NCBI RefSeq assembly: GCF_011326735.1
Contig: NZ_JAANCN010000001.1
Span: 1 to 64,000, forward strand
Reading direction: 5' to 3'
DNA from: Phycicoccus endophyticus
GTDB taxonomy: Bacteria > Actinomycetota > Actinomycetes > Actinomycetales > Dermatophilaceae
Length of the DNA: 64,000 nt
Shown: piece by piece, positions 1-64,000 of the stretch
Layout of the letters: each line of letters opens with the position of its first letter
Numbering within the stretch: the stretch's first letter is position 1
Program-made: the position numbers and the translations under genes
Notes under the pieces: model-generated
The model's database searches: none
The model's input: the letters and a program-made list of their open reading frames with translations, nothing else
Told to the model about the DNA's origin: nothing

Positions 1-1221
1 GCCGGCCGTGGTGTCCTCCCGGCCGTCGTCCTCGCCGCCGTTCGCGTCGTCCGCCGCGCTCGGCTGCTCGGCGGAGGCCTCCGGCGGGGTCTGCGCACCG
101 CCGTCGGTGGGGGTGTCGGCCGAGGCGGCGCCGTCCGGGTCCGGCGGCGCGGGCGGCCCGGGCCCGTCGTCCTGCGGGCCCTCGCCGCCGGGGTCGGGCG
201 GCTCGGGGTCGTCCTCGAGGTCCTCGAGCAGCCGGTCGAGCAGGCCCTCGTCGAGTCCGGGCGCGTCGAACGGGTTGCGCCGGCGGCGGTGGGGGAGGGA
301 GAGGCGGGCGGCCGCCCGCACGTCGGCCCGGGTCACCCGGGTGCGGCCGTGCCAGGCGGCGTGCGCCTTCGCCGCCCGGGCGGTGACGATGTCGGCCCGC
401 ATCCCGTCGACGTCGAAGCCGGCGCAGACCCGGGCGATGGCCGCGAGCGCGGCATCGGTGAGCTCGACGTCGCCGACGGCCTCGCGGGCGGCGGCGACCC
501 GCCGCGCGAGGTCGGCCTGGGCCGGCGCGTAGCGCGCCGCGAAGGCTCGCGGGTCCGCGTCGAAGGCGAGCCGGCGGCGGACGACCTCGGCCCGCTCGTG
601 CGGCTCACGGCTCGCGGCGACCTCGACGGTCAGGCCGAACCGGTCGAGCAGCTGGGGGCGCAGCTCACCCTCCTCGGGGTTCATCGTCCCGACGAGGACG
701 AGGTCGGCCGCGTGGCTCACCGAGACCCCGTCGCGCTCGACACTCGTGCGGCCCATCGCCGCGGCGTCGAGCAGCAGGTCGACGAGGTGGTCGTGCAGGA
801 GGTTGACCTCGTCGACGTACAGCAGCCCCCGGTGGGCGGCCGCGAGCAGACCGGGCTGGAAGGTCGCGCGGCCCTCGCCGAGCGCGCGGCCGAGGTCGAG
901 GGAGCCGACGACCCGGTCCTCGGTGGCACCGACGGGCAGCTCGACGAGCCGGGCCGGACGCTGCTCGACGGGGGCGTCGGCCGCGTGCGGGCCGTCGGGG
1001 CAGCCGGGGTCCGGCGCGTGCGGGTCGCAGGCGAACCGGCATCCGGCGACGACCCGCTGGGCGGGCAGCAGGTCCACGAGCGCGCGGACGATCGTCGACT
1101 TGGCCGTCCCCTTCTCCCCACGCACGAGGACGCCGCCGACCGACGGGGAGACGGTGGTCAGGACGAGGGCTAGGGCCAGGTCGTCGGAACCGACGACGGC
1201 GGAGAACGGGTAGCGGACCAC
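1..1221 (-). CDS. Putative cobaltochelatase/magnesium-chelatase-like AAA+ subunit (ChlI/BchI-like, partial)
   Basis: The gene runs off the left edge; 407 codons are visible. The GTG start at 1221 begins [14 protein letters not shown] and has an upstream GGAGGA at a rather long 12 nt spacing. Seen: Walker [10 protein letters not shown] at about residues 33-41, Walker [11 protein letters not shown], the chelatase signature [18 protein letters not shown], then a Pro/Asp/Glu-rich linker up to the edge. In this family the linker leads to a ChlD-like integrin-I (VWA) domain, which would lie outside the window. Family knowledge: the protein powers metal insertion together with CobN. A B12 riboswitch in its leader and cobN in the same cluster support cobalt rather than magnesium. 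No cobS/cobT chelatase subunits are visible, so this probably replaces them. Confidence 0.88.
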
Positions 1222-1234
1222 GGGGTGACGGACT

Positions 1235-1380
1235 CCTCCTGCGGCGAGTGACCACGCTCGCCCGAGCGACGGACGCCGCCGGTGTCGCGCGGCGGCGGGC
1301 CGACGCGACGTCCTGGCTCTCCCCGGGGGGATGACAGTGGCGGGACCGCTCCGGACTCTCACCGGATTCCTCGCGTCGGC
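1235..1380 (-). promoter_or_regulatory. Adenosylcobalamin riboswitch (B12 box) upstream of the chelatase gene
   Basis: On the minus strand the leader carries the conserved core: AATCCGGTGAGAGTCCGG, then GTCCCGCCACTGTCAT (GCCACTG is the complement of 1335-1341), then GAGCCAGGACGTC. These match the B12-element consensus. It ends just before the GTG of the chelatase gene, so ligand binding would be expected to lower chelatase expression. Confidence 0.93.
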
Positions 1381-1435
1381 CGGGGACATCATGGCACGGG
1401 CGCCGACCGCGCGCCGGGGGCCGGCCGCCGCGGCC

Positions 1436-1441
1436 TACGCT
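1436..1441 (+). promoter_or_regulatory. -10 box of a likely leaderless cobL transcript
   Basis: TACGCT lies 7 nt before the GTG start of cobL. This is the TANNNT-N6/7-start arrangement found at many genes here, and no Shine-Dalgarno sequence is present. Confidence 0.6.
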
Positions 1442-1448
1442 GAGCGCC

Positions 1449-2651
1449 GTGATCGACGTCGTCGGGGTCCCCGCGGACGGGCCGGAGGCCCTGCCGCCCG
1501 CGATCCGCGCCCTCGTGCGGGACGCCCGCGTCCTCCTCGGCTCGCCCCGCCTGCTCGGGCTGCTCGGGCCGCAGGACCCGGCCGACCGCCGGCCGTGGCC
1601 GGCGCCGCTCGCCACGGGGCTGCCCCGGCTGCTCGCCGACGTCGCCGGTGAGGGCGTCGTCGCGCTCGCCAGCGGCGACCCGATGGTCTCGGGCATCGGC
1701 ACCACCCTCGTGCGCCACCTCGGGGCCGAGGCGGTGCGCATCCACCCGGCCGTCTCGTCGGTCGCGCTCGCGCGCGCGGCGATGCGCTGGTCGGCCGAGG
1801 AGGCGCGCGTCGTCGGCCTCGTGTCGGCACCGCCCGCCGCGCTCGTGCCCCACCTGGCGCCCGGTGCCCGGCTGCTCGTGCTGTCGGCGGACGAGACCAC
1901 CCCTCTCGCGCTCGCGCGCCTGCTCGTGCAGCACGGGTGTGGGCGGGCCGAGCTCACCGTCCTCGGCGACCTCGGTGCGCCCTCCCAGAGCCGGCACGAG
2001 GTGACCGCGGAGGCCCTCGTGGCCTCCCCGCGGCCGCTGCCGCGGCTCCACGTGCTCGCGGTCCGGCTGCCGGACGACGTCGGCCTGCCCGGTACCGCCC
2101 CCGGCCTGCCCGACGACGCCTTCGCGCACGACGGCCAGCTGACCAAGGCCGAGCTGCGCGCGCTCGCCGTCTGCGCCCTGCGTCCACTGCCCGGACAGCT
2201 GCTGTGGGACCTCGGTGCCGGGGCCGGCTCGGTGGCCGTGGAGTGGTGCCGGTCCGCGGACCGCGCGCGGGCGCTCGCCGTGGAGCGCGACCCCCGGCGA
2301 GCAGAACGCATCCGGGAGAACGCGGCCCGGCACGGGGTCCCCGTCCAGGTGGTCGTCGGCGACGTGCAGGGTGCGGTGGCCGGGCTGCCGGAGCCGGGCG
2401 CGGTGTTCGTCGGGGGCGGGGCGAGCGAGCCGCTGCTCGAGGCGGCCTGGGCGGCGCTGCGCCCCGGCGGCCGACTCGTCGTGCACGCCGTGACCCTCGG
2501 CACCGAGGCGCTGGCCGTGGCCGCCCACGCACGCCACGGTGGTGCGCTGCGCCGGTTCACCGTCGAGCGCGCCGAGCCGCTCGGCCGGCACCTGTCGTGG
2601 ACCCCGGCCCGGCCCGTCACCCAGTGGTCCGCGACGAAGGAGAGCCCGTGA
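1449..2651 (+). CDS. cobL: Precorrin-6Y C5,15-methyltransferase (decarboxylating), CobL (CbiE-CbiT fusion)
   Basis: A 400-residue protein starting at GTG and reading MIDVVGVPADG. Residues about 1-200 are a tetrapyrrole (SAM-dependent) methylase of CbiE type, with the loop SGDPMVSGIG. Residues about 205-400 are a CbiT-type class I methyltransferase, with the SAM site DLGAGAGSVAVEW and the segment KAELRALAVCALRP. It methylates C5 and C15 and decarboxylates the C12 acetate of precorrin-6Y to give precorrin-8X. It overlaps cobM by 4 nt (GTGA), so the two are translationally coupled. Length matches the fused aerobic-pathway enzyme. Confidence 0.95.
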   Translation: MIDVVGVPADGPEALPPAIRALVRDARVLLGSPRLLGLLGPQDPADRRPWPAPLATGLPRLLADVAGEGVVALASGDPMVSGIGTTLVRHLGAEAVRIHPAVSSVALARAAMRWSAEEARVVGLVSAPPAALVPHLAPGARLLVLSADETTPLALARLLVQHGCGRAELTVLGDLGAPSQSRHEVTAEALVASPRPLPRLHVLAVRLPDDVGLPGTAPGLPDDAFAHDGQLTKAELRALAVCALRPLPGQLLWDLGAGAGSVAVEWCRSADRARALAVERDPRRAERIRENAARHGVPVQVVVGDVQGAVAGLPEPGAVFVGGGASEPLLEAAWAALRPGGRLVVHAVTLGTEALAVAAHARHGGALRRFTVERAEPLGRHLSWTPARPVTQWSATKESP

Positions 2652-3430
2652 CCGTCCACTTCGTCGGTGCCGGGCCCGGAGCCGCCGACCTGCTCACCCT
2701 GCGCGCGGTCCGGCTGCTGCAGGAGAGCCCGGTGTGCCTGTACGCCGGCACCTACCTCGACGCCGAGGTCCTCGCCCACTGCCCGCCGGGGGCCGAGCTC
2801 GTCGACACCCAGCGACTCGACCTCGACACGATCACCGCGCATCTCGTCGACGCCCACGCGAGGGGCCTCGACGTCGCCCGGCTGTGCTCGGGCGACCCGT
2901 CGCTGTACTCCGCGGTCGCCGAGCAGGGCCGCCGGCTCGACGCGGCCGGTGTGCCCTGGGACGTCACGCCGGGGGTGCCGGCGTACGCGGCGGCGGCGGC
3001 GCTCGTCGGGCGCGAGCTCACCGTGCCGGAGGTGGCCCAGACCGTCGTCCTCACCCGGGCCCAGCGGGACTCGACGGCGATGCCCGCCGGGGAGGACCTC
3101 GACGCGTACGCCGCCACGGGCGCGACGCTCGTGCTCCACCTCGCCATCCGGCACACCCGAGTCCTCGCCGAGCGGCTCGCCGCGCACTACGGCGCCGACT
3201 GCCCGGTCGTCGTCGGTGCCGCCGTGAGCACCCCTCGCGAGGTCGTCATCCGGACGACCCTGGCCGAGGTCGCCGACCGGGTCGAGCAGGCCGGCCTGCG
3301 GCAGGCGTCGGTCATCCTCGTCGGGCGCGCCCTCGCCGCGGAGGGGTTCGCCGAGAGCCACCTCTACGGCACGCGGGAGCGGCGCGCCGGGGTGCCGCGC
3401 CCGGGCGCCGACCCGACGGGGATCGGGTAG
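2648..3430 (+). CDS. cobM: Precorrin-4 C11-methyltransferase CobM
   Basis: A 260-residue tetrapyrrole methylase. The GTG start overlaps the cobL stop and gives VTVHFVGAGPGAADLLTLR, the family N-terminus (VGAGPG SAM-binding loop). The motifs LCSGDPSLYSAV and VTPGVPAYAAAAA are typical. It adds the C11 methyl group to precorrin-4. Its TAG stop codon forms the first three bases of the TAGCCT -10 box of the cbiM leader, so the next transcription unit begins with no gap. Confidence 0.94.
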   Translation: MTVHFVGAGPGAADLLTLRAVRLLQESPVCLYAGTYLDAEVLAHCPPGAELVDTQRLDLDTITAHLVDAHARGLDVARLCSGDPSLYSAVAEQGRRLDAAGVPWDVTPGVPAYAAAAALVGRELTVPEVAQTVVLTRAQRDSTAMPAGEDLDAYAATGATLVLHLAIRHTRVLAERLAAHYGADCPVVVGAAVSTPREVVIRTTLAEVADRVEQAGLRQASVILVGRALAAEGFAESHLYGTRERRAGVPRPGADPTGIG

Positions 3431-3433
3431 CCT
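3428..3433 (+). promoter_or_regulatory. -10 box for the cbiMNQO riboswitch transcript
   Basis: TAGCCT overlaps the cobM stop codon and lies just upstream of the riboswitch core. The expected transcription start is near 3440. Confidence 0.5.
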
Positions 3434-3439
3434 CGCGCC

Positions 3440-3572
3440 ACCAGCGTCTGCGTCGAGGAACCCGGTGAGAGTCCGGGGCGGTCGCGCCACTGTGAGCGGG
3501 TCTTCCGCGAGCCAGGAACTCGGGGCGCTGGTCTCGTCATCCGGGACGCGTCATCCCGGGGAAGGGGTGCAT
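3440..3572 (+). promoter_or_regulatory. Adenosylcobalamin riboswitch upstream of cbiM
   Basis: The core AACCCGGTGAGAGTCCGG is followed by GTCGCGCCACTGTGAGC (B12 box GCCACTG at 3486-3492) and GAGCCAGGAACTC. Downstream, about 3550-3562, ATCCGGGA-CGCG-TCATCCCGG can pair close to the cbiM ribosome site GGGGAAGGGG. That suggests control of translation initiation; this last point is inference. Confidence 0.93.
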
Positions 3573-3576
3573 CCAC

Positions 3577-4260
3577 ATGCACATCGCCGAAGGGTTCCTC
3601 CCACCACTGCACGCGGCCGCCTGGACGGTCATCGCCGCACCGTTCGTCGTCCACGGCGCCCGCGAGGTGGGCCGCGTGGCCCGCGAACGGCCCGAGGCGC
3701 GGCTGCTGCTCGGCGCCGCCGGGGCGTTCACGTTCGTCCTGTCCGCGCTCAAGCTGCCGTCGGTCACCGGCTCCTCGTCGCACCCGACGGGCACGGGCGT
3801 CGGCGCCATCGTCTTCCGGCCACCGGTCATGGCCCTGCTCGGGTCCGTCGTGCTGCTCTTCCAGGCGCTGCTGCTCGCGCACGGCGGCATCACGACCCTC
3901 GGGGCCAACGTCTTCTCGATGGCGGTCGTCGGCCCCTGGGCCGGGTACGGCTGCTACCGGTTGCTCCGGCGGGCCCCGCTCGCCGTCGCGGTCTTCGTCG
4001 GGGTCGCGGTCGCCGACCTCGCGACGTACGTGACGACCGCGGCCCAGCTCGCGCTCGCCTTCCCCGACCCGGTCTCCGGCCTGCTCGGAGCCTTCGCCCG
4101 GTTCTTCGGGATCTTCGCGGTCACCCAGGTGCCGCTCGCGGTCGTCGAGGGCATCCTCGGCGTCGTGCTCGTCCGGGCCCTGCACTCCTGGGCCGGGCCC
4201 GAGCTCGAGGGCCTCGGCCGGGTCGGCGCCCGCGAGGAGGGGGTGAGCGTCGATGCGTGA
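3577..4260 (+). CDS. cbiM: Cobalt ECF transporter S component CbiM
   Basis: A 227-residue membrane protein starting [10 protein letters not shown]. In CbiM proteins the N-terminal Met-His-Ile directly ligates the metal, so the start must be at this ATG. About six to seven hydrophobic segments follow, with the conserved [16 protein letters not shown] and [16 protein letters not shown] loops. It captures Co(II) outside the membrane and hands it to the CbiNQO module. A GGGGAAGGGG ribosome site precedes the start, and the end overlaps cbiN by 8 nt. Confidence 0.96.
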
Positions 4261-4558
4261 GCGGCGCACCACCATCCTCTTGCTCGCCGTGGCCGTGCTC
4301 GTCGTCGTCGGCTGCCTGCTCGTCGCGGGCAACGGCGACTACGGCGGTACCGACGGGGCCGCCACCGACGCGATCACCGCGAGCGACCCGTCCTACCGGC
4401 CGTGGTTCTCCCACCTGTGGGCGCCGAACAGCTCCGAGGTGGAGTCCGGGCTGTTCGCCCTCCAGGCCGCCCTCGGGGCGGGGTTCGTCGGCTTCGTCCT
4501 CGGCACCCTGCGCGAGCGGTGGCGCGCCCGCACCGCCCGGGCGGAGGCCGGTCGCTGA
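4253..4558 (+). CDS. cbiN: Cobalt transport protein CbiN
   Basis: A 101-residue protein with two membrane helices (about 7-26 and 66-86) flanking an extracytoplasmic loop. The loop contains [31 protein letters not shown], quoted here as the segment between residues about 44 and 73. CbiN is the auxiliary subunit that lets CbiM bind Co(II). It starts inside the cbiM 3' end and stops 1 nt before cbiQ. Confidence 0.93.
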
Positions 4559-4559
4559 G

Positions 4560-5321
4560 ATGGCGCGGCTCGCCGTCGACGACGCCGCGTGGGCCAGCCG
4601 ATGGCGCTCGCGCAGCACCGAGGAGAAGGCACTGCTCGCCCTCGGGCTGCTCCTGATCGCGGTGACGACCGGCTCGGCGCCGGTCGTCACCGCGGTGGCG
4701 CTGCTCGCCGTCGGCTGTGCGCTCGCCGGCGCCCGGGTGCCGTGGCGCACGTACCTGCGGGTGCTCCTCGCCCCGGCCGCCTTCGTCCTCCTCGGGGCCG
4801 CGAGCGTCGCGGTGACCGTCGGCGACGGCTCGACCGGCGCCGTGTGGTCCGCCGGCCCGGTCGCGGTGACCGACGAGACGCTGGGGCGCGCGCTGCACGT
4901 GCTCGGGCGCTCGCTCGCGGCGACCTCGGCGATGGCGCTGCTCGCGACGACGACCCCGGTGGTCGACCTCGTCGCGGGGCTGCGTCGCCTGCGGGTGCCG
5001 GACGCGGTCGTCGACGTCGCCGAGCTGACCTACCGGATGCTCTTCCTCCTGCTCGACACGGCGGCGACGGTGCGCGAGGCGCAGGCGGCCCGGCTCGGCT
5101 ACTCCGGGGGGCCCGCCGCCCGGCGCTCCCTCGGGATGCTCGGGTCGGTCGTCCTCGTCCGCGCGGCGGGGCGGGCGAGACGGCTGGAGGCCGGGCTCGC
5201 CGGTCGTGGCTCGAGCGGGACGCTGCGCACCCTCGCCCCGGCGCGGCCGGTGTCGTGGACGTTCGTCACGCTCTCGGTGACCGTGCTGGCCGCGCTCGCC
5301 GCCTGGTCGGTGACCGGGTGA
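4560..5321 (+). CDS. cbiQ: Cobalt ECF transporter transmembrane (T) component CbiQ
   Basis: A 253-residue multi-spanning protein; the start [11 protein letters not shown] is 1 nt after the cbiN stop. The C-terminal cytoplasmic part carries ECF T-component coupling helices, including EAQAARLGY and [13 protein letters not shown] (Ala-Arg-Gly-type signatures) that contact the ATPase. It couples CbiO hydrolysis to CbiM movement. It overlaps cbiO by 4 nt (GTGA). Confidence 0.93.
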
Positions 5322-6169
5322 CCCACCGGCTGACCCGGCACGAGCCCCCGGCGGTGCCCGCGGTGCTCGCGGCCGCCGGGGTGCACGCGGGCTACCCCGG
5401 CGGGCCGGACGTCCTCGACTGCGTGTCGCTCGAGGTCGCGCGGGGGAGGCGGGTCGCGCTGCTCGGGGCCAACGGGTCGGGTAAGACGACGCTGCTGCGC
5501 TGCCTCTCGGGGGCCCACCGTCCCGGCGCCGGCGAGGTCCTCGTCGACGGGCGCCCGCTGCGTCACCGGTCGGGCGCGCTGGGGGAGCACCGCCAGCGCG
5601 TCCAGCTCGTCCTGCAGGACCCGGACGACCAGCTGTTCTCCGCGGACGTGCGTCGCGACGTGTCCTTCGGCCCGGTCAACCTCGGGCTGCCCGACGCGCA
5701 GGTGCGTACCCGGGTCGAGGAGGCCCTCACCGCGCTCGGCGTCGCCCACCTCGCCGACCGGGCGGTGCACCAGCTCTCCTACGGGCAGCGCAAGCGGGTC
5801 GCCGTCGCCGGGGCGGTCGCGATGCGTCCGGAGGTCCTCCTCCTCGACGAGCCGACCGCCGGGCTCGACCCGCGCGGCGTGGGCGAGCTGCTGGCGGCCC
5901 TGGAGCGTCTCGAGGGGCTCGGCACGACGGTCGTCATGGCGACCCACGACGTCGACCTGGCGTGGTCGTGGGCGGACGAGGTGGCCGTCGTCGTCGACCG
6001 GGTCGTGCGCCAGGACGTCCTCGTCAAGGTGCTCACCGACACCGACCTGCTCCGGTCGGCCGGGCTCACCCCTCCGTGGCCGGTACGGCTGCTGCGAGCC
6101 CTGGGACGGGAGGTCGACGTCCTCGACCCACCCCGTACCGCCGCCGACGTGGCGGCCCTGCTCGCCTGA
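5318..6169 (+). CDS. cbiO: Cobalt ECF transporter ATPase CbiO
   Basis: A 283-residue ABC ATPase. The GTG start overlaps the cbiQ stop. Seen: Walker [11 protein letters not shown]-loop in LQDPDDQLF (the DPDDQ motif is typical of ECF ATPases), signature LSYGQRKR, Walker [13 protein letters not shown] and the H-switch in MATHD. It powers cobalt uptake, probably as a homodimer since only one ATPase gene is present. The gene ends 36 nt before the 42-bp palindrome array. Confidence 0.95.
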
Positions 6170-6205
6170 GCCGCCGCGGCCCCGGCCCCGGCACACCACA
6201 CCCGA

Positions 6206-6369
6206 CCGTCCTCCATTTGACCAATAGGTCACGTGAGGCACAGCCGACCGTCCCTGTCGTGACCAATAGGTCACCTCAGGCACAGTCGAGCGTTCCTGTC
6301 GTGACCAATAGGTCACCTCAGGCACAGTCGAGCGTTCCTGTCGTGACCTATTGGTCAAATGGAGGACGG
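6206..6369. repeat. 164-bp element: four 16-bp palindromes at exact 42-bp spacing within a perfect 27-bp inverted repeat
   Basis: The core palindrome GTGACCAATAGGTCAC, or its variant with a terminal TTGACC or the complementary TATT centre, occurs with TGACC...GGTCA at 6218-6231, 6260-6273, 6302-6315 and 6344-6357. Each copy is exactly 42 bp after the last, and the fourth has the opposite centre orientation. The outer copies sit in arms 6206-6232 and 6343-6369, which are perfect reverse complements over 27 bp. The three 26-bp spacers are related: the second and third are identical, the first differs at 5 positions. The element lies between convergent cbiO and cobIJ and includes the cobIJ stop codon. 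It could be a bidirectional terminator, a REP/MITE-like element or a multi-site operator; I cannot decide from sequence alone. Confidence 0.9.
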
Positions 6370-7950
6370 GGAGGTGGAGGGGAGCGGGCGGACGGAGCGG
6401 GGGGTCCAGACCCGGCCGGCCGGGGTGACCCGGGTGCGGGAGGCGCCGATGACGACGAGGCAGCGCATGTCGACCGTCTCCGGGTCGAGCGCGCCGACGG
6501 TGGTGACCCGCAGCTGCTCGCCCGCCCGCCCGACGTCCCGGGCGACGACGAGGACCCGGTCGGGCCCCACCACCTCGCGCACGGCCTCGAGCGCGGCGGC
6601 GAGCTGGCCCGGGCGCGAGCGCGAGCGCGGGTTGTACAGGGCCACGACGAGGTCGGCCCGCACGGCCGCGGTGAGCCGCTCGAGCAGCACCTCCCACGGC
6701 TTGAGCCGGTCCGAGAGCGAGATGAGCGCGTGGTCCGCCCCGAGCAGCGCGCCGGCGAGCGCCGCGGCGGCGTGCGCGGCGGTGACGCCGGGGACGACGT
6801 GGACCGGCACCGACCCGTAGCGCGGGTCCTCGGCGGCCTCGAAGACCGCGGCGGCCATCCCGAAGACCCCGGCGTCGCCGCCGGAGACGACGGCGACCTG
6901 CTCCCCGGCCAGTGCGAGCTCGAGAGCCTCACGGGCGCGCTCGACCTCGACGGTGTTGCCGCTGGCGTGCCGGGTCAGGCCCGCGCGCTGGGGAACCCGC
7001 GCGACGTAGGGCGCGTAGCCGACCACGTGTGCCACCGCGGCGAGCACCTCGCCGGCCTCCGGAGTCACCCACCGCTGCGGCCCCGGGCCGAGCCCGACGA
7101 CGTGGACCGTTCCGGTGGCGGAGACCTGGACGGAGGACGCGCAGCCTGCCGAGGGGGAGCCGTCCGGCGCCGTCGAGAGCGGGCCGTCGGCCGCCGCCCG
7201 CCCCGCGGCGTCGGCCCGCAGGTCGGCACCCGGGACGACGACGAGGGACATGTACGGGACGGTGCCCGGGTCGACCTCGGCGGCGGGCAGCACCCGCTGC
7301 CCCGGCGCGCTGGCCCGCTCGACGTACACCGCCTCCTCGAGCCGGCCGGCCTGGCGCAGCGCCTCGCGCACCGCGGCGAAGGTGCGGCCGAGCTTCATGA
7401 CGACGGCCGCGTCGGTGTCGGCCAGGCGCCGGGCGAGCTCGGGCACGGGGAGCGTGCCGGGGAGCACGGTGAGGGTGTCCTCGTGCCGGCTCAGGCCCGT
7501 CCCGGCGGCCGCGCTGGCCGCCGAGACCGACGTCACCCCGGGCACGACCTCGGTCGGGAACTCCTCGCGCAGGACGTCGTGGACGTACATGAACGAGCCG
7601 TAGAAGAGCGGGTCGCCCTCGGCGAGCACGACGACCGAGCGGCCGGCGGCCAGGTGGCCCCGCAGCCGGTGTGCGCACTCGAGGTAGAACTCGGCGAGCG
7701 CGCCGTAGTAGCCCCCGTCGTGGTCCGTGGTGCCCGTCGTCACCGGGTAGACGAGCTCCTCCTCGAGCACGTCGTCGCGCAGCTGCCCGGAGGCGATGGC
7801 CCGGGCCGTCGAGTCCCGGTGTGCCGCACGGTGGTAGGCGACGACGTCGGCGGAGGAGACGAGAGCGGCGGCCCGCAGCGTCATGAGGTCGGGGTCACCC
7901 GGCCCGACCCCGACCCCGTAGAGATGTCCCGGGAGTGCACCGCCGCTCAT
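6355..7950 (-). CDS. cobIJ: Bifunctional precorrin-2 C20-methyltransferase / precorrin-3B C17-methyltransferase CobIJ
   Basis: A 531-residue fusion of two tetrapyrrole methylases. The CobI half (residues about 1-245) starts MSGGALPGHLYGVGVGPGDPD and has LAEGDPLFYGSFMYV and VVPGVTSVSAASA. The CobJ half (about 265-531) has VHVVGLGPGPQRWVTPEA, VSGGDAGVFGMAAAV, VVPGVTAAHAAAA and ALYNPRSRSRPGQL. The first half methylates C20 of precorrin-2; the second does C17 methylation with ring contraction. It overlaps cobH by 4 nt. The last few codons and the TGA lie inside the right arm of the palindromic element, so the natural 3' end may have been replaced by that repeat. Confidence 0.95.
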   Translation of the reverse strand: MSGGALPGHLYGVGVGPGDPDLMTLRAAALVSSADVVAYHRAAHRDSTARAIASGQLRDDVLEEELVYPVTTGTTDHDGGYYGALAEFYLECAHRLRGHLAAGRSVVVLAEGDPLFYGSFMYVHDVLREEFPTEVVPGVTSVSAASAAAGTGLSRHEDTLTVLPGTLPVPELARRLADTDAAVVMKLGRTFAAVREALRQAGRLEEAVYVERASAPGQRVLPAAEVDPGTVPYMSLVVVPGADLRADAAGRAAADGPLSTAPDGSPSAGCASSVQVSATGTVHVVGLGPGPQRWVTPEAGEVLAAVAHVVGYAPYVARVPQRAGLTRHASGNTVEVERAREALELALAGEQVAVVSGGDAGVFGMAAAVFEAAEDPRYGSVPVHVVPGVTAAHAAAALAGALLGADHALISLSDRLKPWEVLLERLTAAVRADLVVALYNPRSRSRPGQLAAALEAVREVVGPDRVLVVARDVGRAGEQLRVTTVGALDPETVDMRCLVVIGASRTRVTPAGRVWTPRSVRPLPSTSPSSI

Positions 7951-8618
7951 GCGAGCTCGTCCGGGTCGGCGAGCGCGTTGACCGCGGCGGCGGCCATCGC
8001 CGAGCCGCCGCGGCGGCCGTGGACGACCAGCCACGGCACCTGGCCCCCGCCGGGCAGCTCGTGGTGGGCCAGCGCGACCTTCGACTCCGCCGAGCCGACG
8101 AAGCCGACGGGCATCCCCACGACCGCCGCCGGGCGCGCGGCACCGTCGAGGAGCATCTCGAGCAGGTGGAACAGGGCCGTCGGGGCGTTCCCGACCGCGA
8201 CGACGGCCCCGTCGAGCCACGGCTCCCACAGCGAGACCGCCGCGGCGGCGCGGGTCGTCCCCCAGCGGCGCGCGAGGTCGGGCACCGGGGCCTCGCGCAG
8301 GGTGCACACGACCTCGTTCTCGGCGGGCAGCCGCCGGCGGGTGATGCCGGCCGCGAGCATGTGCGAGTCGGTGAGCACCGGAGCCCCGTCGTGCAGGGCC
8401 GAGCGGGCCGCCCACACGACCTCCGGGTGGGCCGCGAGGTCGGCGACGACGCCGACGTCCCCGGCGGCGTGCGCGACCCGGGTGGCCACGCCGTGCAGGT
8501 CGACCGGGAGGGTGGACAGCTCGGCCTCGGACCGGATGGTCGCGAACGAGTGGCGGTAGATCGCCTGGCCGTCGGTCTCGTACTCGTACCGGCGGGTGGG
8601 GCGCTCCAGGAGGCTCAT
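7947..8618 (-). CDS. cobH: Precorrin-8X methylmutase CobH
   Basis: A 223-residue protein beginning MSLLERPTRRYEYETDGQAI. It contains YRHSFATIRSEA with the catalytic His, the segment VLTDSHMLAAGI, GNAPTALFHLLE and VGMPVGFVGSAESK. It moves the C11 methyl to C12, converting precorrin-8X to hydrogenobyrinate. It overlaps cobG upstream and cobIJ downstream by 4 nt each, within the minus-strand cobG-cobH-cobIJ unit. Confidence 0.95.
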   Translation of the reverse strand: MSLLERPTRRYEYETDGQAIYRHSFATIRSEAELSTLPVDLHGVATRVAHAAGDVGVVADLAAHPEVVWAARSALHDGAPVLTDSHMLAAGITRRRLPAENEVVCTLREAPVPDLARRWGTTRAAAAVSLWEPWLDGAVVAVGNAPTALFHLLEMLLDGAARPAAVVGMPVGFVGSAESKVALAHHELPGGGQVPWLVVHGRRGGSAMAAAAVNALADPDELA

Positions 8619-9712
8619 GCGCCCTGCGCCCCGAGCCCCGCGAGGACGGCGTCGGCCCCGGCCGGCGCGACGGCGACGAGGTCGCCGGACCGGGCGCCGC
8701 ACCGTCGGGCGCAGCCGACGACGTGGACCGGGGCGTGGGTGCCACCGGTGCCGGCGTCGAGCCGGCGGACCACCTCGCGCGCGACCGGCAGCGTCTCGGT
8801 CTCGCCCTTGGCGCAGTAGGGCGCGCCGACGCAGGCACTGACCCGCGAGGCCGCCGACGGGGCGTCCGGCACGAGCCCGGCCTGTGCGAGGCGTCCGGCC
8901 ACGGCCGCACCGTCCGGGACGAGGACCGAGCGCCACGGCGTGACGACGACGAAGCGCGCGACGTCCGCGAGGGCGGCGGCGTGCTGCGCGGTGAGGAGCC
9001 CGAGCGGCACCCCGGCGACGAGGTCGGCCCCGACGGGACCGGGCGGCAGCGGCGGGGCGAGCGACGGCGAGCACGGGAAGAGCCCGTCCAGGACGGGCGA
9101 GTCCGCGGGCAGGTCGCGGACGTTCCACACCCCCTCGGGGGCCGCGGCGAGGAAGGCGTGGGCGACCTCGAGCATCGCCTCGACGGCGTCCTGCGGCGCG
9201 ACCGGCCGGCCACGGCCGCCGGCGAGCAGGAGGCCCCCCTGCGGGGAGAGCTGCTGGTAGGCGACGTCGTAGGGCTCGGACAGCGGGGAGCCGTGGGCGT
9301 CGGCCACGGCGAAGAGGAAGCGCCCGGGGAGGCCGGCGAGCGCCCGGTCGGCACACAGCGCCCGGTCGAGGGCGTGGACGAGCGGCTGCAGGCCGGGGCT
9401 GAGCGGCGAGGCGAGGATGTTGCGCACGCGCTCGTGGCTCGCCGAGGGCAGCAGGCCGGTGCCCTCGACGGCGGCGACGAAGGGCTCGGGCAGCGGGTCC
9501 GGCAGGCCCCGCAGCTGGAGGTTGCCGCGGCTGGTCAGTTGCACCAGGGGCGCGCCGGTGTCACCGGCCAGCGCGACGAGCCGGCCGAGCACGTCGGTGC
9601 GGACGACGCCGCCGGGCACGCGCAGGCGCACGAGCGCACCGTCCTCGGCGACGTGGGGGCGCAGCAGGCCCGGGCAGCGGTCGGCCGCGGGCCGGGCGGG
9701 GGTGGTGGACAT
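8615..9712 (-). CDS. cobG: Precorrin-3B synthase CobG (nitrite/sulfite reductase-like)
   Basis: A 365-residue protein with nitrite/sulfite reductase ferredoxin-like repeats. The LTSRGNLQLRGL segment is typical of siroheme-family folds. The Cys set for an [4Fe-4S] cluster is visible: ACVGAPYCAKGE and, near the end, VVGCARRCGAR. CobG uses O2 to form the C20 hydroxy-lactone of precorrin-3B, so this marks the aerobic route. I start it at ATG 9712 (MSTTPARPAADRCPG): a TACGCT -10 box lies 7 nt upstream, and a longer reading would enter the divergent cobN riboswitch. Confidence 0.92.
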   Translation of the reverse strand: MSTTPARPAADRCPGLLRPHVAEDGALVRLRVPGGVVRTDVLGRLVALAGDTGAPLVQLTSRGNLQLRGLPDPLPEPFVAAVEGTGLLPSASHERVRNILASPLSPGLQPLVHALDRALCADRALAGLPGRFLFAVADAHGSPLSEPYDVAYQQLSPQGGLLLAGGRGRPVAPQDAVEAMLEVAHAFLAAAPEGVWNVRDLPADSPVLDGLFPCSPSLAPPLPPGPVGADLVAGVPLGLLTAQHAAALADVARFVVVTPWRSVLVPDGAAVAGRLAQAGLVPDAPSAASRVSACVGAPYCAKGETETLPVAREVVRRLDAGTGGTHAPVHVVGCARRCGARSGDLVAVAPAGADAVLAGLGAQGA

Positions 9713-9719
9713 CGCCGCC

Positions 9720-9725
9720 AGCGTA
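9720..9725 (-). promoter_or_regulatory. -10 box of a likely leaderless cobG transcript
   Basis: On the minus strand this reads TACGCT and ends 7 nt before the cobG ATG. It faces the cobN promoter, 15 bp away. Confidence 0.6.
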
Positions 9726-9740
9726 CGCGCGCCCGCCGGG

Positions 9741-9746
9741 TAGGCT
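9741..9746 (+). promoter_or_regulatory. -10 box for the cobN riboswitch transcript
   Basis: TAGGCT just upstream of the riboswitch core; the expected start is near 9753. It is divergent from the cobG promoter. Confidence 0.55.
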
Positions 9747-9754
9747 GCGCGGGT

Positions 9755-9890
9755 CCGACGTCGGCGGAACCCGGTGCGAGTCCGGGACGGTCCCGCCACT
9801 GTGAGCCCCCGGACGGGGGTGAGTCAGGAACGCCGCCGCGGATGCCCGTGGCCGCGCCCCGGGCCCACGCCGACAAGGGGGCGAGGACAC
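9755..9890 (+). promoter_or_regulatory. Adenosylcobalamin riboswitch upstream of cobN
   Basis: The core AACCCGGTGCGAGTCCGG is followed by GTCCCGCCACTGTGAGC (B12 box GCCACTG at 9795-9801) and GAGTCAGGAACGCC. The leader then runs to GGAGGA before the cobN GTG. It should repress cobaltochelatase synthesis when adenosylcobalamin is abundant. Confidence 0.93.
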
Positions 9891-9907
9891 CCCCGGAGGA
9901 GTCCGCC

Positions 9908-12900
9908 GTGCCGCGCATCGCGTTGCTCTCGACGTCCGACACCGACCTGCTCTCGGCCCGCGCCAGCGGGGCCGACTTCGTCGTCGCCAACCCCACCCGC
10001 CCCGGGCACGCCGACCTCGCCGCGCTGCTGGAGTCGGCCGACGTCGTCGTCGCCCGCATCCTCGGGACGCCCGAGGACCTGTGCTCCGGCTTCGCCCGGA
10101 TCCGGCAGGCCGGGGTCCCCGTGGTCGTCGTCGGCGGCGAGCAGGCGCCCAACGCCCAGCTGATGGCCGAGTCCACGGCGCCCCAGGGGGTGGTCCGCGA
10201 GGCCCACGAGTACCTGCGCCACGGCGGTGCCGGCAACCTCGCTCAGCTGCACGCGTTCCTCAGCGACACCCTCCTGCTCACCGGTGAGGGCTTCGAGGCA
10301 CCGGTCGAGCTGCCCGGCTGGGGCGTCCTGGAGCGTCCCGCCCCGGAACCGTCGGCCACGCCCCGTCCGCGGGTGGGCATCCTCTTCTACCGCGCGCAGT
10401 ACGCCGCCGGGAACACCGCCTACGTCCACGCCCTCGCCGACGCCGTCGACGCGGCCGGCGGCGTCGGCGAGCCGGTGTTCGCGACCTCCCTGCGCGACGC
10501 GCCGGCTGGCCTGCTCGAGCAGCTCGCCACCTACGACGCGGTCGTCACCACCGTGCTCGCCGCCGGTGGGTCCCGCCCGGCCAGCGCGTCCGCCGGGGGT
10601 GAGGACGAGGCCTGGGACGTCGCCCGGCTGGCCGCCCTCGACGTGCCGCTGCTCCAGGGGCTGTGCCTCACGTGGAGCCGGGCGCAGTGGGCTGCGGCGG
10701 CCGACGGCATGTCCCCGCTCGACGTCGCCACCCAGGTCGCGATCCCGGAGTTCGACGGGCGCGTGGTCACGGTCCCGTTCTCCTTCAAGGAGACCGACGA
10801 GGAGGGACTCGCCCGGTACGTCGCCGACCCCGAGCGGTGCGCCCGCGTGGCCGGCATCGCCCTCGGCCACGCCCGGCTGCGGCACGTGCCCCCGGCGAAG
10901 CGCAAGGTGGCCGTCGTGCTGTCGGCCTACCCGACGAAGCACTCCCGCATCGGCAACGCCGTCGGCCTCGACACCCCGGTGTCGACCGTGCGCCTGCTGC
11001 GGATGATGCGCGCGGCCGGCTACGACCTCGGTGAGCCCGGGGCGGTGCCGGGGCTGGACCCGCTGCCTCCGGTCGAGGGTGAGGCGCCGGACACGACGGC
11101 GGGCAACGCGCTCGTCCACGCCCTGATCGCCGCCGGCGGCCAGGACCCGGAGTGGCTCACCGAGACCCAGCTGACCGAGCACCACGTCCGCATCCCGGCC
11201 GCCCGCTACCGGGAGTGGTTCGAGCGCTTCCCCCAGGACCTGCGCGACGCCGTCACGCAGGCCTGGGGCGAGGCCCCCGGCGAGGTCTTCGTCGACCACA
11301 GCGGGGCGGAGCCGGCGATCGTCACCGCGGCGCTGCGGGCCGGCAACGTCGTCGTCCTCGTCCAGCCGCCGCGGGGGTTCGGCGAGAACCCCATCGCGAT
11401 CTACCACGACCCTGACCTTGCGCCGAGCCACCACTACCTCGCGACGTACCGGTGGCTGGAGGAGGAGTTCGGGGCCCACGCCGTGGTCCACATGGGCAAG
11501 CACGGCAACCTGGAGTGGCTGCCCGGGAAGAACCTCGCGATGTCGGCCTCGTGCGGCACCGACGCCGCCCTCGGCAGCCTCCCGCTGGTCTACCCCTTCC
11601 TCGTCAACGACCCCGGCGAGGGGACCCAGGCCAAGCGCCGGGCGCACGCCACCGTCGTCGACCACCTCGTCCCGCCGATGGCCCGTGCCGAGTCCTACGG
11701 GGACATCGCGCGCCTCGAGCAGCTGCTCGACGAGTACGGCAACGTCTCGGTCATGGACCCGGCCAAGGCGCCGGCGCTGCGCGGTGAGATCTGGACCCTC
11801 ATCCAGGCCGCGCAGCTGCACCACGACCTCGGCATCGAGGAGCGCCCGGACGAGGAGACCTTCGACGACTTCGTCATGCACGTCGACGGTTGGCTGTGCG
11901 AGGTCAAGGACGTCCAGATCCGCGACGGCCTGCACGTCCTCGGGCAGCCGCCGGAGGGGCAGGCGCTGGTCGACCTCGTCCTGGCCGTCCTGCGCGCCAC
12001 GCAGGTGTTCGGCGGTCGCCGCGGCGCGGTCCCGGGCCTGCGGACGGCGCTCGGGCTGGCCGAGGGTGCCTCGAGCACGGCACGCACCGACGAGGTCGAG
12101 GCCCGCGCCCGGGAGCTCGTCGAGGCGCTCGCCGGGGCCGGCTGGGACGCCGGGTCCGTCCCGGCGCTCGTCGCCGGCTCGCTCGGCGAGCCGGACCCCG
12201 GCGTCGAGGCGTCGCTGACCTTCGCCTGCGAGGAGGTCGTACCCCGCCTGCGCCGGACCACCGACGAGCTGGCGATGGTCCTGCACGCGCTCGAGGGTGG
12301 GTACGTCCCCGCCGGGCCCTCCGGGTCGCCGTTGCGCGGTCTCGTCAACGTCCTGCCGACCGGCCGCAACTTCTACTCGGTCGACCCCAAGGCCATCCCC
12401 TCGCGGCTCGCCTACGAGACCGGGACGGCGATGGCCGACTCCCTCCTCGCGCGCTACCGGGAGGACCACGGCGGCGTGCCGCAGTCGGTCGGCCTCTCGG
12501 CCTGGGGCACCTCGGCGATGCGCACCTCGGGTGACGACCTTGGCGAGGTGCTCGCGCTCCTCGGCGTCACCCCGGTCTGGGACGAGCAGTCGCGCCGGGT
12601 CGTCGGGCTCGAGGCCATCGCGCTCGAGGAGCTCGGCCGGCCGCGGGTGGACGTCACGGTGCGGATCTCGGGGTTCTTCCGGGACGCCTTCCCGCACGTC
12701 GTCGACCTGCTCGACGACGCCGTCGCGCTCGTCGTCGGCCTGGAGGAGCCGCTGGAGCTGAACCACCCCCGTGCGCACGCCCTGGCCGACGAGGCCGAGC
12801 ACGGCGACGCGCGCCGCGCGCGCACCCGCATCTTCGGCTCCAAGCCCGGCTCGTACGGCGCGGGCGTCCTCGAGGTGCTCGAGCAGGGCAGCTGGCGCGA

Positions 12901-13552
12901 CGACGCGGACCTCGCGGAGGTCTACACCGCCTGGGGCGGGTTCGCCTACGGCCGCGACCTCGACGGCGCACCGGCGCGCGAGGACATGGAGCGCAGCTAC
13001 CGGCGCATCCAGGTCGCGGCGAAGAACGTCGACAACCGCGAGTCGGACATCCTCGACTCCGACGACTACTTCCAGTACCACGGCGGCATGGTCGCGACGG
13101 TGCGGGCGCTCACCGGCACGGCCCCGACGGCCTACGTCGGCGACTCGACGACGCCCGACCTCGTGCGCACCCGCACGCTGCACGAGGAGACCAGCAGGGT
13201 GTTCCGGGCCCGCGTGGTCAACCCGCGGTGGGTCGCGGCGATGCGCAGGCACGGGTACAAGGGCGCCTTCGAGCTGGCCGCCACGGTGGACTACCTCTTC
13301 GGCTTCGACGCCACGACCGGGGTCGTCGAGGACTGGATGTACGACCGGGTCGCACGCGAGTACGTCACCGACGAGGAGACCCAGGCCTTCCTGCGGCACG
13401 CCAACCCGTGGGCGCTGCGCGGCATCGTCGAGAAGCTCTCCGAGGCCGCCGACCGGGGCCTGTGGCAGGAGCCCGACCCCGGGCTGCTCGCCGAGATGCA
13501 CCGGGTGTACCTCGAGGTCGAGGGTGACATCGAAGCCGGTCAGGAGGCCTGA
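9908..13552 (+). CDS. cobN: Cobaltochelatase subunit CobN
   Basis: A 1214-residue protein starting at GTG (VPRIALLSTSDTDLLSARA), with CCGGAGGAGTCC as ribosome site. The CobN/BchH family core is clear: RVGILFYRAQYAAGNT, PTKHSRIGNAVGLDTP, YHDPDLAPSHHYLATYRW, HMGKHGNLEWLPGKN, LPTGRNFYSVDPKAIPS and AKNVDNRESDILDSDDYFQ. It binds hydrogenobyrinate a,c-diamide and inserts Co(II), with energy from the AAA+ partner encoded at the left edge. The family usually spans about 1200-1300 residues, so it is complete. Its end overlaps the ribosome site of the bluB-cobT fusion. Confidence 0.96.
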   Translation: MPRIALLSTSDTDLLSARASGADFVVANPTRPGHADLAALLESADVVVARILGTPEDLCSGFARIRQAGVPVVVVGGEQAPNAQLMAESTAPQGVVREAHEYLRHGGAGNLAQLHAFLSDTLLLTGEGFEAPVELPGWGVLERPAPEPSATPRPRVGILFYRAQYAAGNTAYVHALADAVDAAGGVGEPVFATSLRDAPAGLLEQLATYDAVVTTVLAAGGSRPASASAGGEDEAWDVARLAALDVPLLQGLCLTWSRAQWAAAADGMSPLDVATQVAIPEFDGRVVTVPFSFKETDEEGLARYVADPERCARVAGIALGHARLRHVPPAKRKVAVVLSAYPTKHSRIGNAVGLDTPVSTVRLLRMMRAAGYDLGEPGAVPGLDPLPPVEGEAPDTTAGNALVHALIAAGGQDPEWLTETQLTEHHVRIPAARYREWFERFPQDLRDAVTQAWGEAPGEVFVDHSGAEPAIVTAALRAGNVVVLVQPPRGFGENPIAIYHDPDLAPSHHYLATYRWLEEEFGAHAVVHMGKHGNLEWLPGKNLAMSASCGTDAALGSLPLVYPFLVNDPGEGTQAKRRAHATVVDHLVPPMARAESYGDIARLEQLLDEYGNVSVMDPAKAPALRGEIWTLIQAAQLHHDLGIEERPDEETFDDFVMHVDGWLCEVKDVQIRDGLHVLGQPPEGQALVDLVLAVLRATQVFGGRRGAVPGLRTALGLAEGASSTARTDEVEARARELVEALAGAGWDAGSVPALVAGSLGEPDPGVEASLTFACEEVVPRLRRTTDELAMVLHALEGGYVPAGPSGSPLRGLVNVLPTGRNFYSVDPKAIPSRLAYETGTAMADSLLARYREDHGGVPQSVGLSAWGTSAMRTSGDDLGEVLALLGVTPVWDEQSRRVVGLEAIALEELGRPRVDVTVRISGFFRDAFPHVVDLLDDAVALVVGLEEPLELNHPRAHALADEAEHGDARRARTRIFGSKPGSYGAGVLEVLEQGSWRDDADLAEVYTAWGGFAYGRDLDGAPAREDMERSYRRIQVAAKNVDNRESDILDSDDYFQYHGGMVATVRALTGTAPTAYVGDSTTPDLVRTRTLHEETSRVFRARVVNPRWVAAMRRHGYKGAFELAATVDYLFGFDATTGVVEDWMYDRVAREYVTDEETQAFLRHANPWALRGIVEKLSEAADRGLWQEPDPGLLAEMHRVYLEVEGDIEAGQEA

Positions 13553-13553
13553 G

Positions 13554-15344
13554 GTGGCCCGTGTGCCCACGGCGCCGGGGTCGCCCACGCCGGAGCCGGC
13601 CGGCCCGGCCTACCGCCGGCCCGTCCCGCTCGTCGGGGACGACTCGAGCGCGGCCGCCCGGGCCGCGGCCCCGGACGGCTGGGCGATGGGCGAGGACGTC
13701 GTCGCCGCGCTCGGGCGGGTCGTCGCGGGCCGGCGGGACATCCGCCGCTTCCGTCCCGACCCGGTGCCCGAGCCGCTGCTCACGGCGGTGCTCGAGGCGG
13801 GGCACCGCGCCCCGAGCGTCGGGCACTCCCAGCCCTGGCGCTTCGTCGTCGTCCGGGACGCCGGCACGCGCGACCGGGCGGCGGCCCTGGCCGACGCGGC
13901 CCGCCTGCGCCAGGCGGAGGGGCTCACCGAGGACCGCGCCGCCCGGCTGCTCGACCTCAAGCTCGAGGGGCTGCGCGAGGCGCCGGTCGGCGTCGTCGTG
14001 GCGTGTGACCGCCGCACCCCGGCCGCCGGGGTGCTCGGGCGCGCGACGTTCCCCGACACCGACCTGTGGTCGTGCGCGACGGCGGTGCAGAACATGTGGC
14101 TCACGGCCCGGGCGCTCGGGCTCGGGATGGGGTGGGTGACGCTCTTCGAGCCGGCCGACCTCGCCGGGCTGCTCGGCCTGCCCGACGGCGTCGAGACGCT
14201 CGGCTGGCTGTGCCTGGGCTGGCCGGACGAGCGGCCGCCGGAGCCGGGCCTGCAGCGTGCGGCCTGGTCGACGCGGGCACCGCTGGCGGACGTCGTGCTC
14301 GAGGAGCGGTGGCCGGCGGAGGGGGAGGGGCCGACGGCTCCGGTCTCGCACCTGCGGGGCCCGTCGTCCGCGCGGCTGGTCGGGGCGACGGACGCGGCGG
14401 ACGCCCAGCTCGCCGCCCCCGAGGCGCTCGGGGTGCTCGACCGGGTCGTGGCCCGGGTGCGGGCGCTCGGTGCGGGCGAGGTGCGGGGCGGGGTGCTCGT
14501 GCTGGCCGCCGCCGACCACCCGGTGGCCGGGCTCGGCGTCAGCGCGTTCCCCTCGTCGGTGACCCGTGACGTGGCGCTCGCCGCGGTGGCCGGTGAGTCG
14601 GCGGGGGCGCTCGCGGCCCGTGGCGCCGGGCTCGGCGTGGTCGTCGTGGACGCGGGGGTGGCCGGTGGCCCGGTCCCGGGCGCGCTCGACGCCCGACCGG
14701 CCGCGGCCCGGGGCGACCTGGTCTCCGGCGACGCGCTCGCGGCAGCCGACGTGGACCGGCTCCTCGAGGCGGGGGTCGCGGTCGGCCGGGATGCCGCGGC
14801 GTCGGGCCTCGTCGTCCTCGGCGAGGTCGGCATCGGGAACACCACCGTGGCCGCGGCGCTGGCCGCCGCGCTGCTCGGGCTGGGCCCGCACGACGCCGTC
14901 GGGCTCGGGGTGGGGGCGGACGCCGGGACCCTGGAGCGCAAGCGCGCCGTCGTGGCCCGTGCGCTGGAGCGGGTCGGCGACGTCTCCTCGCGCTCGGCGC
15001 GTCAGCTGCTCGGGGCGCTCGGTGGGGGCGAGGTCGCCCTGCTCACCGGGGTCGTGCTCGGTGCCGCGCGCGCCGGGGCGCCGGTCGTCCTGGACGGGCT
15101 CGCCGCGAGCGTGCCGGCCCTGCTGGCGGTCCGGGAGGAGCCGGCGGTGCAGGCCCACCTCGTCGCCGGCCAGCGCAGCCGGGAGGTCGCGCACGCCGCC
15201 GTCCTGCGCGAGCTCGGCCTCGAGCCGGTGCTCGCGCTGCGGCTGCGTGCCGGCGAGGGGGTCGGCGGGTCGCTCGCGGCCTCGCTCGTCCTGCAGGCCC
15301 TGCGCGTGCGGCAGGCCCTGGCGGTCACCCGCGAGTCCCGCTGA
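13554..15344 (+). CDS. BluB-CobT fusion: DMB synthase / nicotinate-nucleotide-DMB phosphoribosyltransferase
   Basis: A 596-residue two-domain protein. Residues about 45-265 are a BluB flavin destructase of the nitroreductase fold: RRDIRRFRPDPVPE, GHRAPSVGHSQPWRFVVV, TAVQNMWLTARALGLGMGWV. Residues about 280-596 are CobT: AADHPVAGLGVSAFPSSVT and GEVGIGNTTVAAAL. The first half makes 5,6-dimethylbenzimidazole from FMNH2 and O2; the second activates it to alpha-ribazole phosphate. The GTG start is 1 nt after the cobN stop with AGGAGG at 13542-13547; a second GTG is at 13563. The 3' end overlaps convergent cobF by 20 nt. Confidence 0.93.
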   Translation: MARVPTAPGSPTPEPAGPAYRRPVPLVGDDSSAAARAAAPDGWAMGEDVVAALGRVVAGRRDIRRFRPDPVPEPLLTAVLEAGHRAPSVGHSQPWRFVVVRDAGTRDRAAALADAARLRQAEGLTEDRAARLLDLKLEGLREAPVGVVVACDRRTPAAGVLGRATFPDTDLWSCATAVQNMWLTARALGLGMGWVTLFEPADLAGLLGLPDGVETLGWLCLGWPDERPPEPGLQRAAWSTRAPLADVVLEERWPAEGEGPTAPVSHLRGPSSARLVGATDAADAQLAAPEALGVLDRVVARVRALGAGEVRGGVLVLAAADHPVAGLGVSAFPSSVTRDVALAAVAGESAGALAARGAGLGVVVVDAGVAGGPVPGALDARPAAARGDLVSGDALAAADVDRLLEAGVAVGRDAAASGLVVLGEVGIGNTTVAAALAAALLGLGPHDAVGLGVGADAGTLERKRAVVARALERVGDVSSRSARQLLGALGGGEVALLTGVVLGAARAGAPVVLDGLAASVPALLAVREEPAVQAHLVAGQRSREVAHAAVLRELGLEPVLALRLRAGEGVGGSLAASLVLQALRVRQALAVTRESR

Positions 15345-16128
15345 CCGCCCGCGCGTCGTCCTCGGGCAGGCTGAGGGCGTAGGTGTCCATGACCCAGCCG
15401 TGCCGGGCACGCAGGTCGAGGCGCAGCGCCACCAGCTCCTCGGCGAGGTCGGCCAGGCGCCCGGCCCTCAGCTCCTGCTGGGGCAGACCGAGGTAGGCGC
15501 CCCAGTGGACCACGAGGTCCGGTGCCCGCTCGAGCAGCTCCACGCAGCGCAGCCGGGCGTCGAGCATGACGACGACCGTGCCGAGGTCGGGGCGCCACTC
15601 CTGGAGGAGCCGCCGGCCGGTGGTGACGTGCACCGGGCCACCGATGCCGTTGAGGACGATGCCGTGCTCGGCCGCGAGCACCTGGAGCGCCGAGATGCCG
15701 GGCACGACGTGCACCGTCACCGGGGTCAGCCGTCCGACGGCCCGCACGATGCGGAGGGTGGAGTCGTAGAAGGCCGGGTCGCCCCAGACGAGGAAGCCGA
15801 CGACGGCGTCCTCGGGCAGGGCGTCGACCACCGCGGCGTACCGCCGGGCGCGCTCGGCGTGCCAGGCGTCGACGCCGGCCCGGTAGGCGGCCGCGTCCCG
15901 GCGGGCGTCCGGCCCACGCTCGGGGTCGGGAACGGTGACGACCCGGTAGGTCCCGGGCTCGAGCAGCGCCTCGCACAGCCCCCGGCGCACCGCGACGAGC
16001 TCGTCCTTGGCCTCGCCCTTGTCGGCGACGAGGAACACGTCGCACGAGGCCATCGCCGCGGCCGCCTGGGCGGTCACGTGCGCGGGGCTGCCCGGGCCGA
16101 TGCCGATGACCTGGACGGTGCGGCTCAT
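15325..16128 (-). CDS. cobF: Precorrin-6A synthase (deacetylating) CobF
   Basis: A 267-residue tetrapyrrole methylase starting MSRTVQVIGIGPGSPAHVT. It has VFLVADKGEAKDELVAVRR, WGDPAFYDSTLRI, VVPGISALQVLAAEHGI and GAYLGLPQQELRAG, which are characteristic of CobF. It methylates C1 of precorrin-5 and releases acetate, a step specific to the aerobic pathway. It overlaps the cobQ stop by 4 nt, so cobQ-cobF form a coupled pair convergent with bluB-cobT. Confidence 0.94.
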   Translation of the reverse strand: MSRTVQVIGIGPGSPAHVTAQAAAAMASCDVFLVADKGEAKDELVAVRRGLCEALLEPGTYRVVTVPDPERGPDARRDAAAYRAGVDAWHAERARRYAAVVDALPEDAVVGFLVWGDPAFYDSTLRIVRAVGRLTPVTVHVVPGISALQVLAAEHGIVLNGIGGPVHVTTGRRLLQEWRPDLGTVVVMLDARLRCVELLERAPDLVVHWGAYLGLPQQELRAGRLADLAEELVALRLDLRARHGWVMDTYALSLPEDDARAVSGTRG

Positions 16129-17579
16129 CGGGCCGCCCCGGGGGCCTGCCGCGCGAGCTCGAGGAGCGCCCCGAGGTCGAGGTGCTCCTCGACGGCGTCC
16201 GCGAGGCGCTCGACCATGGCCTCCCGGCGGGCCGCGAACCCCGGCGCCGCGGTGTCGGCCACCCACCGTGAGCCGCTGGCGGCCGCGACCTCGGCGAGCC
16301 AGGCGCGCCGGAAGGCGTCGCCCTCGAGGGTGCCGTGCCAGATCGTGCCCCAGACCGCGCCGGCCCGCGTCCCCCCGGGGAAGGCGCCGTCGTCGTCGAC
16401 GACGCCGTGGTGGATCTCGTACCCCTCGACCGGCAGCCCGTGCCAGGTCGTCGCCGGGCGGGCGAGCACCTTGCGCGGGGAGAACGCGACGTCGGCGGCG
16501 AGCAGGCCGAGCCCCTCGACCAGCCCGTCCCGGCTCTCCACCGGGTCGTCGATGGTGCGGCAGAGCATCTGGTAGCCGCCACACACCCCGAGGACCGGCC
16601 GCCCGGTCCGTGCGCGCTCGCGCACGACGTCGGCGATCCCGGTGCGCCACAGCCACTGCAGGTCCGAGACGGTCGCGCGGCTCCCCGGCAGGACGACGAG
16701 GTCGGCCTCGCGGCAGCGGTCGGGGTCGGTCGTGACCCGCACGTCGACCCCGGGCTCGCAGGCCAGGGCGTCGACGTCGGTGGCGTTCGACGTGCGGGGC
16801 AGCCGGACGACGGCGACCTCCAGCCGCTCCGGCGCGGCGTCCGACGGCGGTCGCCAGCGACCCACCGAGAGGGCGTCCTCGCTGTCGATCCACACCTCCT
16901 CGAGCCACGGCAGCACACCGACGCACGGCATCCCGGTGCGCTCGGTGACCGTCGCGAGCCCGGGCTCGAGCACCGTGGGGTCGCCCCGGAACTTGTTGAC
17001 GGCGTAGGCGCGCAGGTGGGCGCGGTCGGCGTCGTCGACGAGGGCCCACGTGCCGTAGAGGGCCGCGAGCACGCCGCCGCGGTCGATGTCGCCGACGAGC
17101 ACGGCGGGCAGCCCGGCGCGCCGGGCGAGCCCGAGGTTGACGTAGTCGCCCGCGCGCAGGTTGACCTCGGCCGGCGACCCCGCGCCCTCGGCCACGACGA
17201 GGTCGACCGAGGCCGCCAGCTCCTCGTAGGCCTCGAACGCCGCCTGCGCCAGGTGGCGCCGCCCGGTGGCGTACTCGCCGGCGCGCAGCCGGCCCGCCGG
17301 AGCGCCGCGCACGACGACGAACGCCTCGCGGTCGCTGCCCGGCTTGAGCAGCACGGGGTTGTGCACCGAGGACGCCTCCACCCCGGCGGCCTGACACTGC
17401 AGGTACTGGGCCCGCCCGATCTCCGAGCCGTCACGGCAGACCATCGAGTGGTTGGACATGTTCTGCGCCTTGAACGGGGCCACCGCCAGCCCCTGGCGCC
17501 GCCACGCCCGGACCAGACCGGTCACGACGAGCGACTTGCCGGCGTCCGAGCTCGTCCCCGCCACCAAGAGCCCAGCCAC
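16125..17579 (-). CDS. cobQ: Cobyric acid synthase CobQ
   Basis: A 484-residue glutamine amidotransferase. The N-terminal dethiobiotin-synthetase-like ATP domain has LLVAGTSSDAGKSLV, KAQNMSNHSMVC and VVAEGAGSPAEVNLR. The C-terminal triad-type amidotransferase domain has PVLGVCGGYQML (nucleophile Cys) and EGYEIHHG (His). It amidates the b, d, e and g side chains of adenosylcobyrinate diamide. The start is GTG with no Shine-Dalgarno site, 7 nt after TAGACT, hence probably leaderless. It is divergent from the histidine phosphatase gene. Confidence 0.95.
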   Translation of the reverse strand: MAGLLVAGTSSDAGKSLVVTGLVRAWRRQGLAVAPFKAQNMSNHSMVCRDGSEIGRAQYLQCQAAGVEASSVHNPVLLKPGSDREAFVVVRGAPAGRLRAGEYATGRRHLAQAAFEAYEELAASVDLVVAEGAGSPAEVNLRAGDYVNLGLARRAGLPAVLVGDIDRGGVLAALYGTWALVDDADRAHLRAYAVNKFRGDPTVLEPGLATVTERTGMPCVGVLPWLEEVWIDSEDALSVGRWRPPSDAAPERLEVAVVRLPRTSNATDVDALACEPGVDVRVTTDPDRCREADLVVLPGSRATVSDLQWLWRTGIADVVRERARTGRPVLGVCGGYQMLCRTIDDPVESRDGLVEGLGLLAADVAFSPRKVLARPATTWHGLPVEGYEIHHGVVDDDGAFPGGTRAGAVWGTIWHGTLEGDAFRRAWLAEVAAASGSRWVADTAAPGFAARREAMVERLADAVEEHLDLGALLELARQAPGAAR

Positions 17580-17586
17580 GGGAGGG

Positions 17587-17592
17587 AGTCTA
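17587..17592 (-). promoter_or_regulatory. -10 box of a leaderless cobQ transcript
   Basis: Reads TAGACT on the minus strand, 7 nt before the cobQ GTG. No riboswitch fits in the 36-bp divergent gap, so cobQ-cobF seem to escape direct B12 control. Confidence 0.6.
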
Positions 17593-17602
17593 GGCGTGCG
17601 GC

Positions 17603-17608
17603 TAGCGT
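17603..17608 (+). promoter_or_regulatory. -10 box of the histidine phosphatase gene
   Basis: TAGCGT lies 7 nt before the GTG at 17616, divergent from the cobQ promoter. Confidence 0.55.
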
Positions 17609-17615
17609 GGGCGGC

Positions 17616-18203
17616 GTGCCGGCCGACCGCGTCCACCTCGTCCGCCACGGCGAGTCGACGTGGAACCTCCAGCGGCGCCTCCAGGGGCAGACCGCCCACC
17701 CGCCGCTCACCGGCCGGGGCCGCGAGCAGGCGGCCCGCGCCGCGGCCACCCTGCGTCGCCTCGTCGCCGGACCGGTACGCCTGCTCTCCAGCGACCTGAT
17801 CCGGGCCCGGCAGACCGCCGACATCCTCGCCGGGACCCTCGGGGTGGAGGTGCACGAGCGCGCGGAGCTGCGCGAGCAGGCGCTCGGGGCGCTCGAAGGG
17901 CGTCTCACCCGCGAGCTGCGGGCGCAGCCGGTGCCCGCGGGCCTGGACGTCACCGAGGTGCGCTGGGGTGGGGGCGAGAGCATCGCCGACGTCCACGCCC
18001 GGGTGGGGCTCCTGCTCGCCGAGGTCGCGCTCTGGCCGGTACCCGACATCGTGCTCGTCACCCACGGCGACACCCTGCGCGTCGCGCTCGCCGTGCTCGA
18101 GGGCCGGGGCCACCGCGAGGTCGCCTGGGAGGTCGTGGGCAACGGGGAGGTGGTCACCCGGTCCCTCGGCAACCCGTTCGGCACACCGGCACCCGGCCGC
18201 TAG
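17616..18203 (+). CDS. Histidine phosphatase family protein (phosphoglycerate mutase-like; possibly alpha-ribazole phosphatase)
   Basis: A 195-residue protein with the catalytic RHGESTWN motif near residue 10, SSDLIRARQTA, the acid/base region and VTHGDTLR. This fold covers CobC (alpha-ribazole-5-phosphate phosphatase) as well as unrelated phosphatases. Divergence from cobQ by only 36 bp favours a CobC role, but nothing in the sequence proves it. The TAG stop at 18201 forms part of the TAGACT -10 box for the ileS leader. Confidence 0.82.
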   Translation: MPADRVHLVRHGESTWNLQRRLQGQTAHPPLTGRGREQAARAAATLRRLVAGPVRLLSSDLIRARQTADILAGTLGVEVHERAELREQALGALEGRLTRELRAQPVPAGLDVTEVRWGGGESIADVHARVGLLLAEVALWPVPDIVLVTHGDTLRVALAVLEGRGHREVAWEVVGNGEVVTRSLGNPFGTPAPGR

Positions 18204-18206
18204 ACT
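18201..18206 (+). promoter_or_regulatory. -10 box of the ileS T-box transcript
   Basis: TAGACT overlapping the upstream stop codon; the predicted RNA start near 18213 is just ahead of the T-box stem I. Confidence 0.5.
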
Positions 18207-18212
18207 CGGCGG

Positions 18213-18425
18213 CACAGGCGTTCGAGCCGTCATCAGCGGCGAGCCTCCGGAAGAACGGGACGGCCCGCCGTCCTCACTAGACCCGGACGTCGGGGTCACG
18301 TCACGACCTGGTGCAAGAGCGGTCGCCCCCGGGCGGCAAGCGAGGTGGTACCGCGGTGGTGCCCGGCCGGTGGGCCGGTGCCGTCGTCCTCGGCCCGAGG
18401 AGCCGACGACCCGCAGGAGCAGCCC
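18213..18425 (+). promoter_or_regulatory. T-box riboswitch sensing tRNA-Ile, ileS leader
   Basis: The leader contains the T-box core GCGAGGTGGTACCGCGG around 18340-18355, with the tRNA-end-binding TGGT at 18346-18349. It also has GCGAGCCTCCGGAAGAACGG after a short first stem whose loop offers ATC at 18232-18234 as an isoleucine specifier. Stem I is far shorter than in Firmicutes, as known for actinobacterial ileS T-boxes that act on translation. A GC-rich hairpin and an AGGAGC ribosome site follow before the ileS ATG. Confidence 0.93.
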
Positions 18426-18428
18426 GAG

Positions 18429-21400
18429 ATGACCTACCCGAAGGTGTCCACGACCGGTGACCACACCGGCGAGGCGTTCGGCGTCCCCGCGAGCCCGCGT
18501 CTGCCGCAGGTGGAGGAGGCCGTCCTCGCGCACTGGGCGGCCGACGGCACCTTCCGCGCCTCGGTCGACCAGCGCGACCCGGGCGAGCGGGGGGAGAACG
18601 AGTTCGTCTTCTACGACGGCCCGCCGTTCGCCAACGGCCTGCCGCACTACGGGCACCTGCTCACCGGCTACGTCAAGGACGTCGTCCCGCGCTACCAGAC
18701 GATGCGCGGCCGGCGGGTCGAGCGCCGCTTCGGCTGGGACACCCACGGCCTGCCCGCCGAGCTGGAGGCGATGCGGCTGAACGGGATCAAGACGACCGAC
18801 GAGATCCTCGAGCTCGGCATCGAGAAGTTCAACGCGGCCTGCCGCGACTCGGTCATGACGTACACCGGCGAGTGGCGCGACTACGTCACCCGGCAGGCGC
18901 GCTGGGTCGACTTCGACCACGACTACCGCACGATGAACCCCGACTACATGGAGTCGGTCATCTGGGCGTTCAAGTCCCTCTACGACAAGGGATGGGTCTA
19001 CCAGGGCTTCCGCGTCCTGCCCTACTGCTGGAACGACGAGACGCCGCTGTCGAACCACGAGCTGCGGATGGACGACGACGTCTACCAGAGCCGGCAGGAC
19101 CCGGCGGTCACCGTCGGCCTCCTGCTCGAGGACACCGGCACCGACCCGGTGCTCGACGGCGCGCACCTGCTCGTGTGGACGACCACGCCGTGGACGCTGC
19201 CGAGCAACCTCGCGGCCATGGTCGGCTCGCAGGTCGAGTACGTCGTCGTCGAGGCACCGGTCCCGGGCACGGACGCCCGCGCGCGCTACGTCCTCGCCGA
19301 GGCCCGGCTGGCGGCCTACGCGCGTGAGCTGGCCGACGACGAGGGCGAGTTCGCCGTCCTCGGGCGCTACCGCGGCGCCGACCTCGTCGGGCGCACCTAC
19401 GTCCCGCCGTTCTCCTACTACGCCGGGCACGAGAACGCCTTCCGCGTCGTGGCCGCCGACGACGCGGTGACGACGACCGACGGCTCCGGGGTCGTGCACA
19501 CCGCCGGCGCGTTCGGCGAGGTCGACAAGGAGGTCACCGACCGGGAGGGCATCGAGGCGGTCATGCCGGTCGGCCGGGACGGCCGGTTCACCGCACCCGT
19601 CACCGACTACGAGGGCGTCCACGTCTTCGACGCCAACGCCCTCGTCATCGACCACCTGCGGGCCGCGACCCGCGGCGAGGGGCCCACCGGGTCGGTCTCG
19701 CCGGGCACGGTGCTCCTGCGGCGCGAGACCTACGAGCACAGCTACCCGCACTGCTGGCGCTGCCGCGAGCCCCTCATCTACAAGGGCGTCGAGTCGTGGT
19801 TCGTCGAGGTCACGGCGTTCAAGGACCGCATGGTCGAGCTGAACCAGCAGATCACCTGGGTGCCCGAGCACGTCAAGGACGGCCAGTTCGGCAAGTGGCT
19901 GGAGAACGCGCGCGACTGGTCGATCACCCGTAACCGGTTCTGGGGCAGCCCGGTGCCGGTGTGGACGTCGGACGACCCGCGCTACCCCCGGGTCGACGTC
20001 TACGGCTCGTTCGCCGAGATCGAGCGCGACTTCGGCGACCTGCCGCGCGACCGGGACGGCAACCCGGACCTGCACCGGCCGTTCGTCGACGAGCTGACCC
20101 GGCCCAACCCCGACGACCCCACCGGGCGCTCGACGATGCGGCGGGTCAGCGACGTGCTCGACGTGTGGTTCGACTCCGGCTCGATGAGCTACGCGCAGGT
20201 GCACTACCCCTTCGAGAACGCCGACTGGTTCGCCGGCACCGAGGACGAGGACGCGCACTTCCCGGCCGACTTCATCGTCGAGTACATCGGCCAGACGCGC
20301 GGCTGGTTCTACACGCTGCACATCCTCGCGACCGCGCTGTTCGACCGGCCTGCCTTCCGCTCGTGCGTCAGCCACGGGATCGTCCTCGGCAACGACGGCC
20401 AGAAGATGAGCAAGTCGCTGCGCAACTACCCGGACGTGCGCGAGGTGTTCGAGCGCGACGGCGCCGACGCCATGCGCTGGTTCCTCATGGCCAGCCCCAT
20501 CCTGCGCGGGGGCAACCTCGTCGTCACCGAGGAGGGCATCCGCGAGGGGGTCCGCCAGGTGATCCTCCCGCTGTGGAACGTCTGGTACTTCTTCTCGCTG
20601 TACGCCAACGCCGCCCGGGGCGGTGCGGGCTACGACGCCCGGTGGTCCACGTCCTCGGAGGACCCGCTCGACCGGTACCTGCTCGCCAAGCTGCACGACC
20701 TCGTCGGCACGGTCACCGGGCAGATGGATGCCTACGACGTGCCGGGTGCGTGCGACTCGGTGCGCTCGTTCGTCGACGTCCTCACCAACTGGTACATCCG
20801 GCGCTCGCGAGAGCGCTTCTGGGACACCGGGTCCGGCTCATCGGATGCGGCCGGTCCGGCGTTCGACACGCTGTACACGGCGCTCGAGGTGCTGACCCGG
20901 CTCGCGGCGCCGCTGCTGCCGCTGGTCACCGAGGAGGTCTGGCGCGGGCTCACCGGCGGTCGGTCCGTGCACCTCGCCGACTGGCCGGACGCCACCGACC
21001 TGCCCGCCGACGACGCCCTCGTCGCCGCGATGGACCAGGTGCGGGCGGTGTGCTCGACCGGCTCCTCGCTGCGCAAGGCCGAGGGGCTGCGGGTGCGGCT
21101 GCCGCTGCGCGAGCTGACCGTCGTCACCGCCGACCCGGCGGGCGTCGAGCCGTTCACCGGCATCGTGCGCGACGAGCTGAACGTCAAGGCGGTCAACTTG
21201 GTCTCTACTACTGAGGCGGAAGAGACAGGTCTTGTGCGGCAGCGCCTCGTCGTAAATGCGCGGGCAGCTGGCCCTCGGCTTGGGCGGGATGTCCAGAAGG
21301 CAATCACCTCGAGCAAGGCTGGTGATTGGTCCGTCGATGCGGATGGTGAGGTTGTCGCAGGTGGGATTCGTCTCAAGACTGGTGAGTTCGACCTCGTGGT

Positions 21401-21797
21401 GGAAGTGGAAGAGCAAGCCTTCTCATTCCGCATAGCTCCCGTCGACGATGTTCCGGGAATCAAGTCCAGCCGCACGGCGTCGCTGCCAGGCGGCGGGTTC
21501 GTCGTCCTCGACACCACGGTGACCCCCGAGCTGGCCCGCGAGGGCCTCGCTCGCGACCTCGTGCGCGCCGTGCAGCAGGCCCGCAAGGACGCCGGCCTGG
21601 ACGTCTCGGACCGGATCCTCCTCGAGGTCTCCGGTGACGGCGAGGTCGAGGCCGCGCTCGAGGCCCACGGCGGCCTCGTCGCGGGGGAGACCCTCGCCGA
21701 GGAGGTCGCGCCACTCGTCACGCCCGACGGCGAGCGCGTCGCCGTCGTCACCGTCGGCGAGGGCCACAAGGCACACGTGCGGGTGACCCGGCGCTGA
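18429..21797 (+). CDS. ileS: Isoleucyl-tRNA synthetase IleS (eukaryotic-like type)
   Basis: A 1122-residue class Ia synthetase. The start [11 protein letters not shown] follows the T-box leader. HIGH-like motif in [15 protein letters not shown]1 editing domain with [18 protein letters not shown] in [13 protein letters not shown]; anticodon-binding domain after about residue 700 and a long C-terminal extension. The length and GLPHYGH form suggest the long, eukaryotic-like class, which is often mupirocin-tolerant (family knowledge, not tested here). Codons from about 21198 to 21490 differ sharply from the rest of the gene (see the separate entry), though the reading frame stays open. Confidence 0.96.
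21198..21490 (+). other. Low-GC, atypical-codon patch inside ileS
   Basis: Over 21201-21480 I counted 168 G+C in 280 bases (60%). Flanking 60-base lines of the same gene gave 72% (21601-21660) and 78% (21061-21120). Within the patch about 37 of 90 codons end in A or T, including ACT, GTA, AAT, ATA, CAA and TCA, which are almost absent elsewhere. Both edges are abrupt. It covers residues about 924-1020 of IleS. Confidence 0.9.
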
Positions 21798-21806
21798 CCC
21801 GCCGGC

Positions 21807-22064
21807 TCAGCCCCGGGGAGCCCGTCGGCGCAGCCAGCCGAGCGTGCCCGGCGGCATGCCCTTGAGCTTGGGTACGTCGCCGAGCGGCGCGACGAACAGG
21901 GCGGTGTCCGGCGGGAGGGACCACTTCAGCTCGTGGTAGACCCGCGAGAGGGCCTCCTCGCTCGCGAGGAGGCTGAGGTCGTCCGAGAGCACGCGCAGCT
22001 CCTCCCACGGGCCGACGAGGTCCGCGGGGACCGGGGCGCCGGTCCACGCCACGTACACCGCCAT
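21807..22064 (-). CDS. Small hypothetical protein (85 residues)
   Basis: Starts MAVYVAWTGAPVPADLVG, with ACAGGAGACGCCG as ribosome site, and shows the genome's usual third-position GC bias, so I take it as real. It is soluble in character, with DDLSLLASEEALSRVYHELKW in the middle and a basic tail LRRRAPRG. I recognise no domain. It lies between ileS and folC on the opposite strand. Confidence 0.7.
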   Translation of the reverse strand: MAVYVAWTGAPVPADLVGPWEELRVLSDDLSLLASEEALSRVYHELKWSLPPDTALFVAPLGDVPKLKGMPPGTLGWLRRRAPRG

Positions 22065-22122
22065 CGGCGTCTCCTGTCTCGGGGGAGGACGAGCCTAGTG
22101 GCTCGTGAGCCCGGTGCCCGTG

Positions 22123-22128
22123 GACAAT
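22123..22128 (+). promoter_or_regulatory. Possible -10 box supporting the second GTG start of folC
   Basis: GACAAT lies 6 nt before the GTG at 22135, the spacing seen at other leaderless starts in this window. It deviates from TANNNT at the first base. Confidence 0.4.
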
Positions 22129-22134
22129 GGTGTG

Positions 22135-23526
22135 GTGAGCCCTGCACCCGACGCCGCCCAGCGCGAGGCCGCGCACAACCTCGAGGTGCGCCGGCGGCTG
22201 CGCGAGGCCGAGGAGGCCGTCCTCGGCCGTGCCCCCGAGCACGACCTGCAGCCGTCGCTGGAGCGGATCAGCGCCGTCATGGAGCTGCTCGGCGACCCCC
22301 AGCGCGGTTTCCCCGTCATCCACGTCACGGGCACGAACGGCAAGACGAGCACGGCGCGCATCATCGAGGCGGTGCTCGCCGAGGCCGGGCTCAAGGTCGG
22401 CCGGTTCACCAGCCCCCACCTGCACTCCATGCTCGAGCGGATCGCCGTCGGGGGCCGTCCGGTGGACCCCGAGCGCTTCCTCGCCGCGTACGAGGACGTC
22501 CTGCCGTTCGTCGACGCCGTCGACGCCCGGTCGCAGGCCGCCGGCGGTCCGCGGATGACCTACTTCGAGGTGCTCGTCGCCGTCGCCTACGCGGCCTTCG
22601 CCGACCTTCCCGTCGACGTCGCGGTCGTCGAGGTGGGGATGGGCGGCTCGTGGGACGCGACGAACGTCGTCGAGGCGCCCGTGTCGGTCCTCACCCCCAT
22701 CGACGTCGACCACCGCAGCTTCCTCGGTGACACCCCGGAGGAGATCGCCCGGGAGAAGGCGGGGATCATCAAGACCGACGGGATCGCGGTGCTCGCGCTG
22801 CAGCCGGACCGGGACGCCGCCGAGGTGCTGCTCGAGCGGGCGGCCGAGGTGGGTGCGCGGGCGGTCACCGAGAGCGTCGACTTCGGGGTCCTCGCCCGTG
22901 AGGTCGCCGTCGGCGGCCAGCAGCTCTCGCTGCGCGGGCTGGCCGCGGACTACCCCGACCTCTTCCTGCCGCTGCACGGGGCCCACCAGGCACAGAACGC
23001 GGCCGTCGCGGTCGCGGCCGTCGAGGCGTTCCTCGGCGGGGGCGAGCAGGCCCTGGACCTCGGGCTGCTCCGGGCGGGCCTGGCCCGCGTCGAGTCCCCG
23101 GGCCGGCTCGAGGTGGTCCGCCGCAGCCCGACCGTGCTCGTCGACGCGGCGCACAACCCCGCGGGTGCCCGGGCGCTGCGGGCCGCCCTGGAGGACTCCT
23201 TCGCGTTCGTCAAGCTCGTCGGGGTGCTCGCGGTCATGAAGGACAAGGACGCGGCCGAGATGCTCGAGGCCCTCGAGCCGGTCGTCGACGAGGTCGTCGT
23301 CACCCGCAACAGCTCGCCGCGCTCGATGCGCCCGGCCGAGCTCGGGGAGATCGCCGCCGACATCCTCGGAGAGCACCGGGTCACCGTCGTCGACGACCTG
23401 CCGGACGCGCTCGACCGGGCCGCCGGGCTCGCCGACGAGGGCGGGGTCGGCGGTGGGGTGCTCGCCACCGGGTCGGTGGTCACCGCCGCCGAGGTGCGCA
23501 TGCTGCTCGGCACGACCGACGTCTGA
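22135..23526 (+). CDS. folC: Bifunctional folylpolyglutamate synthase / dihydrofolate synthase FolC
   Basis: A Mur-ligase-family enzyme of 463 residues from this start. Seen: P-loop VIHVTGTNGKTSTARI, FTSPHLHSMLERI, VVEVGMGGSWDATNVV, the DVDHRSFLG loop and the C-terminal ligase domain with LVDAAHNPAGARAL. It adds glutamate to dihydropteroate and to folates. An in-frame GTG at 22105 would add ten residues; I prefer 22135 because a -10-like hexamer lies 6 nt upstream. Confidence 0.93.
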   Translation: MSPAPDAAQREAAHNLEVRRRLREAEEAVLGRAPEHDLQPSLERISAVMELLGDPQRGFPVIHVTGTNGKTSTARIIEAVLAEAGLKVGRFTSPHLHSMLERIAVGGRPVDPERFLAAYEDVLPFVDAVDARSQAAGGPRMTYFEVLVAVAYAAFADLPVDVAVVEVGMGGSWDATNVVEAPVSVLTPIDVDHRSFLGDTPEEIAREKAGIIKTDGIAVLALQPDRDAAEVLLERAAEVGARAVTESVDFGVLAREVAVGGQQLSLRGLAADYPDLFLPLHGAHQAQNAAVAVAAVEAFLGGGEQALDLGLLRAGLARVESPGRLEVVRRSPTVLVDAAHNPAGARALRAALEDSFAFVKLVGVLAVMKDKDAAEMLEALEPVVDEVVVTRNSSPRSMRPAELGEIAADILGEHRVTVVDDLPDALDRAAGLADEGGVGGGVLATGSVVTAAEVRMLLGTTDV

Positions 23527-23532
23527 GCCCGC

Positions 23533-24144
23533 TCACAGCCAGCCGGCGTCGCGCGCGATCCGCACCGCGTCGGCGCGGTTGCGAGCCGTCGTCTTGCCGA
23601 TGACCGAGCTGAGGTGGTTGCGCACCGTGCCCTCGGTCAGGTGCAGGGTGCGGGCGAGCTGGGCGACGGTTGCGCCGCTCGAGGCGGCGCGCAGCACCTC
23701 GGTCTCGCGCGGCGTGAGTGGCGAGTCCCCGAGCGCGACGGAGTCGGCGGCCAGGGCCGGGTCGACGACCCGCAGGCCCGCGTGCACCCGGCGGACGGCG
23801 TCGGCGAGCGCGTGCGCCGGGGTGTCCTTGACGACGAACCCGGAGGCGCCGGCCTGGATCGCCCGCCGCAGGTAGCCGGGCCGTCCGAAGGTCGTCACGA
23901 CGAGGACCCGCACCTCGGGGTGGCGCTCGTGCAGCCGCACGGTGGCCTCGATACCGCCCCCACCGGGCATCTCGACGTCCATGAGGACGACGTCGGGAGC
24001 GCTCTGCGCGACGACCCGCAGCACCTCGTCCCCGCTCTCCGCCTGCCCGACGACGCACAGGTCGGGCTCGAGGTCGAGCAGGGCGGCGAGCGCCCCGCGC
24101 ACGAGCGCCTGGTCGTCGGCGAGGGCGACCCGGATGGGGGTCAT
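23533..24144 (-). CDS. LuxR/NarL-family response regulator (DesR-like)
   Basis: A 203-residue protein. The receiver domain has the acidic pocket in VALADDQALVR, phospho-acceptor Asp in VVLMDVEMPGGGG and the conserved Lys in FVVKDTPAHAL. The LuxR-type HTH has SPLTPRETEVLRAASSG and TEGTVRNHLSSVIGK. It overlaps the histidine kinase gene by 4 nt, so the two form a cognate pair. Targets are unknown; the DesKR resemblance is by architecture only. Confidence 0.9.
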   Translation of the reverse strand: MTPIRVALADDQALVRGALAALLDLEPDLCVVGQAESGDEVLRVVAQSAPDVVLMDVEMPGGGGIEATVRLHERHPEVRVLVVTTFGRPGYLRRAIQAGASGFVVKDTPAHALADAVRRVHAGLRVVDPALAADSVALGDSPLTPRETEVLRAASSGATVAQLARTLHLTEGTVRNHLSSVIGKTTARNRADAVRIARDAGWL

Positions 24145-25316
24145 GCCCCGCCCCCGGCGGCCGGTGTGGAGACGACGAGCTCGAACCCGCTCGGCTCGAG
24201 GCGGCGGGCGCGCACGGTGGCGCCGGCCGTCCGGGCCCGTTCGGCCAGGCCGCGCAGGCCGTGGCCGGCGGCCCGTCCGGCGGCGGAGGCCACGGCACCG
24301 TCGTCGCTGAGGCGCAGGCCGCGCTCGTCGATCGTCACGGTGCAGCGCCGGGCCCCGCTGTGCCGGATGACGTTGGTCACCCCTTCGCGCACGGTCCACG
24401 CGTAGAGCTCGTCGAGGACCGGGTCGATGCCCTCGACGCGCCACGGCAGCTCGGCCTCGATGCCCGCCGAGCCCAGTGCCGCCCGGGCCCGCGCGAGCTC
24501 GGCGGCGAGCGAGATGTCCCGGAAGCCCTCCACGGCCGCCCGGACGTCCCCGAGCGCCTCTCGGGCGAGCGTCTCGACCGCCTCGACCTCGGCACGTGCC
24601 CGGGCGGGGTCGAGGTCGACGAGCCGGGCGGCCAGCTCGGACTTGACCCGGATGACGGTGAGCGAGTGGCCCAGCACGTCGTGCAGGTCGCGCGCCATCC
24701 GGTTGCGCTCCTCCTCGACCGCCAGCCGCGCGTTCTCGCGGCGGGCCTCCTCGAGGTCGCGGGAGCGGCGCAGGGCGAGCATCACCCCCGACACCGCGAC
24801 GACCGCCAGCGCGAGCGCGATGCTCAGGCTGTCGTCGCGCTCCCACGACGGTGCCCGGTGGGCGAGCACCTCGTAGAGGACGATGAGCCCGACCGCGAGC
24901 ACGTAGGGCACCCAGCGGCGGAAGGTCCACAGCCCGGCGATGGCGAGGAAGACCCAGGTGGCCGTCGCGTCCTGGCCGAGGGTCAGCGTCGCGAGCGCGA
25001 CGAGGCCGGCGAGCAGCCCGTAGCGGGCCCGGGCGGCCCACGGGAGCGGGGCCGGGGCCGGCCCCTCGAGGCCGGCGAGGTGCAACGGGCGGGAGCGCAC
25101 GAAGTGCCAGGCGTAGACCGCGGCGAAGGCGAGGACCGCCGCGAGGCCGAGCGCGCCGGGCACGGTGTCCCGCGCCCGCCAGCCGGCGAGCACGGGCTGG
25201 GCGAGGTAGGCCAGCCAGAGCAGGCCGAGCGCGCGGTAGACGGCGACGAGGTCGCGGGGAGCGGGCGGCAGGAGGTCCTCGGCCTCCCGCCTGCTGACCC
25301 ACGGCCACCCCGTCAC
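24141..25316 (-). CDS. Sensor histidine kinase (HisKA_3 / DesK-like)
   Basis: A 391-residue protein from GTG 25316 (VTGWPWVSRREAEDLLPP). About five to six hydrophobic segments lie between residues 30 and 185. Then comes the dimerisation domain with phospho-acceptor His in RNRMARDLHDVLGHSL, and a HATPase_c domain with REGVTNVIRHSG (N box) and a short DDG box followed by GHGLRGLAERA. A CACGCT hexamer lies 7 nt upstream, so it may be leaderless. An ATG 23 codons upstream is possible but lacks support. It probably senses a membrane or lipid-soluble cue. Confidence 0.88.
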   Translation of the reverse strand: MTGWPWVSRREAEDLLPPAPRDLVAVYRALGLLWLAYLAQPVLAGWRARDTVPGALGLAAVLAFAAVYAWHFVRSRPLHLAGLEGPAPAPLPWAARARYGLLAGLVALATLTLGQDATATWVFLAIAGLWTFRRWVPYVLAVGLIVLYEVLAHRAPSWERDDSLSIALALAVVAVSGVMLALRRSRDLEEARRENARLAVEEERNRMARDLHDVLGHSLTVIRVKSELAARLVDLDPARARAEVEAVETLAREALGDVRAAVEGFRDISLAAELARARAALGSAGIEAELPWRVEGIDPVLDELYAWTVREGVTNVIRHSGARRCTVTIDERGLRLSDDGAVASAAGRAAGHGLRGLAERARTAGATVRARRLEPSGFELVVSTPAAGGGA

Positions 25317-25386
25317 GGCCCATAGCGTGGCAGACGGGCCGCCCCGGGTGGGGCCCCGGGACGCACGTCCTGCCCGGCGGGGCACC

Positions 25387-25392
25387 TAGGCT
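25387..25392 (+). promoter_or_regulatory. -10 box of the 25399 gene
   Basis: TAGGCT lies 6 nt before the ATG at 25399; a leaderless start is likely. It is divergent from the kinase gene. Confidence 0.6.
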
Positions 25393-25398
25393 GGCGCC

Positions 25399-25674
25399 AT
25401 GTTCCTGCTCAAGCTGCTCCTGCTCGCCGCGGTGGTGGTGGCCGTCTGGTACGTCGTGCGCGCCGTGCGCTCGACGTCCGCGTCCGGTGAGGTGAGCTTC
25501 GCCCCGGTCGAGACCCTGCCCGCCGAGGCCCGCCAGGTCATCGACGCGGCGCTGGCGCGGGGCGAGACGCTGGCCGCCGCGCGCCACTACCGGGCGGCGA
25601 CCGGTGCCGGCCTCGCCCAGTCGAGGGCGGCCGTGGAGACCTACCGGTGGAAGCAGGGCGGTCCGGCCGCATGA
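25399..25674 (+). CDS. Small membrane-anchored protein with L7/L12-like C-terminal segment
   Basis: A 91-residue protein. Residues 2-22 form one hydrophobic anchor (LLKLLLLAAVVVAVWYVV). Residues about 45-85 (EARQVIDAALARGETLAAARH and then YRAATGAGLAQSRAAVETY) resemble the helical C-terminal fold of ribosomal protein L7/L12. The resemblance is by eye, and the function is unknown. It overlaps the DUF4233 gene by 4 nt (ATGA), so the two are co-translated. Confidence 0.75.
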   Translation: MFLLKLLLLAAVVVAVWYVVRAVRSTSASGEVSFAPVETLPAEARQVIDAALARGETLAAARHYRAATGAGLAQSRAAVETYRWKQGGPAA

Positions 25675-26084
25675 GCGGGCTGCCGCTCTACGGGCGTCAG
25701 GGCCGGCTGACCTTCCGGCTGCTCGCGGTGGCCCTCGGCGGCCAGGCCGTCGTGCTGTTCTTCTTCGCGCTCGTCGCCCGCGCGCTCGCCGTGGCCGACT
25801 CCCGGCCCGCCGACGGCGACCGGCTGCTGTGGGTCGGGGTCGGGCTCGCGGTCCTCGCGCTCCTCGGCGCCGGCCTCATGCGGCGCCCGGTCGGGATCAC
25901 CGTGGGCTGGCTGGTCCAGGCGCTGACCTGGGCGAGCGCGCTGCTCGTCACGGCGATGGTCGGCGTCGCCGTCGTCTTCACGGCCGTGTGGGTGCTGCTC
26001 CTCGTCCAGGGGCTGCGCGCCGACGCCCTCGTGGCCCGGCACGAGGCCCAGGCGGCCGGCAGCACCACACCCGGGGCGGACTAG
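25671..26084 (+). CDS. DUF4233 family membrane protein
   Basis: A 137-residue integral membrane protein with about four hydrophobic segments (residues about 18-40, 55-70, 77-93, 96-115). In Actinobacteria DUF4233 proteins sit between folC and ndk, as here, apart from the inserted two-component pair. Function unknown. I chose ATG 25671 for its overlap with the upstream stop. Confidence 0.82.
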   Translation: MSGLPLYGRQGRLTFRLLAVALGGQAVVLFFFALVARALAVADSRPADGDRLLWVGVGLAVLALLGAGLMRRPVGITVGWLVQALTWASALLVTAMVGVAVVFTAVWVLLLVQGLRADALVARHEAQAAGSTTPGAD

Positions 26085-26087
26085 GCT
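26082..26087 (+). promoter_or_regulatory. -10 box of ndk
   Basis: TAGGCT, 6 nt before the GTG start of ndk; its TAG is the in-frame stop codon of the DUF4233 gene (26082-26084). Confidence 0.6.
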
Positions 26088-26093
26088 GGCGGC

Positions 26094-26516
26094 GTGACCA
26101 GCGAACGCTCACTCGTCCTCGTCAAGCCCGACGGCTTCGCCCGCGGCCTCACCGGTGAGGTGCTGCGCCGGATCGAGGCCAAGGGGTACCGGCTCGTGGC
26201 GCTGTCGGTACTCACGGCATCCCCCGAGATGCTCCACCGGCACTACGCCGAGCACGAGGGCAAGCCGTTCTTCGAGGCGCTCGTGGAGTTCATGTCCTCG
26301 GGCCCGCTGACGGCGGCGGTCATCGAGGGCGAGCGGTGCATCGAGGGATTCCGCTCCCTGGCCGGGGCGACCGACCCCACCCTCGCGCCCCCCGGCTCCA
26401 TCCGCGGTGACCTCGGCCGCGACTGGGGCGAGGGCGTGCAGAAGAACATCGTCCACGGGTCGGACTCCCCGGAGTCGGCGGCCCGCGAGATCGGCATCTG
26501 GTTCCCGCAGCTCTGA
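26094..26516 (+). CDS. ndk: Nucleoside-diphosphate kinase Ndk
   Basis: A 140-residue enzyme starting MTSERSLVLVKPDGFARGL from a GTG codon. The phospho-histidine is in QKNIVHGSDSPESAAREI. It equilibrates nucleoside triphosphates from ATP. Length is normal for the family. The GTG is preceded by a -10 box rather than a ribosome site. Confidence 0.96.
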   Translation: MTSERSLVLVKPDGFARGLTGEVLRRIEAKGYRLVALSVLTASPEMLHRHYAEHEGKPFFEALVEFMSSGPLTAAVIEGERCIEGFRSLAGATDPTLAPPGSIRGDLGRDWGEGVQKNIVHGSDSPESAAREIGIWFPQL

Positions 26517-26570
26517 GCGGGCTCGCGCGCCCCTGCGGCGCGGCACCGACGACACCGGTGGCCGGCGACC

Positions 26571-26576
26571 TAGCCT
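26571..26576 (+). promoter_or_regulatory. -10 box of the mreBCD-mrdA operon
   Basis: TAGCCT, 7 nt before the mreB ATG. Confidence 0.6.
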
Positions 26577-26583
26577 GCTGGCC

Positions 26584-27618
26584 ATGAGCGGATGGTCGCG
26601 CGGCTGGGTCCGGGGGAGGGACCTGGCGATCGACCTCGGCACCGCGAACACCGTCGTCTACGAGCGTGGGCGGGGCGTCGTCCTCGACGAGCCCTCGGTG
26701 GTCGCCGTCGCGGCCGGCACGAGCCGCCTGCTCGCCGCCGGGCGCCGCGCCAAGGACATGCTCGGGCGCACCCCGGAGACGGTCACCGCCCTGCGGCCGC
26801 TGCGGGACGGGGTGATCTCCGACGCCGACGTCACCGAGTCGATGATCCGCTGGTTCGTCGACCGGGTGGCCCCCTCGCGCCTCGTGCGCCCTCGCGTGGT
26901 CGTCTGCGTCCCGAGCGACATCACGAGCGTCGAGCGGCGGGCGCTCGAGGACGCGACCCTGCGCTCGGGGGCCCGTCGGGTGTACGTCGTCGAGGAGACG
27001 ATGGCCGCCGCGATCGGGGCCGGGCTGCCCGTCGAGGGCACCCAGGCCTCGATGGTCGTCGACGTCGGCGGTGGCACGACCGACGTCGGCGTCATCAGCC
27101 TCGGCGGCATCGTCACCTCCCGGACGGTGCGCATCGGCGGCGACGAGATCGACGAGGCGATCGTCGCCCACGTCAAGGCCGAGTACTCCCTCCTGCTCGG
27201 GGAGTCCAGCGCCGAGGCCCTGAAGATCGCCGCCGGGTCCGCCTTCCCGCTGCGCGAGGAGGTCCTCGAGCGGGTCCGGGGGCGTGACCTCGTCACCGGG
27301 CTGCCCAAGACGGTGGCCATCTCCTCGGCCGAGGTGCGCCGGGCGATCGAGACCCCGGTGGCCCAGATCGTCGAGCTCGTCCGCTCGGTGCTCGACGTCT
27401 GCCCGCCCGAGCTCGCCGGCGACGTCGTCGAGCGCGGCATCGCGCTGACCGGCGGCGGGGCACTGCTGCGAGGTCTGGACGAGCGGCTCACCCACGAGCT
27501 CGGCGTGCCCGTCCGGGCGGCCGAGGACCCCCTGCACGCCGTCGCCCGGGGGGCCGGGCGCTGCGTCGAGGAGTTCGGCACCCTCGAGCGCGTCCTCGTC
27601 GACACCCGGCGGCCGTGA
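26584..27618 (+). CDS. mreB: Rod shape-determining protein MreB
   Basis: A 344-residue actin-fold ATPase. Phosphate-1 motif in LAIDLGTANTVVYERG, phosphate-2 in VVDVGGGTTDVGVISLGG, adenosine motif in ALTGGGALLRGLDE, and VEETMAAAIGAGLPV. It forms membrane-bound filaments that direct lateral wall synthesis. MreB is present only in some actinobacterial lineages. It overlaps mreC by 4 nt. Confidence 0.95.
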   Translation: MSGWSRGWVRGRDLAIDLGTANTVVYERGRGVVLDEPSVVAVAAGTSRLLAAGRRAKDMLGRTPETVTALRPLRDGVISDADVTESMIRWFVDRVAPSRLVRPRVVVCVPSDITSVERRALEDATLRSGARRVYVVEETMAAAIGAGLPVEGTQASMVVDVGGGTTDVGVISLGGIVTSRTVRIGGDEIDEAIVAHVKAEYSLLLGESSAEALKIAAGSAFPLREEVLERVRGRDLVTGLPKTVAISSAEVRRAIETPVAQIVELVRSVLDVCPPELAGDVVERGIALTGGGALLRGLDERLTHELGVPVRAAEDPLHAVARGAGRCVEEFGTLERVLVDTRRP

Positions 27619-28442
27619 GGCGCGCGCCCACGCTCCGGAGGGTGGCCCTGGCCGCCGTGGCCCTCTCGGTGCTCGTCCTCCTCCTCGACGTCTCGGGTGC
27701 GGTCGACCTCGACCCCGCCCGACGGTTCGCGGCCGCCGGCCTCGGGCCGCTGGAGCGGGCCGTGGGCCCCCGGGAGGACGAGGTCTCCCGCCTGCGCGCC
27801 GAGACCACGCGGCTGAGCGCCCGGCTGGCCGACGCCGAGCGCGAGCTCGCCGACACCGCTCAGGCCCGGGCGCTGCTCGCGGACCCGGCGGTCGACGGGA
27901 TGCCGCTGGTCCTCGCGCGGGTCGTCGCCGTGGGCGACCCCGGCCCGGCCGGCCCCGAGCGGGTGACGATCGACGTCGGGACCCGTGACGGCGTCGAGGC
28001 CGACCGCACCGTGCTCTGTGCCGACGGGCTCGTCGGCCGCGTCGAGCGGGCCGGGCCGTGGACGAGCGACGTGCTCCTCCTCGGGGCCGCCGAGGTCACC
28101 GTCGGCGTGCGCGTCGGCACCGCCGGCACCCTCGGCGAGGCGTCGGGGACGGCTCAGCCGGGGGCCCCGGTGGCCGACCCGGGCACGTTGTCGCTGGCCC
28201 TGCTGGACACCGCGCCGCTGCGCCGCGGGGCGACGGTCCGCACCCTCGGCAGCCCCGGAGGGCGCCCCTTCGCCCCCGGCGTCCGCGTCGGTGTCGTCAC
28301 CCGCGTGCGCTCCGGCGCCGGCCGGCTCGCCGCCACCGGCGTCGTCACCCCGGCGGTCGACCCCGGCACGCTCGACGTCGTCGGGGTCGTCGTCGGCGCC
28401 AGCCGCAGCCGGCCGCGCCCGGCCGCGACGGGGGGCCGATGA
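27615..28442 (+). CDS. mreC: Rod shape-determining protein MreC
   Basis: A 275-residue protein with an N-terminal membrane anchor (residues about 10-28), a coiled coil (EVSRLRAETTRLSARLADAE, about 55-75) and the beta-rich MreC domain beginning at VLARVVAVGDPG. It bridges MreB/MreD and penicillin-binding proteins outside the membrane. The GTG start overlaps the mreB TGA; it overlaps mreD by 4 nt. Confidence 0.92.
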   Translation: MRRAPTLRRVALAAVALSVLVLLLDVSGAVDLDPARRFAAAGLGPLERAVGPREDEVSRLRAETTRLSARLADAERELADTAQARALLADPAVDGMPLVLARVVAVGDPGPAGPERVTIDVGTRDGVEADRTVLCADGLVGRVERAGPWTSDVLLLGAAEVTVGVRVGTAGTLGEASGTAQPGAPVADPGTLSLALLDTAPLRRGATVRTLGSPGGRPFAPGVRVGVVTRVRSGAGRLAATGVVTPAVDPGTLDVVGVVVGASRSRPRPAATGGR

Positions 28443-28930
28443 CAGGCCCCGCCGCTCTCCTGCTGCGGGCGCTCGCGCTGCTCGCGGCGGTCGTCCTCGC
28501 CGTGACGCTCGCCGCGCGGCACGTGGCCCCCGTGCCCGACCTCCTCCTCGTCCTCGTCGTCGCCTGGGCGCTGTGGCGGGGCCCGGTGGCCGGGCTGCTC
28601 GCCGGGCTCGCCGGTGGCTGGGTCCTCGACGTGGTCCCCCCGGGCGGGGGGCTCCTCGGCGCACACGCCCTCGTCTACGCCGCGGCCGGGGCGCTCGCCG
28701 GTCGGTGGCGGGTCGAGGGCCCGGTGGCCGCGCCCCGGGTCGCGGCCGTCGCGCTGGCGGCGGCCGTCGTCGTCGAGGGCCTGGCGGTGGTGCGGGCGCT
28801 GGCGGTCTCGGCGCCGGTCTCTCTCCTCGACGTCGCCGTCCGGTGCCTGCTCACGGCGAGTGCCGCGGCACTGGCCGTCCCGCTCGTCGTCGGTGCCGAG
28901 CGTGCGGCGCTGCGCAGGCGGTTCGGATGA
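28439..28930 (+). CDS. mreD: Rod shape-determining membrane protein MreD
   Basis: A 163-residue protein with five or so membrane spans and few polar stretches. Identity rests on position between mreC and mrdA and on MreD-like size and hydropathy (GPVAGLLAGLAGGWVLDVVP). It overlaps both neighbours by 4 nt. Confidence 0.88.
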   Translation: MTGPAALLLRALALLAAVVLAVTLAARHVAPVPDLLLVLVVAWALWRGPVAGLLAGLAGGWVLDVVPPGGGLLGAHALVYAAAGALAGRWRVEGPVAAPRVAAVALAAAVVVEGLAVVRALAVSAPVSLLDVAVRCLLTASAAALAVPLVVGAERAALRRRFG

Positions 28931-30921
28931 CGGACGTGGGCCGACACCGGGGCCGCCTGGCCGCCGCGTTCGTCGTCGTCGTGCTCGCCTTCGCCGGGCT
29001 CGCGACCCGGCTGGGCCAGGTGCAGCTCGCCGGTGCCGACGGCGTCTCGGCGCAGGCGTCCTCGCTCGACACCCGCACCGTCGTCGAGCCCGCCCTGCGC
29101 GGGCGGATCCTCGACCGCACCGGGCGGGTGCTCGCCGAGAACCGGGCGAGCACGGTGGTGACCCTCGAGCGGCGGGTCATCGCCGAGGACCGCCCGTCCG
29201 CCGAGGCCGAGGTCCGGGCGGTGGCCAGGGTGCTCGGGCTGCCCGCTGCCCGCCTGCTCGGGCGGACCTGGCTGTGCGGGGAGGAGGGGGCGCCGGCGGC
29301 ACCGACCTGCTGGTCCGGCTCGCCCCAGGTCCCGGTGCCGCTCGCGACCGGCGTCGACCCGCAGCGTGCGCTCGCGCTCGTCGAGCGGCCCGACCGGTTC
29401 CCCGGCGTGGCCGTCGACTCCGTCCCCGTGCGCGTCTACCCGCGCCCGGAGGGGGTGAGCGCCGCCCACGTCCTCGGCTACCTCGGGCAGGCCACCGCAC
29501 AGGAGGTCGCCGACGACCCCGACATCGGTGCCGGCGACCTCGTCGGGCGCTCGGGGCTGGAGCAGGAGTACGACGACGTCCTGCGCGGCACCCCGGGCCG
29601 GACGGTCGTCGCGGTCGACGCCCGGGGGCTCGTCACGGGGGTCGTCTCGCGGACCGAGCCGGTTCCCGGGCGCGACCTGGTCACCTCGCTCGACGTGGAC
29701 GCCCAGGCCGCCGCCGAGCGCGCCCTGGCCGACGCCATCGCCACCGACCGGGCCCGCGGCGGGGGCGGCCGGGCGGACTCCGGTGCCGTGGTGGCCCTCG
29801 ACGCCACGAGCGGTGCCGTCGTCGCCCTCGCCAGCGCCCCGACGTACGACCCGAACGTGTGGACCGGCGGGATCTCCGCGGCCGACTACGCCGACCTGAC
29901 CGACGAGGACGCGGGGACCCCCCTGCTCTCGCGCGCCACCGCCGTCGCCCTGCCCCCGGGCAGCACGGTCAAGCCCTCCTCCGTCGTCGCCGCGGTGCGC
30001 GCCGGCAACCCGCTCTCCGGGCTGTACGACTGCCCGGCGCAGTACCGCATCGGCGACCGGGTCTTCCGCAACCACGAGAGCTACGACCGGGGCCTGATGA
30101 GCCTGGAGCGCGCCGTGGAGACCTCGTGCGACACCGTCTTCTACGACGTCGCCTACCGGGCCTGGCAGGACCAGGGCGGGGTCTCGGCAGGCGTGGACGC
30201 CGCGGACCCGTTCGCCCGGGCGGCCCGGGGGTTCGGCCTCGGGACCCGGACCGGGGTCGACCTGCCCGGGGAGAGCGCCGGTCGGGTCCCGGACCGTGCC
30301 TGGCGGCGGCAGACCTGGGAGGCGAGCAAGGAGGAGCTGTGCCGGCGTGCCCGGGAGGGGTACCCCGAGGTGGCCGACGCCGCCCGCCGCCGCTACCTGC
30401 GGGCGGTCGCCCGGGAGAACTGCGCGTCGGGGTGGCAGCTGCGCGGGGGAGACGCCGCGAACCTCGCCATCGGGCAGGGCGACACCCTCGCGACGCCGTT
30501 GCAGCTGGCGGTCATGTACGCGGCGCTCGGCAACGGCGGCACCCGGCCGACCCCCCGGGTGGCGGCGGCCACGGTCGACACCTCCACCGGGGAGCGCACG
30601 GCCGTGCCGGCCGGCCCGCGGGTCTCTGCACCCCTGGACCGGCGCCTCGGGCGCTACCTGCGCCGGGCGCTGCGGGGGGTCGTGACGGACGGGACCGCGG
30701 CCCGGGTCTTCGCCGACGAGCCCGCGGACTGGCCGGTGGCGGGCAAGACCGGCACGGCGGAGCAGGTCGGGGAGCGGGACACCTCGTGGTTCGCGGCCTA
30801 CGCACCGGCGGACCACCCACAGTGGGTGGTCACGGCCGTCGTGCACCGCGGCGGCTACGGCGACGCCTCGGCGGCCCCGGCCGTCCAGCGGGTGCTGCTC
30901 GCCCTGCGCGGCCTGGGGTGA
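28927..30921 (+). CDS. mrdA: Penicillin-binding protein 2 (MrdA), class B transpeptidase
   Basis: A 664-residue protein with one N-terminal membrane helix (about 12-30), a PBP dimerisation domain (RGRILDRTGRVLAENRAS) and a transpeptidase domain. Catalytic motifs: Ser-x-x-Lys in PPGSTVKPSS, SCD in VETSCDTVFYD in place of SxN, and KTGTAE. It cross-links lateral-wall peptidoglycan with the Mre complex. The usual next gene, rodA, is missing here; lpdA follows under its own promoter. Confidence 0.94.
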   Translation: MTDVGRHRGRLAAAFVVVVLAFAGLATRLGQVQLAGADGVSAQASSLDTRTVVEPALRGRILDRTGRVLAENRASTVVTLERRVIAEDRPSAEAEVRAVARVLGLPAARLLGRTWLCGEEGAPAAPTCWSGSPQVPVPLATGVDPQRALALVERPDRFPGVAVDSVPVRVYPRPEGVSAAHVLGYLGQATAQEVADDPDIGAGDLVGRSGLEQEYDDVLRGTPGRTVVAVDARGLVTGVVSRTEPVPGRDLVTSLDVDAQAAAERALADAIATDRARGGGGRADSGAVVALDATSGAVVALASAPTYDPNVWTGGISAADYADLTDEDAGTPLLSRATAVALPPGSTVKPSSVVAAVRAGNPLSGLYDCPAQYRIGDRVFRNHESYDRGLMSLERAVETSCDTVFYDVAYRAWQDQGGVSAGVDAADPFARAARGFGLGTRTGVDLPGESAGRVPDRAWRRQTWEASKEELCRRAREGYPEVADAARRRYLRAVARENCASGWQLRGGDAANLAIGQGDTLATPLQLAVMYAALGNGGTRPTPRVAAATVDTSTGERTAVPAGPRVSAPLDRRLGRYLRRALRGVVTDGTAARVFADEPADWPVAGKTGTAEQVGERDTSWFAAYAPADHPQWVVTAVVHRGGYGDASAAPAVQRVLLALRGLG

Positions 30922-30941
30922 GCGGCGCGTCGACCGGCGGA

Positions 30942-30947
30942 TAGGCT
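30942..30947 (+). promoter_or_regulatory. -10 box of lpdA
   Basis: TAGGCT, 7 nt before the ATG of lpdA. Confidence 0.6.
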
Positions 30948-30954
30948 GAGCGCC

Positions 30955-32346
30955 ATGGCTGACTTCGACGTCGTGGTGCTCGGTGCTGGACCCGGTGGGT
31001 ACGTCGCGGCGATCCGCGCCGCGCAGCTGGGCAAGACGGTCGCGGTCGTCGAGAAGAAGTACTGGGGCGGCGTCTGCCTCAACGTCGGGTGCATCCCCTC
31101 CAAGGCGCTCATCAGGAACGCCGAGCTGGCCCACACCCTGCAGCACGACAAGGAGCTGTACGGCATCGAGGGCGAGGCGACGATGAAGTACGGCGTCACC
31201 CACGCGCGCTCGCGCAAGGTCTCCGCCGGCATCGTCCGGGGCGTCCACTTCCTCATGAAGAAGAACAAGATCGAGGAGATCGACGGCTGGGGCACGCTGA
31301 CCAGTGCCACCTCGATGGACGTGGCGCTGAACGACGGCGAGACCCGCAGCCTCACCTTCGACCACCTGGTCATCGCCACCGGTGCGGTCACCCGGATGTT
31401 GCCCGGGGTCGAGGTCAGCGAGAACGTCGTCACCTACGAGGAGCAGATCCTCGACGAGAACCTGCCCGGCTCCATCGTCATCGCCGGCTCGGGCGCCATC
31501 GGCGTCGAGTTCGCCTACGTCATGAAGAACTTCGGCGTCCAGGTGACGATCGTCGAGTTCCTCGACCGGATGGTCCCGACCGAGGACGAGGAGGTCTCCA
31601 AGGAGCTGCTCAAGCACTACAAGAAGCTCGGCGTCGACGTCCGCCTCGGGACCAAGGTGGAGTCGGTGGAGGACACCGGCAGCGGTGTCAAGGTCACCGT
31701 CTCCAAGGACGGCAGCGAGGAGGTGCTCGAGGCCGACAAGCTGCTCTCGGCGATCGGCTTCGCCCCCCGGACGCAGGGCTTCGGCCTGGAGTCCACCGGC
31801 GTGCAGCTCACCGAGCGCGGTGCGGTCGCCATCGACGAGTACTGCCGCACGAACGTCGAGAACGTCTACGCCATCGGCGACTGCACGGCCAAGCTCATGC
31901 TCGCCCACGTCGCCGAGGCGCAGGGTGTCGTCGCGGCCGAGCACCTCGCCGGGGCCGAGACGATGCCCGTCGAGTACGACTTCGTCCCCCGCGCCACCTA
32001 CTGCCACCCGCAGATCGGCTCCTTCGGGTACTCCGAGGCCCAGGCCAAGGAGAAGGGCTACGACGTCAAGACGGCCAAGTTCCCGTTCAGTGCCAACGGC
32101 AAGGCGATGGGGCTCGGCGACGGCGTCGGCTTCGTCAAGGTCGTCGCCGACGCCGAGCACAACGAGATCCTCGGCGCCCACATGATCGGCCCGGACGTCA
32201 CCGAGCTGCTGCCCGTGCTCACGCTGGCCCAGAAGTGGGACCTCACGGCCGACGAGGTGGCCCGCAACGTGTTCGCCCACCCGACGCTCTCCGAGGCGGT
32301 CAAGGAGACCGTCGAGGGCATCGCCGGCCACATGATCAACCTCTGA
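30955..32346 (+). CDS. lpdA: Dihydrolipoyl dehydrogenase LpdA
   Basis: A 463-residue flavoprotein disulfide reductase. FAD site [16 protein letters not shown]; redox-active disulfide [16 protein letters not shown] site [15 protein letters not shown]; second FAD motif [12 protein letters not shown]-terminal His-Glu dyad in [12 protein letters not shown]. It reoxidises lipoyl groups of the 2-oxoacid dehydrogenase complexes. No E1 or E2 gene is adjacent. Confidence 0.96.
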
Positions 32347-32351
32347 GCGCG

Positions 32352-32723
32352 ATGGCGACCCAGCACGGCGACGTCGTCGACCTCGCGGAGAAGCTCGCTC
32401 TCTTCTCCGAGCACTGGGCGCCCAAGACCGTCGCCGAGGTCGGGGACGACGAGGTCAAGGTCGTCAAGGTCAAGGGCGAGTTCGTCTGGCACACGCACGA
32501 GGACGTCGACGAGCTCTTCCTCGTCCTCGCCGGTGTGCTGACCATCCAGCTTCGCGACGGTGACGTCGTCCTGCACCCCGGGCAGCTGTTCGTCGTCCCG
32601 CGGGGCGTCGAGCACTGCCCCCGGGCCGAGGAGGAGGTGCACGCGGTGATCATCGAGCCGCGCGGCGTCGTCAACACTGGCGACGCGGGCGGCCCGCTCA
32701 CCGCCACGGTCGAGCGGATCTGA
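32352..32723 (+). CDS. Cupin-domain protein
   Basis: A 123-residue single-domain cupin. Motif 1 is visible as GEFVWHTHEDVDELFLVLAG (His, His, Glu ligands) and motif 2 as PGQLFVVPRGVEHCPRAE (His ligand), so metal binding is likely. Substrate unknown. It begins 5 nt after lpdA and is probably co-transcribed with it. Confidence 0.85.
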   Translation: MATQHGDVVDLAEKLALFSEHWAPKTVAEVGDDEVKVVKVKGEFVWHTHEDVDELFLVLAGVLTIQLRDGDVVLHPGQLFVVPRGVEHCPRAEEEVHAVIIEPRGVVNTGDAGGPLTATVERI

Positions 32724-32798
32724 AGCCGCGGCGGGTCTGGCCGGCACGCCGGTCTCCTCGCTACGCTCTCGCCAGCCCTTCGCTGGAGAGGACGAGCG

Positions 32799-32963
32799 AT
32801 GCCCCGCAACGGTGACCGCCGGCTAGACCCCGAGACGGGTCGACCCGAGATCTTCTACGACCCACCGGGGGAGTGGGAGGTCCTGGACGTCGCGACGTCG
32901 CCGGGAGACCGACCGGTCGACGCCGACCGGCCTGACGAGCGCGGGCCGGACCCCTTGCTGTGA
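32799..32963 (+). CDS. Small acidic hypothetical protein (54 residues)
   Basis: An ATG start with GGAGAGGA about 6 nt upstream; a TACGCT -10 candidate is at 32762-32767. The product starts MPRNGDRRLDPETGRPEIFY and ends PDERGPDPLL. It is charged, proline-rich, and without membrane or known domain. Its TGA overlaps the GTG of the following membrane protein by 4 nt, which strongly supports it as a real translated gene coupled to its neighbour. Confidence 0.65.
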   Translation: MPRNGDRRLDPETGRPEIFYDPPGEWEVLDVATSPGDRPVDADRPDERGPDPLL

Positions 32964-34033
32964 GTGACGGTCCCGACCCGTCGTGGACGCTCTCGGCCAC
33001 GGTCCGGCCGGCCCGGCCCTCCGCGGGCCCGACATCGCCCGAGGACCCGACACTCCCCGCCCCCCGGGAGTGGGCGGCGGGCGCAGAGGCGGTGCGCACG
33101 ACCGTCCGGTGGATGGTGAGCGCACTCGCCGCCGTCGGTGCCCTGCTCTTCGCGAAGGGCTTCGTGGCCACCCCCCGGATCGACTGGCAGGAGCACCCGT
33201 GGCAGCTGAGCCTGGCGTTCGCCGCGGGTGTCGCCGGGCTGCTCGGCGTGGGGTGGCTCATCACGCTGGCGATGGGTGTGCTCCGACCCCAGATGTACGA
33301 GCTGACCCGGCTGCCGGCCGCCTTCGTGGCCGAGGTCGAAGGGGCCGGGGCAGGTGCGGTCCTGCCGGACGACTGCCCCACGGTGGCGCGCCTGCAGACG
33401 CGGCTGAACGCGGTGCGTCGCGCCCTCTACACCGTGGGCGAGGAGGTCAGCTCGGCCGAGGCGGCGCTTCAGCAGGGGGACCCACCGGCAGGGACCGCAG
33501 CCCGGCTGGAGGATCTCCAGCGGGAGCGCAGAGTGCTGCTGCACAACCTCGCGGTCTACCGGGCGGCCCGCGCCGACCTGCTCGACCGTGCCGAGTACTT
33601 CACCCTCTCCCGAGGCCTGTCCCGCTCGGCGACCCTCCGCATGGTCGGCGCGGGGGTCGTGGCGGCCACCGGTGGCATCGGCTTCCTGCTCGCCCTCTCG
33701 AGCTCCGGCACCGGTACCGCACCGGCGGTGCCGGCGGTCGGTGAGCTGGTCCGGGTGGACTCGGCGGCGGGTACCCGGCTGTGGACCCTGCTCGGCCTCG
33801 AGGCGTGCCAGGCCGAGTCCGGCACTCCTCGTGTCCCGGTCGTCGTCGGCGGGGGCGACGGCTCGTCCCGGTCGCCGTACACCGTGACCACGCTCCCGAC
33901 GGCGACCTGCCATGCCCAGACCTTCACCGTCACCGACTCCTCGGCCCTGGTCTCGGTGCCCGTGAGGACGACGCCCGAGACCGCTCCCGGCGACCTCGGC
34001 GGGACGCCTCGGGTGAGCGCTCGCACCTCGTAG
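32960..34033 (+). CDS. Membrane protein of unknown function (three predicted spans, helical cytoplasmic domain)
   Basis: A 357-residue protein. Hydrophobic spans at about 51-69, 83-107 and 228-247; between spans 2 and 3 a long charged helical region (about 140-220, including RLEDLQRERRVLLHNLAVYR); then a C-terminal domain of about 110 residues with Cys283 and Cys317 that could form a disulfide if outside the cell. A paired-helix-then-coiled arrangement recalls SLATT-type proteins, but I see no decisive motif. The GTG start overlaps the 54-residue gene. Function unknown. Confidence 0.72.
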   Translation: MSDGPDPSWTLSATVRPARPSAGPTSPEDPTLPAPREWAAGAEAVRTTVRWMVSALAAVGALLFAKGFVATPRIDWQEHPWQLSLAFAAGVAGLLGVGWLITLAMGVLRPQMYELTRLPAAFVAEVEGAGAGAVLPDDCPTVARLQTRLNAVRRALYTVGEEVSSAEAALQQGDPPAGTAARLEDLQRERRVLLHNLAVYRAARADLLDRAEYFTLSRGLSRSATLRMVGAGVVAATGGIGFLLALSSSGTGTAPAVPAVGELVRVDSAAGTRLWTLLGLEACQAESGTPRVPVVVGGGDGSSRSPYTVTTLPTATCHAQTFTVTDSSALVSVPVRTTPETAPGDLGGTPRVSARTS

Positions 34034-34085
34034 CCGGGGGGCGGGCGCCCTCCGTGCGCCGCCGGTCTGCGAGGAGAATGGCGCC

Positions 34086-35591
34086 ATGACGCCCGAGGAG
34101 TTCCGCACCGCCGGCCACGCGCTGATCGACTGGATCGCCGACCACCGCGCGCGTGTCCCCGATCTGCCGGTCGCGGCGCAGGTGCGGCCCGGCGAGGTGC
34201 GCGCCGCCCTTCCGGCGCACCCGCCGACGGCTCCGGAGGCGTTCGACGAGGTGCTGGCCGACCTCGAGGCGGTCGTCGTGCCCGGGGTGACCCAGACCCA
34301 GCACCCGGGCTTCTACGGCTGGTTCCCGAGCAACGCCGGTCTCGCCTCGGTCCTCGGCGACCTCGCCTCCGGTGGCCTGGGCGCGCTCGGCATCACCTGG
34401 CAGTCGGCGCCGGCGCTCACCGAGCTCGAGCAGGTCCTCACCGACTGGCTGCGCGAGCTGTGCGGGCTCTCGCCGCACTGGCGTGGCGCCATCCAGGACA
34501 CCGCCTCGACCGGCTGCCTCGTCGCGCTGCTCGCCGCCCGGGAGCGCGCCGGCGACGGCTGCGAGCACCGTGGCGGTCTCCAGGCTCTTCAGGCGCCGCT
34601 GGTCGTCTACACCTCGCCCGAGGCGCACAGCTCGGTGGCCAAGGGTGCGCTGCTCGCGGGCTTCGGTGCCGACAACCTCCGGCAGGTCGCCGTCGACCCC
34701 GCGACGTACGCCATGGACACCCAGGACCTGCGCCACGCGATGGCCGAGGACGCGGCCGCGGGCCGGGTCCCGGCGGCAGTGGTCGCCACGGTGGGCACGA
34801 CGGCGACGACGGCGATGGACCCGGTGCGGGCGGTGGTCGAGGTGGCCCGCGAGCACGGCGCGTGGGTCCACGTGGACGCCGCCATGGCGGGCTCGGCGAT
34901 GCTCCTGCCCGAGATGCGCCACCTCTTCGACGGCGTCGACTCCGCCGACTCCCTGGCGTGGAACCCGCACAAGTGGATGGGGACCGTCCTGGACACCTCG
35001 CTGCTCTACGTCCGCGACGTCGACCACCTCGTGTCGGTGATGTCGACGACGCCGAGCTACCTGCAGGCCGCGACCGACGAGCAGGTCGTCCAGTACAAGG
35101 ACTGGGGGATCCCGCTCGGTAGGCGCTTCCGCGCGCTCAAGCTGTGGTTCCAGCTGCGGCTCGACGGCGTCGAGTCCGTCCGGCACCGCCTGCGGCGCGA
35201 CCTCGCCAACGCGCGCTGGCTGGCGGCACAGGTCGAGGCCGAGCCGGGGTGGCGGGTCCTGGCGCCGGTCACGCTGCAGACCGTGTGCATCCGGCACGAG
35301 CCGGAGGGCCTGACGGGCGACGCCCTCGACGCGCACACGCTGGCCTGGGTCGACGCTGTCAACGCCACGGGCCGGGCCTTCCTCGGCGCGAGCCGGCTCG
35401 AGGGCCGCTGGATGGTGCGGGTGAGCATCGGCGCCGAGGCCACCGAGCGCGGGCATGTCGAGCAGCTGTGGCAGCTCCTGCGGGAGACGGCGAGCGGGTC
35501 ATCCGGCTCCGAGCGCCCCGGGCAGGGGCTCGGAGTGGACCACGGTGAGGCCGGAGACCGCGCGGGTGAGGACGACGTAGAGACGCCGTAG
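34086..35591 (+). CDS. Pyridoxal-dependent aromatic-L-amino-acid decarboxylase family protein
   Basis: A 501-residue group II decarboxylase. Substrate/PLP region TQHPGFYGWFPSNAG, TASTGCLVALLAAR, VYTSPEAHSSVAKGA, HVDAAMAGSAMLLPE and the PLP-binding Lys in AWNPHKWMGTVLD. It would make amines such as tryptamine, phenylethylamine or dopamine; the substrate cannot be read off. The conserved part ends near EQLWQLLRETAS. The last 31 codons run antisense through the convergent helD-like gene, giving an unusual 93-nt overlap and a low-complexity tail. Confidence 0.9.
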   Translation: MTPEEFRTAGHALIDWIADHRARVPDLPVAAQVRPGEVRAALPAHPPTAPEAFDEVLADLEAVVVPGVTQTQHPGFYGWFPSNAGLASVLGDLASGGLGALGITWQSAPALTELEQVLTDWLRELCGLSPHWRGAIQDTASTGCLVALLAARERAGDGCEHRGGLQALQAPLVVYTSPEAHSSVAKGALLAGFGADNLRQVAVDPATYAMDTQDLRHAMAEDAAAGRVPAAVVATVGTTATTAMDPVRAVVEVAREHGAWVHVDAAMAGSAMLLPEMRHLFDGVDSADSLAWNPHKWMGTVLDTSLLYVRDVDHLVSVMSTTPSYLQAATDEQVVQYKDWGIPLGRRFRALKLWFQLRLDGVESVRHRLRRDLANARWLAAQVEAEPGWRVLAPVTLQTVCIRHEPEGLTGDALDAHTLAWVDAVNATGRAFLGASRLEGRWMVRVSIGAEATERGHVEQLWQLLRETASGSSGSERPGQGLGVDHGEAGDRAGEDDVETP

Positions 35592-37589
35592 TCCGGTCCG
35601 CTCGTCGGGTTCCGCGGCGGCGATGGCGGACGGTTCGACGACGACGACCCGGTCGAACTCCAGGCCCTTGGCGATGCTCGCCGGGACCAGCTCCACCTGC
35701 CGGTCCTCGTCGTCCCCGTGGTCCGCGTCGAGCCGCCCGTGGGCGATGCCCGCCCGCTCGAGCGCCCGGGCGATCGCGTCGGTGAAGGCATCCGGGACGA
35801 TGACCCCGACCGACCCCGGCTCGCCGGTTGCCGCGCCGACCGCCTCCACGACGGCGGCCGAGCGCCTCGCGGGGTCGGCGGCCACGATGTCGAGCCGGCC
35901 CGGGTTGTCGCGGACCGAGCGGGGGGCGCCCAGCCCCGGGGCGATCACCGGCAACAGGCGGGCCGCGAAGTCGATGACGAGACCGGGCACCCTGAAGCCG
36001 CGGTCGAGGACGACGAGCTCGTGCTCGGGACGCCCGAGGTGACCCATGGCCTCCCTCCACGAGGTGGCCGCCCAGGGGGTCGTGCCCTGGGCGAGGTCCC
36101 CGAGCACGGTGATGCTGCCGGTGCTCGCCCGGCGCCCGACCGCGCGCAGCTGCATGGGGGAGAGGTCCTGTGCCTCGTCGAGGACCACGTGCCCGAGGCT
36201 CGGGGTGCGCTCGAGCAGGTCGGCGAGCTCGTCGAGCAGTGCCATGTCCGCGCGGCTCCACCGGGCCGCCCGCGCGCTGCGGGGCGGGGCCGACCACCGC
36301 AGGGTGTGCTGCTCGGCCTCGGTGAGGAGGCCGTCGGCCGCGGCCGCCAGGGCGTCGGCGTCCGAGAGCAGCCGGGCGAGCAGGGTGGCCGGGTCCAGAG
36401 CGGGCCACAGCGCCGCGGCGTAGGCCCGGACCGGCGCCGAGCGGGCGATCGCCTCCTGGGCCCGGTCGCCCGGGAAGTCACCGGAGCGCTCCAGGCGCAG
36501 CATCACGAGGTGGGCGAGCCGCCGGGGGAGGAGCTCGCGGGCCGCGGAGTACCGCAGCCCGCGTCGGACGAGGGCGTCCATCTCGTCCTGCACCTCGGAT
36601 GCGGGCACCTGCCAGCGCCGCGCCCCACGGGGGAGGACGAGTGGTTCCCGAGGACGGCCGAGGTCCTGCCACACGGCGCGGCGCAGCACCTCGGCCATCC
36701 GCTCGTCCCCCTTGAGGAGGGCGACCTGCGGGGAGTCCTCGGCGCGGACGGTGTCGTGGGCGAGCAGCGCGTCGACGGTCGCGTGCCGGACACGCACCTC
36801 GCCGAGCGAGGGCAGGACGGCGCCCACATGCTCGAGGAAGGCCCGGTTGGGTCCGACGACGAGCACGCCCGAGCGTTCCAGCCGGCCGCGGAAGGAGTAG
36901 AGCAGCCAGGCGGCGCGGTGCAGACCGACGGCGGTCTTCCCGGTCCCCGGCGCGCCCTGGACGCAAAGGCTCCTCCCCAGGTCGGAGCGGACGACCTCGT
37001 CCTGCTCGGGCTGGATCGTCGAGACGATGTCCCGCATCGGCCCCGAGCGGGGGCGTTCGACCTCGGCCGCGAGCAGGGCGGAGCGAGCGCTGCGCTCTCC
37101 GCTCGTCAGGTGCTCGTCCTCGTAGGCCGTCAGCCGGCCCTGGTCGACCCCGAAGCGGCGGCGCAGCTCGACCCCCATCGGGTCGGTCGCGGAGGCCCGG
37201 TAGAACGCCGTCGAGACCGGAGCGCGCCAGTCGACGACGACCGGGTCACCCCGGACGTCACTGACGTGCCGCCGGCCGATGTGGAAGGTCTCCGACCCGT
37301 GCGCGCTGCGCTGGTCCATCCGGCCGAAGAACAGCGTCGTGCTGGGGTCCTCCTGCAGCGAGGCCACGCGACGGGCGAGGACGCCGCTGAGCACGGCGGC
37401 GTTGAGCGGGTCGCTCGCGGTGCTGGCGTCGAGGGAGGCGGCGCTCGCCTGCATGCGGCGCAGCTGGTCACGGGCGTACTCGAGGTGGGCCCGCTCGGCG
37501 GCGAGCACGGTGTCGGGGGATGAGGTGGTCAGGTCGGCGGCGGGCGTGGGCACGGCGGGTCCGCCTCCTGGGTGGGGTGTTGGTCGCAT
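35499..37589 (-). CDS. HelD-like RNA polymerase-associated / UvrD-Rep superfamily ATPase
   Basis: A 696-residue superfamily 1 protein. N-terminal coiled coil (about 25-60), HIGRRHVSD and VDWRAPVSTAFYRAS typical of HelD, Walker A VQGAPGTGKTAVGLHR, Walker B HVVLDEAQDLSPMQ, GDLAQGTTPWA, and a C-terminal KGLEFDRVVVVEP and YVVLTRAVSGLTVVH. Actinobacterial HelD proteins recycle stalled RNA polymerase, and a subset (HelR) displaces rifamycins. I found no rifamycin-associated element upstream. It converges on, and overlaps, the decarboxylase. Confidence 0.88.
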   Translation of the reverse strand: MRPTPHPGGGPAVPTPAADLTTSSPDTVLAAERAHLEYARDQLRRMQASAASLDASTASDPLNAAVLSGVLARRVASLQEDPSTTLFFGRMDQRSAHGSETFHIGRRHVSDVRGDPVVVDWRAPVSTAFYRASATDPMGVELRRRFGVDQGRLTAYEDEHLTSGERSARSALLAAEVERPRSGPMRDIVSTIQPEQDEVVRSDLGRSLCVQGAPGTGKTAVGLHRAAWLLYSFRGRLERSGVLVVGPNRAFLEHVGAVLPSLGEVRVRHATVDALLAHDTVRAEDSPQVALLKGDERMAEVLRRAVWQDLGRPREPLVLPRGARRWQVPASEVQDEMDALVRRGLRYSAARELLPRRLAHLVMLRLERSGDFPGDRAQEAIARSAPVRAYAAALWPALDPATLLARLLSDADALAAAADGLLTEAEQHTLRWSAPPRSARAARWSRADMALLDELADLLERTPSLGHVVLDEAQDLSPMQLRAVGRRASTGSITVLGDLAQGTTPWAATSWREAMGHLGRPEHELVVLDRGFRVPGLVIDFAARLLPVIAPGLGAPRSVRDNPGRLDIVAADPARRSAAVVEAVGAATGEPGSVGVIVPDAFTDAIARALERAGIAHGRLDADHGDDEDRQVELVPASIAKGLEFDRVVVVEPSAIAAAEPDERTGLRRLYVVLTRAVSGLTVVHSEPLPGALGAG

Positions 37590-37659
37590 GCTGGCGAACC
37601 GAGGAGAGTAGCACCCCGCGCGGCACGCCCCGACGGCTCGAGGTGGTCGCGCCGACCGG

Positions 37660-38802
37660 CTAGCGACCTCGGGCCGTCGGGTCCTGGTGCGGGTAGAGGG
37701 TGTCCGCCACCTGCCGTCGCTCCTCGCTCGCCCGGAGCGCCCGCTGCGGAAAGGTCGGATCCACCGTGGCCGACGGCCAGGGTGCCCCCGCCTCGGCGAG
37801 AGCCCACCCGGTGCCGAGCCGAAGCAGTGACTCGTGCTTGACCCGGTAGTACTCGAGACCGGTGTTGACGGCGATGCCGCGAGCTCCGACAGCGGCGGCG
37901 ACCAGGTGGATGTGGAAGCGGCTCGTCACCCACACCTGGTCGGGACCGACCGGCAGGCCCTCGGTCCAGACCTCACCGAAGGGGTAGAACCGCACGGACG
38001 GCCAGCGCTCGCGCACGGCGTCCAGCAGCCAGGAGTCCTCCGGGGGGATGGCCTCGACCACGCCGATCTCCTGCCCTTCCAGGCCCTCCGCGCGCATGAC
38101 ATCCAGCGAGGCATCGAGGGCCTGGGTCATTCGCGCACGGTCGTGGAGGTCGCCCTGGAGGAGGACCATCCCCCGAGGCGCGGGTCGACGGTCGAGGACG
38201 ACCGCACCCTGCCCGAGGGCAAGGAACGCGTCGTCCGGGCGCACGGGTATCCCGAAGCGCTGGGCCGAGAGGGGGTCGCGGGCATCCGCGTACGCGAAGT
38301 CGGCCAGTGCGGCACGCACCAGCTCGGTGTCCGCGTCGCCCATCGGGACCAGCCCCACCCCTGTCATGACGACGGGGACGTCGTGCTCGCGCGCCATCTG
38401 GGAGGCCAGCGAGGTCAGCAGGAGGTTCGCCGGCCAGGCTGCCACCAGGTGACCCCCGCCGAGCAGGTGCACCGACCGCGCCCTGGCGGCGAGCTGGAGG
38501 CCCAGGTCCTCCCGGGGGGTCCCCAGGTGGCTGACCCGGTGTCGCACGGCGGCGTGGGCGGCCCCGCGGTCCTCACTGTCGTGGCTCAGGGCCACGCGCC
38601 ACATCGTGTCGGTGACGTGCAGGCGTGGGTGGGCGCCTGCGAGGAGCACGGCCGCCCGACCGGGCTCGGGGCAGTCGAGCCAGACGTCGGCATGCGGCCG
38701 CCGGGCCGCGAGGTAGGCCAGCCAGCCCCGTGCGATGAGCTCGTCGCCGTAGTTGGGGTGCCCGGCCGTCGAGACCAGGTACACGATGTCGGGTGCTGCC
38801 AC
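37660..38802 (-). CDS. Polysaccharide pyruvyl transferase family protein
   Basis: A 380-residue protein starting MAAPDIVYLVSTAGHPNYGDE. The motif GHPNYGDELIARGWLAYL and a second-half WVTSRFHIHLVAAAVGARGIAV (His in SRFHxH) are characteristic of the pyruvyl transferase (CsaB/WcaK) fold. It would add pyruvate ketals to cell-surface glycans. No glycosyltransferase or export genes lie nearby, so the acceptor is unknown. Confidence 0.85.
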   Translation of the reverse strand: MAAPDIVYLVSTAGHPNYGDELIARGWLAYLAARRPHADVWLDCPEPGRAAVLLAGAHPRLHVTDTMWRVALSHDSEDRGAAHAAVRHRVSHLGTPREDLGLQLAARARSVHLLGGGHLVAAWPANLLLTSLASQMAREHDVPVVMTGVGLVPMGDADTELVRAALADFAYADARDPLSAQRFGIPVRPDDAFLALGQGAVVLDRRPAPRGMVLLQGDLHDRARMTQALDASLDVMRAEGLEGQEIGVVEAIPPEDSWLLDAVRERWPSVRFYPFGEVWTEGLPVGPDQVWVTSRFHIHLVAAAVGARGIAVNTGLEYYRVKHESLLRLGTGWALAEAGAPWPSATVDPTFPQRALRASEERRQVADTLYPHQDPTARGR

Positions 38803-38880
38803 GTTGCCCTCCAGGCCGAGAGCACCGGCTGCCCCGGTGCCTGCACATCATGCCCAACATCGGCGCGGAGGGGCGCATCC

Positions 38881-39357
38881 TCAGACGGAGCGAGGCACCT
38901 TCCCGGTCCAGGTGAACAGGCGGCACATCATCCGGTGGCCCCGGTCGCCCTCGGGGTGGAACATCAGCGGACAGCCGCCGTCGATCACCGTCATCCCGTG
39001 GGCCCGCCCCCAGGCGGCGGCCTCCGGGGAGACCGAGCCGCCGCCGATCGAGCGGTGCATCCACACGGTGCGCACCCCGCAGTCCGCGGCTTCCTCCATC
39101 GTCTGCTGGGCGCGCTCGGGTGCGGTCGCGATGACGACGGCCTCGACGCCGCCGGGCACCGACTGGAGGTTGGGGTAGGCCGGGTCGCCCTCGACCTGCT
39201 CGACCGTGGGGTTGACCGCGAAGACCTCGTAGCCGTGGTCGCGCAGGAAGGTGTAGACGGCGTTGCTCCCGTGGCCCTTGGGCGCGTGGGACACGCCGGT
39301 GACGGCGACCCGGTGGTGGGCGAGGAAGTCCTGGGCTGCGTCCTTGGTCGTGGTCAT
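38881..39357 (-). CDS. CoA-binding (Rossmann) protein, YccU-like
   Basis: A 158-residue protein with AVTGVSHAPKGHGSNAVYTF, EVFAVNPTVEQVEGDPAYPN and VEAVVIATAPERAQQ, matching the small CoA-binding Rossmann family. The start MTTTKDAAQDF has GAAGGGAT as ribosome site. Biochemical role unknown. It is divergent from the HhH gene across a 174-bp gap. Confidence 0.87.
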   Translation of the reverse strand: MTTTKDAAQDFLAHHRVAVTGVSHAPKGHGSNAVYTFLRDHGYEVFAVNPTVEQVEGDPAYPNLQSVPGGVEAVVIATAPERAQQTMEEAADCGVRTVWMHRSIGGGSVSPEAAAWGRAHGMTVIDGGCPLMFHPEGDRGHRMMCRLFTWTGKVPRSV

Positions 39358-39531
39358 GGGGGCATCCCTTCGGTTGCGCCTTCGATGCTCCCACCGGCGC
39401 GCGGGACGCGCTGTTCCGCGCGCCACACCCGGCGTGCCGGCTCGACGACTGCGCGGCTGGGCCGCGCCGGGTGTCGGCTGGGGTCGGACGGGGTAGTGCG
39501 ACGGTGTCCCCGACGAGGTGAGGAGAGGCCG

Positions 39532-40158
39532 ATGAGCACCGGGACGGACCGGGGTCGCGCCCCGGCCGACGAGGTCCGGGCCCTGCTCGAGGAGCACGGT
39601 CGTACCCTCGCGCGGGAGGCCGGCATCACCCTGCGCGACAAGCCCGCCCCCCTGTTCCAGCTGCTCGTGCTCACGCTGCTCGCGTCGACCCGTATCTCGG
39701 CCGGGGTCGCGGTCGCCACCGCGCGCGAGCTGTGGGCCGCGGGCTGGCGCACCCCGACACGGCTGCTCGGCTCGACCTGGCAGGAGCGCGTCGACGCGCT
39801 GGGCCGGGGCGGGTACCGGCGCTACGACGAGTCGACGGCCACCCGGCTCGAGGAGCTGTGCCACCGCCTCGAGCAGGACCACGGCGGTGACCTGCGACGG
39901 CTGCGTCCCCCCGACGGCGGTGACCTGACGACCCTGAGGGAGGGGCTGACCGCGTTCACCGGGATCGGGCCCACGGGCGCCGACATCTTCTGCCGCGAGG
40001 TCCAGGCGGTGTGGCCGCAGGTCGGTCCGTTCTTCGACGAGCGCGCGCTCGCCGGCGCGCGGACCCGTGGGCTGCCCACCGACCCGCGCCGGCTGGCCGA
40101 GCTGGCGCCGCGGGGCCGGGTCGCCGAGCTCGCCGCCGCCCTGGTGCGGGTGGGGTGA
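39532..40158 (+). CDS. HhH-GPD superfamily (endonuclease III-like) protein without an iron-sulfur motif
   Basis: A 208-residue all-helical protein; GGTGAGGAGAGG precedes the ATG. The helix-hairpin-helix LTAFTGIGPTGADIFCREV and LFQLLVLTLLASTRISAGVA fit the endonuclease III/AlkA fold. There is no C-x6-C-x2-C-x5-C cluster at the C-terminus, so it is not a canonical Nth. The residue after the hairpin that would be catalytic Asp is not obvious. A DNA-repair role is inference. Confidence 0.75.
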   Translation: MSTGTDRGRAPADEVRALLEEHGRTLAREAGITLRDKPAPLFQLLVLTLLASTRISAGVAVATARELWAAGWRTPTRLLGSTWQERVDALGRGGYRRYDESTATRLEELCHRLEQDHGGDLRRLRPPDGGDLTTLREGLTAFTGIGPTGADIFCREVQAVWPQVGPFFDERALAGARTRGLPTDPRRLAELAPRGRVAELAAALVRVG

Positions 40159-40171
40159 CGGCCAGCGCGTG

Positions 40172-41389
40172 TCAGAGGGGTGGGGTGTCCGGACGCCGGG
40201 GTGGCCGTGGGGGCCCGTGGCGGTCGGCGGCCAGCAGGAGCCGGTCGACCGGCCGCCCCACGGCCCGGCTGAGCTCGACACGGCAGCCCCGGGGGCGAGG
40301 TGTGCGCCCGCCCAGGCGCTGGTCGAGGTGGAGCTCCAGCGCGGAGTGTGGTCCGTCCGGGAGGACCAGGCTCGGCTCGCCGCGCGGGTCGTCGGCGTCG
40401 GTCCCGGTGTCGGGCAGCACGAGGGCACGGTGGTCGACCGGATGTCGCAGAAGCGGGCGGCGACGTGGCAGCCGGGGAACCTGCAGCGTCCGTCGCGGGC
40501 CTTGACGGGCCGGCCGTACCGGTCGGCGCGCCGAGGGGTCGCGGCGACGGCCCGGTCGAGCCAGCCACGGGCGACGAGCACCGGACCGCCCGGCACGGCG
40601 CCGTGGAGGACGACGAGGTCGCCGGGCTCCCCGGCGGGTGCGGGGCCGGCGGGGAGCCCCGGGTCCGGAGTCTGCGCGGGGCTGAGCACGTGGACGCGCA
40701 GGTCGACGGTGGCGTGGCCCGTCACGAGGTCGGTGAGTGCCTTGGCGCGAGCCCGGTCCACCCGCTCGAGCAGGCCGTCGGCGACGTACTGCTGGGCGAG
40801 GGCGTCGATCGCCGGCCAGGGCACGGCGGGCCCGCGCGCGCAACCGGGTGCCGTCCTCCCGCTCGAACCACCCCTGGAGAGCCTCGACGGCGGTGGCCGC
40901 CACCGCGGCGGGGACCTCCTCCAGCTCGTCGGCGACGACCCCGGCCCGGTAGCCGTCGAGCCGCCCCGCGGCCATCGCCGCGTGGAGCCCGCCGAGACCG
41001 GTGTGCGAGGCGGTTCCTTCGGGGCCGTCGGCGGCGCGGCGGGCGGCCTCCCGCACCCGACGCTCCGCATGGACGGCCGTGACGTTGAGGACCCCGGACA
41101 CGATCGGCGGGGCGTCGAGCGAGACGTGGCCGAGCGCCCGGTGGGTCTGGACCACCTCGCCGGTCTCGAGGACCTCGGGCTCGATGGCGGCGAGCCGGAC
41201 GATCGCCTCGTCCTGCGCGGCCGTGACGACACCGGCCAGCGCCTGCAGCTCACCGAGGGCGGCCGACCACTCCTGGACCGACCCCGTGCAGGTGGCTGGG
41301 CGGAGGGCCCGCTCGACCAGCCCACGCGCGAGGCGTGCGGCCTGGGCGACCTCGCCGGGACCCGGCCTCGTGGCGGTTGTGGTGAGCAC
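40172..41389 (-). pseudogene. Decayed DUF222/HNH endonuclease (13E12 repeat-family-like) gene
   Basis: The family N-terminus is intact in one frame (VVTAAQDEAIVRLAAIEPEV through LQGWFEREDGTRLRARARR, ending near 40840). The next conserved block, WPAIDALAQQYVADGLLER to RCRFPGCHVAARFCDI (to about 40440), is in another frame, and the final block (LEDLHLDQRLG-like, DRLLLAADRH) is back in the first. Between the blocks, family sequence is missing: the linker before WPAIDAL and the HNH core after CDI. So two out-of-frame deletions have removed the nuclease site. Start TTG 41392 or GTG 41389. Confidence 0.8.
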
Positions 41390-41497
41390 CAATTTCTCTC
41401 GGAGGCAGGTCGATTGGCCCCCGGGTGACCGAGTGCTGCTGCCGGTGAGTCGCCGGTGCAGGCTGTCGGGCCGGCGCTCCCGGGAGGGGGGAGACGA

Positions 41498-41755
41498 TCA
41501 ACCGCCGGACGGCTCGCGGACCTCCTCGCGGTCGATGTCCCCGTCGACGAGGTCCTCGGCCGCCCGGACGAGCAGGGGGTGCAGGTCGGTGTCGCCGCGC
41601 CGGATGCGTGCCAGCAGCTCGTGGCGCATCCGGGGCTCCCAGAACTTCTTGATGTGCGTCGCGAGCTCCTCGGCCGCCTTCTCCCGCGGGAGGGACTCGA
41701 AGTTGCGGACGAGGTCGTGCCCGAGCCGGACGACGGGCGGCTCCCCGGTGCTCAC
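41498..41755 (-). CDS. fdsD: NAD-dependent formate dehydrogenase delta subunit FdsD
   Basis: An 85-residue protein with LVRNFESLPREKAAEELATH and IKKFWEPRMRHELLARI, typical of FdsD. It overlaps fdsA by 4 nt and is last in the fdsGBAD operon. FdsD is a small non-cofactor subunit needed for assembly or stability in characterised soluble formate dehydrogenases. Confidence 0.9.
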   Translation of the reverse strand: MSTGEPPVVRLGHDLVRNFESLPREKAAEELATHIKKFWEPRMRHELLARIRRGDTDLHPLLVRAAEDLVDGDIDREEVREPSGG

Positions 41756-44625
41756 CGGCGCTGTCTCGCCATCGCCCCGGCGGGCACCGGTGTCGCGGAC
41801 GCCTCGGGAGCCTCACCGGCGCGCGCGCGCGAGGCCTGCGTCGCGACGGTCACCTGCACCGCCGTCACCTTGTACTCGGGGCAGTTGGTCGCCCAGTCCG
41901 AGTTCTCCGTGGTCACGACGTTCGCCCCCGTCACCGGGTGGTGGAACGTCGTGTAGACGACACCGGCCGGCATCCGCTCGGACACCAGCGCGGTGAGCCG
42001 GGTGGCCCCGACCCGCGAGGAGAGCTCGACGACGTCTCCGGTGCGGATGCCCCGCAGCTCGGCGTCGGACGGGTGGATCTCCAGCACGTCCTCGGGGTGC
42101 CACGTCGAGTTCGGCGTGCGTCGGGTCTGGGCACCGACGTTGTACTGGGACAGGATCCGGCCGGTCGTCAGGACCAGCGGGAAGCGTCGGGTGGCCCGCT
42201 CGGTCGTCGGGACGTACACCGTCGGGGTCAGCTGCCCGAGGCCGCGGACGAACTTGCCGACGTGCATCGTGGGGGTTCCGTGCGGCGCCGCCTCGGTCAC
42301 CGGCCACTGCATCGAGCCCTCGGCGTCGAGCCGGGCGAACGAGACGCCCGCGAACGTCGGGGTCGTGGCCGCGATCTCGTCCATGATCTCCGCCGGGGAG
42401 GCGTAGGACATCGGGTAGCCCATCGCCGTCGCGACCTCGCACACGACCTGCCACTCGTCCTTCCCGACCCGGCTCGGCATGACCGGGCGGACCCGGTTGA
42501 TGCGCCGCTCGGCGTTGGTGAACGTGCCGTCCTTCTCGAGGAAGGAGGTGCCCGGGAGGAACACGTGGGCGAACCGCGCGGTCTCGTTGAGGAAGAGGTC
42601 CTGGACGACGACCATCTCCATCGAGCGCAGCGCGGCCTCGACGTGCTGGGTGTTCGGGTCGGACTGGGCGATGTCCTCGCCCTGGACGTAGAGGCCACGG
42701 AACGTGCCGCCGATCGCGGCGTCGAACATGTTGGGGATGCGCAGCCCGGGCTCGGGCTGGATGCTCACTCCCCACCTGGACTCGAAGACCTGGCGGACCT
42801 CGGGCCGGGAGACGTGCCGGTAGCCGGGCAGCTCGTGGGGGAAGGAGCCCATGTCGCACGAGCCCTGGACGTTGTTCTGCCCGCGTAGCGGGTTGACCCC
42901 GACGCCCTCGCGCCCGAGGTTGCCCGTGAGCATCGCGAGGTTGGCCATCCCCATGACCATCGTCGAGCCCTGGCTGTGCTCGGTGACCCCGAGCCCGTAG
43001 TAGATGGCCGAGTTCGGGCCGGCGGCGTACAGCCGGGCCGCCGCCCGCAGCTCCCCGGCGGGGATGCCGGTCTCGTCCTCGGTGGCCTCGGGGGAGTGCT
43101 CGGGTCGCGCGATGAACTCCAGGTACCCGTCGGCGCCCTCGGTGCGGGTGCGGACGAACTCCTCGTCGAGCAGGCCCTCGCTGACGATGACGTGGGCCAT
43201 CGCGTTGACGAACGCGACGTTCGTCCCCGGCCGCACGGGCAGGTGGTGGGTGGCCTCCACGTGCGGGCTGCGGACGAGGTCGGTGCGGCGGGGGTCGGCG
43301 ACGATGATCCGCGCACCGGCCCGCAGCCGCTTCTTCATCCGCGAGCCGAAGACCGGGTGGGCGTCGGTCGGGTTGGCACCGATGAGGAGGATGACGTCGG
43401 CCTGCTCGACCGAGCGGAAGTCCTGGGTGCCCGCGGAGGTCCCGAAGGCGTGGTTGAGCCCGTAGCCGGTGGGGGAGTGGCAGACGCGGGCGCAGGTGTC
43501 GACGTTGTTGTTGCCGAAGGCCGCGCGCACCATCTTCTGGACGACGTAGACCTCCTCGTTGGTGCACCGCGAGGACGAGATGCCCCCGACCGCCCCGACG
43601 CCGTGCTCGGCCTGGATGCGCCGGAAGCCCTCGGCGACGGTGGCGATCGCCTCCTCCCACGACACGACGCGCCACTCCTCGTCGGTCGAGGCCCGCACCA
43701 TCGGCTCGAGGCGGCGGTCCTCGTGGCCGGCGTACCCGTACGCGAAGCGGCCCTTGACGCAGGAGTGGCCCTCGTTCGCGCCGCCGTCCTTCCACGGGGT
43801 CATCCGCACGACCCGGGTGTCCGCGCCCGATCCCTGCACCTCGGCCTTGAACGAGCAGCCCACCCCGCAGTACGCGCAGGTGGTGACGACCGACCGGGTC
43901 GGCATCCCGAGCTGGACGACGGACCGCTCGGTGAGCGCGTCGGTCGGGCAGGCCTGCACGCAGGCGCCACACGAGACGCACTCGGAGTGCAGGAAGTCGG
44001 TACCGCCGGCGCTGACCCGCGAGTCGAAGCCGCGCCCCTCGACGGTGAGGGCGAAGGTGCCCTGGGTCTCGCTGCAGGCCCGCACGCAGCGCGAACACAC
44101 GATGCAGGCCGCGGGGTCGTAGTCGAAGTACGGGTTGCTCTCGTCGGTGCGCTCGTGGAGGTGGTTCGCGCCGTCGAGGCCGTAGCGGACCTGCGCCACG
44201 CCGGTCTCCCGGGCCCACTTCTGCATCTCGCAGCTGCCGCGGGCACAGCCGTCGCAGTCCGTCGGGTGGTCCGAGAGGTAGAGCTCCATGACGTTGCGGC
44301 GCAGGTCCTGCACCTGCTCGGTGCGGGTGCTCACGACCATGCCGTCGCTGCACGGGGTGGTGCAGGACGCCGGGGTGCCCTTGGCACCCTCGACCTCGAC
44401 GAGGCAGAGCCGGCAGGAGCCGAACGCCGTGAGCGAGTCGGTGGCGCACAGCTTCGGGATCTCGATGCCGGCCTCGGCCGCGGCGCGCAGCACCGACGTC
44501 CCGGCCGGGACCTCGACCTCGCGCCCGTCGACCGTCACGCGTGCCGTGTCGGCCGCGGCCACGCGCGGCGTGCCGTAGTCCGTCTCCGCCGGCGCGATCG
44601 GTCCGCTCTTCTCGCTCGTCGTCAT
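41752..44625 (-). CDS. fdsA: Formate dehydrogenase alpha subunit FdsA (molybdopterin, Fe-S)
   Basis: A 957-residue protein. N-terminal [2Fe-2S] domain (FGSCRLCLVEVEG), NuoG-type HC3 cluster region (HPTDCDGCARGSCEMQ), two [4Fe-4S] motifs (CIVCSRCVRAC, CVSCGACVQACP), the molybdopterin-domain cluster (CAYCGVGC), and the active-site loop VDTCARVCHSPTGYG where Cys takes the place of selenocysteine, with the adjacent His. C-terminal molydopterin dinucleotide domain with HHPVTGANVVTTENSD. It oxidises formate to CO2. Overlaps fdsB and fdsD by 4 nt. Confidence 0.94.
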   Translation of the reverse strand: MTTSEKSGPIAPAETDYGTPRVAAADTARVTVDGREVEVPAGTSVLRAAAEAGIEIPKLCATDSLTAFGSCRLCLVEVEGAKGTPASCTTPCSDGMVVSTRTEQVQDLRRNVMELYLSDHPTDCDGCARGSCEMQKWARETGVAQVRYGLDGANHLHERTDESNPYFDYDPAACIVCSRCVRACSETQGTFALTVEGRGFDSRVSAGGTDFLHSECVSCGACVQACPTDALTERSVVQLGMPTRSVVTTCAYCGVGCSFKAEVQGSGADTRVVRMTPWKDGGANEGHSCVKGRFAYGYAGHEDRRLEPMVRASTDEEWRVVSWEEAIATVAEGFRRIQAEHGVGAVGGISSSRCTNEEVYVVQKMVRAAFGNNNVDTCARVCHSPTGYGLNHAFGTSAGTQDFRSVEQADVILLIGANPTDAHPVFGSRMKKRLRAGARIIVADPRRTDLVRSPHVEATHHLPVRPGTNVAFVNAMAHVIVSEGLLDEEFVRTRTEGADGYLEFIARPEHSPEATEDETGIPAGELRAAARLYAAGPNSAIYYGLGVTEHSQGSTMVMGMANLAMLTGNLGREGVGVNPLRGQNNVQGSCDMGSFPHELPGYRHVSRPEVRQVFESRWGVSIQPEPGLRIPNMFDAAIGGTFRGLYVQGEDIAQSDPNTQHVEAALRSMEMVVVQDLFLNETARFAHVFLPGTSFLEKDGTFTNAERRINRVRPVMPSRVGKDEWQVVCEVATAMGYPMSYASPAEIMDEIAATTPTFAGVSFARLDAEGSMQWPVTEAAPHGTPTMHVGKFVRGLGQLTPTVYVPTTERATRRFPLVLTTGRILSQYNVGAQTRRTPNSTWHPEDVLEIHPSDAELRGIRTGDVVELSSRVGATRLTALVSERMPAGVVYTTFHHPVTGANVVTTENSDWATNCPEYKVTAVQVTVATQASRARAGEAPEASATPVPAGAMARQRR

Positions 44626-46202
44626 GGCCGGGCTCCTCCGTCGGTGCTCGTGGCGGACTCGGGCATCTCCCCGGCGACGGCGTCCGCCGTGCCGGCGTCG
44701 ACGCCGAAGTCCTCGGGGAAGTGCTCCAGGGCGCTGCGGACGGGCATCGGCGTCAGGCCGCCCATCGCGCACAGCGAGCCCTTGGTCATCGTCGCGCAGA
44801 GGTCCTCGAGGAGGACGAGGTTGGCCTCGCGCTGCACGCCGCCGCGGATCCGGTCGATGACCTCGACCCCGCGGGTGGAGCCGATCCGGCAGGGCGTGCA
44901 CTTGCCGCAGGACTCCTTGGCGCAGAACTCCATCGCGAACCGGGCCATCGCCCCCGCGTCCATCGAGTCGTCGAACACGACGATGCCGCCGTGCCCGACC
45001 ATGGCGCCGGCCTCGGCGAAGGCCTCGTAGTCCATCGGCAGCCCGAACCTCGCGGGTGGCAGGTACGCACCGAGCGGCCCACCGACCTGGACGGCCTTGA
45101 CCGGCCGGCCCGAGGCCGTGCCGCCGCCGAACCCCTCGACGAGCTCGCCGAGCGTGATGCCGAAGTCGGTCTCGACGACCCCGCCCCGGGCGACGTTGCC
45201 GGCGAGCTGGAAGACCTGCGTGCCCCGGGAGCGTCCCGTGCCGAGCGCGGCGTAGGCCGCCCCGCCGTCGGCGAGCACCATCGGGACGGCGGAGAGTGTG
45301 AGGACGTTGTTGACGACCGTCGGGCGCCCGAAGAGCCCGTGCAGCGCGGGGATCGGTGGCTTGGCGCGCACCTCGCCCCGGCGGCCCTGCAGGGACTCCA
45401 GCATCGAGGTCTCCTCGCCGCAGATGTAGGCCCCGGCCCCCACCCGCACGTCGAGGTCGAACCGACGGCCGCTGCCGAGGACGGACTCGCCGAGCACGCC
45501 GTGGGCGTAGGCGATGTCGATGGCGCGGCGCAGCGTGCGGATCGCGTGCGGGTACTCGCTGCGCAGGTAGACGAAGCCCTCGCTCGCCCCGGTGGCGACG
45601 GCGGCGATCGTCATCCCCTCGATGAGCGTGAAGGGGTCGCCCTCGATGAGCATCCGGTCGGCGAAGGTGCCGGAGTCGCCCTCGTCGGCGTTGCAGCAGA
45701 CGAACTTGACGTCGGCCTCGGCCGTGCGGACGGTCTCCCACTTGATGCCGGCGGGGAACCCGGCGCCACCGCGGCCGCGCAGCCCGGAGTCGGTGACCTC
45801 GCGCACGACGTCCTCGCCGCTCAGGGTGAGGGCCCGCTCGAGCCCGGCCAGCCCGCCCCGCTCGCGGTACGCCGCGAGGTCCGTGGGCTCGATGACACCG
45901 ACCCGGGCGAAGGAGACCCGGTGCTGGCGGGCGAGCCACGGGTAGTCGTCGACGACGCCGACGCAGCGCTCGCCGTCGTCGAGGTCACCGGCGAGCAGCC
46001 CGGCCACCTCGGCCGGCGCGACGTTCGCGTACCCGACCCGGCCGCGCTCGGTCTCGACCTCGACGAGCGGCTCGAGCCAGAGCATCCCGCGCGACCCGTT
46101 GCGCCGGACCGTGGCGCCGGCCGCGGTGAGGGCCTCGGCCACGGCGTCGGCACCGACCGAGACCGCCGCGGCGTCGCAGGGCACCCAGACGACGGCGCTC
46201 AC
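44622..46202 (-). CDS. fdsB: Formate dehydrogenase beta subunit FdsB (NuoF-like, FMN, NAD-binding)
   Basis: A 526-residue protein from GTG 46202. An N-terminal thioredoxin-like segment (about 1-110) precedes the NuoF core: GLRGRGGAGFPAGIKWE (NAD/FMN site), CCNADEGDSGTFADR, GAGAYICGEETSML and the [4Fe-4S] ligands CAKESCGKCTPCRIG. It passes electrons from FdsA clusters to NAD+. It overlaps fdsG by 4 nt. Confidence 0.94.
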   Translation of the reverse strand: MSAVVWVPCDAAAVSVGADAVAEALTAAGATVRRNGSRGMLWLEPLVEVETERGRVGYANVAPAEVAGLLAGDLDDGERCVGVVDDYPWLARQHRVSFARVGVIEPTDLAAYRERGGLAGLERALTLSGEDVVREVTDSGLRGRGGAGFPAGIKWETVRTAEADVKFVCCNADEGDSGTFADRMLIEGDPFTLIEGMTIAAVATGASEGFVYLRSEYPHAIRTLRRAIDIAYAHGVLGESVLGSGRRFDLDVRVGAGAYICGEETSMLESLQGRRGEVRAKPPIPALHGLFGRPTVVNNVLTLSAVPMVLADGGAAYAALGTGRSRGTQVFQLAGNVARGGVVETDFGITLGELVEGFGGGTASGRPVKAVQVGGPLGAYLPPARFGLPMDYEAFAEAGAMVGHGGIVVFDDSMDAGAMARFAMEFCAKESCGKCTPCRIGSTRGVEVIDRIRGGVQREANLVLLEDLCATMTKGSLCAMGGLTPMPVRSALEHFPEDFGVDAGTADAVAGEMPESATSTDGGARP

Positions 46203-46684
46203 CGGTCCCACCCCGCCGTGAGTGCCTCGAGGCGCTCGGGGGTCAGCCGGGCGTGCAGGGCGCCGTCGAGCGTCCCGGCCGGGCCGAGCGCGCAGTTGCC
46301 GAGGCAGAAGACCTCGCCGAGCTCGACGTCGCTCGAGCCCGCCCACCGGTCGGTGGCCGCCGCGTACGTGGCCTCGCCGCCACGGGCCTGGCAGGCCTCG
46401 GCGCGGCACAGGGTGACCCGGTGCGCGGTCGGGGGAGTGCGGCGGAAGTCGTGGTAGAAGCTCACGACGCCGAGCACGTCGGCGCGGCTGAGGTTGAGGA
46501 CGTCGGCGATGACCGGCACGTCGTCGTCGTGGACGTAGCCGTGCCGCTCGAGCACGGCGTGCAGGACCGGCAGCAGGGGCCCGCGCAGGCCGGCGAGCTC
46601 CTCGGCGATGCCGCGCACGGACGCGGCACGGACGGCGTCGGCGGGGGCCGCGGTCGGCGCCGGGCCGGGTCCTCGCTGGGGCAC
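46199..46684 (-). CDS. fdsG: Formate dehydrogenase gamma subunit FdsG (NuoE-like [2Fe-2S])
   Basis: A 161-residue protein with SRADVLGVVSFYHDFR and the four cluster Cys in CRAEACQARG and FCLGNCALGP. I chose GTG 46684 because AGAGAGGT lies 7 nt upstream; an in-frame GTG at 46693 is the alternative. First gene of fdsGBAD, divergent from rpsO. It carries a [2Fe-2S] cluster next to the FMN subunit. Confidence 0.91.
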   Translation of the reverse strand: MPQRGPGPAPTAAPADAVRAASVRGIAEELAGLRGPLLPVLHAVLERHGYVHDDDVPVIADVLNLSRADVLGVVSFYHDFRRTPPTAHRVTLCRAEACQARGGEATYAAATDRWAGSSDVELGEVFCLGNCALGPAGTLDGALHARLTPERLEALTAGWDR

Positions 46685-46910
46685 GATGTCCACCTCTCTG
46701 TGGCATGGCTGACCTTGGTGTCGAAGACTACGACGCCGAGGCGCCGTGCGGGGGGTCGAACGCCCGGGGGGCGGCCGGCCGATTAGGCGGTCGGTACCCC
46801 CGCTGGTAGCCTTGAGCACTGCCGTGAGATCGGCCGCGGACCCAGAGAGCCCCGGTGAACCAGCCCGGGCGCGCCGCGCAGCACACCAGGAACAGGAGAG
46901 TCGTCGCCCC

Positions 46911-47180
46911 ATGCCTCTGAGCACCGAGGTCAAGCAGCAGATCATCACCGAGTACGGCACGTCCGAGGGCGACACCGGCTCGCCCGAGGTGCAGGTCGCG
47001 CTGCTCACCCAGCGCATCAAGGACCTCACCGAGCACAGCCGCCAGCACGGGCACGACCACCACTCCCGCCGTGGCCTGCTCCTGCTCGTCGGCCGTCGCC
47101 GCCGGCTCCTGCGCTACCTGGAGAGCATCGACGTCGAGCGCTACCGCTCGCTCATCAAGCGGCTCGGTCTGCGCCGTTGA
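46911..47180 (+). CDS. rpsO: Small-subunit ribosomal protein S15
   Basis: An 89-residue protein, [20 protein letters not shown], with the conserved [15 protein letters not shown] and [20 protein letters not shown]. It binds 16S rRNA in the central domain. AGGAGA lies about 13 nt upstream; a possible -10 (TAGCCT) is at 46807-46812. As usual it precedes pnp. Confidence 0.96.
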
Positions 47181-47187
47181 GACTTCC

Positions 47188-47227
47188 GAGAGGGCGGTCC
47201 CCGCATCCGCGTGGGGGCCGCCCTCTC
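47188..47227 (+). terminator. Hairpin terminator after rpsO
   Basis: GAGAGGGCGGTCCCCGC pairs with GTGGGGGCCGCCCTCTC across a 6-nt loop. There is no U run, as is common for terminators in high-GC Actinobacteria. Some read-through into pnp is likely. Confidence 0.75.
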
Positions 47228-47286
47228 GTGTGAGCGGCCCCCGGCCGCTCGTGGAGAACCACAACTGAACATCGTCAGCACGTCCG

Positions 47287-47305
47287 GCGCCGCACCGCGG
47301 CGCCA
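47287..47305 (+). promoter_or_regulatory. GC hairpin in the pnp leader
   Basis: GGCGCCGC-acc-GCGGCGCC forms an 8-bp stem about 65 nt before the pnp start. Leader hairpins are autoregulation sites for PNPase in other bacteria; that role here is inference. Confidence 0.45.
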
Positions 47306-47370
47306 CCCGAAGGAACACCCGCGCACAACGACGATGCGCGCGGTGCGACACCCGAAGAAAAGGAGGGCCC

Positions 47371-49746
47371 ATGGAGGGTCCCGAGATCACCGCCACCGAA
47401 GCCGTCATCGACAACGGCAGCTTCGGTACCCGTACCGTCCGGTTCGAGACCGGGCGCCTGGCCAAGCAGGCCGGAGGCGCAGTCGCCGCCTACCTGGACG
47501 AGGACACGATGCTCCTGTCCACCACCACCGCCGGGAAGTCCCCGCGCGAGGGTTTCGACTTCTTCCCCCTGACCGTCGACGTCGAGGAGCGGATGTACGC
47601 CGCGGGCAAGATCCCCGGCAGCTTCTTCCGTCGTGAGGGCCGCCCGTCGACCGACGCGATCCTCACCTGCCGGCTCATCGACCGCCCGCTGCGCCCCACG
47701 TTCACCAAGGGTCTGCGCAACGAGGTGCAGGTCGTCATCACGGTCCTGTCCCTCAACCCCGACCACCAGTACGACGTCCTCGCCATCAACGGCGCGAGCG
47801 CGTCGACGCAGATCTCGGGCCTGCCCTTCTCCGGCCCGATCGGCGGCGTGCGCGTCAGCCTCATCGACGGCCAGTGGGTCGCGTTCCCGAACTTCAGCGA
47901 CATCGAGCGCTCGACGTTCGACATGGTCGTCGCGGGCCGGATCGCCGGCGACGACGTCGCGATCATGATGGTCGAGGCCGAGTCCACCGAGTCCACCTGG
48001 GACCTCGTGACCGTCGGCGGCAAGCAGGCGCCGACCGAGGAGGTCGTCGCCGAGGGGCTCGAGGCCAGCAAGAAGTTCATCAAGGTCCTCTGTGAGGCCC
48101 AGAGCGAGCTGGCCGAGAAGGCCGCCAAGCCGGTCGAGCAGTTCCCGATCTTCCTCGACTACGAGGACGACGCCTACGCGGCGGTCGAGGAGGCCACCTC
48201 GGCCGACCTCGCCTCGGCGCTGCAGATCGCCGGCAAGACCGAGCGCGAGAGCCGCATCGACGAGATCAAGGAGTCGATGAAGGCCTCCCTCGCCGAGCGC
48301 TTCGAGGGCCGCGAGAAGGAGTTGTCCGCCGCCTACCGCAGCGTGCAGAAGAAGCTCGTGCGCGAGCGCATCCTGCGCGACAAGGTCCGCATCGACGGCC
48401 GTGGCCTCGCCGACATCCGCGCCCTGAGCGCCGAGGTCGAGGTCCTGCCCCGCGCCCACGGCTCGGCGATCTTCGAGCGCGGCGAGACCCAGATCATGGG
48501 CGTGACGACGCTGAACATGCTCCGGATGGAGCAGCAGCTGGACACCCTCTCGCCGGTGACCCGCAAGCGCTACATGCACAACTACAACTTCCCGCCGTAC
48601 TCGACCGGTGAGACCGGCCGGGTGGGCTCCCCGAAGCGCCGCGAGATCGGCCACGGCGCGCTCGCCGAGCGGGCCCTGATGCCGGTGCTGCCCACCCGCG
48701 AGGAGTTCCCCTACGCGATCCGGCAGGTCTCCGAGGCGCTCGGCTCCAACGGGTCGACGTCGATGGGGTCCGTGTGTGCCTCGACCCTCTCGCTGCTCAA
48801 CGCCGGGGTGCCGCTGCGCGCACCGGTCGCCGGCATCGCGATGGGTCTGGTCTCGGCGGAGGTCGACGGGCAGACGCAGTACGCGGCGCTCACCGACATC
48901 CTCGGTGCCGAGGACGCCTTCGGCGACATGGACTTCAAGGTCGCCGGGACGCGGGAGTTCGTCACCGCCATCCAGCTCGACACCAAGCTCGACGGCATCC
49001 CCGCCGACGTGCTCGCCGGTGCGCTGACCCAGGCCCGTGACGCCCGCCTGCACATCCTCGACGTCATGCACGAGGCGATCGACGCCCCGGACGAGATGTC
49101 CCCGTACGCCCCGCGCGTCATCTCGGTGAAGGTCCCGGTCGACAAGATCGGCGAGGTCATCGGCCCCAAGGGCAAGATGATCAACCAGATCCAGGAGGAC
49201 ACCGGCGCCGACATCTCCATCGAGGACGACGGCACGGTCTACATCGGCGCCACCGACGGCCCGTCGGCCGAGGCGGCCCGTGCGGCGGTCAACGCCATCG
49301 CCAACCCGCAGATGCCGGAGGTGGGCGAGCGCTTCCTCGGGACCGTCGTGAAGACGACGACGTTCGGGGCGTTCATCTCCCTCCTGCCCGGCAAGGACGG
49401 CCTGCTGCACATCTCCGAGGTGCGCAAGCTCGTCGGTGGCAAGCGGATCGACGCCGTCGAGGACGTCCTCTCGGTCGGCCAGAAGATCCAGGTCGAGCTC
49501 AAGGAGATCGACCCGCGCGGCAAGCTCAGCCTCGCCGCCGTGCTCGCCGACGACGAGGGTGGCGCGGACGCCGAGCCGGCGTCGAACGCCCCCGTGGACG
49601 AGGCCGTGGACGAGGCCGCCGACGACGCCGAGCCCGCCGAGGGCGAGGGCGGCGAGCGGTCCGAGCGGCCCCGCCGCACCCGTCGCCGCCGCGGCGGCCG
49701 CGGTCGTGGTGAGCGCTCGGACGAGGGCGCCAGCGCCGACGTCTGA
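47371..49746 (+). CDS. pnp: Polyribonucleotide nucleotidyltransferase (PNPase)
   Basis: A 791-residue protein with AAGGAGG 6 nt before the ATG. Two RNase PH-like domains ([37 protein letters not shown]-type loop read as [17 protein letters not shown]), KH domain ([18 protein letters not shown]), S1 domain ([20 protein letters not shown]) and a C-terminal acidic then Arg-rich tail. It degrades RNA 3' to 5' with phosphate and can add 3' tails. Followed by a very long hairpin. Confidence 0.96.
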
Positions 49747-49750
49747 CCCG

Positions 49751-49805
49751 ACCGACGCCCAGGGGCCCCGGCACACCGACGGTGTGCCGGGGCCCTGGCG
49801 TCGGT
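49751..49805 (+). terminator. Very long hairpin terminator after pnp
   Basis: The arms starting ACCGACGCCCAGGGG and ending CCCTGGCGTCGGT pair over about 26 bp with two single-base bulges and almost no loop (around 49778). No U run. It begins 4 nt after the pnp stop. Confidence 0.8.
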
Positions 49806-49921
49806 GCCCCCGGCACGTCGGTGTCGGTGTCCGCTTGCTGCCACCGCGGTGTCCGGGAGTGGATTACCGTGGGCGCACGACGGCCGGGGGGTGGTCGTGG
49901 ATGCAGGAGGAGGGGTGGCCC

Positions 49922-50083
49922 GTGGAGGAACCGACGGACGACACGGCGGTCGGCGAGGGCACGGCCGCGCCACCGGACCGACCAGAGCCGGTGCCCCCCG
50001 CTGCGGCGCCCGAGGTCGACGGGAGGGACCACGGGCGCGACGGCGGCGTGGCGCTGCCCGAGGGCGGTGCTGCCTGGGCCTGA
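49922..50083 (+). CDS. Small acidic, proline-rich hypothetical protein (53 residues)
   Basis: A GTG start with the strong ribosome site GCAGGAGGAGGGG a few nt upstream; an in-frame ATG at 49901 is the alternative. The product begins VEEPTDDTAVGEG and ends ALPEGGAAWA. No domain or membrane segment. A possible -10 (TACCGT) is at 49865-49870. It is followed directly by a terminator hairpin, which supports a separate short transcript. Confidence 0.5.
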   Translation: MEEPTDDTAVGEGTAAPPDRPEPVPPAAAPEVDGRDHGRDGGVALPEGGAAWA

Positions 50084-50106
50084 GCCGCCGCAGCGGCCCG
50101 GACGCA

Positions 50107-50140
50107 CCGGAGCCCGCACCGGCTGGGGTGCGGGCTCCGG
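50107..50140. terminator. Hairpin terminator between two small convergent genes
   Basis: CCGGAGCCCGCACC and GGTGCGGGCTCCGG form a perfect 14-bp stem with a 6-nt loop. It could end both the plus-strand small gene and the minus-strand 45-residue gene. Confidence 0.75.
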
Positions 50141-50149
50141 GGGAGTGGC

Positions 50150-50287
50150 TCAGGCGGCGGCGCGGGCGCGCAGCTGGTGGGGCGCGCTCCAGCGCATCTC
50201 CATGCGCGTGCGGCCCGTGGTGTCGGTCACCGGGACCCAGCGCACGGCCAGGCCGGTACGGGTCGTCGTGGGTGCGACCTTCTTCAT
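50150..50287 (-). CDS. Small conserved-looking protein (45 residues), likely phosphate-regulated
   Basis: Reads MKKVAPTTTRTGLAVRWVP then VTDTTGRTRMEMRWSAPHQL, with a strong GAAAGGGGG ribosome site. An in-frame ATG at 50314 would add nine residues and has its own GAAGGTGA site. Basic, with no known domain; the sequence pattern RTGLAVRWVPVTD looks like a short beta-strand protein. The promoter upstream contains GTTCAN repeats at 11-bp spacing, the layout of PhoP/RegX3 boxes. Confidence 0.7.
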   Translation of the reverse strand: MKKVAPTTTRTGLAVRWVPVTDTTGRTRMEMRWSAPHQLRARAAA

Positions 50288-50308
50288 CTCAGGCCCCCTT
50301 TCCGTGTC

Positions 50309-50371
50309 GTTCATCTGCTGTTCACCTTCAGGGTACCTCAGTCCTCGCCTGAAGATGAACTTCCGGTGAAC
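50309..50371. promoter_or_regulatory. PhoP/RegX3-type PHO boxes (11-bp GTTCAN direct repeats on both strands) with promoter
   Basis: Plus strand: GTTCAT at 50309 and GTTCAC at 50320, 11 bp apart. Minus strand: GTTCAC (complement of 50366-50371) and GTTCAT (complement of 50355-50360), again 11 bp apart. The two pairs face each other as an inverted repeat. On the minus strand the box is followed after 19 bp by TACCCT (complement of 50330-50335), so it sits in the -35 region of a promoter for the 45-residue gene. The 11-nt direct-repeat units with GTTCACC consensus are the known PhoP box of Streptomyces. Confidence 0.75.
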
Positions 50372-50441
50372 GAACGGCGCGGTCCGGGGCCCTGCCCGCC
50401 ACGGGCACCGGCGGCCGCCGAGGCGCGGCCCCGGCGCTGGC

Positions 50442-50447
50442 TACAGT
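50442..50447 (+). promoter_or_regulatory. -10 box of a leaderless dapB transcript
   Basis: TACAGT, 7 nt before the dapB ATG. Confidence 0.6.
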
Positions 50448-50454
50448 GGCGGTC

Positions 50455-51204
50455 ATGAGTGGGACGAAGGTGGCCGTCGTCGGGGCCGGTGGGCGGATGG
50501 GCCGGGCCGCCTGCGCCGCGGTCGAGGCCGCCGACGACCTCGAGCTCGTCGGCCGGTTCGGTCGCACCGACGAGCTCGGCGACCTCGCCGGCGCCGACGT
50601 GGCCGTCGAGCTCACGGTCCCGGACGCGTCACCGGCCACGGTCGCGCACTGCGTCGGCCGGGGCGTGCACGTCGTCGTGGGGACGAGCGGGTGGGACGAG
50701 GAGCGTCTGGGGCGCCTGCGCGACCAGCTCGAGGAGGCGCCGGGAGTCGGGGTTCTCGTGGCCCCGAACTTCGCCGTCGGCGCGGTCCTGATGATGGAGC
50801 TCGCCCGCCGCGCGGCGCCGTTCTTCGAGTCGGTGGAGATCCTCGAGATGCACCACCCGGACAAGGTCGACGCTCCCTCGGGCACCGCGGCGCGCACGGC
50901 CGAGCTCGTCGCCGAGGCCCGCTCACACGCCGGTGTGCCTCCTGCCCCGGACGCCACCGCCCGCGACCCCGACGGGGCGCGCGGCGCCCGGCTGCACGGC
51001 GTCCCGGTCCACTCGGTACGGCTGCGCGGTCTCGTGGCCCACCAGGAGGTGCTGCTCGGCAACCCCGGCGAGGTGCTCACGCTGCGTCACGACTCGCTGG
51101 AGCGCAGCTCGTTCATGACGGGCGTGCTCACCGGGGTGCGCCGGGTGGCCGAGCACCCGGGGCTGACGGTCGGGCTCGAGCACTACCTCGGCCTCGACGC
51201 CTAG
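50455..51204 (+). CDS. dapB: 4-hydroxy-tetrahydrodipicolinate reductase DapB
   Basis: A 249-residue enzyme starting MSGTKVAVVGAGGRMG (NAD(P)-binding Rossmann loop). Substrate motif EMHHPDKVDAPSGTA with the catalytic His and Lys is present, along with FAVGAVLMMELARRAA. It reduces the product of DapA in lysine/diaminopimelate synthesis. An in-frame GTG 9 nt upstream overlaps the -10 box and is less likely. Confidence 0.95.
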   Translation: MSGTKVAVVGAGGRMGRAACAAVEAADDLELVGRFGRTDELGDLAGADVAVELTVPDASPATVAHCVGRGVHVVVGTSGWDEERLGRLRDQLEEAPGVGVLVAPNFAVGAVLMMELARRAAPFFESVEILEMHHPDKVDAPSGTAARTAELVAEARSHAGVPPAPDATARDPDGARGARLHGVPVHSVRLRGLVAHQEVLLGNPGEVLTLRHDSLERSSFMTGVLTGVRRVAEHPGLTVGLEHYLGLDA

Positions 51205-51211
51205 GCCGGGG

Positions 51212-51913
51212 ATGGGCCCCGTCCTCGTCCTGTGCGCCCACGGCACCCGGGACCCGCACGGCCGCGCGACCGTTGCCGACGCCGTGGCCGCGGTGGCGGC
51301 GGCGGCGCCGGAGACCGAGGTCCGTGAGGCCTACGTCGACGTCCACGGACCGCGGGTCGAGGACGTCGTCGCCGCCCTGCCCACCGCCGCGAGCGGGCCG
51401 GCGGGCGTCGTCGTGCCCCTGCTGCTCGCCGCGGGCTACCACGTGCGTGTCGACCTCGCCGCGGCGGTCGCGGGGCGCCCGGACGTGCTCCTCGCGCCGG
51501 CCCTCGGCCCGGACGAGCGCCTCGTGGGGGTCCTCGCGGACCGGCTGGCCCGGCGGCTGCGACCCGGGGACGCGGTCGTCCTGGCCCCTGCAGGCTCGAG
51601 CGACCCCCGGGCCCAGGCCGACTCGGAGCAGACCGCCCGGATGCTCGGTGCCCGGCTCGGCACGGCGGTCGGCGTCGGCTACGCGGCCGGTCCGTCGCCG
51701 AGCGCCGCGCGGGCCGTCGCCGATGCCCGTGCCGCCGGTGCCCGCCGCGTCCTGCTCGCCTCCTACCTGCTGGCGCCCGGCTTCTTCCAGGGCCGCCTGG
51801 AGCAGGCCGGCGCCGACGTCGTCACCGGGCCGCTCCTGCCCGAGCCGCGGGTGGTCCAGCTCGTGCTCGACCGGTACCGGGCCACCGGGTCAGCCCCAGC
51901 CGAGGGCGCGTAG
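51212..51913 (+). CDS. CbiX/SirB-family sirohydrochlorin chelatase-like protein
   Basis: A 233-residue protein with two CbiX-type half domains. LVLCAHGTRDPHGRA holds the metal-binding His of the first half, and VVVPLLLAAGYHVRVDL the second. The second half has VLLASYLLAPGFFQ without an obvious His pair. Family members insert Co, Ni or Fe into sirohydrochlorin. In a genome with the CobN late-insertion route this one more likely serves siroheme, but that is inference. It overlaps convergent azlD by 24 nt. Confidence 0.82.
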   Translation: MGPVLVLCAHGTRDPHGRATVADAVAAVAAAAPETEVREAYVDVHGPRVEDVVAALPTAASGPAGVVVPLLLAAGYHVRVDLAAAVAGRPDVLLAPALGPDERLVGVLADRLARRLRPGDAVVLAPAGSSDPRAQADSEQTARMLGARLGTAVGVGYAAGPSPSAARAVADARAAGARRVLLASYLLAPGFFQGRLEQAGADVVTGPLLPEPRVVQLVLDRYRATGSAPAEGA

Positions 51914-52204
51914 CCCGGCCGCGACGAGCGCGGCCGCCGCGACGACGACCAGGAAGTCGGCGCGCAGCGCGAGCAGGACCACCGCAACGCCGAGCGCGGC
52001 AGCCCGGGCGTCGAGCACGAGCTCCCCACCGCCGGCGACGAGCGTCTGGACCACGACGAGGGCGGCGAGCAGGGCCACCGGGAGCAGGGCGACGACCCGT
52101 GAGCTCCGCTCGTCCTGCACCCAGCGGGCCGGGAGGAGGTATCCGGCGAGCTTGAGGGCGTAGGCGGCGGCGCACGCGAGGAGCACCGTGGTCCAGGTCG
52201 TCAC
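51890..52204 (-). CDS. azlD: Branched-chain amino acid exporter small subunit AzlD
   Basis: A 104-residue protein with four hydrophobic segments, starting VTTWTTVLLACAAAYALKLAGYL, quoted to its first twenty or so residues. AzlD features: LPARWVQDERSSRVVALLPVALLAALV, here residues about 24-50. It overlaps azlC by 4 nt (GTGA) and works with it to export branched-chain amino acids. Confidence 0.88.
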   Translation of the reverse strand: MTTWTTVLLACAAAYALKLAGYLLPARWVQDERSSRVVALLPVALLAALVVVQTLVAGGGELVLDARAAALGVAVVLLALRADFLVVVAAAALVAAGLRALGWG

Positions 52205-52950
52205 GGCAGCGGGTCCGCCCCGGGCAGCTCGCCGGTGCGCGAGGTCGGTGGCCCCTCGTGGCGGCCGCCGCGGCGCAGCCCCACCACCAGGGCCGCGAGC
52301 GCGGCGAGGACGACGGGCGCGCCGGCGGGGAGGGCGGGGCTGGCCAGGAGCGCGACGAACCCCGCGAGAACGGCCGTCGCGGCCGCGTCTGCGCTGCGCA
52401 GCCGCGGCCACAGAAGGGCCGCGAACGCCGCAGCGGCCGCCGCGTCCAGCCCGTACCGCCGCGGGTCGCCGAGGGCGTTGCCGACGACCGCGCCGAGCAG
52501 GGTCATCAGGTTCCAGCCGACGAAGACCGCGAGTCCGGTGCTCCAGAAGCCGAGCCGCTGCGCCGCCGGCTCGGGCTGCCCGACGCCGACCGCCGTCGAC
52601 TCGTCGATCGTCAGCTGGGCCGCCGCCAGCCGCCGCAGGCCACGGACCTCGAGGATGCGGGAGGTCTGCAGCCCGTAGAGGCCGTTGCGCACCCCGAGCA
52701 GGGTCGAGGTCGCGACCGCCGCGGCGCCACTGCCACCGGCACCGAGGACCCCGACGAGCGCGAGCTGGGACCCGCCGCTGAACAGCAGCAGCGAGAGTGC
52801 CTGGGTCTGCCACACGTCCAGGCCCGAGGCGACCGACAGCGCACCGAAGGAGACGCCGTAGGCGCCGGTCGCCGCACCGACCGAGAGCGCCTGGCGGCGG
52901 ACGGTGCGCCGGCGCTGCGCGGACAGCGGTGCGGCGCCCTCGGCGCTCAT
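52201..52950 (-). CDS. azlC: Branched-chain amino acid exporter large subunit AzlC
   Basis: A 249-residue protein with about six to seven membrane spans. LLFSGGSQLALVGVL, GVRNGLYGLQ and TIDESTAVGV are AzlC hallmarks. It overlaps azlD and the GNAT gene by 4 nt on either side, in a four-gene minus-strand run. Confidence 0.9.
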   Translation of the reverse strand: MSAEGAAPLSAQRRRTVRRQALSVGAATGAYGVSFGALSVASGLDVWQTQALSLLLFSGGSQLALVGVLGAGGSGAAAVATSTLLGVRNGLYGLQTSRILEVRGLRRLAAAQLTIDESTAVGVGQPEPAAQRLGFWSTGLAVFVGWNLMTLLGAVVGNALGDPRRYGLDAAAAAAFAALLWPRLRSADAAATAVLAGFVALLASPALPAGAPVVLAALAALVVGLRRGGRHEGPPTSRTGELPGADPLP

Positions 52951-53549
52951 CCCTCGTCCGGCTCGCCGACCCGGACGAGGAGACGGACCTCCCGCAGGGT
53001 GGCCCCGTCCGGGGAGACCACCCGGTCGCGGTAGGCGCCGTCCGGTCCGAACCCCGAGGCGGTGAGGAAGCCTCGGGTGTGCTCGTCGTCGGCGGGCAGC
53101 CAGGCCGTGACCGCCTCGGCGCCGGCCTCACGCAGGACGTCGACCGAGGCGTTGAGCAGCCGGGAGCCGTGCCCCTGGCGGCGCGCGTCGGGGTGGACCG
53201 CCAGCAGGGTGACCTCGGCCCAGGCCGGGTCGGCGTCGGGGTCCTGGGAGGGGCCCACGGCCAGGGCGCCGACGACCTGGGCGCCGGCGAGGGCCACGAG
53301 CAGCCGGTGCACCCCGGGCGGCGGGTGGGCGAGGCTCTCGCGCCAGGCCCGCGCGAACGCGTCGGGCTCGAAGAGGGCGAGGACGTCCTCGGGCAGGCGC
53401 CTGGCGTAGGCGTCGCGGAAGACCGCCGCCTGGACCCGGCCGACCGCCGGCGCGTCGTTCGGGCCCGCACCGCGCACGCTGGCGTCGGCCACCGGCCCGG
53501 TGCCGGGATGCCCGTGCCCGTGCCCGTGCCCGTGCTCGGGGGCGGGCAT
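52947..53549 (-). CDS. GNAT-family N-acetyltransferase with His-Gly-rich N-terminus
   Basis: A 200-residue acetyltransferase. The acetyl-CoA site is LLAVHPDARRQGHGSRLLNA. The first residues read MPAPEHGHGHGHGHPG, a likely flexible or metal-binding tail not part of the fold. Substrate unknown. Its ATG shares one base with the enoyl-CoA hydratase stop, so the two are coupled. Confidence 0.85.
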   Translation of the reverse strand: MPAPEHGHGHGHGHPGTGPVADASVRGAGPNDAPAVGRVQAAVFRDAYARRLPEDVLALFEPDAFARAWRESLAHPPPGVHRLLVALAGAQVVGALAVGPSQDPDADPAWAEVTLLAVHPDARRQGHGSRLLNASVDVLREAGAEAVTAWLPADDEHTRGFLTASGFGPDGAYRDRVVSPDGATLREVRLLVRVGEPDEG

Positions 53550-54280
53550 CAGTGGCCCCGGAACCGGGGCTCGCGGCGCTCGGCGAAGGCCGCTCGGCCC
53601 TCGGTGAGGTCCTCACTGGCCCAGGCCCGCGCGAACGCCGCCTCGTAGCGCGCCACGGCCGGGGCGTCGTCGTGGGGGGTGTCGAGCCCGAGCTTGGACC
53701 CCGCCTGGCTCAGGGGCGCCAGGCCGGTGCAGCGCTGCGCCAGGGTGCGGGCCTCCTCGAGGCCGCCGCGCACCTGGGTGAAGCCGAGGCGCCAGGCGTC
53801 CTCGGCGTCGAGGACGGCGGCGGTGAGCACGAGGTGGCGGGCCGCGCCCTCGCCCCAGACCCGGGCCAGCCGGTCGAGGGTCCAGTGGTCGACCATGAGC
53901 CCGAGGCGCGCCACCGGGACGGCGAAGCGCGCGGAGTCCGCGACGACCCGGACGTCGCAGGCGAGCGCCAGCTGCATGCCCAGGCCCATGCACGAGCCCT
54001 CGACGGCCGCGACCGTGACGAGGGGGAGACCGGCCAGGTGCTCGAGGACCTCGGCGAGCCGCCGGGTGAACGAGACGTCCTCGAGCTCGGTGAGGTCGGC
54101 TCCGGCGCAGAAGTGGCCCTCGGCGCCGGTGACCACGAGCGCGCGCGCCCCGGCGTCCACGGCCGAGACGACGGCGGCGTGCAGCTCCTCGAGGGTGGCC
54201 AGGTCGAGGGCGTTGCGGCGGTGGGTGCGGTCGATGGTGAGGACGGCGACGTGGTCGGTGAGCGCGGCGTGGACGGACAC
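53549..54280 (-). CDS. Enoyl-CoA hydratase/isomerase family protein
   Basis: A 243-residue crotonase-fold protein. The oxyanion-hole segments EGHFCAGADLTEL and VEGSCMGLGMQLALACDVRV are clear. The first catalytic-Glu position is Gly/Met-like and the second lies near VWGEGAAR; the exact reaction is unclear. First gene of the unit with the GNAT gene and azlCD. Confidence 0.88.
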   Translation of the reverse strand: MSVHAALTDHVAVLTIDRTHRRNALDLATLEELHAAVVSAVDAGARALVVTGAEGHFCAGADLTELEDVSFTRRLAEVLEHLAGLPLVTVAAVEGSCMGLGMQLALACDVRVVADSARFAVPVARLGLMVDHWTLDRLARVWGEGAARHLVLTAAVLDAEDAWRLGFTQVRGGLEEARTLAQRCTGLAPLSQAGSKLGLDTPHDDAPAVARYEAAFARAWASEDLTEGRAAFAERREPRFRGH

Positions 54281-54312
54281 GCCGACGACCCTACCGATGA
54301 CCGGCCAGGGGC

Positions 54313-54780
54313 TCAGCGGCGCTCGTAGGTGACCCAGGCGAAGTGCTCGCGCGGCTCACGCGCGCTCTCCCGCCAGGTGCTCGGGTCGACCGGGGGGAAG
54401 TGCACGTCGCCGGCGGGCTCGAGGTCGACCTCGGTGAGCAGCAGCCGGTGGGCGTAGGGCATCGCCGCCGCGTACACCTCACCGCCACCGGCGACGAAGA
54501 CCTCGTCGGCGGGCCCGGCGAGCGAGAGCGCCTCGGCGAGGGAGTGGGTGGTCTCGACCTCGGCGTGCGACCAGTGCGGCTGGCGGGTGATGACGATGGT
54601 GCGCCGCCCGGGCAGGGCCCGGCCGATGGAGTCGAAGGTGCGGCGCCCCATGACGAGCGGGTGGCCCATCGTCGTGCGCTTGAAGAAGGCGAAGTCCTCG
54701 GGCAGGTGCCACGGCAGCGAGCTGCCCGAGCCGATGACCCCGTTACGGGCGACGGCGGCGATGAGGGAGACGCGGGTCAT
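54313..54780 (-). CDS. folA: Dihydrofolate reductase FolA
   Basis: A 155-residue enzyme, [19 protein letters not shown], with [19 protein letters not shown] (catalytic acid), [17 protein letters not shown] and [18 protein letters not shown]. It regenerates tetrahydrofolate. It overlaps thyA by 4 nt, coupling it to the enzyme that makes its substrate. Confidence 0.95.
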
Positions 54781-55586
54781 ACCGCGATCGGGGCCTTGAT
54801 CGAGGGGTGGGCCTCGTAGCCGACGAGCTCGAAGTCCTCCAGCTCGTAGGCGTCGATGCTCTCGCGCGGGGTGATCCGCATCGTCGGCAGGGGGCCCGGC
54901 TCGCGGCTGCGCTGGAGCGCCGCCTGCTCGAGGTGGTTGAGGTAGAGGTGGGCGTCGCCGAGGGTGTGGACGAGCTCGCCGGGGCGCAGGTCGGTCTGCT
55001 GGGCGACCATCATCGTGAGCAGCGCGTAGCTCGCGATGTTGAAGGGGACCCCGAGGAAGACGTCGGCGCTGCGCTGGTAGAGCTGGCAGTCCAGGTGGGC
55101 CGGGCCGCCGTCGTCGGCGGGGCGGACGTAGAACTGGAACATCGTGTGGCACGGCGGCAGGGCCATCGCCTCGACCTCGGCCACGTTCCAGGCCGAGACG
55201 AGGTGCCGGCGCGAGTCGGGGTTGGTCCGCAGGGACTCCAGGACGGCGGCGATCTGGTCGACCGTGCGGCCGTCCGGCGTCGGCCAGGAGCGCCACTGGT
55301 GCCCGTAGACCGGCCCGAGGTCGCCGTGCTCGTCGGCCCACTCGTCCCAGATGGTGATGCCGCGCTCCTGCAGCCAGCGCACGTTGGTGTCGCCGCGCAG
55401 GAACCACAGCAGCTCCCCGATGATCGAGCGCAGGTGCAGCCGCTTGGTGGTGAGGACGGGGAAGCCGGCGGTGAGGTCGAAGCGCATCTGGTACCCGAAG
55501 ACGCTGCGTGTCCCGGTGCCGGTGCGGTCGGACTTGCGCACACCGTGGCTGGCGACGTGGTCGAGCAGGTCGAGGTACTGGCGCAC
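54777..55586 (-). CDS. thyA: Thymidylate synthase ThyA
   Basis: A 269-residue enzyme starting at GTG ([20 protein letters not shown]). [16 protein letters not shown], the catalytic Cys in [31 protein letters not shown] and GDAHLYLNH are all present. It makes dTMP from dUMP with methylene-THF. Leaderless: TAGTCT lies 6 nt upstream. Many Actinobacteria carry thyX at this position instead. Confidence 0.96.
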
Positions 55587-55592
55587 GCCGCG

Positions 55593-55598
55593 AGACTA
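55593..55598 (-). promoter_or_regulatory. -10 box of the thyA-folA operon
   Basis: Reads TAGTCT on the minus strand, 6 nt before the thyA GTG. Confidence 0.6.
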
Positions 55599-55657
55599 CT
55601 CGGCACCGCCGACTCACCGGTCGCCCGACGGGTGGGCCGGCCCGCGCGGGCGAGCAC

Positions 55658-55663
55658 TACGCT
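55658..55663 (+). promoter_or_regulatory. -10 box of the dapA-rnj operon
   Basis: TACGCT, 7 nt before the dapA ATG. Confidence 0.6.
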
Positions 55664-55670
55664 GGAGGGC

Positions 55671-56567
55671 ATGCCTCCCTCACCCTTCGGCCGGGTCCTC
55701 ACCGCGATGGTCACGCCGATGGTGCCGGGCGGGGCGGTCGACGAGGGTGGTCTCGAGGCCCTCGTCGAGCACCTGCTCGCGACCGGCCACGACGGGCTCG
55801 TCGTCAACGGCACGACGGGGGAGGCCTCGACGCTCACCGACGAGGAGAGCATCGCGACGGTCGCCCGGGTCTCCCGGGCCGCGGCCGGGCGAGCCCGGGT
55901 GGTGGCGGGTGTCGGGTCCAACGACACCGCGCACGCCGTCCACATGGCCACCGAGGCGGCCCGGGCCGGGGCCGAGGGTCTGTTGCTCGTCTCGCCGTAC
56001 TACAACAAGCCCACCCAGCCCGGCCTCGTCGCCCACTGTCGTGCGGTGGCCGACGCCACCGACCTGCCGGTCATGCTCTACGACATCCCCGGGCGCACCG
56101 GCATCGCGTTCGCCCACGAGACGCTGCTCGCCCTCGCCGAGCATCCCCGCGTGCTCGCCGTCAAGGACGCCAAGGGCGACCTGTGGGCGGCGACCCGCGC
56201 GATGGCCGCGACCGACCTGCTGTGGTTCAGCGGTGAGGACGCGCTCAACCTGCCGCTGCTCGCCCTGGGGGCCACCGGCGTGGTCTCGGTCGTCGGCCAC
56301 GTCGCCGGTGCGCACTACCGGGCGATGGTCGAGGCCGTCGACCGCGGCGACCTGGTGAGCGCGCGGCGGCTGCACGCCGGCCTCGTGCCCGTCGTCGAGG
56401 CGCTCATGACCACCTCGCAGGGCGCGATCATGGCCAAGGCCGCGCTCGTCGAGCTCGGCGTCCTCGAGCACGCCACCGTCCGCCTGCCCCTGGTCGAGTC
56501 GCCGCCCGAGCACCTCGCGCTGCTCCGCACGGCCCTGGCCACCCTCCCCACCCCGAAGGACTCATGA
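55671..56567 (+). CDS. dapA: 4-hydroxy-tetrahydrodipicolinate synthase DapA
   Basis: A 298-residue TIM-barrel lyase. VVNGTTGEASTLTDEE, LLVSPYYNKPTQPG (catalytic Tyr), YDIPGRTGI and the Schiff-base Lys in VLAVKDAKGDLW are present. It condenses pyruvate with aspartate semialdehyde. It overlaps rnj by 4 nt. Confidence 0.96.
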   Translation: MPPSPFGRVLTAMVTPMVPGGAVDEGGLEALVEHLLATGHDGLVVNGTTGEASTLTDEESIATVARVSRAAAGRARVVAGVGSNDTAHAVHMATEAARAGAEGLLLVSPYYNKPTQPGLVAHCRAVADATDLPVMLYDIPGRTGIAFAHETLLALAEHPRVLAVKDAKGDLWAATRAMAATDLLWFSGEDALNLPLLALGATGVVSVVGHVAGAHYRAMVEAVDRGDLVSARRLHAGLVPVVEALMTTSQGAIMAKAALVELGVLEHATVRLPLVESPPEHLALLRTALATLPTPKDS

Positions 56568-58249
56568 GCCACCCCCACCCCGACCTGGACACCCCCGCCC
56601 CGCTCGCCCCCGGAGGCGTCCGGGTGACCCCCCTCGGCGGCCTCGGCGAGATCGGCCGCAACATGACGGTCGTCGAGCACGAGGGGCAGCTGCTCGTCAT
56701 CGACTGCGGCGTCCTCTTCCCCGACGACCACCACCCGGGGATCGACCTCATCCTGCCGGACTTCTCCTCGATCGAGGACCGCCTCGAGCAGGTGCAGGCC
56801 ATCGTCCTCACCCACGGCCACGAGGACCACATCGGGGCGGTGCCCTACCTGCTGCGCCTCAAGCCGGACATCCCGCTCGTCGGCTCGCAGCTGACCCTGG
56901 CGCTCGTCGAGGCCAAGCTCAAGGAGCACCGGATCACCCCGTTCACCCTCGGGGTGGCCGAAGGGGCCCGGGAGCGGCTCGGGGTGTTCGACTGCGAGTT
57001 CGTCGCCGTGAACCACTCCATCCCCGACGCGCTCGCGGTGTGCGTGCGCACCTCCGGGGGGACCCTGCTGCACACCGGTGACTTCAAGATGGACCAGCTC
57101 CCGCTCGACGGGCGCCTGACCGACCTGCGCGCCTTCGCCCGGCTCGGGGAGGAGGGTGTCGACCTGTTCCTCACCGACAGCACCAACGCCGAGGTCCCCG
57201 GCTTCACCACCCCCGAGCGGGAGATCGCGCCGGCCATCGACAAGGTCTTCCGGCACGCCGAGCGGCGGATCATCGTCGCCTGCTTCTCCTCGCACGTCCA
57301 CCGGGTCCAGCAGGTGCTCGACGCCGCGTCCAAGGCCGGCCGCAAGGTGGCACTCATCGGCCGTTCGATGGTGCGCAACATGGGCATCGCCGCCGAGCTG
57401 GGCTACCTGCACGTGCCCGACGGCGTGCTCGTCGACGTCAAGGCGCTCGACGACCTGCCCGACCGCAAGGTCGTCCTCGTGTGCACGGGGAGCCAGGGCG
57501 AGCCGATGGCCGCCCTCTCGCGGATGGCCAACCGCGACCACCGGATCGAGGTGGGGGAGGGCGACACCGTCCTGCTCGCCTCCTCGCTCATCCCCGGCAA
57601 CGAGAACGCCGTCTACCGCGTGATCAACGGCCTGATGCGGCTCGGCGCGACCGTCGTCCACAAGGGCAACGCGAAGGTGCACGTCTCCGGGCACGCCAGC
57701 GCCGGCGAGCTGCTCTACTGCTACAACATCGTCAAGCCGCGCAACGTGCTGCCGGTGCACGGGGAGTGGCGCCACCTCAAGGCCAACGCCGAGCTCGCGG
57801 TCCAGACCGGGGTGCACCCCCGGGGGGTCGTCGTCGTCGAGGACGGCGTCGCCGTCGACCTCGTGGGCGGGCGGGTCCGGGTGGCCGGTGCGGTCGAGTG
57901 CGGCTACGTGTACGTCGACGGGTCCTCGGTCGGCGAGGCGGACGAGACCCTGCTCAAGGACCGTCGGATCCTGCGCGACGAGGGGTTCATCTCGGTGGTG
58001 GTCGTCGTCGACTCCAGCAGCGGGAAGCTCGTCGCCGGGCCGGAGATCATCGCGCGCGGGTTCACCCCCGACGACATCGTCTTCGACGAGGTCCGGCCCC
58101 GCATCGAGGAGGCGCTGGCCCAGGCGACCGCCCAGGGGGTCACCGACTCCTACCAGCTCCAGCAGGTCGTCCGCCGGACCCTCGGCACCTGGGTGGGGCG
58201 CAGGATCCGCCGGCGGCCGATGATCATCCCGACGGTCATCGAGGCCTGA
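56564..58249 (+). CDS. rnj: Ribonuclease J
   Basis: A 561-residue metallo-beta-lactamase/beta-CASP nuclease. Zinc ligands in VLTHGHEDHIGAVPYL, NMTVVEHEGQLLVIDCG, the LTDSTNAEVPG segment, SSHVHRVQQVLDAASKAG and HVSGHASAGEL. It has 5' exo- and endonuclease activity in RNA turnover. Translationally coupled to dapA, as in many Actinobacteria. Confidence 0.95.
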   Translation: MSHPHPDLDTPAPLAPGGVRVTPLGGLGEIGRNMTVVEHEGQLLVIDCGVLFPDDHHPGIDLILPDFSSIEDRLEQVQAIVLTHGHEDHIGAVPYLLRLKPDIPLVGSQLTLALVEAKLKEHRITPFTLGVAEGARERLGVFDCEFVAVNHSIPDALAVCVRTSGGTLLHTGDFKMDQLPLDGRLTDLRAFARLGEEGVDLFLTDSTNAEVPGFTTPEREIAPAIDKVFRHAERRIIVACFSSHVHRVQQVLDAASKAGRKVALIGRSMVRNMGIAAELGYLHVPDGVLVDVKALDDLPDRKVVLVCTGSQGEPMAALSRMANRDHRIEVGEGDTVLLASSLIPGNENAVYRVINGLMRLGATVVHKGNAKVHVSGHASAGELLYCYNIVKPRNVLPVHGEWRHLKANAELAVQTGVHPRGVVVVEDGVAVDLVGGRVRVAGAVECGYVYVDGSSVGEADETLLKDRRILRDEGFISVVVVVDSSSGKLVAGPEIIARGFTPDDIVFDEVRPRIEEALAQATAQGVTDSYQLQQVVRRTLGTWVGRRIRRRPMIIPTVIEA

Positions 58250-58601
58250 GCCCGCCCGAGCGACGGGCGGCCGGCAGGTTCTCGGATCTTTTTTCGCCGA
58301 TGAGCACGTGCCAACAGTAAAGAGTTAGTAAAGTGGGAGTCAGCGCAGGGTCAAGCCACTCTCCGGGCAGGGCTCTTCGCCCGCCCCGGAGGTCCCCCAT
58401 CCGCCCAGCGCGTCCCCCGCTTCGGCGGGGGGCTCCCAGGGTGGGAGACACAGGTGCCGGCCTCGACCCTTCCACGGGGCCGGCAGGTGCGGCGTCCCAC
58501 TCGAAGACAGGGGTCGAGCGGGACGCCGCACTCCTGTCTGGCGTGGCGGTGCTCCGCGTGTGACGCGTGAGTCCTGTGTGACTCTCGCGTAGCCTGCGGG
58601 C
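58250..58601. other. 352-bp gap between rnj and ftsK: AT-rich 11-bp repeat plus a chain of strong hairpins
   Basis: No convincing gene. It holds a short stem after rnj (58252-58270), a T run at 58289-58294, direct repeats AGTAAAG at 58316-58322 and 58327-58333 (11 bp apart) in an unusually AT-rich island, a TAAAGT -10-like hexamer at 58329-58334, and hairpins at 58361-58391, 58414-58431 (TTCG loop), 58433-58447, 58455-58485 and 58488-58530 (16-bp stem with one mismatch). A structured RNA is possible. Confidence 0.55.
58590..58595 (+). promoter_or_regulatory. -10 box of ftsK
   Basis: TAGCCT, 6 nt before the ftsK ATG, so ftsK appears to be leaderless and independent of the hairpin region. Confidence 0.6.
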
Positions 58602-61340
58602 ATGGCGACACGCACGTCCACGACCTCGCGCGCCCGCGGCGGCACCCGACGCCCCGCGAGCCGCTCGGGGTCGGCGGCGCCCCGGGCCCGGCGGCGCACC
58701 CCACCCAAGGGGGGGCTCCCGCTGCCGCTGCGGGCCGCCCAGAGCACGTGGATGGGCCTGGCCCACGCGACCGGCGCCGTGGCGCGCAAGGTCGGCGACA
58801 CCGGCCGCGACCTCGAGCCCGAGCACCGTCGTGACGGGGTGGGGCTGCTGCTCGTCGCCCTCGCCGTCGTCGTCGCCTCGCGGGAGTGGTGGGGGATGCC
58901 CGGCGCGGTGGGGACCATCGTCCACGCCGTGGTCGCCGGCACCCTCGGCAAGGTCGGGTACGCCGCCCCGCTCGTGCTCCTCGCGTTCGGGCTGCGCATC
59001 CTGCGCGCTCCCGCCGACGACGCGGCCACCTCGCGGATGGCGGTGGGCACGGTCGCGCTGACCTTCGCCACCTGTGGCCTCGTGCACGTCTCGGCCGGCA
59101 TCCCGACCCCGCCCGAGGGGGCGGACGGCATGCGGGCCGCGGGGGGCATCATCGGCTTCCTCGCCTCCAGCCCGCTCGAGGCCGCGGTCTCGGTGTACGG
59201 CACCGTGCCCCTCCTGCTGCTCCTCGGACTCTTCGGGGTCCTCGTCCTCACCGCGACCCCGCTGCACCAGGTACCGCAGCGGCTGCGCGAGGTCGCCGAC
59301 CGGCTCACCGGTGCCCAGCCGGCCACCGCCGAGGACCCGGAACCGGAGCCGGAACCGCGGCGCCGGCGCCCCCGCCGGACGCCCGAGACCGACGAGGTCG
59401 CCGAGCGCGAGGCCTTCGAGCAGGCCGTCGCCGTCGACCCCCGGACCGGCAAGCGGCTGCGGCCGGGCCAGAAGCGGCCCGCCGCGCCCGACGCCGCGGC
59501 TGCCGGGGGAGACCCGGCCGGGTCCGCCGGGCTCGCCCCCTCCGCGGCGGCCGCCAAGACCTCCCTGGAGGCCCCGCCCACCTCGCAGCTTCCCCAGCGC
59601 GTCGAGCAGCTCTCGCTCGCCGGCGACGTCACCTACGCCCTGCCCGACTCCGGGATCCTCTCGGCCGGCAGCCCGCACAAGACGCGCAGCGCGGCCAACG
59701 ACCGGGTCGTCGAGGCGCTCACCCAGGTGCTCGAGCAGTTCGACATCGACGCCCAGGTGACCGGGTTCACCCGCGGGCCGACGGTCACCCGCTACGAGGT
59801 CGAGCTCGGCCCCGGGATCAAGGTCGAGCGGGTGACCGCCCTCTCGCGCAACATCGCCTACGCGGTCGCGAGCGCCGACGTGCGCATCCTCTCGCCGATC
59901 CCCGGCAAGTCCGCGATCGGCATCGAGATCCCCAACACCGACCGCGAGAAGGTGAGCCTCGGGGACGTGCTGCGCAGCCAGGTGGCCCGCGGGACCGAGC
60001 ACCCCATGGTCATGGGCGTCGGCAAGGACGTCGAGGGCGGGTACGTCATCGCCAACCTCGCCAAGATGCCGCACATGCTCGTCGCCGGGGCCACCGGCGC
60101 GGGCAAGTCCAGCTTCGTCAACTCGCTCATCGTCTCGGTCCTCATGCGGGCCACCCCGGACGAGGTTCGCCTCGTCCTCGTCGACCCCAAGCGGGTGGAG
60201 CTGACCGCCTACGAAGGCATCCCGCACCTGATCACCCCGATCATCACGAGCCCGAAGAAGGCCGCGGAGGCCCTCCAGTGGGTCGTGCGGGAGATGGACA
60301 CCCGCTACGACGACCTCGCGCAGTTCGGCTTCAAGCACATCGACGACTTCAACAAGGCGGTGCGGGCCGGCAAGGTCTCGCCCGTGCCGGGCTCGGAGCG
60401 GGTCATCGCGCCCTACCCGTACCTGCTCGTCATCGTCGACGAGCTCGCCGACCTGATGATGGTCGCCCCCCGCGACGTCGAGGAGTCGATCGTCCGGATC
60501 ACCCAGCTCGCCCGGGCGGCGGGCATCCACCTCGTCCTGGCGACCCAGCGACCCTCGGTCGACGTGGTCACCGGCCTGATCAAGGCCAACGTGCCCTCCC
60601 GGATGGCGTTTGCCACCTCCTCGCTCGCCGACAGCCGGGTCGTGCTCGACCAGCCCGGCGCCGAGAAGCTCATCGGCCAGGGCGACGCGCTCTTCCTGCC
60701 GATGGGCGCGAGCAAGCCGATGCGCGTCCAGGGCGCGTGGGTGACCGAGTCCGAGATCCACGGCGTCGTCGGGCACGTCAAGGGCCAGCTCGCGCCGGCC
60801 TACCGCGAGGACGTCACCGTCGCCGCGCCGAAGAAGCAGGTCGACGACGACATCGGCGACGACCTCGACCTGCTGCTCCAGGCGACCGAGCTCGTCGTGA
60901 CGACCCAGTTCGGGTCCACCTCGATGCTCCAGCGCAAGCTGCGGGTCGGCTTCGCCAAGGCCGGCCGGCTCATGGACCTGCTCGAGTCGCGTGGCGTCGT
61001 CGGCCCGAGCGAGGGCTCCAAGGCGCGCGACGTGCTCGTCAAGGCCGAGGACCTGCCGACCACCCTGGCGCTGCTGCGCGGCGAGGACGTCCCCGAGGCC
61101 GAGGAGCCGTTCGACGGCGAGGCGATGGACGGCGACGCCCACACCCTCGCCCGGGCGGCCGCGCCCGGGGGTGCGACCCCGCCTGCCGGTCCGAGCGGCG
61201 AGGACACCGCGGAGGTGCCCGTCGTGCGCTACGGGGTCGACGCCGTCGCCGAGGACCTCGACCGCTACCCGGTCGCCGTCGACCACGGCGACGGCGAGGA
61301 CGGCTCCGAGGACGCCTGGGACCTCACCGGCCGGCGCTGA
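58602..61340 (+). CDS. ftsK: DNA translocase FtsK/SpoIIIE
   Basis: A 912-residue protein. An Arg-rich N-terminus (1-45), four membrane spans (about 80-215), a charged linker, and the motor: Walker A MLVAGATGAGKSSFVNSL, LVLVDPKRVELTAYEG, Walker B VIVDELADLMMVAP and ATQRPSVDVVTGLIKAN. A winged-helix gamma domain (TSMLQRKLRVGFAKAGRLMD) reads KOPS-like DNA. It clears chromosome DNA from the septum. An acidic C-terminal tail of about 85 residues is extra. Confidence 0.95.
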   Translation: MATRTSTTSRARGGTRRPASRSGSAAPRARRRTPPKGGLPLPLRAAQSTWMGLAHATGAVARKVGDTGRDLEPEHRRDGVGLLLVALAVVVASREWWGMPGAVGTIVHAVVAGTLGKVGYAAPLVLLAFGLRILRAPADDAATSRMAVGTVALTFATCGLVHVSAGIPTPPEGADGMRAAGGIIGFLASSPLEAAVSVYGTVPLLLLLGLFGVLVLTATPLHQVPQRLREVADRLTGAQPATAEDPEPEPEPRRRRPRRTPETDEVAEREAFEQAVAVDPRTGKRLRPGQKRPAAPDAAAAGGDPAGSAGLAPSAAAAKTSLEAPPTSQLPQRVEQLSLAGDVTYALPDSGILSAGSPHKTRSAANDRVVEALTQVLEQFDIDAQVTGFTRGPTVTRYEVELGPGIKVERVTALSRNIAYAVASADVRILSPIPGKSAIGIEIPNTDREKVSLGDVLRSQVARGTEHPMVMGVGKDVEGGYVIANLAKMPHMLVAGATGAGKSSFVNSLIVSVLMRATPDEVRLVLVDPKRVELTAYEGIPHLITPIITSPKKAAEALQWVVREMDTRYDDLAQFGFKHIDDFNKAVRAGKVSPVPGSERVIAPYPYLLVIVDELADLMMVAPRDVEESIVRITQLARAAGIHLVLATQRPSVDVVTGLIKANVPSRMAFATSSLADSRVVLDQPGAEKLIGQGDALFLPMGASKPMRVQGAWVTESEIHGVVGHVKGQLAPAYREDVTVAAPKKQVDDDIGDDLDLLLQATELVVTTQFGSTSMLQRKLRVGFAKAGRLMDLLESRGVVGPSEGSKARDVLVKAEDLPTTLALLRGEDVPEAEEPFDGEAMDGDAHTLARAAAPGGATPPAGPSGEDTAEVPVVRYGVDAVAEDLDRYPVAVDHGDGEDGSEDAWDLTGRR

Positions 61341-61371
61341 CCGGCATCCCCGCCGGGCGCCGCCCGGGGAC

Positions 61372-61377
61372 TACGGT
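61372..61377 (+). promoter_or_regulatory. -10 box of the 61385 gene
   Basis: TACGGT, 7 nt before the ATG. Confidence 0.55.
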
Positions 61378-61384
61378 GTCGGCC

Positions 61385-62101
61385 ATGGCGGTGATGTGGG
61401 ACGAGCTCCAGGAGCCGGCCTCGACGTGGGGCCGGTGGCGGGCGACGCTGCGCAAGCAGCCCTCGGCCTTCCTCCTGATGGCCCAGGTGCTCGTCATCCT
61501 CCTGCTGCCCTTCCTCCAGGACAGCGGCCCCCAGAGCACGGGCCTGGGCCGGGCGCTCATCTCCCTGCTCAGCCTCGCTGCGGTCACCGCGGCGGTGTTC
61601 ACCGTGCGCAGCACGCCGGCCCTGACCTGGCTGTCGGTGATCTTCGCGCTCCCCGCTGCCGTCTTCGAGGTGTGGAGCATCCTCAGCCCGGAGTCGCTCG
61701 TGCTCGTGCTGGCCCACACGGCCCTCGCGGTCTTCTACGTCTACACGGCCTACGCGCTCATCTCGTACATGTTCGAGGACGCCTGGGTCACCAAGGACGA
61801 GCTGTTCGCCGTCGGCGCCTGCTTCACGGTCCTCGTCTTCGCCTTCGCCTACGTCTTCTTGGCCATCCAGGAGGTCTGGCCGCACTCGTTCACCTCGGTC
61901 GACGGGCCCGGGCAGCGCAGCCTGCTCGAGCTGCTCTACTTCTCCGGCGCCAACCTCACGAGCGTCGGGCTCTCGGACGTCGGGCCGGTGCGCCCGCAGG
62001 CCCGGGCCGTGGTGACGATCGAGCAGCTCGGCGGCGTGCTCTACGTCGCGATGGTCATCTCCCGGCTCGTCGCCCTCACGGTGATGCGCGCCCGGCAGTG
62101 A
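61385..62101 (+). CDS. Ion-channel-like membrane protein with an altered pore filter
   Basis: A 238-residue protein with about six hydrophobic spans, the last two flanking a pore-loop-like stretch: LLELLYFSGANLTSVGLSDVG, about residues 178-198, then PVRPQARAVVTIEQLGGVLY. This matches two-helix potassium channels (Ion_trans_2), where T-V-G-Y-G-D is expected. Here the filter position reads SVGLSD. It might be a channel of different selectivity or a non-conducting relative. A second in-frame ATG is at 61394. Confidence 0.78.
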   Translation: MAVMWDELQEPASTWGRWRATLRKQPSAFLLMAQVLVILLLPFLQDSGPQSTGLGRALISLLSLAAVTAAVFTVRSTPALTWLSVIFALPAAVFEVWSILSPESLVLVLAHTALAVFYVYTAYALISYMFEDAWVTKDELFAVGACFTVLVFAFAYVFLAIQEVWPHSFTSVDGPGQRSLLELLYFSGANLTSVGLSDVGPVRPQARAVVTIEQLGGVLYVAMVISRLVALTVMRARQ

Positions 62102-62114
62102 CCCGGCCCGCCGG

Positions 62115-63308
62115 TCAGGCCGGGACCCCGTCGAGGTCCTCGATCCGGGCCAGCGACGGGCCCCGGGTGGCGGCGAGGGCCCCGGCGCGCTCCTCGGCCT
62201 CGCCGAGGACCCGCAGGGCGTTGCCGCTGGTCAGTGCGGCGAGGTCGGCGTCGCTCCAGCCGCGCTCGGCGAGCGCGGCGAGCAGCCGGGGGTACCCGCG
62301 CACGTCCTCGAGCCCCACCGGCTGGACGTCGACGCCGTCGTAGTCGCCGCCGAGCCCGACGTGCTCGACCCCGGCGGCCTCCCGGACGTGCTCGCAGTGC
62401 GCCACGACGTCCGCGACCGTGGCCTGCGGTGCGGGGTGGGTGCGTCGGCGGGCAGCCGCGAACGCCGTGTACGCCACGTGGTCGGCGGGAGAGACGCCGG
62501 CGGCGAGCGCCGCGTCGGCCGCCTCGAGGTCCCACTCGCGCACCGCGGGGCTGACGAACTTCGGCACGAACGTCACGAGGCAGACCCCGCCGTTGGCCGT
62601 GAGCCGCTCGAGGACGTCGTCGGGCACGTTGCGGGGGTGGTCGCAGACGGCCCGGGCCGAGGAGTGCGAGAAGAGCACCGGGGACTCGGCGACGTCGAGG
62701 GCGTCGTGCATCGTCGTGGCCGCGACGTGGGAGAGGTCGACGAGCATCCCGAGCCGGTTCATCTCCCGCACGACCTCCCGCCCGAACGTGGTCAGGCCGC
62801 CGTGGCAGGGCTCGTCGGTCGCGGAGTCGGCCCACGGCACGTTGTCGTTGTGCGTCAGGGTGAGGTAGCGCACGCCGAGCGCGAAGAGCATCCGCAGCGT
62901 CCCGAGCGAGGAGTCGATGCTGTGCCCGCCCTCGGCCCCCATGAGCGAGGCCACCCGTCCGCGGGCCACGGCGGCCTCCACCTCGCGGCGGGAGGTGGCC
63001 AGGGCCAGGTCGCGCGGGTAGCGGCGGACCATCGAGTGGACCGCGTCGACCTGCTCGAGGGTGGCCGCCAGCGCGGCGTCGCCCTGGAGGGTCGCCGGCA
63101 CGAAGACCGACCAGAACTGCGCGCCCACGCCGCCCTCGCGCAGGCGGGGCAGGTCGGTGTGGGTCGGGAGACCTCCGGCGGCCAGGTCCAGCCGGCCCCA
63201 GTCGTAGCCGACGCGCTCGCGCGCCTCCCACGGCAGGTCGTTGTGGCCGTCGAGGACCGGGTGGTCGCGCAGCAGCGCGCGGATCCGCTCGCTCGTGTGC
63301 TCGGGCAT
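62115..63308 (-). CDS. Membrane dipeptidase (peptidase family M19)
   Basis: A 397-residue TIM-barrel metallopeptidase. Zinc motif HNDLPW after [10 protein letters not shown] (residues about 15-22), [15 protein letters not shown] with the bridging Glu, [25 protein letters not shown] and [15 protein letters not shown] with His ligands, and [10 protein letters not shown]. It cleaves dipeptides, possibly D-containing. The ATG at 63308 has TAGGGT 7 nt upstream; an upstream ATG (63353) is less likely. Confidence 0.92.
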
Positions 63309-63315
63309 GCGCGCG

Positions 63316-63321
63316 ACCCTA
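63316..63321 (-). promoter_or_regulatory. -10 box of the M19 dipeptidase gene
   Basis: Reads TAGGGT on the minus strand, 7 nt before the ATG. Confidence 0.55.
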
Positions 63322-63354
63322 CCGGGGGCCGCGGGGTCAGCCGCGGCGCGCAAC

Positions 63355-63360
63355 TAGAGT
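63355..63360 (+). promoter_or_regulatory. -10 box of rimO
   Basis: TAGAGT, 6 nt before the rimO ATG, divergent from the dipeptidase promoter. Confidence 0.55.
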
Positions 63361-63366
63361 GACGGC

Positions 63367-64000
63367 ATGACCACCCGTGCGACCCGCGGCAGCGTGGCGC
63401 TCGTCACCCTCGGCTGCACCCGCAACGAGGTCGACTCCGAGGAGCTCGCCGGGCGGCTGGCCGCCGACGGGTGGCGCCTCGTCGAGGACGCCGCCGACGC
63501 CGACGTCGCGGTGGTCAACACGTGCGGCTTCGTCGAGCAGGCCAAGAAGGACTCCATCGACACCCTCCTCGAGGCCGCCGACCTCAAGGAGAGCGGACGC
63601 ACCCGGGCCGTCGTCGCCGTCGGCTGTCTCGCCGAGCGCTACGGGCGCACCCTCGCCGAGGAGCTCCCGGACGCCGACGCGGTCCTCGGCTTCGACTCCT
63701 ACGCGCAGATGTCCACGCATCTGCAGTCGGTGCTCGCCGGCGGGCGGCCGCCGGCCCACGTCCCTGGCGACCGCCGCCGGCTGCTGCCGCTGGCGCCGCT
63801 CGCCCGGCCGGCGGCCTCCGGCGCGGTCGCGCTGCCGGGCCACGGCGGGCCGGTGGTGCGCGCCCGGCTGGGCTCGGCTCCCTGGGCTCCCTTGAAGATC
63901 GCGAGCGGCTGCGACCGGCGCTGCGCCTTCTGCGCCATCCCCTCCTTCCGGGGCTCGTTCGTCTCCCGCCGTCCCTCCGAGGTCCTCGACGAGGCCCGCT
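63367..64000 (+). CDS. rimO: Ribosomal protein S12 methylthiotransferase RimO (partial)
   Basis: The first 211 codons are visible; the gene runs off the right edge. It begins [20 protein letters not shown]. The N-terminal UPF0004 domain has the cluster Cys in [26 protein letters not shown] and [12 protein letters not shown]. The radical-SAM motif is in [17 protein letters not shown]. The spacer between the two domains (about residues 130-185) is longer and richer in Pro/Ala than I would expect. It methylthiolates Asp of ribosomal protein S12. Confidence 0.93.

What the first reader, a model, noticed from the sequence alone, without database searches (positions are those of the whole stretch)
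6206..6369. Palindrome array with exact 42-bp period inside a perfect 27-bp inverted repeat
Four copies of a 16-bp palindrome (GTGACCAATAGGTCAC and variants) lie exactly 42 bp apart, which is four helical turns, so all sites face the same side of the DNA. The last copy has the reversed centre, and the outer copies plus 11 flanking bases make a perfect 27-bp inverted repeat. Spacers of 26 bp are near-identical (two identical, one with 5 changes). This resembles neither a normal terminator nor CRISPR. It may be an undescribed actinobacterial intergenic element, a multi-site operator for a dimeric protein, or a non-autonomous mobile unit that grows by 42-bp steps.
Basis: seen in the sequence. Interest (0 to 1): 0.8.

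Follow-up and report, generated by a model that had tools for sequence, protein, structure and literature searches.

The report
Phased DNA repeats paired with nuclease
The odd palindrome array is one of about 25 copies scattered through this bacterium's genome, and such repeats occur together with, and on both sides of, the gene of an unstudied nuclease, which points to an undescribed repeat-plus-nuclease partnership in actinobacterial genomes.

Summary
The array (6206-6369) is one of 25 multi-site arrays (97 exact sites in all) in this Phycicoccus-group genome. Each site is a 36-bp dyad, YGTNCC..AATC-GACCAATAGGTC-ACG..GGTACR. Arm pairs do not covary, so it looks like a double-stranded protein site, not a hairpin. 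Spacings cluster near 42, 52 and 63 bp (84 spacings, three data sets; R 0.67 at 10.5 bp). Arrays favour gene ends and convergent gaps, and two lie in frame inside genes. Three sister species have the same design with another core, GACGAATGTGTC.

In all six site-bearing genomes whose accB-DUF885 locus I saw, that locus holds a gene for an AbiEi-like plus Vsr-like (MTES_1575/DUF559) nuclease with sites on both sides. The gene is missing from that stretch in six of six sisters without sites. Carriers are not one clade; the nuclease tree splits by site core. Distant homologues in Arthrobacter, Tsukamurella and a gut contig are flanked by repeats of their own (10 of 13 nuclease genes against 1 of 113 controls), dispersed in their own organism in the five cases tested.

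Best reading: a repeat-nuclease system working like REP-RAYT with an unrelated enzyme. Binding and copying are inferred, untested.

The parts
6206..6369 (.). whole array: four dyad sites, 42-bp period, closed by a perfect 27-bp terminal inverted repeat
6207..6242 (+). 36-bp unit 1 (core 6219-6230, AATA orientation, outer-type left arm)
   Evidence: core position; unit limits from the 97 units
6249..6284 (+). 36-bp unit 2 (core 6261-6272, AATA)
6291..6326 (+). 36-bp unit 3 (core 6303-6314, AATA)
6333..6368 (-). 36-bp unit 4 (core 6345-6356, reversed centre TATT, outer-type right arm)
6206..6232 (+). left 27-bp terminal inverted repeat
6343..6369 (-). right 27-bp terminal inverted repeat
5318..6169 (+). 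upstream gene, cobalt ABC transporter ATPase (cbiO-like); ends 49 bp before the first core
   Evidence: Pfam ABC_tran
6355..7950 (-). downstream convergent gene, tetrapyrrole methylase with two matched stretches (cobIJ-like); its stop codon lies inside the last palindrome
   Evidence: Pfam TP_methylase; in G009 and G004 the stop lies elsewhere and other DNA fills the gap

Best explanation
The array is a non-autonomous copy of a dispersed repeat family whose 36-bp dyad unit is the double-stranded binding site of a sequence-specific nuclease encoded elsewhere in the genome: a fusion of an AbiEi-like region and a Vsr/EDxHD-like (REase_MTES_1575/DUF559) nuclease domain, whose own gene lies between left (+) and right (-) sites. 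Dimers bind each dyad, and sites 4, 5 or 6 helical turns apart bind side by side on one face. Nicking or cutting at bound sites, followed by repair from another array or by unequal repair within the array, would add, move and homogenise units, as a RAYT is thought to do for REPs but through an unrelated enzyme. Arrays survive where they do little harm: gene 3' ends, convergent gaps and protein linkers. When the nuclease is lost the sites decay. Shown: dispersal, unit, phasing, co-occurrence at one locus, flanking, nuclease tree split by core, fossil units. Inferred: binding, cleavage, copying mechanism, selfish rather than host function.
For: 97 exact sites in G000 and 69 in G011, reversed-pattern control 0 in both. 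Unit limits: outer GT and AC each in 96 of 97. Arm pairs do not covary above shuffles. Spacings: 84 values, R 0.67 at 10.5 bp, Rayleigh p about 6e-17, best period 10.7. Same design with core GACGAATGTGTC in G003, G005, G008. Nuclease gene with sites on both sides in 6 of 6 site-bearing genomes whose locus was seen, absent from that stretch in 6 of 6 sisters without sites (Fisher 0.001). Locus tree: at least 3 changes, one clade of carriers rejected (AU p 2.6e-7); nuclease tree splits by core, SH-aLRT 97. Six fixed core1/core2 residue differences, 4 of them at 83-104. Homologues flanked by their own repeats: 10 of 13 nuclease genes at E<=1e-5 against 1 of 113 controls; without the six related Dermatophilaceae genes, 6 of 7; a gut contig examined afterwards is also flanked. 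Five of those repeats tested for dispersal: 8, 20, 12, 42 and 12 places. Decayed units in linkers of G006, G007, G010. Nuclease domain resembles I-Bth0305I.
Against: No binding or cleavage is shown. The flank test failed for L268 (Nonomuraea) and formally for L017, where MOSC lies between nuclease and array; one of 113 controls passed. No nuclease was found in the short stretches fetched from Knoellia locipacati, Janibacter HTCC2649 and MAG L066, which carry the same core; their genomes were not searched for it. Absence in sisters was tested only in 7-kb stretches at one locus; G002 could not be tested; in G001, G004 and G009 the neighbourhood is itself rearranged. Flanking sites are sometimes single or carry up to 2 mismatches (L082, L244, L242, L247). 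The conflict between nuclease tree and locus tree rests partly on branches with 79-82% bootstrap. In the fold search no hit reached E 0.001; I-Bth0305I is rank 4 (E 0.24, probability 0.99, target TM 0.76) below three mitoribosomal proteins with TM of 0.26 or less; the N-terminal half of the model is poor. Profile scores are below curated cut-offs. Arms and spacers differ between arrays, so recent copy-and-paste is not evident. One Arthrobacter spacing is 29 bp, off phase. Sites upstream of the gene could be plain operators.
Confidence: 0.68

Rival explanations
1. Regulon or insulator: the AbiEi-type protein is a DNA-binding regulator and the arrays are its operators or road-block terminators at gene ends, kept for the host's benefit; the nuclease domain is secondary.
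For: AbiEi proteins bind inverted repeats, in one species cooperatively (abstract of PMC7319586). Arrays favour gene ends: 13 of 41 clusters convergent against 37 of 242 background gaps, 4 of 41 divergent against 62 of 242. Helical phasing and a fixed core beside diverged arms imply constraint.
Against: Only 4 of 41 clusters are in divergent gaps; some lie in frame inside genes, where a road-block would harm; 7 of the 12 genus genomes searched have neither core.
Confidence: 0.2
2. RNA element: each unit is a hairpin acting as a (bidirectional) transcription terminator or mRNA stabiliser.
For: Gene-end position; palindromic; the ten Tsukamurella units folded form long hairpins, -27 to -48 kcal/mol.
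Against: No compensatory change in the Phycicoccus arms; no terminator-like site in 6100-6500; no Rfam match at gathering score; helical spacing has no evident use in RNA.
Confidence: 0.06
3. Site-specific recombinase sites (pdif- or attC-like, recalled) with gene modules exchanged between arrays; the nuclease is only one passenger.
For: Dyad arms around an asymmetric centre; several arrays bracket a gene (nuclease, AAA-domain protein in L026, small protein in L029). One dispersed Tsukamurella copy lies beside a gene annotated xerC.
Against: The same passenger family is bracketed in six Dermatophilaceae genomes and in distant genera, each time by different repeats. No systematic look for recombinase genes was made.
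Confidence: 0.06

Closest known systems
REP/REPIN (BIME) elements with RAYT tyrosine transposase
   Same: short dispersed palindromic units, inverted pairs, gene-end and convergent positions, a nuclease gene flanked by the same units, lineage-specific variants
   Different: RAYT absent (PF01797 in 2 of 58 genomes searched, neither in this family); the partner candidate has a Vsr-like nuclease domain; units are 36-bp dyads in helically phased arrays and do not covary as hairpins
CGTC-tagged REPs and Rickettsia palindromic elements (Di Nocera 2013, PMC3733652; outline, abstract and passages seen)
   Same: palindromic repeats between convergent or co-directional genes, sometimes inside genes, no dedicated RAYT
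   Different: their one-sided tag, stem and tail differ; the paper reports no dedicated enzyme; its CGTC phyla (passage) do not include Actinobacteria, though it mentions untagged REP-like sequences in M. tuberculosis
AbiEi antitoxin (type IV toxin-antitoxin)
   Same: AbiEi-like region; AbiEi binds inverted repeats (abstract)
   Different: fused to a nuclease domain; no AbiEii toxin among the neighbours I viewed; sites dispersed over the genome
Free-standing EDxHD/Vsr-like homing endonucleases such as I-Bth0305I (family assignment recalled)
   Same: nuclease domain fold match and a conserved E-x-D...H pattern (D233 and H237 invariant, E231 nearly so, in 12 proteins)
   Different: many dispersed array sites instead of one homing target

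Membership tests
REP/RAYT | short palindromic repeat dispersed in many mainly extragenic copies | tested here: met
   97 exact sites, 25 arrays of two or more sites
REP/RAYT | Y1 (HUH) tyrosine transposase gene in the genome, flanked by the repeats | tested here: not met
   PF01797 absent from the 12 same-genus and 24 other same-family genomes searched
REP/RAYT | hairpin stem kept by compensatory change | tested here: not met
CRISPR | identical repeats with unrelated spacers | tested here: not met
   spacers identical or nearly so in this array
Intrinsic terminator | GC-rich stem followed by a T tract | tested here: not met
   none in 6100-6500
Rfam RNA family | match at gathering score | tested here: not met
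   4 matches at E up to 1 in 5900-6700, best 47.9 bits against cut-off 230
MITE of a DDE transposase | terminal inverted repeats and target-site duplication | tested here: inconclusive
   27-bp inverted repeat in the window; duplication not tested systematically, none evident by eye; the two orthologous gaps seen are refilled
AbiEi / REase_MTES_1575 / DUF559 (for the partner protein) | profile match above curated cut-off | tested here: not met
   MTES_1575 E 7e-9 but 36.0 of 38.2 bits; DUF559 18.4 of 20.6; AbiEi_1 18.4 of 22.2; PADLOC AbiEi E 3e-8, no cut-off given. Resemblance only
EDxHD/Vsr-like nuclease fold | fold match to a solved member | tested here: inconclusive
   3r3p rank 4, probability 0.99, TM 0.76 on the target, E 0.24

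The most novel reading that the evidence does not exclude
AbiEi-like/Vsr-like (DUF559) nucleases of Actinobacteria are the enzymes of a widespread, undescribed class of mobile palindromic repeats. Each nuclease owns a private double-stranded dyad unit that brackets its gene, spreads as helically phased arrays through the genome, co-evolves with the nuclease's recognition residues and decays when the nuclease is lost.
Probability: 0.6. Interest if true: 0.92.

Novelty: new variant of a known kind. Interest (0 to 1): 0.85.

Why it matters
It offers a function for a protein family of unknown role (DUF559/MTES_1575 with an AbiEi-like region), suggests that REP-like repeat systems can rest on an enzyme unrelated to RAYT, and gives a testable protein-DNA code: two natural core variants whose nucleases differ at six fixed positions, four of them within 22 residues. 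It also gives clear cases of palindromic repeats entering coding linkers in frame.

Tried and rejected
RAYT partner: PF01797 found in none of the 12 genus genomes. RNA hairpin: not supported. Arm pattern with any core: 70 sites in G000, 56 in G011, 0-4 in the other 96, so it showed no further subfamily. Viral contigs: 30 pattern stretches, of which I printed two, both in unrelated repetitive sequence (L091, L094), 28 not inspected; the alignment scan gave 3 weak partial relatives. Of the 35 genome stretches, 28 are actinobacterial (16 G011, 5 bin_340, 3 Knoellia, 3 Janibacter, 1 MAG) and 7 from other groups, six of them printed and of other layout, L064 not inspected. L263 looked unflanked because the match was partial; refetched as L267 it is flanked. 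Nine paper searches (open-licence PMC papers only) listed no paper tying DUF559 or AbiEi-type nucleases to repeats; for PMC3733652 I saw outline, abstract and passages, for PMC7319586 outline and abstract, for all others the listing only.

Limits: the gene caller is my own codon-usage script and some strand calls are doubtful. The 41 clusters cover this genome and 12 of the 25 G011 loci fetched, count split arrays twice, and include the in-gene arrays and one single site; the background gaps come from the window, G006, G008 and G010. Control genes come from the window, sister genomes and the nuclease loci. BLAST place counts for palindromic units can count one element on both strands.

Full report
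Observation. The four palindromes at 6218-6357 are exactly 42 bp apart, the last has the reversed centre, and the ends form a perfect 27-bp inverted repeat. The array fills the gap between a rightward cobalt-transporter ATPase gene and a leftward cobalamin methylase gene; the stop codon of the latter lies inside the last palindrome. In two sister species the same gap holds other genes and the methylase stops at another place.

It is one of many. The pattern YGACCAATAGGTCR occurs 97 times in this 3.18-Mb genome with none for the reversed pattern. With up to one mismatch the fetched loci of this genome add a single site. There are 25 arrays of two or more sites here and 26 in G011; where both orientations occur, all AATA sites precede all TATT sites in 18 of 18 and 15 of 17 arrays. 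The unit is 36 bp: outer GT and AC are each kept in 96 of 97 sites (the core itself was fixed by the search), and no strong conservation is seen outside it. Arms and spacers differ between arrays, so the sites are not fresh copies.

Not a hairpin. If single strands mattered, the arms should covary. In 80 and 87 distinct units the number of Watson-Crick pairs does not exceed shuffled pairing at the variable arm positions; the one exception, -8:+8 in G011 (25 of 1000 shuffles), is nearly invariant. No terminator-like site and no Rfam match at gathering score was found.

Phasing. One value per spacing class per array gives 84 spacings of up to 90 bp in three data sets; all are periodic near 10.5 bp (R 0.81, 0.62, 0.64; pooled 0.67, p about 6e-17, best period 10.7). 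In this genome the common values are 42, 52-53 and 62-63, that is 4, 5 and 6 turns; G011 is broader (41-45, 49-56, 64).

Position. By my gene array clusters lie 13 convergent, 24 co-directional, 4 divergent, against 37, 143 and 62 of 242 background gaps (convergent excess p 0.013, divergent deficit p 0.016; limits of these counts are in Tried and rejected). Arrays sit inside genes in frame: hyuA in this genome and in G011, and an E2 acyltransferase here, adding repeats such as VPESTNRSPEARGR in a linker that is short in most sisters. G011 has three units in another E2 linker. Eight of the 23 loci of this genome have G011 arrays or sites beside orthologous genes.

A second subfamily. Sister species G003, G005 and G008 have the core GACGAATGTGTC (16, 32 and 6 exact sites; 0 in the other nine genus genomes) in units of the same length and layout, with common spacings 42, 52-54 and 63 and a few others of 78-99, some in the same hyuA and E2 linkers.

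The linked protein. At the locus accB-accE-X-MOSC-DUF885, X is a 308-310 residue protein with + sites on one side and - sites on the other in G000, G011, MAG bin_340 (core 1) and G003, G005, G008 (core 2). Some flanks are single sites or carry one or two mismatches, and in G000 MOSC lies inside the bracket. In the 7-kb stretches of G001, G004, G006, G007, G009 and G010, whose genomes have neither core, X is absent (G002 not testable). tblastn of the loci fetched up to then found it nowhere else at E<=1e-5. Profiles call it AbiEi-like plus REase_MTES_1575/DUF559, below the curated Pfam cut-offs. The predicted nuclease domain resembles the catalytic domain of homing endonuclease I-Bth0305I, rank 4, weak by E-value (model mean pLDDT 65.5). 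A tree of the neighbouring genes needs at least three gains or losses, rejects one clade of carriers (AU p 2.6e-7) and pairs carrier G005 with non-carrier G010 (100/99); G000 goes with G003 and G008 at 82/85 only. The nuclease tree splits by site core instead (SH-aLRT 97, six rows). Six residues are fixed between core-1 and core-2 enzymes, four at positions 83, 92, 95 and 104; no other 3:3 split has more than two.

Fossils. In sisters without the nuclease, unit-like remnants scoring 0.1 to 7.1 bits sit at the same linkers (E2 of G006, G007, G010; hyuA of G006, G007), against a best of -2.0 bits in 13 other 20-kb stretches of G006 and G010. E2 of G001, G002, G004, G009 and hyuA of G004, G009, G010 show none (intact units have a median near 50 bits). 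This fits decay after loss in part of the genus.

Generality. Homologues (25-37% identical where aligned) were found in plasmid-collection records, some probably chromosome fragments, of Arthrobacter, Tsukamurella and Nonomuraea. Six of the seven examined carry, on both sides, a repeat of their own: three different ones in one Tsukamurella genome, two in one Arthrobacter, one in another; Nonomuraea has none. With the six related Dermatophilaceae genes, 10 of 13 reach E<=1e-5 in an upstream-against-downstream comparison, against 1 of 113 control genes (Fisher 1.6e-11). L017 fails because MOSC lies between. A human-gut contig examined later is also flanked (E 1e-10). Five of these units were searched in the plasmid collection at E<=0.1: 8, 20, 12, 42 and 12 places, each only in its own species; those of L265 and the gut contig were not searched. 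Of 11 dispersed Tsukamurella copies whose neighbours I looked up, 8 lie between convergent genes, 3 between co-directional genes, none between divergent ones. Inverted Tsukamurella half-units lie 43 bp apart; Arthrobacter units lie 31, 31, 29 and 42 bp apart.

Interpretation. A protein that needs these sites is implied by phasing, core conservation and decay. The AbiEi-like nuclease is the best candidate by co-occurrence over several independent gains or losses, by flanking in distant genera, and by its tree following the core. REP-RAYT is the working analogy; membership fails on the enzyme and on hairpin covariation. How units multiply is inferred. A host role (operators, road-blocks) remains possible, and the sites in Knoellia, Janibacter and one MAG have no nuclease assigned yet.

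Noticed in passing
L245:4130-4186, L232:8954-9003, L233:4403-4454 and 15430-15485, L237:19326-19379, L238:9199-9254 and 9725-9780, L224:4446-4493: Another dispersed hairpin family in Phycicoccus species, CGAACGTGTGTGAA..TTCACACACGTTCG, with apparently compensatory stem changes; in G006 it sits in the gap where carriers have the nuclease and its sites.
   Followed up: partly
L234:9589-9640 and L239:11865-11925: Inverted pair around AACACGCCG..CGGCGTGTT at the locus where this genome has array L025; shares part of the family above.
   Followed up: no
L183:1502-1790 and L193:1403-1830: Core-2 units repeated at 81-99 bp, apparently in frame in an acidic repeat protein (DPWDDQP, read by eye), in G008 and G003.
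   Followed up: no
L017, L082, L026, L029: Further genes bracketed by sites: MOSC protein, an AAA-domain protein, a small protein without a clear family; arrays may tolerate or help gene gain.
   Followed up: partly
L283:586-1482: A Tsukamurella dispersed unit lies beside a gene annotated as tyrosine recombinase XerC.
   Followed up: no
L079:2404-2568: Acanthopleuribacter pedis has nine GACCAATAGGTC sites, mostly in a tight 17-bp tandem array, apparently unrelated.
   Followed up: no
L221:14239-15504: The one control gene with a shared up/down flank repeat (E 7e-6).
   Followed up: no
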